From positions 1 through 26,709 of IMG/VR virus record IMGVR_UViG_3300033141_001498: 26,709 nucleotides of DNA; one strand, given 5' to 3'. Under the pieces are notes generated by a model. It made no database searches and was not told where the DNA came from. It was given only the letters and a program-made list of their open reading frames with translations. Positions 1-26,709 of this stretch are shown here, piece after piece (the first letter of the stretch is position 1; every line of letters starts with the position of its first letter). A program made the translations under genes and the position numbers. The DNA is from a virus.

Positions 1-405
1 TTTGAAACGGCAGAAGATTTAGCTCGGGAGAAGAAGGCTATAGAAAAGTTCGTAAGCCTATTTAAAGGTAGCTATAAAAAACTTGGAGACAATGACATTG
101 ATTATCGTGTGTATGATTCTAAAAAAAATCTCATCTCTTATGTTGAGGTAAAGGGCAGGATGGCTACAATAAAAGAAGCTTTCCCTTTATGTGTCGCCCT
201 ACAAAAACTACATAAACTTTCAAGTAAAAGATTAAACCCTGTTCTTATATGGGCTTGTTTGGACGGGCTCGTGTACACTAAAATAAATGAAGCTGAGGGT
301 AAGGTTAAGTGGGGTGGAAGAAACCCACGAGCAGGATCGTCCAATGACCAAGAGCTTATGGTGTATTACCAACACCAAAGGTGTTTTAAGTATTTGAAAT
401 ACTAG
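1..405 (+). CDS. Partial protein with PD-(D/E)XK nuclease-like signature (5' end outside window)
   Basis: The frame is open from the first base of the window to the TAG at 403-405, giving 134 visible residues, so the gene starts upstream and is truncated by the window. An internal Met at base 109 is probably not the start, because the residues before it read as normal protein. Counting from the first codon, D34 (in DIDYRVYD) is followed 15 residues later by E49-V-K51 in YVEVKGR. This D-x(n)-ExK arrangement, flanked by beta-strand-like sequence, is the core of PD-(D/E)XK nucleases, and the helix before it contains E15. This would suggest a metal-dependent phage endonuclease, but motif evidence alone is modest. 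It is the only plus-strand gene here and converges on the structural operon, so it probably belongs to another transcription unit. Confidence 0.6.
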   Translation, partial: FETAEDLAREKKAIEKFVSLFKGSYKKLGDNDIDYRVYDSKKNLISYVEVKGRMATIKEAFPLCVALQKLHKLSSKRLNPVLIWACLDGLVYTKINEAEGKVKWGGRNPRAGSSNDQELMVYYQHQRCFKYLKY

Positions 406-551
406 TTCCTTCTTCTGTTCATTTTTGTTATCACTTTTCTGTGGAGTCTTTTAGGTAGTTTACCGGGAGGAGTTTCATGCTCCCATTTACTAGCCATCTC
501 AGGATCATTTTTCCACATCCATCTTCTTTGTGCTTCGCTTTTAAAAGGCAT
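402..551 (-). CDS. Small basic conserved phage protein (49 aa), last gene of the operon
   Basis: A 49-aa frame runs from ATG at 549-551 to TAG at 402-404. It begins MPFKSEAQRRWMWKNDPEMA and continues through a WEHETPPGKLPKRLHRK stretch to a very basic end (MNRRRN). Small proteins that open with MPFKS.AQRR, have an aromatic-rich helix and end in a K/R-rich tail are a recurring, functionally unassigned family in many phages (recalled, not searched). It lies only 10 nt downstream of the giant virion gene on the same strand, so it is very likely co-transcribed. Its stop overlaps the stop of the convergent plus-strand gene in a shared CTAG. The high basic charge would suit nucleic-acid or DNA-packaging contact, but that is inference. 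Confidence 0.82.
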   Translation of the reverse strand: MPFKSEAQRRWMWKNDPEMASKWEHETPPGKLPKRLHRKVITKMNRRRN

Positions 552-561
552 AGTTAATTAT

Positions 562-3500
562 TTAATAGTGATACTTCCGGTTATAATTATAAGGGGTCTT
601 TATGCTGTCCCATCTTTGTTGCGCCTCTCTTGTTCTCGGTCCTGTTATTTGATACGGAGACCAATTTAATATTCTTAATATTATTTCTCCTTCATCCATT
701 GTTGGGTCCTCAATTATTGCTTGAAAGTTTCTCTTCCATGCCACTGCTGATGGTGCGGGAATACCACTAAGCATAATTGTTTTAGATATAAAGTCTACTA
801 GTTGCTTCTCATATTTCTCAGGATTTTTTTCTTTGTCTATTTTTCTTAGATCACGAAGTTCTTTCCCTATTTCAATAGCTATTGAGATTAGACCAACTTG
901 TTTGGTTGTTCCTGTCCAAGGCTTTTCGGTAAGGGCATCTCCTATTAGATTAAAAAGGTCTCCCAATATAAAGAATGCATTAAGGTTTCCTATTACAGCT
1001 ACACGAGCAAAGTCTTTCCAATCATCATCTCTCCATGGTCTCATTAGACCCGGAAGACCTGCTGTTATGTATTGAAAAAATGCAGGAAGTATTACATGAT
1101 AAGTTATTAAGGTTCTCATGTTCTCTACAAAGCTACCTTGAGCTCCTTCTCCTTTATATATACTATGAATATTCTTAATAGCAGTTAACTCTTTCCTTAA
1201 ATATTGTTTAGGTGATGTCATAAACATATTGAGCCCACGAGTAACAGCATCGGATGTTTGGAAGTAGTCTTTCTCTTGTATGTCTCCTGATTGCTGTGTA
1301 GATTTAGTATCGTCTTCAAACTTTCTAATAGCATAATCAATGGCATCTTGACCTGTTAATCCCTTAGCTTGTGCCTCTGCTTTATGAAATTTGTAGTTTG
1401 CCATTCCTCCAAAAATAATTGCACCATAATCCCCTAGCCTTACGCCTAGCATAACCGCCCATATTAAATCATTTAACACACCCTTCAACGCTGAACTCTC
1501 AAACCTAGTGTCTTCTGCCATCGCAGCCATTGTTTCTAAGCTCTTTACAATACTTTGTCTGTATCGGTGTTGAATATAAACAGAGTTATCATTTATCTCT
1601 TTAGATAAACGATTCCATTGAGGACTAAATGGCAAAACAAAATTCCTCATCCAATTTACATACCCTATGGCATTCGCATAAGCTATAAAAGATACTAACT
1701 GCTTAAACATAACAGTAGGCCTTATAGAAAGTGATCCTACTGTCATGGCTGTGTTAAATTTGTTCAGCTTAACATCCCAATCTCCTTGTCTTACCCCACG
1801 ATTAGCAATCTTTTGAATCATGTCTTTAATCATGTCATAAGTTTCCTGTCCGTGCAATGTTACAATAGCATCTCTCACATCTTTATTTGTAAACATTTTG
1901 TTTATATCTCTTACGGGCCTACCCATAGCCGCAAAGTATTCCATGTTGTTTACATAAGAGAATAAAGAATTTATACTGCTTGTAATAAGAATAGGAGATT
2001 TAGAATCAGTTCTCTCATTAATAGAGGCTGCAAATACTGAAGCATTTGGATTCACTTTTACCGCTATTAGGTCTACAAAGTCATCACTCGGCATAAAGTT
2101 ATCCCTATACAGTCTACCGCCATATCTTTGAACTTGAGGCATATCAGTTCTATATAGATCTCTGTATGCTATATTGTAGTGTTCATAGAGTTGTGGAAAT
2201 AAAACATCCATTTGCCAATCTGAAAACTCTTTTAGTTTGGGGTCAATCTTTTTGTTTACCTCCTCCATTACGAAGTCTGTGTGTCTTCCAAACTTAGCTT
2301 TAAAAGCGGGGTGAGTTTCTTTGTTTTTATAATGCATATATAGATACGCAAGTTCCGCTTGGCTTAGCTGTTCCACTTGGTATTTAGAAGAAAACTCCAT
2401 TAATTCATCTTTTGTTATTTCCCCATCCTCAAATTTCTTTTCAGCCTCTTGAACTTTAGCTTCACCGTTCTTTGTTTTATATAAGAAGACTGATTTTTTA
2501 TTTAAGTCTCTTACAATAGTTATATATCTTTTCTTGCCTAATGTTTTTATACTTCTATCTTTACCCCACAACCTTATCATTTCAGCTTCTATCATATCGT
2601 CCACCATCATACTTCTCTTCTTAAACTCTCTTGTGCCTCTGTTAACTAAATCAACAACCAACTCTTTAGCAACTCCCCCAAATAATTCTCCCGGCATTTT
2701 ATCTATTATTGCCATTAAACCATGGAGGTCTTGAGCTGAAGCTACAGGTGAAGTTAAAAATGTTATAATATGATCTTTAGTTTTCTCCCACGTAGTTTTC
2801 GCAACCACCTTTTTTGTTATCCTTTTTATACCCTTCTTATTCTTTAAAACTTTAATAGCATCGGCTACTGCTTTCCTTCCTTTCTTTGTAGATAGGTCTA
2901 CCTTTTTTCCTAAGATAGCTGTAAGTATTGTTTCTCTTTGTCGGTTATATCTTTCGTGCGTTTCTTGAGCTTCTAGTTTTTGTCGTGTCCCCTCAACTAA
3001 ACCTAACTCTTGTAGCAACTGTAGTGCTGTACTTAATGAGGAGACATTATCAATTTGATTCTCTCTCATAGTATATGACAACACTATATTTTCAGCCGCT
3101 CTAATAGCTAACATCTCATCTATTTGTGAGGGAGATAGGGATTCCTGATTGGCCTCTAGCTCTGCTCTTAGCTTCATTAGCTTGTCAACCTCAGCCAATA
3201 TAGATTTAATACTAGCACTAGGATCAACTGCGCTTATCCATTTTTTTATTTTAGACGATAAGGGTTTGTTCTTTTTAGATAAATCTTTTAGTGCGGTATC
3301 TATATCTCTGTTAAGAGTGCGGCTATTAATGGTGTTAACCTCTTCAATAATCTCTTCGGTTATTGTATCAAGGTCTGAATGTTTTATCTTATCTATCTTG
3401 GCTAATAATTCTTCTACCCTCTTGTTTGTTTTTAAAACATCTAAGGGTAATGCCTTCCTTATAAAAGTTTTTAGCTTTCGTTTAAAGTCTTGTAAGCTTC

Positions 3501-6500
3501 TGTAAGAATCTAAATCTCTTATTAAATGTCTCGCTTCTTTAATTCTGTCAGTCATTTCTCTTGGTGTACCTAATTCATGCTGTGCCCTTACTGCTGTTTC
3601 CATTTCAGTTTTCTGTGAGTCAGTAGCATTTTTATACGCCTGAGAGCTTCTAAGCTTCTCTAACGCCTGTTCTATAGTTAAGACAGGTTTACCCTTCTTC
3701 TCTCGGGTTAAGCTCTTAAACAGCCTATTACCTGCTACAGGGCCTATATTAAGAGAACCAAACACACTAGGTAGGTTCGTTAACTCCTTGTCAGAAATCT
3801 TAAGAATCTTTTTAATTTCCTCTCGTTGTTTCTTTTGGATTTGTTTTAGGGTTGGCTTTTTAATTCCTGAATCTATAAGCTGTTGCTTTATATTAGTATG
3901 ACCAATACCTTTCTTAACAAGAACACTAATTAAATCTTTAGTAGACACATTGCCTAACTTGCCTGCTCTAACATAATCAAAGAGTGTAGCTTCAGTCCCA
4001 ACCTTTTGGTCTCTGAATCTCCACTCCTGAGGTTTAGTCGTTTCAACATCCTTCTGTTGATCTCTACTTAGTGGACCTCTTCTTTTTCGTTTTACATCTT
4101 CCCATTCTTGTTTCGCCCAATCTGCTATTTCAGAACCATAATACACTCGGTTGTTTAAAGCTCCCTCGTCTACTAACACCACTTCACCATCTGCTCTCAC
4201 TCCCCAATTTCTAGTAGCAAGAAAATCATTCCATAAAAGGTTATAGTTTAAAAAGTCGGTTAAACCTTTTGCTTCCATGTAATCCTGAACAATAGGAGCA
4301 ACATTACCAAACCTGTCTACGCCATTCTCTCGATATGCCGACTTTAGTCCTTTTAAATACTTATTTACAACCTTATCATTTCGTGGTACTTTTTCTACTA
4401 CTATATAATCTAAACCCTGTTCAAATAGTTCAGCAATTTTACCATCCAACATATTAAAATCTCCAAACCCTACACTTAAATTTTGTTCTAAGCCTCGTGG
4501 ACTTGTGGCTACTTTAATAACTTTGTTTTTATCAGTGGGGTGTTGGTATACTATTCTCCCTGTCCCCCCTTTAGATATAACCTCTAGCTCGTCTAAGTTA
4601 AAGTCTTGGGCTGCTACTGTTTGTTGTTGGTTTCTGTTTTGACGTTTTAAGTATTGTTTAAAGTTTAGTTTTTTAGGAGACATCTTGTATAATATTTGAG
4701 TGTCTTCTTTTACTATGGCTTCTCCTTGAGAAAACTTAGTTGATAATGTGTTTAGTAAATCTATGACAGCCTCTTCGTTTCTAGTTAACTGATTTATAAA
4801 ATCCATACTAAACCCTAACTTTTGCCCTAACTCTTTCAACCATTGTAAGATAATGTTTGTTTCAGGTTTACTTAATGTTTTATAATTAGCGGCCAACACT
4901 CCAATAAGTTGTGCTAATTGTTCTTCACTTTGTATGTCAACGTCATATTCCTGAGCAAATTGGGTAAGTAGACTTTTTAGTTTGCTTCCTTTCCCTAACG
5001 ATTTATCTACCGCCTTTAACATTTTATTGGTAATAATAGTAGTTTCTTTATCTGTCTTTATAGAGTTTAGTAATACCGCATGAAACGCTTCATGGGCTAC
5101 TGTTGTGTTGTCGGCTTTAGTAAGGTTAATATGTATGGTGTTAGTGTTATCATCAAACCTTCCTTTAGTTTGAATTGGTGCGTGTTTAGAATATGTTTTC
5201 TCATCAGCGTGCACCACCACCTTAACATCAGGAAAGGCTGTTTTTAACGCTTTAACAATATTTTCAGCTTGAGTAACAATCTGTTTTTTTGCGGTAGATA
5301 AATTTTTAACCTGTTCTTTATCAGTTACTTGGAATCTCTCTGTAACATCTTCAGTTGTTTCTGTTCCTGATAAATCTAATCCTAATAAGTCAGCAACCTC
5401 TTTCTCTTTGGCGGTAAGCTGAGTTTGCTCTACCCCCTTGTATTGTTCTTTCAATTCTCTTATACCCTGATCCACCAACTCCTGTTGTTTTGTTTTAATT
5501 TGTTCAGAAGTAGGAGTATCTATACCGTCTTTTTTTAATTGCTCTATAGCATACTCTTCAGATACCTCTACTCTTTCTTTAACTTCATTACCTTGTTCGT
5601 CTGTAAAAGTGGCTTCAAAAATCTGTGTGCCCTTTGCTCCTTCATTTATTATTCTTATCTCGTCCTTTATTTCTTTAATCCTAATCTTAGAAGTCTCTGT
5701 TCCCTCACCCTTCTCTTTTAAATCTTGAAGCTCCATTTCTAATCTAACAAGTTTCTCTCTTGCTGCTTTAGGTAGGTTTTCAGTTATAGGATCAAGGGAT
5801 TTAGCTATTACCCCCTCTTTAAATGCTGTAGCTTTTTTCTGTTCCACAAACCTTGCCATCGCATTGTCATTCTTTATATCAATAGTAGCACCGGCAATAG
5901 CATCTTGAGATGTCTCAGGATCGTTTATCCATTTGTTAAAGTCTGCTGCCGTCCACTCCTGTCCATTAACTTTATACTTAGGGGAGTAAGCCATACCCAC
6001 CCCATAAGTAATAGGAGCATTCCATAATGCACCAATACCTTCAAGGTATATATCCTCAGCTATTCTAGGTTGACCGGCCATTGTCATTCCTGCCACCTCA
6101 CCCAAAGAACCACCCAACACTTCTATTCCTGACACAGTTGTCATAGAAGCCATCTTTCCTCGCATTCCTGCACCCATCATATTGGCTACTCGAGGAGCAA
6201 CCTTTATTCCTAAGGCCATAGCAAAAGCTTCTACCGCTCCAATAGCTATACCTCTCCCTAGAGATCGGTTAACAAACCTTTTCATTTTATATTCATTATT
6301 AAAAAGACGTTGTACATTCTCTACAGTCATGTTGTCTATACCTCCTAACTCTTCTTCAAGTAGCTGACCAAAAGTTAAGGTTGTTTCTAAGGTCGCTGTC
6401 ATAGAAAGCATAGCTGTAGGGATAGACCAAGGTAAAGCGGCTATATTAGTTATTCCTACTCCGGGCGCACTACCAAATGCACCAACCCCTGTAGCAACAC

Positions 6501-7983
6501 CGTGAACTGCACTAAAAGCAGCAGCTCCTCTTTTCATAATATAAGGATTGGTTAACATAGCAAAAGATGTAGCCATTAAGTCAGGAAGACTTTCAGGGTC
6601 AGCAGCAGTAGCTCTTACCATCGCTAACAATCCGGGAGATCCTTCCTCTCTGTATTTGTTCATACGAGTATACCAATTCTGCATCGTCTCCGAAGGGCCA
6701 TACTGTTGAGCTTCTTTCATAGCCTCCCTCATATTGTTTATGTCATCCTCGCTTACCTCATTAGCCTTACCATAAAATACTTGAGTCCACACTTTCCCTA
6801 GCTCATCTACAGAACCACTCTGCCCACGACCAAGTGCTGCGGCGTGCCACATTCTACCAAAAAAATTTGAACCCGAACCTACACCCGCAAAGTCTGCTAA
6901 AAATTTATCACCGTAATTTTTTTTATCCGAGTAATCAGTAAAAGCTAGCATCTCGTTTCGTTCCTTCTCCATATCCATCACCTTAAGTCTGTCTTCTTCT
7001 AGCTTCTTCCATCTCGCATCTAGGTCTTCGGCTTGATTTTTAATTTCTTGTCTCTGTGCTAAAAACTCTTTATATTCTACCGGATTTTGTTTTATTTTGT
7101 AAGGATTCCAATAATGCCTAGGGTCTTGTCTAAACGTATTACCCTCTTCTTGTAATGCTAGTGACTCCTTTATTAAAGCATCCTCTGCATTCCTAAATGA
7201 AAACACCATGTTGTCAAGATCCTTGGCACTCACAGCAACATTAGGATTGTATTCTTCCTGTGGCCTATTGGTTTCATAAAAATCTTGTATGGTTTGTTGG
7301 TCGGTTGCCGTATGCAGATGTTTCTGCATTATCGGACTTATAGGAAGACCGAAACGTGAAGGCTTCATTCTTTTTTTGGTTTGAACCACAAGCTCATTTT
7401 TGTTGGGGGCTATCATTTTTACTTCGACCCCTTCCTGTTCAAAAGAAAAACCGGAGTCTTTAAAAAGTCTATCTAACAACTCAACAGATTCTTTAGGGTT
7501 AGTGGTATTTAATATCCTTCCTACTTCATCTATAGCCTCTGAATATCTATCTGTGGGAGGCTTAAGTCTATCATGTAGTTTTATTCCTTCCTGCTGTTGA
7601 ATCTCATAAGCTCCTAGCTGATTAGTACCCTCTTCTTCTTCTACACCATATTCATCAGGATTAATACCGAATACAGATTCATACCTAACCTTCCATTCTT
7701 GCGTATCATCTGTAGGGGTTTGTTGGGTAACAACTTCTTCAGTAACCTCAGTCTCTTGAGAGTCCGAGAAACCATCCGCCAAAGGTAAATCCATACCTTC
7801 GTCTTTTTTTTTTACACCACCCATAACGGCAGTGCTCCATGTTTCATAATCATCTTCTATACCTAAATGATTATGCAAACCTTGAAGATATTCTTCATTA
7901 TCTTTTATAGCATTTATCCATGTTTCATAGTCATCTTCTATACCTAAATAACCATGTAGTCCTTGTAGATATTCCTCGTTCAT
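562..7983 (-). CDS. Giant polyvalent virion protein (2473 aa): zincin metallopeptidase, kinase-like and LPD-type regions
   Basis: A single uninterrupted 2473-codon gene, the largest in the window. Visible parts in order: a duplicated 27-aa N-terminal motif (residues 2-55); Gly/Ala-rich hydrophobic stretches around 475-680; a putative zinc metallopeptidase with HEAFH at 964-968 and candidate third ligands E1020/E1021; a protein-kinase-like module around 1130-1290 (GGTG 1139-1142, K1157, D1253 to N1259, DEG 1272-1274); a long charged helical/coiled-coil region around 1440-1700; and a C-terminal region with GDYGA (D2185) and TQQSG (2229-2233), typical of large polyvalent protein-associated (LPD) regions of phage virion proteins. 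Hydrophobic segments follow near the C-terminus. Position after the tail genes and size suggest an internal protein ejected with the DNA, as T7 gp16 is, with enzymatic domains acting in the new host; that role is inferred. It starts 5 nt after the preceding stop. Confidence 0.88.
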   Translation of the reverse strand: MNEEYLQGLHGYLGIEDDYETWINAIKDNEEYLQGLHNHLGIEDDYETWSTAVMGGVKKKDEGMDLPLADGFSDSQETEVTEEVVTQQTPTDDTQEWKVRYESVFGINPDEYGVEEEEGTNQLGAYEIQQQEGIKLHDRLKPPTDRYSEAIDEVGRILNTTNPKESVELLDRLFKDSGFSFEQEGVEVKMIAPNKNELVVQTKKRMKPSRFGLPISPIMQKHLHTATDQQTIQDFYETNRPQEEYNPNVAVSAKDLDNMVFSFRNAEDALIKESLALQEEGNTFRQDPRHYWNPYKIKQNPVEYKEFLAQRQEIKNQAEDLDARWKKLEEDRLKVMDMEKERNEMLAFTDYSDKKNYGDKFLADFAGVGSGSNFFGRMWHAAALGRGQSGSVDELGKVWTQVFYGKANEVSEDDINNMREAMKEAQQYGPSETMQNWYTRMNKYREEGSPGLLAMVRATAADPESLPDLMATSFAMLTNPYIMKRGAAAFSAVHGVATGVGAFGSAPGVGITNIAALPWSIPTAMLSMTATLETTLTFGQLLEEELGGIDNMTVENVQRLFNNEYKMKRFVNRSLGRGIAIGAVEAFAMALGIKVAPRVANMMGAGMRGKMASMTTVSGIEVLGGSLGEVAGMTMAGQPRIAEDIYLEGIGALWNAPITYGVGMAYSPKYKVNGQEWTAADFNKWINDPETSQDAIAGATIDIKNDNAMARFVEQKKATAFKEGVIAKSLDPITENLPKAAREKLVRLEMELQDLKEKGEGTETSKIRIKEIKDEIRIINEGAKGTQIFEATFTDEQGNEVKERVEVSEEYAIEQLKKDGIDTPTSEQIKTKQQELVDQGIRELKEQYKGVEQTQLTAKEKEVADLLGLDLSGTETTEDVTERFQVTDKEQVKNLSTAKKQIVTQAENIVKALKTAFPDVKVVVHADEKTYSKHAPIQTKGRFDDNTNTIHINLTKADNTTVAHEAFHAVLLNSIKTDKETTIITNKMLKAVDKSLGKGSKLKSLLTQFAQEYDVDIQSEEQLAQLIGVLAANYKTLSKPETNIILQWLKELGQKLGFSMDFINQLTRNEEAVIDLLNTLSTKFSQGEAIVKEDTQILYKMSPKKLNFKQYLKRQNRNQQQTVAAQDFNLDELEVISKGGTGRIVYQHPTDKNKVIKVATSPRGLEQNLSVGFGDFNMLDGKIAELFEQGLDYIVVEKVPRNDKVVNKYLKGLKSAYRENGVDRFGNVAPIVQDYMEAKGLTDFLNYNLLWNDFLATRNWGVRADGEVVLVDEGALNNRVYYGSEIADWAKQEWEDVKRKRRGPLSRDQQKDVETTKPQEWRFRDQKVGTEATLFDYVRAGKLGNVSTKDLISVLVKKGIGHTNIKQQLIDSGIKKPTLKQIQKKQREEIKKILKISDKELTNLPSVFGSLNIGPVAGNRLFKSLTREKKGKPVLTIEQALEKLRSSQAYKNATDSQKTEMETAVRAQHELGTPREMTDRIKEARHLIRDLDSYRSLQDFKRKLKTFIRKALPLDVLKTNKRVEELLAKIDKIKHSDLDTITEEIIEEVNTINSRTLNRDIDTALKDLSKKNKPLSSKIKKWISAVDPSASIKSILAEVDKLMKLRAELEANQESLSPSQIDEMLAIRAAENIVLSYTMRENQIDNVSSLSTALQLLQELGLVEGTRQKLEAQETHERYNRQRETILTAILGKKVDLSTKKGRKAVADAIKVLKNKKGIKRITKKVVAKTTWEKTKDHIITFLTSPVASAQDLHGLMAIIDKMPGELFGGVAKELVVDLVNRGTREFKKRSMMVDDMIEAEMIRLWGKDRSIKTLGKKRYITIVRDLNKKSVFLYKTKNGEAKVQEAEKKFEDGEITKDELMEFSSKYQVEQLSQAELAYLYMHYKNKETHPAFKAKFGRHTDFVMEEVNKKIDPKLKEFSDWQMDVLFPQLYEHYNIAYRDLYRTDMPQVQRYGGRLYRDNFMPSDDFVDLIAVKVNPNASVFAASINERTDSKSPILITSSINSLFSYVNNMEYFAAMGRPVRDINKMFTNKDVRDAIVTLHGQETYDMIKDMIQKIANRGVRQGDWDVKLNKFNTAMTVGSLSIRPTVMFKQLVSFIAYANAIGYVNWMRNFVLPFSPQWNRLSKEINDNSVYIQHRYRQSIVKSLETMAAMAEDTRFESSALKGVLNDLIWAVMLGVRLGDYGAIIFGGMANYKFHKAEAQAKGLTGQDAIDYAIRKFEDDTKSTQQSGDIQEKDYFQTSDAVTRGLNMFMTSPKQYLRKELTAIKNIHSIYKGEGAQGSFVENMRTLITYHVILPAFFQYITAGLPGLMRPWRDDDWKDFARVAVIGNLNAFFILGDLFNLIGDALTEKPWTGTTKQVGLISIAIEIGKELRDLRKIDKEKNPEKYEKQLVDFISKTIMLSGIPAPSAVAWKRNFQAIIEDPTMDEGEIILRILNWSPYQITGPRTREAQQRWDSIKTPYNYNRKYHY
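7819..7980 (-). repeat. Two tandem 27-codon repeats at the N-terminus of the giant protein
   Basis: Residues 2-28 and 29-55 of the 2473-aa protein are near-copies: NEEYLQGLHGYLGIEDDYET and NEEYLQGLHNHLGIEDDYET, each followed by W and about six variable residues. The DNA copies (7900-7980 and 7819-7899) are clearly related but differ at many wobble positions. The duplication is therefore not recent and the amino-acid sequence seems to be under selection. A short helical peptide-like unit such as this could be a docking or packaging tag; that is inference. Confidence 0.85.
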
Positions 7984-7988
7984 TACTA

Positions 7989-8930
7989 TTAATATTTATT
8001 AGGGTCAAAAGTTTTGCTATCATTCTCTTGAGGTGCGCCATATTTGGTCATGTCAGGTTTTCTGTATACGTTGCCTTTAGGATCCACCATATTCTGTTCA
8101 GCTCTAAGTTCATTTAATAGCGCATTATAAAAATCTTCTACTCCTTTAGCAAATTCTAATCTATTATCTCCCTTTTCCCAAGGTAGAGATGCCTTATATT
8201 TTGTTCCATCTTCTTTAATAACCTCTATCTCAACACTACCTTTTTTCTTACGATTCGGCCATGAGTCCTTTATCGTATTAAATTTAACTTCCGCATCAAA
8301 GTATCCTATCTGACCCAAAGTATTTTGCAATGTTTTCTCAGCCCATGATTTTGCCTGCGATAGATTGCTTATAGCAGTAAGATCAGTGATAGCATCAATA
8401 GATTTACCTGCCGCAGATACTCCATCTTGTAATACTATTTCTGACATATTAATGTCAGCAGGCACAACTCTTTCTTTACCGCCGTGGGTTGTTGTTTTGC
8501 CATAAAAAGAGGGATCATCTGATGCTGTAAACCTAAAACCTGAACCATAAGCAGTCAGGAAGTCTCCTTGATATTGACCTGCTCTTGCAGGGTTAATATA
8601 ACTGTTAAGCTTTTCGGCTACAATATAGGGAGGGATATACATATATTTGTCTACCTCATCTGTGGGATTCCCCTCACTATCTATTGGATACACTCCATCA
8701 TATACTTTTCCATTATGCTCTCTTTCCTCAAAGTCTTTCGTGTACACCCTCCAAATAGTAGGATTTCTTGACTCTTGTGTATCATTTGTCCGAAAAGATA
8801 CAGTTATTTTGGCAGGATCAGTAGTTATCTCCTGCATGGTCTCACCACTCCTCGCCGCTATAGGACTATTGTTATAATTCTGTATCGCAGTGTCTATTGT
8901 AGCTTGTTGTTCTAGAGGATGGCCTGACAT
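7989..8930 (-). CDS. C-terminal part of a split internal virion (ejection-type) protein
   Basis: A 313-aa frame from ATG 8928-8930 to TAA 7989-7991, ending ENDSKTFDPNKY, with no recognisable catalytic motif. It is hydrophilic and probably structural. The apparent start sits exactly where an 80-bp tandem duplication ends. If one copy of the duplication is removed, the upstream frame (9005-10114) runs through ELDI, one extra Ile and directly into MSGHPLEQQ in frame, giving a 681-aa protein. The ATG is therefore probably an internal Met of a longer ancestral protein. The only SD-like sequence, GGGAG about 14 nt upstream, is poorly spaced. Independent translation from this ATG in the current arrangement remains possible. 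The giant gene follows after 5 nt. Confidence 0.7.
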   Translation of the reverse strand: MSGHPLEQQATIDTAIQNYNNSPIAARSGETMQEITTDPAKITVSFRTNDTQESRNPTIWRVYTKDFEEREHNGKVYDGVYPIDSEGNPTDEVDKYMYIPPYIVAEKLNSYINPARAGQYQGDFLTAYGSGFRFTASDDPSFYGKTTTHGGKERVVPADINMSEIVLQDGVSAAGKSIDAITDLTAISNLSQAKSWAEKTLQNTLGQIGYFDAEVKFNTIKDSWPNRKKKGSVEIEVIKEDGTKYKASLPWEKGDNRLEFAKGVEDFYNALLNELRAEQNMVDPKGNVYRKPDMTKYGAPQENDSKTFDPNKY

Positions 8931-8932
8931 AA

Positions 8933-9092
8933 TTATATCTAACTCCCTGAAATTGCCAAGAATTTCTTTATCTCCTGCACTTAATCCACCTTTTGATTGA
9001 CCTGCTAATTGTTTATATCTAACTCCCTGAAATTGCCAAGAATTTCTTTATCTCCTGCACTTAATCCACCTTTTGATTGACCTGCTAATTGT
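8933..9092. repeat. Perfect 80-bp direct tandem duplication (8933-9012 and 9013-9092)
   Basis: The 80 bases at 8933-9012 recur without mismatch and without spacer at 9013-9092; identity ends at both outer edges (a8932 versus t9012, t9013 versus c9093). Since 80 is not divisible by three, the second copy read by the upstream gene is out of frame and supplies its TAG stop at 9005-9007. Removing one copy joins the two flanking frames. The absence of any divergence indicates a very recent event or an assembly artefact. Confidence 0.97.
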
Positions 9093-10114
9093 CTTTTCTC
9101 TCTCTTAACCATCACATCTAGGTTTGCATGGATTTGCTTTTCAACCACTTCCTTTTGGGAGTCAGATAATTCCACAAGAGGATTACCGCTATTATCAGGA
9201 TTAACTTTAAGTAATACTTTGTTTTTATCTTTCTTAGCTTCTTCAGGATCAAAAGTAAAATCCCAAGGTTGTTGTGTTTCAGGGTTTGTTTTTGTTATGT
9301 CTGTCAATATACTTACACTAGCATAAGGGTTTGTTAAAATAGAATTAGTAATGCCCTCTCTATATTTTTTGTATGCGTCGCTTATTGTTGGGTCGTCAAT
9401 TAAAAATCCACCACTATCATATTGAAATGACTTAATATCTTTAGCGTTTTCAGCAAGATAACCATTCAAATCAAACACATCATATTCATTAACAAGTCTT
9501 TGATTTAAAGATGCTATACTTAAAAATGAACCGGGAGTATCATCAATGTCAGAAGTGAATACTCCATCTACCATTTTTCTTTTAGCTAAACTAACTTCAT
9601 AGTTTGTAGGATTAATATATAAAGCATGAGAATTAAAGTTAATCATATCTTCCATGTCGGCCATTAAAAATTGCTCCAACTTAGAGGAGCAGTTTATATC
9701 GGGGTTTTCAGCGCAGTTGCCTGACATTCTTTCAAACTTAACCTTGTATGCTTCTTGAAATTTTTCGGCTGCATCAAACACCTGTTCTGTACCATCTATA
9801 AGGTTTTGATTTTGCAGAGTGTATTGTCTAAGATTTAGCTCCCCTCTTTTTAAAAGGTCAGTAGATATTAACATCATCTCTCTAGCTTGCTCGCTATAAT
9901 TAAATAAAGCATCGTTAGCTCCTTGGTGTTGGCCTTGCGGAGAATCAGAAAGTATCTTTCCGAAATCCTTAGAGTATTGATCTATCTCTGCTTTTTTTTG
10001 CTCTCGTAAAGCAATAGTCTCTTGAATGGTATCGTTTATACTTTTCCCTACTTCAGCCCAATTTATTTGGCTGCTAGCATCTCTTTCAACATAACCGTAA
10101 TATGATTTTGCCAT
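9005..10114 (-). CDS. Internal virion (ejection-type) protein, N-terminal part, truncated by a duplication
   Basis: A 369-aa frame from ATG 10112-10114. The N-terminus (MAKSYYGYVERDASSQINWA, followed by a helical stretch rich in Lys and Gln) resembles the large internal virion proteins found downstream of tail genes in Bacteroidota and marine podoviruses, recalled from family knowledge. It is mostly alpha-helical by composition, without signal peptide or catalytic motif. Residues up to I367 read naturally; the last two (NN) and the stop come from the out-of-frame second copy of the 80-bp repeat. Without the duplication it would fuse to the 313-aa frame downstream for 681 aa, a size comparable to T7 gp15. 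Probably packed in the capsid and ejected with DNA (inference). Confidence 0.75.
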   Translation of the reverse strand: MAKSYYGYVERDASSQINWAEVGKSINDTIQETIALREQKKAEIDQYSKDFGKILSDSPQGQHQGANDALFNYSEQAREMMLISTDLLKRGELNLRQYTLQNQNLIDGTEQVFDAAEKFQEAYKVKFERMSGNCAENPDINCSSKLEQFLMADMEDMINFNSHALYINPTNYEVSLAKRKMVDGVFTSDIDDTPGSFLSIASLNQRLVNEYDVFDLNGYLAENAKDIKSFQYDSGGFLIDDPTISDAYKKYREGITNSILTNPYASVSILTDITKTNPETQQPWDFTFDPEEAKKDKNKVLLKVNPDNSGNPLVELSDSQKEVVEKQIHANLDVMVKREKRQLAGQSKGGLSAGDKEILGNFRELDINN

Positions 10115-10124
10115 AAGTTAATTA

Positions 10125-10256
10125 TTAAAGTTCTCCTTTATTTTCTTTAGTACCGTGTCTTAAGTTTATAGATTGAAGAAAAGGATTCATAAAATCATAA
10201 GGAGTTTTATGCATATCATAAGAACTTCTAAACTGCGCTTTGAGTCGGCGATAACC
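10125..10256 (-). other. Out-of-frame 43-codon C-terminal extension of the 148-aa gene
   Basis: In the frame shifted +1 from the 148-aa gene, codons from 10256 to the TAA at 10125-10127 read GYRRLKAQFRSSYDMHKTPY and onward to NKGEL, which looks like ordinary protein. A +1 slip of Lys-tRNA from AAA to AAG at 10257-10260, or removal of one G from AAAGGGT, would join it to the upstream frame after REWRK. It fills the otherwise empty gap before the next gene and leaves only 10 nt of spacing, matching the tight packing elsewhere. This is reading-frame inference, not proof of translation. Confidence 0.6.
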
Positions 10257-10674
10257 CTTTCCTCCATTCTCTATAATCTTTTACGCTCATGTCTCCAAAA
10301 AAGTCACCATAGGTACGAGACAATCCCGTATCAAAGTCTACCGTGTCAGGTATACCATCTCCATCAACATCACCAAATTGACCCGCTTGATATGGCCCAT
10401 ATCCCATCGTACCCTCCCCCGGCATCATTCCCTCCATAGCCTGAAAAGCTCTTAATTCTCCTGCAGCATCCTTTCCATACAAAGGCATCATTGACATTCC
10501 TTGTTGTAGTGTGCTAGTAACTCCTTGCCATCCTTGCTGTGTAGCCTGATTAGCGAGCTGCTCATATTGAGCTGCAGCTTTCTGTGCTCCTTCAGATTCT
10601 TTTAAACTTATCTGTGTTTTTAAATCTCTCAATCTTGCATCTTCGCTTGCTATAAGAGTTTCTATATCCATCAT
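10228..10674 (-). CDS. Middle part of a probable internal virion protein with an EF-like DxDxDG motif
   Basis: A 148-aa frame from ATG 10672-10674 to TAG 10228-10230, overlapping the upstream stop as ATGA. The first half is helical (EDARLRDLKTQISLKESEGA, then Gln/Ala-rich). Residues 102-113 read DVDGDGIPDTVD, a textbook DxDxDGxxD calcium-binding loop of the thrombospondin type-3/dockerin kind. The frame is open upstream of the ATG for a further 17 natural-looking codons (ending TKRQAGE), and its last nine residues (GLSPTQSAV) look less natural than the +1 frame. It is probably the middle of one 279-aa gene spanning 10125-10964, broken by two one-base frame changes. A role as a small ejection protein (T7 gp14-like position) is inferred from gene order. 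Confidence 0.65.
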   Translation of the reverse strand: MMDIETLIASEDARLRDLKTQISLKESEGAQKAAAQYEQLANQATQQGWQGVTSTLQQGMSMMPLYGKDAAGELRAFQAMEGMMPGEGTMGYGPYQAGQFGDVDGDGIPDTVDFDTGLSRTYGDFFGDMSVKDYREWRKGLSPTQSAV

Positions 10675-10964
10675 TTCACCTGCTTGCCTTTTAGTGATAT
10701 CCGCTTGCGCAGCTTGTTGAGCACTCCGGCTGCCTGAGATAATACAGCCTCTCTTTCAATATCATAAGGAGTTTTTTGAATAGCCATTTCTTCAAAGAAG
10801 TTTAAATCCAATCCTTCCTTTGCTTGTGCTAACGCTTGTTCAGCCTTAACTTCCGCATCTGCCATTTTATCCTTCATCTCTCGTGCGGTTTTAAAACTTT
10901 TAACCGTTCCGACAATATTGCTAATCAAGCCTATTCCTGCTATTATTGCTGATGGTGCTCCCAT
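10671..10964 (-). CDS. N-terminal part of a probable small internal virion protein
   Basis: A 97-aa frame from ATG 10962-10964. It begins with a short hydrophobic stretch (APSAIIAGIGLISNIVGTV) followed by a charged Ala/Glu/Lys helix and QKTPYDIEREAVLSQAAG (ending at residue 80). The hydrophobic N-terminus plus coiled-coil body is the pattern of small phage internal/ejection proteins. After residue 80 the present frame becomes a Lys/Arg-rich tail (VLNKLRKRISLKGKQVK), while the alternative frame reads SAQQAAQADITKRQAGE straight into MMDIET of the next frame. That suggests one lost base near 10725. As annotated, its TGA overlaps the next ATG (ATGA), so two translationally coupled genes remain a possible reading. 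Confidence 0.65.
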   Translation of the reverse strand: MGAPSAIIAGIGLISNIVGTVKSFKTAREMKDKMADAEVKAEQALAQAKEGLDLNFFEEMAIQKTPYDIEREAVLSQAAGVLNKLRKRISLKGKQVK

Positions 10965-10966
10965 AA

Positions 10967-11371
10967 TTAATTTATTCTTTTAATCAACTCTGTTGATGTT
11001 GTTCCTTTGCCATATCCTGACTTGCTAAAATATTTTATCAGAGCAGGATGATTATTATTAGTGAACACATATTTGTGTCCTTGATTCTTAGCTATTGTTT
11101 CTAATGTAGATACCAATAAATCTAAGCCCTTTTTTCTTTTTTTATACCTATTGTTTGATATCACCCAAGTTATCCAAGCTACTTTAGAATTGGTATTATA
11201 TAAAAAAGCTGCGCACACAGGCGTAGTGTCGTCATATACTATGGCTCCCCCCTCCCCATCTTGCGGTAAAAAATCTCTCTCCGGAGGCATTTCCCATCCC
11301 CAATCTTTCCACCATCCAACAAGTGTATTATCATAATCCTCGTATGATAACGGTCTAATAGTTAATTTCAT
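10967..11371 (-). CDS. GNAT-type N-acetyltransferase
   Basis: A 134-aa protein whose layout fits the GCN5-related N-acetyltransferase fold. It has an N-terminal IRPLSYEDYD strand-helix, a central beta pair (AIVYDDTTPVCAAFLY, then AWITWVISN), an acetyl-CoA-loop/helix equivalent in NNRYKKRKKGLDLLVSTLE, and a C-terminal NNNHPALIKYFSKSGYGKG segment typical of the last strands. It would transfer an acetyl group from acetyl-CoA to an unknown amine or protein N-terminus. Small GNATs embedded among phage structural genes are common, and their substrate is generally unknown. It has its own TATCTTTG box 5 nt before the ATG and ends 2 nt before the next gene. Fold assignment is fairly secure; substrate cannot be said. 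Confidence 0.82.
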   Translation of the reverse strand: MKLTIRPLSYEDYDNTLVGWWKDWGWEMPPERDFLPQDGEGGAIVYDDTTPVCAAFLYNTNSKVAWITWVISNNRYKKRKKGLDLLVSTLETIAKNQGHKYVFTNNNHPALIKYFSKSGYGKGTTSTELIKRIN

Positions 11372-11376
11372 TACTA

Positions 11377-11384
11377 CAAAGATA
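11377..11384 (-). promoter_or_regulatory. Bacteroidota-type -7 box (TATCTTTG) before the GNAT gene
   Basis: On the minus strand TATCTTTG matches TAnnTTTG, the -7 consensus of Bacteroidota primary sigma factors, and is followed by only 5 nt (TAGTA) before the ATG. No convincing -33 TTTG is visible. The same box and spacing recur before other genes here. Confidence 0.55.
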
Positions 11385-11390
11385 ACAAAA

Positions 11391-12182
11391 TTAAGGAAAA
11401 CTTTTCATATAATCAGACTTCACAGCAAACAACTCTTCTATACCACCCGAGGCATTTGTAAGAGTAAATTCTAAATAATGACCTAGTAATCCATGTGATT
11501 CTGCAGTAATTGATTTAGCGTAATAGCTAAACAATCCCGGTGCAGGCACAGGAGGAGCAGGTATTAGTGCTGCATAATAGTCAACAACAATAGTATTGGT
11601 TACAAAATTAATATCTGTTATAAGTCCTGATATTTGGTTAGTCACATAGAAGGCATCACCTACACTTAACATAGGTGGTAAGTCAATAAGATAAGTTACC
11701 ACATAACAGTTAGGACAAATTGCAGGGTCAGGGGTAGATGTATCAATGTTACCAATACCACCCATAGACCGTTGCTTATATTGTTCACTACCTGCATCGG
11801 TAGCTGTGTTAGCTCCCGTAGTTCTTATATAACTAAAGAAGTCTCCCTCTTTCTTTTCAAAATCTGTAGTGCTAATCTCACCTACATTAGGCAGATCTGT
11901 GGTCATCGCCACACTCCATGCCCCGGTCGAATTTAACTCTAAAGTTTTAAATAGTTTATTGCTCAGTGGTCTTTCATTAATAACACTTGTTATAATAGAC
12001 GTTCCCGATATACCATAAAAATTATTTCTAGGAACAGATGTACTATTATGTCGCCATAGCGATCCTCCACTAAAAGAATAAAAATAGTTATTCATTCCTA
12101 CCATCATCTCAGGTTTATAAGTATAGAAAGAAGGCCACCCTTTTGAGTTTTCGCTAAATGATAATGTATAATATGTTGCCAT
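11391..12182 (-). CDS. Tail structural protein resembling the C-terminal domain of crAss-like muzzle proteins
   Basis: A 263-aa protein with LSFSENSKGWPSFYTYKPEM at residues 8-27, then MNNYFYSF, SLWRHN, and RNNFYG at 52-57. This W-x-SF-x-(Y/S)-x-P ... NN-x-(Y/F) ... FYG pattern recurs in tail tube/muzzle-type proteins of crAss-like and other Bacteroidota phages, recalled from family knowledge. There it usually follows the DPY-x-x-EYV motif within one long protein. Here that motif sits in the 1964-aa gene upstream, with the 1033-aa gene in between, so this looks like a detached domain on its own gene. A CPNCY motif is near the middle. It is likely a component of the tail barrel or tip; the exact role is unknown. 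Confidence 0.7.
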   Translation of the reverse strand: MATYYTLSFSENSKGWPSFYTYKPEMMVGMNNYFYSFSGGSLWRHNSTSVPRNNFYGISGTSIITSVINERPLSNKLFKTLELNSTGAWSVAMTTDLPNVGEISTTDFEKKEGDFFSYIRTTGANTATDAGSEQYKQRSMGGIGNIDTSTPDPAICPNCYVVTYLIDLPPMLSVGDAFYVTNQISGLITDINFVTNTIVVDYYAALIPAPPVPAPGLFSYYAKSITAESHGLLGHYLEFTLTNASGGIEELFAVKSDYMKSFP

Positions 12183-12202
12183 AGTTTTTTATTTAATATT
12201 AA

Positions 12203-15200
12203 TTAACACGCCACTAGTTCTGAACAGTCTTTAATACAGGTTACAATTCCAAACTCATCTACATACATCCACATAGGAGTAAGGGTAATAGGCATAGTGT
12301 AATAATAATACCCCGGATCTAATTGAGTTGCTGCACTATCATCTTTAAATACCATGTCATTTAAGTAGGGAATATCACCGTCTAATGTTCCTGCATTAGA
12401 GCACGTATTTGTACCTCCCGCAACACCCGGAACACAAGGAGCGGATGTTGTAAGCCCATCATCGTTGTCACCACCAAAAGCATTATGAGCAATATAACAA
12501 GGTTCACCGGGGTTAGTTGCAGGTGGACCGCTCGCACACATACTAGATATAGAGTTTGCATCTGCGCCATTTAATGTGCTCGCTTTATAAACAAGAAGGT
12601 TAGCTATTTGAGGTAAAAGTTGTGGGCATTCTACTTTAGCAGTAAATTCAGTGTTAGAAGTAATACTTGTAACTTCCAAGTTTAGTCTTTGCTCAACAGC
12701 ATCGGCTTTATTTATAACACACATTACCCACCCCGGAGAATCATACAGATCATTAACATTATCTGTTCCGTATAATTGAACTTGTGGAGTAGAAATTCCT
12801 ATTTGATGATATATTGATGTTTGTATATAAAGCCCACCACTACCATCATAAAGCCATATTGGATAAGTACAAGTCTGATTACATGCTGTGGTAGTAGCAG
12901 GGTAAGTCCATAGGTTATAAGCATTATTTCCTGTTCCACCCATCCAAATCTCTATTGGACATAAACCAAATAAATCTTCATCCGGAGCAGCAGGACCCAC
13001 GTAAGTAAATCCATTGCCGGGTAAATTAATATTCCCTAATGGATTATAAATACCATTAGCTATTCCTTCCGGAGCAAATCCAACATCACAAGCCGGAGAA
13101 GTGATTACGCCTCCCGCTTCAGCTACACATGGTATCGCTGACGTAGGGTTATTATTGGTATTCATTCCGCCTATATATACAGGTAGGTCAAATAAAGGAA
13201 GTTCAACACCACTATCTGAATAAGGAGAACCATATTGATCGTAAGAATTAGGATCTTGACCATATACTGTCGTCTGCCCTAAACTAGAACTGTCACAAGC
13301 AGTTGGGTCAAGGTAACATGTTGTTCTTGTGGGTGTTCCGGGAAGCCCTACTCCTGCCTCATAAATAGTGGTCTCCTCAATATAGATACCGTTTGATCCA
13401 CTTAAATTATAACCACTACCACCGCTGCTAGCTCCTGAATTATTATTGTTTATAGTTGACATACTGTTGTATGCATATTGAGTATCGCTAAGATCTCCAC
13501 TTGCATTTTCAGAACCTCTAATAGAAAAGCTATTACTTTTTGTCACTACAGTACCATCAGTATTTAGTAATTTAACAAACAAACCTTTAGGATTTTGTCC
13601 TGTAAATACTCTCACAATAACTGCTCCTGTGGCTACACCTAATGAAGCTTGAAGTCTATATATACCACCACCCGCTATACTACTGTCTGTTTGAATTATG
13701 TCACCACAAGCTGCAGGCTCAGGAACATAAGCCACATTTGTTTGTGTAATAATACCATGAGTTATTTCAAATAGTTTAGGGTCTCCATTAGCATCTATAT
13801 ATCTACACCAATATGGTGTAGAAGGGTTACTGTTATCCCCATAAAGAGGCTGCTCTCCATTCTCATCTTTAAACACTAAATCCCATCTATTAGGAACACC
13901 TTCAGTATATTCAGTTAAAGGTGCATATTGGGGGAAATTAGGACTTACTCCTTGAGCTCCCGGAACATGAAACACTTCGTTAGACATATCTCCACTTGTA
14001 AATGCTTGTAGTTGAGTAGGGTAAGGCTCACTACACATATATTGAGGTTGAGCTCCCAAAATAGGATAGGATATTCTGCTTAATTTTTTAGGACAATTAG
14101 TATTAATAACAATATCAAGACCATTGTCACTGATTGGTAGCCCCGGACTTTCAGCATTACACGCAAGAATTTGCAACTTCATTACCGCTCTCGTCATACT
14201 AGGGTCAGACTTTGGTAATACTGCAGTATACCAACCCCTATACCCCCCTTCAGTATTATAATAATGCGTGTTCTGTGTTAATGTGGATAACTGAACCTGA
14301 TCTCTACTTACCGTTACTGATGCATCTGCGGGCCCTGCTACCCATTCATACTGAGGCCCTAAATTTGTTGACCATGTCCATGTTGGTATTCCGCCCGGAG
14401 GAGCATGGGTAATAGAAGGGTTAGCAATAAAAGGTATACTAGGAGCAGGAACTGTCGTGGGGGGTCCTCCCGGACAATCAGGACAGTTAACAGCATCATA
14501 TTCATAATAATTAGGTTTATTGTTAGGTACTTGCAACCAAGTGGGTGGAGCAGCACAGTTTGTAGGGGGAAAAGGATTATAATAAATACCACCAAATGAT
14601 GTAGCCGGCGGGCCTCCTTGAAATCTCCCTGCTCCTCCTACATATAAAAACTTAGTGTCATCTGTTAAGGGATATCCTGCAAGTCCACCTGAAGGATCTC
14701 CACCATAATTAAGTGTTCCATCGGGCTGATAAGTAAGGCTTCTTTGATATCCTCCATCAGGTGCTCCTAAATATGGGAAGCCATCAGGGGGAGTCGGAGC
14801 AACACTAGGCGTGCTTCCTGAAGCAGAGAAGTTGTTGGTAGATATAGTTATGTTTCCAAACTCATCTTCATTGTCTAATAATAATCCACATCCTGCGCCA
14901 TATTCATTTCTAAAATATACCCTTACAATAACCGCCCCTGTCGTACCTGTGCCTGATCCTAAATCAATAGGAATTTTATATGTTCCGTGAAGATCTGTAC
15001 CTAGTGGGGCTGTGGGAGGATATGCCGCATCAACTTTAATTCTAATTGCCTTACTAGCATCTAAATCATTACAAGGAGTAATACATGTCTCACACTCTAT
15101 AGGGCCTGCACCAAATGCACTTAATGCCCCACTCAATGTTCCATATTGATTAGGAGCTACTCCCTGTACTGTTAGATACCTAACAATAGCACCATCAGAA

Positions 15201-15304
15201 TAATATCCCTGAGGAGCTACAGTAGTTAAAGCTATGTCAGTAAACACACATGTCGCTAAGGACAAGTTAGTTGCATCTAAAAAATATTCGGTTGAAGTAG
15301 GCAT
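12203..15304 (-). CDS. Large tail appendage/fiber-like protein with repeated modules (1033 aa)
   Basis: A Gly/Pro/Thr/Asn-rich, beta-type sequence without enzymatic motifs, typical of tail fibers or tail-tip appendages. Internal repeats are visible. One module with TGAVIVRV occurs at residues 122-129 and again at 559-566, each followed by G-x-x-x-x-L-L-x-(N/T)-(E/D) and a Ser/Asn-rich strand. A second module with VF-x-D occurs near residue 20 (CVFTDIALTTVAPQGYYSDG), near 475 (DLVFKDENGEQ) and near 983 (DMVFKDDSAATQLDPGYYYY). Short Cys pairs occur (CETCITPC, CPDC, CNQTC), and the protein ends CSELVAC. It lies between the muzzle-like gene and the 263-aa tail gene, which supports a tail role. 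Receptor binding is plausible but not shown. Confidence 0.75.
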   Translation of the reverse strand: MPTSTEYFLDATNLSLATCVFTDIALTTVAPQGYYSDGAIVRYLTVQGVAPNQYGTLSGALSAFGAGPIECETCITPCNDLDASKAIRIKVDAAYPPTAPLGTDLHGTYKIPIDLGSGTGTTGAVIVRVYFRNEYGAGCGLLLDNEDEFGNITISTNNFSASGSTPSVAPTPPDGFPYLGAPDGGYQRSLTYQPDGTLNYGGDPSGGLAGYPLTDDTKFLYVGGAGRFQGGPPATSFGGIYYNPFPPTNCAAPPTWLQVPNNKPNYYEYDAVNCPDCPGGPPTTVPAPSIPFIANPSITHAPPGGIPTWTWSTNLGPQYEWVAGPADASVTVSRDQVQLSTLTQNTHYYNTEGGYRGWYTAVLPKSDPSMTRAVMKLQILACNAESPGLPISDNGLDIVINTNCPKKLSRISYPILGAQPQYMCSEPYPTQLQAFTSGDMSNEVFHVPGAQGVSPNFPQYAPLTEYTEGVPNRWDLVFKDENGEQPLYGDNSNPSTPYWCRYIDANGDPKLFEITHGIITQTNVAYVPEPAACGDIIQTDSSIAGGGIYRLQASLGVATGAVIVRVFTGQNPKGLFVKLLNTDGTVVTKSNSFSIRGSENASGDLSDTQYAYNSMSTINNNNSGASSGGSGYNLSGSNGIYIEETTIYEAGVGLPGTPTRTTCYLDPTACDSSSLGQTTVYGQDPNSYDQYGSPYSDSGVELPLFDLPVYIGGMNTNNNPTSAIPCVAEAGGVITSPACDVGFAPEGIANGIYNPLGNINLPGNGFTYVGPAAPDEDLFGLCPIEIWMGGTGNNAYNLWTYPATTTACNQTCTYPIWLYDGSGGLYIQTSIYHQIGISTPQVQLYGTDNVNDLYDSPGWVMCVINKADAVEQRLNLEVTSITSNTEFTAKVECPQLLPQIANLLVYKASTLNGADANSISSMCASGPPATNPGEPCYIAHNAFGGDNDDGLTTSAPCVPGVAGGTNTCSNAGTLDGDIPYLNDMVFKDDSAATQLDPGYYYYTMPITLTPMWMYVDEFGIVTCIKDCSELVAC

Positions 15305-15321
15305 AATCTATTTTTTTAATA

Positions 15322-18300
15322 TTAAGTACATGTTCCCGGCGTGTATGGCACAGTAGGCGTTCCACAATCTGTACAACCTGCCGCATCACCACAGGATTGT
15401 ATGGTTATATCCACAATACTATCCACTGTCCATTGTGATCCATCTGCATTGAAAGGGAGTGAACCGGGGATAAGGTAAGGATAAACACTTGAACACACTG
15501 TTATACAGCTACCTTCTTCCTCAGTAACATAAGGGGGAAGAGTGACTGTATCTGTCGCCGGTGCAGATCCCGGAGTGATAACTGTAAACGTAAAAGGATA
15601 TTGAGAAGTTTTAGCTTGTAGTCTATAGCATGTATAATTTCCTGCTCCACAACTACAGTCACAACACACCTCGTTTAGTATTGTAGAGTCTCCGATTGCC
15701 CCCGGATCATGGCATAACCACTCGGATTGTCTTTCTCTTATGTCAACAAGTAAATATAAATGCGGATCACTATTAGGAGCTACAGGAGCAGGCATTTGAA
15801 ACACTCCTTTATATTTTAGTGCCCCATTCTGTGCAGGAGTAACCCATTGTTGTCCATCCCAACTAAAGAAGTCGGGACCTAAAGGATTTATAGCAACACT
15901 ATTAGCTAATAAATCTACCGCATCCTGTCGGTTGGTTCTGTCATAATCAATATTTGTTCTTAAATACCTAAAGCTATGTTTGTTTACATCAAACACAATA
16001 TTAAGAGCACTGTTAACATTAGTGAACTGAGTGTCGTCACCCTGAACAATATAACCCAAGTCTGATAAGTCTAGTATCATTTCTACATAATCACCCACAT
16101 TAGGAGCTTCTGCCCCCTGAACTAATCCTTGCCATTGGCTATCGTTCCAACCACCCCCTGCATTAGGTGGATTCAACCAACCATCCGGAATAAATGGGTA
16201 TTGAGGAAAATTATCATTACCTATCGGAGTCTGATAAATGTCTTGAACAATATTTCCATTACCTAAAGTGGCAGTATTTTCCCAAGCAGAAAAATACTCT
16301 ATTAATTGTTGATTAACATTTCCTGCTATCACTCCATTTTGAGCCTGCCATTGCCAACTTAACAAAGGATTAACTAAACACACCGCATCCGGTCCATTTG
16401 CGGGGTCATAATATGTAGCCGTATTAGAAGCGGGACAGTTTCTTTGAGAAGTGTACAACACTGTATCTACATTTATAGGGGTTGGAGTAGCACAATTTAA
16501 AGTGGCATTCACATCAAATGAACCTGCACCGGTCATAGTAGTAGGATCAGGAGTTATAATTACGTATGCTTGAGTTGGAACAGGAGTATCTTTAGTCCAT
16601 GTTACAGTATTAGGATTATTGTTGCTATCTATTTGAGTTGCGGGAAACAAGTCATTTCCAATTGGCAATTGAACCTGTATAAACGCCTCACTAACAGCAC
16701 CGGTATCGGTAGGTGTCATATTAAAAGTCCATGAAACATCCCCTACTGATCCCTCGCCATCCTCCGGAAACTCTACCCAAAAAACCATAGGAGCTAAATC
16801 TCCGGGCGAAGTAAAGGTAGTAGTTGTTCCACATGCTATTACATCTTGCTCTGTTTCAATATCACTTATTACCACATCACATTCTCCGGGAGTAAAAAAT
16901 AGAGATCGGTCTGTTAACGATACCACATATTCATTCATATAAGGATCAAACCCTCCAAGCTTTTGAGTGTATACATTGATAGATGAGGTTAGCTGTCCGT
17001 TAAAGGCATCTCTGAACCAACTCCTCATTCCGTATTCTGATAACACCTGAAGCTGTTCATTTTGTCCTGAAGAGCCTCTAAGGTTTAATACTGCTCCTCG
17101 TTTTTCGTCAATGAAAAATTTATCTAACCCAAACTCTACATAGCTCTCAGGGTTGTTGCTAATACCAAATCTTTCTGTTCTAGCTATCTGTGTTCCTAAA
17201 ACTTCAGGAACAGAAGCTACTGTACCACCACCTGAAGAGTCACTTAATAAATTCTTTCCTGCTAACACATACGATATCTTATCTTCCTGTAAAACAAGAA
17301 CATCGGTATCTCTACCGCTAAGTATTTGCACCTTGCCAAAACTATCTTCTAGCGACTTCCAATTAACAAGACCTAAATTAAACTCATTAGACTTATTAAT
17401 GTTGGTTTCATTATTAATTATTCCACTATATGTAATATCAGCATAGCGATGTGCTCTTCTGTAGTCCTCATTAGCAGTTGCTGTTACACGTTGACCTAAT
17501 AAGAAATACCTTCCTGATAAAGAATCATTTACTTTATAGCTTTCCACTCCATTGCCAAATGCAAAACAGTTGAAAAAAGATAAATTAAAAACTCCGGTTG
17601 TTCCTGTAAGTGCTGTACCCACTACTTGACTTACATCGTTATTAGCCGCAATACCTTGGTGAGAGCCTGTAGCTACATCAATGGGGTAGACATCAGAACC
17701 TTCGTACCATAAATCAGGATTCGCAGGCCTTCCTTCTGTCTCAAATGCGACTACCTCTTCTTGAAAGCTAATGTTAAATGCGCATTCAATTTTATTTAAC
17801 TCACTAGTTCCACCTCCTGCACGAACTAAAAACTGTATCTCGTTATCAGGGTCAGTTCCTCCGGCAGGTGTTTGAGACCACCTTAAAAATATAGTACATG
17901 GATTAGAGTCACAATCATACTGTGGAGTAGTCCATGCCGTTGTAGGGTCTGTTAGGGGAGCAAGGGATGGGTCATAATCGATAGTTACACCTCCACTGCA
18001 ACCAACAAAAAGCTTCTCTCCTTCATTTACCATATCTGTGTGAACATCCATTCCGTTAAAAAAATCGATGATATTATTATAGTCTTGATCTGCTATATAT
18101 CTTTTATGAAATCTCCACTCTACTTGACTATCTGTTCCTGAACCCACAACCGTATATCCTAGGGCTCCTTTTTTAAACCATCTTAATCCAATGGTGATAT
18201 TAGTACCTTGAGGTATAGACATAGGTGTATAGATAGGTTCACCGTTTGCGTTTAATCCTGTTGATGTTCCACTTAATCCTCTATAGTATAACTCGGGACA

Positions 18301-21216
18301 AATATTAGGAATTATTTCTCCATCAGGGAGGACAGTAGATACTTTAGTACTTTGAGTTACAGGTATACCTACCACCGGATATGATGGTGCAACATTTGAA
18401 GCAGTAGAAAAAGGAAAGTTTGACATCTCCATATACACTCCTGCAGGTACATATAAGTTTTGATTAGCATTAGCAGGATCAGGAACGGTAATAAAGTTTT
18501 CTTCCTGAACTTCTTTTCGTAATACCGTAGCATATACACATGTTCCTACTGCGCCATTAGCATCCGTTTTTACTAGAAGCTTATCTCCCGCCTCTACCTT
18601 TTGAGCGTTCTCTCCTTCTAATAAGAAATATGTAATTACTGTTCCCGGAGCACCTGATGCTGATTCAGGAGAAGTAAAAGAGTTTTTTGCATATATAGTC
18701 TCATACCCTTCTTCACTAGGCTTCATCGCAAATTTAAAATGCGTAGCCCATCTTGGTGCAACCATAGTCGATGGCATAGTAACACGAGCTTTATTAACTC
18801 TATCAGATAGGTAGCATGGAACAAAAATATTACTTCCCGATGAACCGCCTCCTTCAGTGGCAGAAATTTGATTACTTGTTATAGGTGTAGTAGCTCTATT
18901 CCAATCATCCATATAAATGATTCCCACCTCATATCCTCTATTACTATGTAAACTTTTATTATCAGCAGCATTAATTATACTTGCTCCTAGGTTAGCAAAA
19001 TTAGGGACTACAACAGCAAAACTTCCTCCCGGCATTGATCCTGTAGATCCGGTAGGATTAGATATTACAGGAGGTGGACCTGCATTATTAAGGGGGACGT
19101 ACACCATAGGATGCAACCATAACTTAAATTTATTTGGGTCTGCAGGCATCGAATCAAATCCTACAGCCATAGTAGCTGACCCGGGATCTCCCGGCGCAGG
19201 ACCTGCAGTAGGAGGAAATACTTCCGAAGCAGATAGGTATTTATATCGGTATGTTGGTTGTAATGGAGCATCTTGTACGGTTAATGAATACCGTGCATTA
19301 ATAAGATTAGTTAAATTGTAACCCCCACTTTGCCCTGTAGCAATAGCCGATGAAGCATTAAACGGCTGCGCAATACCACCTTCTAAGGCTGTTTGTGTTC
19401 CGATTGCTAACTGAAAAGCCACACTTGACACCATTTCAGTGACACTACTAAAATCTTGAGGCAAAGTCCACCGAAAGTTTACTAGACTCCCCCCTGCAAA
19501 TGGAGATGATCCGGGAGGATTAGGACCTGCCCATGTGTCAAAAGGAAATCCGGGTATATTGGTCCATTGCCAAAAAGGATTAGCCCATCCTATATTAAAG
19601 GTTAAGTTTAAAGTAGATCCTGCCGTTAAGGGTATATTACCAAAATCTATCTCTACTTCATTATTAGGAATATTTGCATAGGTTTGCCCATACACATTTC
19701 TGTCGGCTGCAAAAAATGTAGGAGTGGCCGCCTGAACTCCTAACTCTTTAGAGGTTAAAACGGTGTCATATATAGGCTTAACAATAGAATCAAACTTATC
19801 CACTAAATTATACTGTTCTTGATAATTACCATACATCAATCTATTACCCATAATAGTTTGTGCTTTAGCTACGATAGGAACATTGTCATAAAGCCTAAGG
19901 ATTTCATACTCAGGAAGCACAGTATAAACTTTACTGTTATCAAAAGTAATACTGTATGTGCTATTGTTATTAAGGCCTAATTGATTTTTATTAAATCGAT
20001 CTATAATTTTAATCAGTGAAGTGTCGGAACTTTTAAACACCACCTCAATGTCTGTCACTAATTCATTTCCTGTTTCAAACAATACTGTTACTGCATTGTA
20101 TTTATTAATCATCCCCTCGTTTAAATCACTGTCTTGGCTATAGAAAAAAGGTTCAGGAGAAAAAGCGATTTCACTAAATGATGATAACGCAGAAAACTCT
20201 CCACCTTCATATCTATATCTTGTAGCAAAAGAAATCATTTTATCTTCTATGTAATTTCTCTCAGTTCCGTTATTGCTTAAAGTGATAGTAGGAGAATTTG
20301 TTGGTGGCTCTTTAATAACCATTATCTCTTTAGCGGTGAAATTATCTCCTTCACCACACACGCCACCACCTCCCGGCGGAATTGGACACGTTGTGGTAGG
20401 GTTTGTTTGAGGGCCCACAGGTGGGGACACACAAGGCTCTCCGTATTGTTTAGTAACATCTATAACTCGTGGAGGGTTATGGTTGTCAGTAAAAAACAAA
20501 AAATTATCTATTAGGTTAACCCCTGTAATTAAATTGTTGGGGTTGAAATTTAAAGTGGTATTCCATTGAGTGGTACAGGGAATACAATCATATACACTAA
20601 TAATATGATATATCAAATTTTGACTGTTCACATTATAGGATAATATCATATCCATCCTATGTGTATTTTGATAAATAGTATAAGCAGTTCCCGGTGCAGC
20701 AAACATATCTCGTGATAAAACTAATACGGTGTTACCTGTTATAGACGTTACATAAGCAAAGTTATCAGGGTTAGCATCCTCTACAACAATAGCCCCCACC
20801 ACTGTTCCGTCAGTTTCAAAGGTAGCTCCTCCGTCTACTAGCTCATTAGGAGATAAAGCTGTATTTGTTCCTGTAACAATCGCTGCTCCCAACGGAGCCC
20901 CATCAGGATAGGGGCCCATCCATGATGGGTCGTGAACAAACCAATAAATAGTTTCATTAGCTTCGTCTGCATATTTACCTATACATGTAGCAAAAGGGCT
21001 TAGTTTGGTAGAGTAGGTTTCTCCCGGCAAAGGGAACGCTATAGAGGGAGTGAGCTCAATGTTTCCTTTTGCATTTTCAACTGAACCGATCTCTGAATTT
21101 TCTGTAGACCCGAGCCTTACATTTTGAGCATGGACATACTCTCCATTCTGAAGTAACCTTTCATCGATAGACTTATTCATTCTACCGGCCACAAAATTTC
21201 TTTGAGTCTTTGCCAT
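15322..21216 (-). CDS. Tail muzzle-like protein with Cys-rich C-terminus (1964 aa)
   Basis: The N-terminus (FVAGRMNKSIDERLLQNGEY, then VRLGSTENSEIGSVENAKGN) and the segment NLITGVNLIDNFLFFTDNHN from residue 228 match the recurring signatures of the large tail muzzle/tubular proteins of crAss-like phages (D-E-R-L-x-x-NGEY; ITGxNxIDxxLFxTDN-x-x-PP), recalled from those families. ERFGISNNPE, FFIDEKRG and LGGFDPYMNEYVVSL (from residue 1420) fit the conserved distal part. After that come about 540 extra residues ending in a Cys-rich stretch (CCDCSC, then CITVC, CGDAAGCTDC and a terminal C). It probably forms the tail barrel and its tip. The start is 1 nt after the ring protein's stop, so the two are coupled. 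Confidence 0.8.
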   Translation of the reverse strand: MAKTQRNFVAGRMNKSIDERLLQNGEYVHAQNVRLGSTENSEIGSVENAKGNIELTPSIAFPLPGETYSTKLSPFATCIGKYADEANETIYWFVHDPSWMGPYPDGAPLGAAIVTGTNTALSPNELVDGGATFETDGTVVGAIVVEDANPDNFAYVTSITGNTVLVLSRDMFAAPGTAYTIYQNTHRMDMILSYNVNSQNLIYHIISVYDCIPCTTQWNTTLNFNPNNLITGVNLIDNFLFFTDNHNPPRVIDVTKQYGEPCVSPPVGPQTNPTTTCPIPPGGGGVCGEGDNFTAKEIMVIKEPPTNSPTITLSNNGTERNYIEDKMISFATRYRYEGGEFSALSSFSEIAFSPEPFFYSQDSDLNEGMINKYNAVTVLFETGNELVTDIEVVFKSSDTSLIKIIDRFNKNQLGLNNNSTYSITFDNSKVYTVLPEYEILRLYDNVPIVAKAQTIMGNRLMYGNYQEQYNLVDKFDSIVKPIYDTVLTSKELGVQAATPTFFAADRNVYGQTYANIPNNEVEIDFGNIPLTAGSTLNLTFNIGWANPFWQWTNIPGFPFDTWAGPNPPGSSPFAGGSLVNFRWTLPQDFSSVTEMVSSVAFQLAIGTQTALEGGIAQPFNASSAIATGQSGGYNLTNLINARYSLTVQDAPLQPTYRYKYLSASEVFPPTAGPAPGDPGSATMAVGFDSMPADPNKFKLWLHPMVYVPLNNAGPPPVISNPTGSTGSMPGGSFAVVVPNFANLGASIINAADNKSLHSNRGYEVGIIYMDDWNRATTPITSNQISATEGGGSSGSNIFVPCYLSDRVNKARVTMPSTMVAPRWATHFKFAMKPSEEGYETIYAKNSFTSPESASGAPGTVITYFLLEGENAQKVEAGDKLLVKTDANGAVGTCVYATVLRKEVQEENFITVPDPANANQNLYVPAGVYMEMSNFPFSTASNVAPSYPVVGIPVTQSTKVSTVLPDGEIIPNICPELYYRGLSGTSTGLNANGEPIYTPMSIPQGTNITIGLRWFKKGALGYTVVGSGTDSQVEWRFHKRYIADQDYNNIIDFFNGMDVHTDMVNEGEKLFVGCSGGVTIDYDPSLAPLTDPTTAWTTPQYDCDSNPCTIFLRWSQTPAGGTDPDNEIQFLVRAGGGTSELNKIECAFNISFQEEVVAFETEGRPANPDLWYEGSDVYPIDVATGSHQGIAANNDVSQVVGTALTGTTGVFNLSFFNCFAFGNGVESYKVNDSLSGRYFLLGQRVTATANEDYRRAHRYADITYSGIINNETNINKSNEFNLGLVNWKSLEDSFGKVQILSGRDTDVLVLQEDKISYVLAGKNLLSDSSGGGTVASVPEVLGTQIARTERFGISNNPESYVEFGLDKFFIDEKRGAVLNLRGSSGQNEQLQVLSEYGMRSWFRDAFNGQLTSSINVYTQKLGGFDPYMNEYVVSLTDRSLFFTPGECDVVISDIETEQDVIACGTTTTFTSPGDLAPMVFWVEFPEDGEGSVGDVSWTFNMTPTDTGAVSEAFIQVQLPIGNDLFPATQIDSNNNPNTVTWTKDTPVPTQAYVIITPDPTTMTGAGSFDVNATLNCATPTPINVDTVLYTSQRNCPASNTATYYDPANGPDAVCLVNPLLSWQWQAQNGVIAGNVNQQLIEYFSAWENTATLGNGNIVQDIYQTPIGNDNFPQYPFIPDGWLNPPNAGGGWNDSQWQGLVQGAEAPNVGDYVEMILDLSDLGYIVQGDDTQFTNVNSALNIVFDVNKHSFRYLRTNIDYDRTNRQDAVDLLANSVAINPLGPDFFSWDGQQWVTPAQNGALKYKGVFQMPAPVAPNSDPHLYLLVDIRERQSEWLCHDPGAIGDSTILNEVCCDCSCGAGNYTCYRLQAKTSQYPFTFTVITPGSAPATDTVTLPPYVTEEEGSCITVCSSVYPYLIPGSLPFNADGSQWTVDSIVDITIQSCGDAAGCTDCGTPTVPYTPGTCT

Positions 21217-21217
21217 T

Positions 21218-22144
21218 TTATTTTATCCACTTATCCCTTCCTCGTAGATTCATAAGTAATCTACCCGGATGAATATTACTAATTCTGATTTTTGCATTTC
21301 GTAACAAAGCACTCTTTTCTTTTCGTGCTCGTGATACTATATATTCTTGAACCCCAAGTCTTGATGACACAATAGCATATCTTATATATGCATAAACAAA
21401 TTCTTCAAATAATTTATTAACAGAAACCTCTCCATCATTTCCATTCGCCATACCATCTGAAATATATTCAAGGATACATTCTTCATTGGCCATAGTAGAA
21501 TCAAAATTAATAACACCTGCTTTCTTGTCAATAGTAAATGTAGGATTAGCATTAGCTGTTTCTGTATTTAACCCAAAACGTGCTCGGCTATGGTAGTCAA
21601 AATACCATGCTCCATCACAGCAGTAACCATAAACCCCATTGAACATAGGATTATTTTTATTTAAATAAATACTTTTTTTACTTCCCATGATTCTATCATG
21701 GTCTAGCCCTGAGTATTGAGGCATTAATATCTCTCCGTTTTGAGAAAATAATATCTTGCCTGTGTCATCCTGTAAGTATTCATGAGCACTTGCCACCTGA
21801 ATATTCTCTGTTAATGGCCTGATATATCCGTCTTTATATAAAGATATCCTTACCCAATTAACATAATCCGATGGTAATATAAACCGTAATGCCACGTCTA
21901 CTGTTAATTGTAGAGCTTTGATTTCTTTAAACGCATCATAGTTCAATTCTTGTATTGCTCTCTTAGCGTGGAACAATACCTTATATCTCTCTTCATTGTT
22001 AATGATATTATGATTATCATTATACATTAACATAAAGTTATTTACAATGTCTTGTAATTTTACATACTGATATGACCCCCAATTCTCATCTGTAGGAATC
22101 GTGCCACTATTAGTGTAATATTGAAATTGAGATAAATACGTCAT
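21218..22144 (-). CDS. Head-tail connector/ring protein (308 aa)
   Basis: The protein carries the hallmarks of a widespread podovirus tail-stabilisation/ring family. These are ERYKVLFHAKRAIQELNYDA (helical N-terminal part), LRFILPSDYVNWVRISLYKD, the mid-region EYLQDDTGKILFSQNGEIL, then a long C-terminal helix ending in RNAKIRISNIHPGRLLMNLR followed by GRDKWIK. The last motif is characteristic of the family in Bacteroidota phages (family recall). It would form a ring between portal and tail, a role like P22 gp4/gp10. Its ATG overlaps the TAA of the 334-aa gene by one base (TAATG), indicating translational coupling, and the muzzle-like gene follows 1 nt later. Confidence 0.82.
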   Translation of the reverse strand: MTYLSQFQYYTNSGTIPTDENWGSYQYVKLQDIVNNFMLMYNDNHNIINNEERYKVLFHAKRAIQELNYDAFKEIKALQLTVDVALRFILPSDYVNWVRISLYKDGYIRPLTENIQVASAHEYLQDDTGKILFSQNGEILMPQYSGLDHDRIMGSKKSIYLNKNNPMFNGVYGYCCDGAWYFDYHSRARFGLNTETANANPTFTIDKKAGVINFDSTMANEECILEYISDGMANGNDGEVSVNKLFEEFVYAYIRYAIVSSRLGVQEYIVSRARKEKSALLRNAKIRISNIHPGRLLMNLRGRDKWIK

Positions 22145-23148
22145 TATTCTTCACTTTGTGTTTCGTTCATATCTTGTGTAGCTCCAAACTTATATATCTC
22201 TACTTCTCTAACTGACATTCCTGCGTACTGAAGTATAAGAGCTATTAGGTCTACCTGATTATCTTCAGGAACTTCAAAGTCTTGATAGTCAGGAGCACTT
22301 GCATTAAAGATTGGAGTTGATGCCACTAGGTTGTATGTCCATTTAGGAGTTTTAGGATAACGTATATATTGACAAATAACATCTCCCTTTTTATTTATAG
22401 TTGATGGATATACCGTTGCTGTCTCGGACACTCCTTCGCTTAATACATAAGCAGGATAAGTTCTAGTAGGAGCAGTAAGCTGAGAACTTGTCAGATTAAA
22501 TATTTTATATTGACTAACTTTTTCTATCTCAACTATATTGTTAGCATCATATATTCTATAGTCCTGCCCCACATAAGGAATCGCACCTGTAGACATAATG
22601 TCCGCACTCAAACTTAATTCCGATACTGAGTCTACTGCAGTAACATAAGCTGTTAGCATAGGGTCTGTAGGAGCTCCTGTTGGGCTTGTATTAACAACAA
22701 TACTTCCTACCGGTGGAGACTCGGGAATACCCGGAGCAGTTATCACAAACTGATTTAACGCAGTATCTACAAGTTTACCCGCAACTTCTGCGGTAGTTGT
22801 ACCACTGTATAGCAACGTAGGATAGAAATATAATTTATTAATAAAGTAATAATCAAGAGGCAGATTGTAAAGATTAGCTGTATTAGTAGTGGCCGCAGGC
22901 TGATCTAAAACCTGTGTCTTAGCAAAGATAGCTATATCTTGCTCTATACCATTTTTTATATCAGCATATCCTATCCCTGACTGCCTCATATTTTCTTTAT
23001 TTATTTGATGATTATAAGAATAAAAGAAATCTTCAAATATAGAAAGTTGTGCTTGCGTAGCAAACAAGTTAAAGTCAGCAGGCGTTACATATCCATAATT
23101 ATTTTTATTTAATACAGAGAGGACTGTACTATACACTTCATCAATCAT
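22144..23148 (-). CDS. Ring/tail connector protein (334 aa)
   Basis: The N-terminal helix (NYGYVTPADFNLFATQAQLSIF, shown here by its ends NYGYVTP and QLSIF) followed by NLPLDYYFINKLYFYP, then PKTPKWTY and a C-terminal DFEVPEDNQVDLIALILQYA followed by GMSVRE, matches a connector family that lies just upstream of the LRGRDKWIK-type ring protein in many Bacteroidota phages (family recall). A middle insertion rich in Thr/Pro/Ala (about residues 115-200) is beta-type and may be an extra domain. The gene has a TATCTTTG box 4 nt before its ATG and is coupled to the next gene by a one-base stop/start overlap. It probably contributes a ring below the portal; stoichiometry and neighbours cannot be read from sequence. 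Confidence 0.8.
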   Translation of the reverse strand: MIDEVYSTVLSVLNKNNYGYVTPADFNLFATQAQLSIFEDFFYSYNHQINKENMRQSGIGYADIKNGIEQDIAIFAKTQVLDQPAATTNTANLYNLPLDYYFINKLYFYPTLLYSGTTTAEVAGKLVDTALNQFVITAPGIPESPPVGSIVVNTSPTGAPTDPMLTAYVTAVDSVSELSLSADIMSTGAIPYVGQDYRIYDANNIVEIEKVSQYKIFNLTSSQLTAPTRTYPAYVLSEGVSETATVYPSTINKKGDVICQYIRYPKTPKWTYNLVASTPIFNASAPDYQDFEVPEDNQVDLIALILQYAGMSVREVEIYKFGATQDMNETQSEE

Positions 23149-23152
23149 AAGA

Positions 23153-23160
23153 CAAAGATA
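23153..23160 (-). promoter_or_regulatory. TATCTTTG box before the 334-aa connector gene
   Basis: An exact TAnnTTTG match on the minus strand, 4 nt (TCTT) before the ATG. If it is a -7 element, transcription would start at or beside the start codon, giving a nearly leaderless mRNA for the connector-muzzle block. No clear -33 element is visible. Confidence 0.5.
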
Positions 23161-23186
23161 CTAAAAAAAGATATATGGACAGAAAT

Positions 23187-23540
23187 TTAAGGGGGACAGC
23201 AAAACTGAGTAACGGTCACCGACCTAATACTAATAGGTTGTCCTATTGGATTGAAACAATTAGGTAATTGTTTAGGCATAGAAATAACTTGACTCTCTCC
23301 ACTTTGCAGTCTTTCTATTTGTTTAGTCAGAAAAGTTATCACACTATAATCTCCCGCAGCTACTGCATCCGACAAGGTTAGTTCTGCCCGAACATTACCG
23401 TGGTAAACTATCTCTACAGCACTAACACCATTTGGAATAATAGATACAATATTATCAGCACCTACAATTATTTTTGCCGACTTTGAACCTACTCCTGAAG
23501 CTGCATAAGTAGAAGTATTAACAATTAAATATTTAGACAT
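23187..23540 (-). CDS. Small array protein 6 (117 aa), beta-rich, related to the five genes before it
   Basis: It starts MSKYLIVNTS, matching the M-x-K-(Y/F)-(L/F) start shared by the small genes of this cluster. This is followed by strand-like segments (IIVGADNIVSIIP, VEIVYHGNVRAELTLSDA) and a helix (ITFLTKQIERLQSG). It has an extra C-terminal tail, IRSVTVTQFCCPP, with a Cys-Cys pair not seen in the others. It is the most divergent member together with the 125-aa gene, whose stop lies 1 nt upstream. Likely a minor virion component such as a capsid decoration protein, judged only from position between capsid and connector genes. Confidence 0.7.
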   Translation of the reverse strand: MSKYLIVNTSTYAASGVGSKSAKIIVGADNIVSIIPNGVSAVEIVYHGNVRAELTLSDAVAAGDYSVITFLTKQIERLQSGESQVISMPKQLPNCFNPIGQPISIRSVTVTQFCCPP

Positions 23541-23541
23541 A

Positions 23542-23919
23542 TCAAGTTATCGTTATAGTTGCTACTGAAACATTAGCCCCTCCAATATCTACAAAGGGAA
23601 TTGTTGAGGGGTATTGTCCTGTTGCAGGATCTTTAGGGCCACCGATAGTATTCATTTCAGCCACTGTCTCCCAATCTTCCCCTGCAGTTGTTACCCGGTT
23701 ATGGGCACTTGCAAATTTTTCTATAAACCAATTAGCCCATTTATATTCTTCCGCTATTACTACAGCTCTATTTAAAGTGATAGTAGCTTTTTTTCCATTG
23801 GAATAATAAATAAACAAAGTGGTTAGAGTATTTCTCGTGTCCTGCATAATACCTACTATACCATCTACTGATAAGTATGTAGGATATCCTCCTGTTCCTA
23901 TTATAAAATATCTTCCCAT
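23542..23919 (-). CDS. Small array protein 5 (125 aa)
   Basis: It starts MGRYFIIGTGGYPTYLSVDG, in line with the array family's N-terminal strand followed by a VDG turn. ATITLNRAVVIAEEYKWANW then corresponds to the shared strand-helix part. The C-terminal PFVDIGGANVSVATITIT is strand-like and ends in Thr. It is slightly longer than the others. It is the first gene after an intrinsic terminator and has its own TATCTTTG box 5 nt before the ATG, so it can be expressed independently of the four genes upstream. Function unknown; a capsid-surface or cement role is inferred from gene order. Confidence 0.72.
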   Translation of the reverse strand: MGRYFIIGTGGYPTYLSVDGIVGIMQDTRNTLTTLFIYYSNGKKATITLNRAVVIAEEYKWANWFIEKFASAHNRVTTAGEDWETVAEMNTIGGPKDPATGQYPSTIPFVDIGGANVSVATITIT

Positions 23920-23924
23920 AACTA

Positions 23925-23932
23925 CAAAGATA
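23925..23932 (-). promoter_or_regulatory. TATCTTTG box abutting a terminator, before the 125-aa gene
   Basis: An exact TAnnTTTG match ending 5 nt (TAGTT) before the ATG at 23917-23919. It begins right after the U-tract of the upstream terminator, so one transcription unit ends and another starts within about 35 bp. This tight junction supports a real promoter better than the sequence match alone. Confidence 0.6.
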
Positions 23933-23959
23933 ATAAAAAAAGGGGACTAATGTCCCCTT
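23933..23959 (-). terminator. Intrinsic terminator after the 106-aa gene
   Basis: Read on the minus strand, AAGGGGAC-ATTA-GTCCCCTT forms a perfect 8-bp GC-rich stem with a four-base loop, followed directly by a run of seven or more T. It lies 24 nt downstream of the 106-aa gene's stop at 23984 and separates that gene from the next promoter box. Confidence 0.88.
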
Positions 23960-23983
23960 CTTCACCTAAGTAGCGATATAACA

Positions 23984-24304
23984 CTAAGCTACCACAATAC
24001 CTGTAATAACTGCCGGTGCCCCTGCAGCATCAACTAAACCTGATAAACTAACGTCATATTTTGGGTTAGTCCAAGATGTTTGAAGAGCTGCAATTATAGA
24101 GTCTTGAACACGGTCTCTTGCGCTGTCGTCAGAAGCTGCAAATGCTGCACCAAAAGTAATTGTTGCCACATCTGTTGCTGCCGCTGAACCCGCATAAGTT
24201 ACTGTAACCTCAGTGGTACTAGCTTGTTCAACGATTATAACACCGTCTACAGCTAACAACTGTGGTGTTGCCCCGTCAATCGGGAATGATAAATACTTTT
24301 TCAT
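23984..24304 (-). CDS. Small array protein 4 (106 aa), likely well expressed virion component
   Basis: It starts MKKYLSFPIDG, then LLAVDGVIIVEQAS, EVTVTYAG, ATITFGAAF, a helix (DRVQDSIIAALQTSW) and the shared Y-D-V strand. This is the layout of the 99-, 102- and 119-aa members. It is rich in Ala, Thr and Val with no catalytic motif. It has its own TATCTTTG box with a 41-nt leader and its own strong terminator, making it a stand-alone transcription unit. That suggests it is made in larger amounts than its relatives, as expected for a decoration or cement protein; this is inference. Confidence 0.75.
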   Translation of the reverse strand: MKKYLSFPIDGATPQLLAVDGVIIVEQASTTEVTVTYAGSAAATDVATITFGAAFAASDDSARDRVQDSIIAALQTSWTNPKYDVSLSGLVDAAGAPAVITGIVVA

Positions 24305-24345
24305 AATAAAAAAAATTGAAAAATTTTGTGAGACTATTCTCGCTA

Positions 24346-24353
24346 CAAAGATA
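24346..24353 (-). promoter_or_regulatory. TATCTTTG box with a leader, before the 106-aa gene
   Basis: An exact TAnnTTTG match on the minus strand, 41 nt upstream of the ATG at 24302-24304, unlike the other boxes, which sit 4-5 nt from their start codon. The leader is very A/T-rich (a run of eight T before ATTATG), typical of Bacteroidota translation starts without a Shine-Dalgarno sequence. Confidence 0.6.
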
Positions 24354-24367
24354 ATAAAATATATTTA

Positions 24368-24667
24368 CTATGCAGAGACTATATCTCCGATAGCATACTT
24401 AGAAGGAATAGGGACATCAATAAAAACCTCAGTATAGGAAGTTTGCTCTGCTCTTATAATAGCATCGTTAATTATGTCTACCAAAGCTCCGTCAAAATCA
24501 ATACCATTAACCCCATCTCTTTGAATGTTCCACTCTTCGCTTGCTGTTACATAAGGAACAGAACTTGCGTGAATAGTATTCACGTCAAACAATACCACTA
24601 GGTCACATGCATTTACATTTAATACCCTGTCTCCATTCGCTGTTTTAAATATTAAATACTTAACCAT
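24368..24667 (-). CDS. Small array protein 3 (99 aa)
   Basis: It starts MVKYLIFKTANGDRVLNVNA, then strand-like DLVVLFDVN, a helix LVDIINDAIIRAEQTS and YTEVFIDVPIP, aligning by eye with the 102-aa protein (helix, then YTQSYVDVEFP). It has no enzyme motif. It is separated by 4 nt from the 102-aa gene and by a promoter-containing gap from the 106-aa gene. Likely a capsid-associated small protein by position; function unproven. Confidence 0.74.
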   Translation of the reverse strand: MVKYLIFKTANGDRVLNVNACDLVVLFDVNTIHASSVPYVTASEEWNIQRDGVNGIDFDGALVDIINDAIIRAEQTSYTEVFIDVPIPSKYAIGDIVSA

Positions 24668-24671
24668 CTTA

Positions 24672-24980
24672 TTAATCTACTAAGGTTACTGAATCTATTA
24701 TTACACCCGGAAACTCTACATCCACATACGACTGAGTATATCCTGCTTGAAAGAGTCTTTCTATTGCATTAGTTATGACATTGCGAGTAGCCTGCTCATC
24801 AGCACTAAGACTCCCCCCTGAAGTCACAATAAGTACTTTGGAACTAGCTGCCGAATTGTTCTCTGAAAATAATAAATACATTCCGGCGGGAGAAATAATC
24901 TCCATTATGCCTGACAAACTCTCAGCTTTTACCAACATCTTGCCTGTAGTAGTTGTATTAAATCTTAAAAACTTACTCAT
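24672..24980 (-). CDS. Small array protein 2 (102 aa)
   Basis: It starts MSKFLRFNTTTTGKMLVKAE, then LSGIMEIISPAGMYLLFSEN, a strand (SKVLIVTSG), a helix (QATRNVITNAIERLFQAG) and YTQSYVDVEFPG. This is the clearest example of the shared array architecture: N-terminal strand K-(Y/F)-L-x-F, three strands, one amphipathic helix, and a final Y-x-D-V strand. It follows the 119-aa gene after 2 nt, so the two are co-transcribed. Virion role inferred from position. Confidence 0.75.
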   Translation of the reverse strand: MSKFLRFNTTTTGKMLVKAESLSGIMEIISPAGMYLLFSENNSAASSKVLIVTSGGSLSADEQATRNVITNAIERLFQAGYTQSYVDVEFPGVIIDSVTLVD

Positions 24981-24982
24981 AG

Positions 24983-25342
24983 CTATGTGGCTCTTTGTAC
25001 TTCGGTTAATACTAGTGTGAATACTACCGGTCCTATCTTGACCCTAATACCATCTTCATTACCTACATCTGCATACACATCGTTGTTTCCTTCTGCACAT
25101 AGCTCTGTGATAATGTCCGCAACATAAGACACTAACTCGTCAGCCGCACCTCCTAGGTCAGGAGTAAATGTTAAAAGTATTTTAAAATCTTTAGAGTCTC
25201 CATAATAAAATACTAAATCAAAATCTCCTCCCCCCGTATTATCAGAAGTCATCATTGTCATTTTACTTACGTTAATAAGCACATGTTGCGATGAAGCTGC
25301 CGGAGCAAGTGATGGGGAATAAAACCTTAAATATTTATTCAT
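24983..25342 (-). CDS. Small array protein 1 (119 aa)
   Basis: First gene of the array. It starts MNKYLRFYSPSLAPAASSQH, then VLINVSKMTMMTSD, a strand pair (FDLVFYYGDS, KILLTFTPD), a helix (DELVSYVADIITELCAEG) and DVYADVGNE, matching the family's helix and Y-x-D-V strand. A further strand tail (VVFTLVLTEVQRAT) is added. It has a TATCTTTG box 5 nt before the ATG and lies 23 nt after the 249-aa gene. Function unknown; capsid-surface location is inferred. Confidence 0.75.
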   Translation of the reverse strand: MNKYLRFYSPSLAPAASSQHVLINVSKMTMMTSDNTGGGDFDLVFYYGDSKDFKILLTFTPDLGGAADELVSYVADIITELCAEGNNDVYADVGNEDGIRVKIGPVVFTLVLTEVQRAT

Positions 25343-25347
25343 AAAAA

Positions 25348-25355
25348 CAAAGATA
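25348..25355 (-). promoter_or_regulatory. TATCTTTG box before the first array gene
   Basis: An exact TAnnTTTG match on the minus strand, 5 nt before the ATG at 25340-25342. It overlaps an imperfect inverted repeat (CAAAGACGAA against TTCGTATCTTTG, separated by TAG and a T-run) that also includes the stop of the 249-aa gene, so the end of one gene and the promoter of the next are interleaved. Confidence 0.55.
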
Positions 25356-25365
25356 CGAAAAAAAA

Positions 25366-26115
25366 CTATTCGTCTTTGTTTAAAATCTTTTCAAGAAGTT
25401 TTAATGATTCAATTCCATCGTCACTCTTTAGATAGGCAGATACAATCATATTAACATCTTCTCCCATAGGAACAGTAAGCATTCTTTTTTTGTTTGCTTT
25501 AGTGTTGAAATGAATCGCTCCTCCTTTCTTTTCCACCAATAATCCTTCTTCAAAAAACTGCTGAACTCTTGACTGATGCTTTAAGTCAGGGTCACTTACC
25601 ACATTTAGAAATTCTTCCGGGTACTTTCTAGCATAAACTAATATATCTCTCTTTAGTTCTGCTGTACTCATTTTAGCAACATTATGATTAAACAAGACTC
25701 TTGAAATACTTTCCACTTGATCTAAGGATAATTGCCTAGCCTCTATTAAAGCATCTACTTCTACATTGAGTTGTTCTACGTGCTCTCCCGCATCTTTTTC
25801 TGAATCTAATCTTTCAAATCTTTTTCCGTATAAAGGGTGGTTTTCTAAAAACTGCTGTAATACTTGATTGTTTTTAGGAACTCTTAAAAACCCATCTTCA
25901 AAAATAATAGGCTCTAATACCACATGCCCCTCTTGTTCATCAACATAAATACTTTTTTGGTTACGAGCATAACGAAGCTCTCTGTTTAATCCTGTCTCTT
26001 CATCAAAATGTAATAAGGGAAATCGGTTTGTGTGTCTTGTTGGCAGCATATAAGATAAAGGTGCTGCGTTCCTTGTTAGTTTGTAGATTTTATCTACGAA
26101 TTTTTCTGTTTTCAT
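25366..26115 (-). CDS. Conserved phage protein next to the capsid gene (249 aa), function unknown
   Basis: A hydrophilic protein with an N-terminal beta part (PLLHFDEETGLNRELRYARN, then IYVDEQEGHVVLEPIIFEDG and LRVPKNNQVLQQFLENHP) followed by a helical C-terminal half rich in Glu/Lys. The pattern LRYA-x-NQ-x-S-(I/P)-(Y/F)-x-DEQ ... P-I-x-F-x-DG-x-L-x-VPK-x-x-x-x-LQ-x-FL recurs in a protein encoded next to the major capsid gene in many large marine and Bacteroidota phages (family recall), with no assigned activity. No signal peptide, membrane segment or catalytic motif is visible. It follows the capsid terminator, and its leader has no TAnnTTTG box, so it may depend on read-through. A capsid assembly or head-completion role is a guess from position. 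Confidence 0.78.
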   Translation of the reverse strand: MKTEKFVDKIYKLTRNAAPLSYMLPTRHTNRFPLLHFDEETGLNRELRYARNQKSIYVDEQEGHVVLEPIIFEDGFLRVPKNNQVLQQFLENHPLYGKRFERLDSEKDAGEHVEQLNVEVDALIEARQLSLDQVESISRVLFNHNVAKMSTAELKRDILVYARKYPEEFLNVVSDPDLKHQSRVQQFFEEGLLVEKKGGAIHFNTKANKKRMLTVPMGEDVNMIVSAYLKSDDGIESLKLLEKILNKDE

Positions 26116-26142
26116 TTTATTTAGATTTAATATAATTTATAA

Positions 26143-26179
26143 TAAAAAAGAAAAGGATGTCTCGTTGACGAGACACCCT
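26143..26179 (-). terminator. Intrinsic terminator after the major capsid gene
   Basis: On the minus strand, AGGGTGTCTCG-TCAA-CGAGACATCCT forms an 11-bp stem with one G-T wobble and a four-base loop, followed by TTTCTTTTTT. It lies 16 nt after the capsid gene's stop. Such a terminator is expected to uncouple heavy capsid expression from the genes that follow. Confidence 0.88.
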
Positions 26180-26195
26180 AATCTTTACATCAATA

Positions 26196-26709
26196 CTATT
26201 CTTGGAATAGAACGAAGTTGTTCGCACCCATAGTACAAACACATCTTTCTGATAAGAAGTTTACAGTCATCGAGTCGAAATTATCTGTCCTTGCGCCTCC
26301 TGCAGAACCTGTCAACCATGTTTTGTATCGTCTGTCTTCAGTTTCTGAAGCACGATATCTAACATGTAAGAAAGGTCTCTTTGCGTTCTTACCTAAGATT
26401 TGGTCATAAACAGATGTAGAACCTGCCGGTACTAATAATCCATTTACTCGACCTGAGCCTGCACCTGTTGGCAAACCTCCTCTCATTGTTGGGTCATTTA
26501 AGTATTTCCAATCAGACTTATAGAAGTCATATCCTCTTCGGAATCCTGTGAATCCTAGATTTAATGCCATCTCTTCATCGTTATCGAAAAGACCGTAAGA
26601 CGTACCACCTGCACCATAAGAGTTTTGAGCTGCTAACATATCGTCAATATCAAAACCGAAGTTTCGGTCAACGAATACAACATTCTCCTCAATAGCACCT
26701 TGGTTGTCT
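26196..26709 (-). CDS. Major capsid protein, C-terminal part (gene continues beyond the window)
   Basis: The frame stays open to the window edge, giving 171 visible residues; the Met at 26637-26639 is internal (preceded by RNFGFDIDD). The C-terminal signature (RRGYDFYKSDWKYLNDPTM, then LLVPAGSTSVYDQ, RPFLHVRYRASETEDRRYKT, WLTGSAGGARTDNFDSMTVN and FLSERCVCTMGANNFVLFQE) matches what is known of the HK97-fold capsid proteins of crAss-like and related Bacteroidota phages, where R-Y-R-A, TW-x-x-GS-x-GG and (R/L)C-x-CT-x-x-ANxF are conserved. It builds the icosahedral shell. A strong intrinsic terminator follows immediately. Confidence 0.85.
   Translation of the reverse strand, partial: DNQGAIEENVVFVDRNFGFDIDDMLAAQNSYGAGGTSYGLFDNDEEMALNLGFTGFRRGYDFYKSDWKYLNDPTMRGGLPTGAGSGRVNGLLVPAGSTSVYDQILGKNAKRPFLHVRYRASETEDRRYKTWLTGSAGGARTDNFDSMTVNFLSERCVCTMGANNFVLFQE

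What the first reader, a model, noticed from the sequence alone, without database searches (positions are those of the whole stretch)
4114..4596. Protein-kinase-like module inside a giant phage virion protein
Within about 160 residues there is a Gly-rich loop (GGTG 1139-1142 in ISKGGTGRIVYQ), a Lys 15 residues after it (VIKVA, K1157), a hinge-like YIVVEKV, a catalytic-loop-like NDFLATRNWG (D1253, N1259) and a DFG-like VDEG (D1272) 19 residues later. Order and spacing match a protein-kinase fold, although the D-to-N distance is one residue longer than the classic HRDxxxxN. An ejected kinase or pseudokinase could modify host proteins at the moment of infection.
Basis: partly seen in the sequence, partly recalled or inferred. 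Interest (0 to 1): 0.75.

Follow-up and report, generated by a model that had tools for sequence, protein, structure and literature searches.

The report
Kinase-fold cassette in giant phage protein
A marine flavobacterial phage carries, inside a 2,473-residue protein encoded among its virion genes, a small protein-kinase-like domain whose key catalytic residues are kept in every relative found, so it probably phosphorylates something in the bacterium at infection; this is a new, divergent version of a kind of phage protein that had already been proposed.

Summary
All cited motifs lie on the minus strand in one 2,473-aa ORF (562-7983), at the stated residues. Taken alone, the motif order is weak evidence: a loose version occurs in about 13% of shuffled copies. 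Three independent tests settle the fold. (1) A 16-sequence AlphaFold2 model of residues 1105-1310 is confident (pLDDT 84.9, pTM 0.81), and its Foldseek matches are kinase-fold proteins: NleH, Rio2, APH(2''), OspG and phage kinases. (2) K1157, D1253, N1259 and D1272 are invariant in 13 other phage loci, down to 33% identity and across three protein contexts. (3) Codons show purifying selection (omega 0.06-0.44). The 'one residue too long' D-to-N spacing is fixed in the family. The domain is truncated: conservation ends about 30 residues after the DEG motif. No canonical alpha-C Glu is conserved. The host ORF is the terminal giant protein of a flavophage virion module, next to an HExxH zincin-like domain, and resembles a 'polyvalent protein'. 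Iyer et al. 2017 already proposed injected truncated kinases in Bacteroidetes phages, but the markers of their clade are absent here. Catalysis, virion location, injection and substrates are inferred. Verdict: a real, divergent kinase cassette of a known kind.

The parts
562..7983 (-). Giant ORF, 2,473 aa, last gene of the virion-structural module; carries the kinase cassette
   Evidence: syntenic with MW202828.1 giant ORF and phi38:1 gp101 'structural protein'
4075..4602 (-). Kinase-fold domain, aa 1128-1303
   Evidence: AF2 model pLDDT 84.9, pTM 0.81; Foldseek to kinases; conserved block shared between otherwise dissimilar giant proteins
4558..4569 (-). Gly-rich loop GGTG, aa 1139-1142 (G1140 and R1143 invariant)
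4513..4515 (-). K1157, beta-3 lysine (VIKVA), invariant in 16/16
4387..4407 (-). beta-5/hinge YIVVEKV, aa 1193-1199 (E1197 invariant)
4201..4230 (-). Catalytic loop NDFLATRNWG, aa 1252-1261; D1253 and N1259 invariant, spacing six in the close family
4162..4170 (-). DFG-equivalent DEG, aa 1272-1274; D1272 and G1274 invariant
4684..5346 (-). Zincin-like metallopeptidase candidate domain, aa 880-1100
   Evidence: HExxH plus downstream EEQLA acidic motif conserved; shared with elemo structural protein; fold match to zincins only weak
5080..5094 (-). HEAFH (HExxH) motif, aa 964-968
646..2367 (-). C-terminal scaffold, aa 1873-2446, shared with Tenacibaculum phage Gundel giant structural protein (22% identity)
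5581..6876 (-). N-terminal half scaffold, aa 370-801, matching phrog_32588
   Evidence: E 9.3e-36

Best explanation
Residues about 1128-1303 form an atypical minimal protein-kinase-fold domain: a full ATP-binding N-lobe plus the catalytic loop and DFG-equivalent, without most of the C-lobe. It is carried as a cassette in the central part of a giant polyvalent-type virion protein. The most likely sequence of events is: the giant protein is packaged, enters the cell with the DNA, may be cut into units by its adjacent zincin-like protease domain, and the kinase unit then phosphorylates host (or early phage) proteins to favour take-over. Shown here by computation: the fold, the retained catalytic residues, purifying selection, position in the virion module, and presence in at least three protein contexts. 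Inferred: phosphotransfer activity, packaging and ejection in this phage, protease processing, and protein substrates.
For: Model m750d9d42ceaf: pLDDT 84.9, pTM 0.81, with a five-strand/alpha-C N-lobe, K1157 in beta-3 and D1272 after beta-8. The significant PDB fold matches are all kinase-fold proteins: NleH1/2, Rio2, APH(2'') (E 1.7e-4 to 9.6e-4). Viral matches include annotated phage kinases. K1157, D1253, N1259 and D1272 are invariant in all 16 aligned sequences, 14 close (33-87% identity) and 2 remote (21-23%). dN/dS is 0.06-0.44. Two pieces match phrog_4301 in the right order, the second only weakly (E 0.175), and all 16 members match that family. The YrbL Pfam family is sub-threshold over the N-lobe (E 6.5e-5). 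Neighbouring genes are head/virion structural families, the gene order matches MW202828.1 and phi38:1, and giant relatives are annotated 'structural protein'. The kinase is the only segment that aligns between the window protein and L021-type giants; the records of that type that reach the gene (L022, L027, L028) carry a head protein 84% identical to the window's.
Against: No activity, proteomics or phenotype data exist for this phage. No significant sequence match to a solved structure (best E 0.078). The canonical alpha-C Glu is not conserved, and the HRD His is Trp/Phe. TM-scores are low (0.33-0.41 against PDB, query-normalised). The fold family also includes small-molecule phosphotransferases. 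Cultured relatives' giant proteins gave no match to the domain, so it is not essential to the scaffold.
Confidence: 0.6

Rival explanations
1. Pseudokinase or nucleotide-binding scaffold: the fold is kept for ATP sensing or protein binding within the giant protein, without phosphotransfer.
For: No conserved alpha-C Glu, HRD His replaced by Trp/Phe, atypical six-residue D-to-N spacing, truncated C-lobe.
Against: All four core catalytic residues are invariant to 33% identity and beyond; minimal bacterial effector kinases with a reduced C-lobe are the top structural match.
Confidence: 0.15
2. Kinase-fold phosphotransferase acting on a small molecule, sugar or nucleotide rather than on protein (APH-like in the broad sense).
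For: APH(2'') enzymes are among the significant Foldseek matches.
Against: The helical C-lobe that forms the APH substrate pocket (own knowledge) is absent; the top hits are the truncated protein kinases NleH1/2.
Confidence: 0.12
3. A kinase that acts on phage virion or early phage proteins (assembly, self-processing of the giant protein, or ejection control) rather than on host targets.
For: It sits within a virion-module protein next to a protease-like domain. A paper notes acetylation and phosphorylation of marine phage virion proteins (PMC13288928, introduction).
Against: Related giant proteins gave no match to the kinase, so scaffold assembly does not need it.
Confidence: 0.1
4. Chance resemblance: no kinase domain.
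For: The loose motif order occurs in 13% of shuffled proteins; no Pfam family passes its cut-off.
Against: Structure prediction, Foldseek, invariant residues, phrog_4301.
Confidence: 0.03

Closest known systems
Kinase domains of polyvalent proteins (Iyer et al. 2017, PMC5512222)
   Same: Truncated kinase fold with intact active-site residues, inside giant multidomain proteins of Bacteroidetes phages alongside zincin-like peptidases; proposed to be delivered and to phosphorylate host proteins
   Different: The clade markers the paper lists (Glu before strand 2, Gln in the last N-lobe strand, insert between His and Asp) are not seen here; instead invariant G-G-x-x-R loop, hinge VVExV and D-x5-N-W-G
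phrog_4301 (phage family, function unknown)
   Same: All 16 aligned members match; N-lobe and catalytic-loop stretches match in order
   Different: 225-position family of unknown function; the window's score is modest (E 2.2e-6)
Minimal effector kinases NleH1/NleH2 and OspG (fold comparison only)
   Same: Best structural matches; short kinase domains (159-169 residues)
   Different: 15-18% identity, no sequence match; unrelated biology and delivery route
YrbL (PF10707)
   Same: N-lobe motif match over aa 1130-1161 (E 6.5e-5)
   Different: Below the curated cut-off; only the first ~33 profile positions align
T7 protein kinase (gp0.7)
   Same: Phage kinase said to phosphorylate host translation factors (cited in PMC5512222)
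   Different: An early-expressed protein (own knowledge), not a domain of a virion protein; not compared here

Membership tests
Protein-kinase-like fold superfamily | beta-rich N-lobe with alpha-C, hinge, catalytic loop, DFG-type strand turn | tested here: met
   AF2 model and Foldseek
Protein-kinase-like fold superfamily | beta-3 Lys, catalytic Asp, Asn, DFG-type Asp conserved | tested here: met
   K1157, D1253, N1259, D1272 invariant in 16/16
Protein-kinase-like fold superfamily | alpha-C Glu pairing with the beta-3 Lys | tested here: not met
   No invariant Glu in the predicted alpha-C (aa 1162-1170); N1168 is invariant instead
Canonical Ser/Thr/Tyr protein kinases | HRDxxxxN with D-to-N of five, and complete C-lobe (alpha-F to alpha-I) | tested here: not met
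   W/F-x-D, spacing six; conservation ends about 30 residues after DEG
Polyvalent-protein kinase clade (Iyer 2017) | Loss of C-terminal subdomain with intact active-site residues | tested here: met
Polyvalent-protein kinase clade (Iyer 2017) | Glu N-terminal to strand 2 | tested here: not met
   GGT[G/T]R or GGSVR precedes strand 2 in all 14 of A5
Polyvalent-protein kinase clade (Iyer 2017) | Conserved Gln in last N-lobe strand | tested here: not met
   Last strand is [YF][IVL]VVE, with Glu invariant; the paper's own alignment was not available
Polyvalent-protein kinase clade (Iyer 2017) | Insert between catalytic His and Asp | tested here: inconclusive
   No equivalent His is identifiable
Polyvalent proteins | Several catalytic domains in one polypeptide, often with a zincin-like peptidase | tested here: inconclusive
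   Kinase fold plus HExxH domain; the zincin fold match is weak
Polyvalent proteins | Delivered into the host with DNA | not testable with these tools
   Only synteny with virion proteins

The most novel reading that the evidence does not exclude
A previously undescribed clade of virion-carried minimal kinases in marine flavophages. The kinase stays conserved in a giant ejection protein while the rest of that protein diverges or is replaced, and related phages carry other catalytic cassettes (for example a GNAT-like one in Gundel), so the protein would be an interchangeable payload carrier acting at the first moment of infection.
Probability: 0.4. Interest if true: 0.65.

Novelty: new variant of a known kind. 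Interest (0 to 1): 0.5.

Why it matters
If active and ejected, it would be a phosphorylating enzyme that acts before any phage gene is expressed, in flavophages related to cultured Cellulophaga, Flavobacterium, Tenacibaculum and Maribacter phages. It would give a concrete, testable instance of the polyvalent-protein hypothesis, which was put forward from comparative sequence analysis. It also defines a compact kinase family that sequence libraries currently leave as 'unknown function'.

Tried and rejected
Recent transfer of the kinase alone between phages: first suggested by a 98-nt identical run and 95% DNA identity in the core against L002, but fourfold-site identity of the kinase (0.71) equals that of the neighbouring head gene (0.72), so no special recent transfer is needed; it is the rest of the giant protein that is faster or replaced. 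Sequence search against solved structures: nothing significant. Relatives in cultured phages by tblastn: none. Relatives in bacterial genomes: none found in two scans, which only reach near relatives. One DNA pattern scan was wasted on an off-by-one gap and redone. Zincin fold of aa 880-1100: the model is decent but no PDB match below E 0.05, though several of the weak hits are zincins. No paper on this exact family was found in the held library.

Full report
What was checked. The finding lies on the minus strand in one ORF, 562-7983, of 2,473 aa. The motif order alone is weak: a loose version of the pattern turns up in 12.75% of shuffled copies of this protein, a strict version in 0 of 2,000. 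The case therefore had to be made from relatives and structure.

Relatives. Direct search found L002 (87% identity over the domain) and L009 (78%). A DNA pattern built on the catalytic loop and DEG motif and a profile search enlarged this to 14 close sequences, the window included, at 33-87% identity (A5) plus two remote ones (A6). Sixteen columns stay invariant in A6, among them G1140, R1143, K1157, E1197, D1253, N1259, D1272 and G1274. Given 16 invariant of 120 fully occupied columns, the chance that the four named catalytic residues all fall among them is about 2e-4. Codon comparison gives dN/dS of 0.06-0.44: the domain is under purifying selection.

Fold. AlphaFold2 on the 16-row alignment gives pLDDT 84.9 and pTM 0.81, with the order beta1-beta2-beta3(K1157)-alphaC-beta4-beta5-hinge-helix-catalytic loop-beta7-beta8-D1272. 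Foldseek against the PDB gives NleH1 (1.7e-4), NleH2, Rio2 and APH(2'') below E 0.001, then OspG and tyrosine kinases. Against viral models it gives 46 matches below 0.001, many annotated as phage protein kinases. TM-scores are low (0.33-0.53, query-normalised), which fits a truncated domain against longer targets but also limits how much the match says. Sequence-only searches are near blind to it: YrbL at E 6.5e-5, below its cut-off, phrog_4301 of unknown function in all 16 members, no significant PDB sequence. Conservation ends about 30 residues after DEG, so the alpha-F to alpha-I part of a normal C-lobe is missing; no alpha-C Glu is invariant, and the HRD His is Trp or Phe. It is an atypical minimal kinase.

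Setting. Neighbouring genes match head and virion structural families. The closest named phages are Bacteroidota podophages or their like: MW202828.1, Maribacter phage Panino, the Flavobacterium elemo phages and Cellulophaga phi38:1. The giant ORF sits at the end of the structural block, the position of phi38:1 gp101 'structural protein' and of a 3,859-aa ORF in MW202828.1. Its parts are shared piecemeal: aa 873-1094 with the elemo structural protein, aa 1873-2446 with Gundel's giant structural protein. Those cultured relatives gave no match to the kinase; Gundel's has a weak GNAT match (E 0.0018, below cut-off) and elemo's has DUF3293. Upstream of the kinase is a conserved HExxH domain whose model is fair but whose zincin assignment by fold is weak.

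How the cassette evolves. Against L009 the window protein is mostly 20-50% identical along its length but 88% at aa 1151-1250. Against L021-type giants only aa 1139-1303 aligns, although the L022, L027 and L028 records encode an 84% identical head protein. A third, 654-aa context is L030. Fourfold-site identity in the kinase equals that of the head gene (0.71 and 0.72 for L002), while the zincin-like part is far lower (0.27). So the kinase has kept pace with the core genome, and the rest of the giant protein has diverged or been exchanged.

Mechanism. The best reading is a payload domain: packaged, ejected with the DNA, perhaps freed by the neighbouring protease-like domain, and phosphorylating host or early phage proteins. 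The fold, residues, selection and genomic place are computed here; activity, ejection, processing and targets are inference, partly by analogy to the polyvalent-protein model (PMC5512222).

Novelty. Truncated kinases in Bacteroidetes phage polyvalent proteins were described in 2017. Two of the three sequence markers given for that clade are absent here and the third cannot be located, so this is filed as a new variant of a known kind, not as a member of that clade.

Noticed in passing
window 23187-25342 (-): Six consecutive small ORFs (99-125 aa) that all begin alike (MSKYLIV, MGRYFII, MKKYLSF, MVKYLIF, MSKFLRF, MNKYLRF) and are weakly alike overall (14-30% to the first): a tandem paralogue array between head and tail genes with no PHROG match.
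   Followed up: partly
window 10967-11371 (-): Stand-alone GNAT-like acetyltransferase ORF inside the virion module (Acetyltransf_1 E 0.0018, below cut-off; phrog_17252), with an ORF annotated as an acetyltransferase subunit at the same place in MW202828.1.
   Followed up: partly
window 7825-7983 (-), aa 1-53 of the giant protein: Two near-identical tandem copies of NEEYLQGLHxxLGIEDDYETW at the N-terminus of the giant protein.
   Followed up: no
L004 aa 896-966 of the Gundel giant protein; L003 aa 1323-1392 of the elemo giant protein: Other cassettes (GNAT-like, below cut-off; DUF3293) in giant structural proteins of related cultured phages.
   Followed up: partly
window 1-405 (+): Convergent ORF, 5' end cut off by the window, matching PDDEXK_14 phage endonuclease (E 6e-11).
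   Followed up: partly
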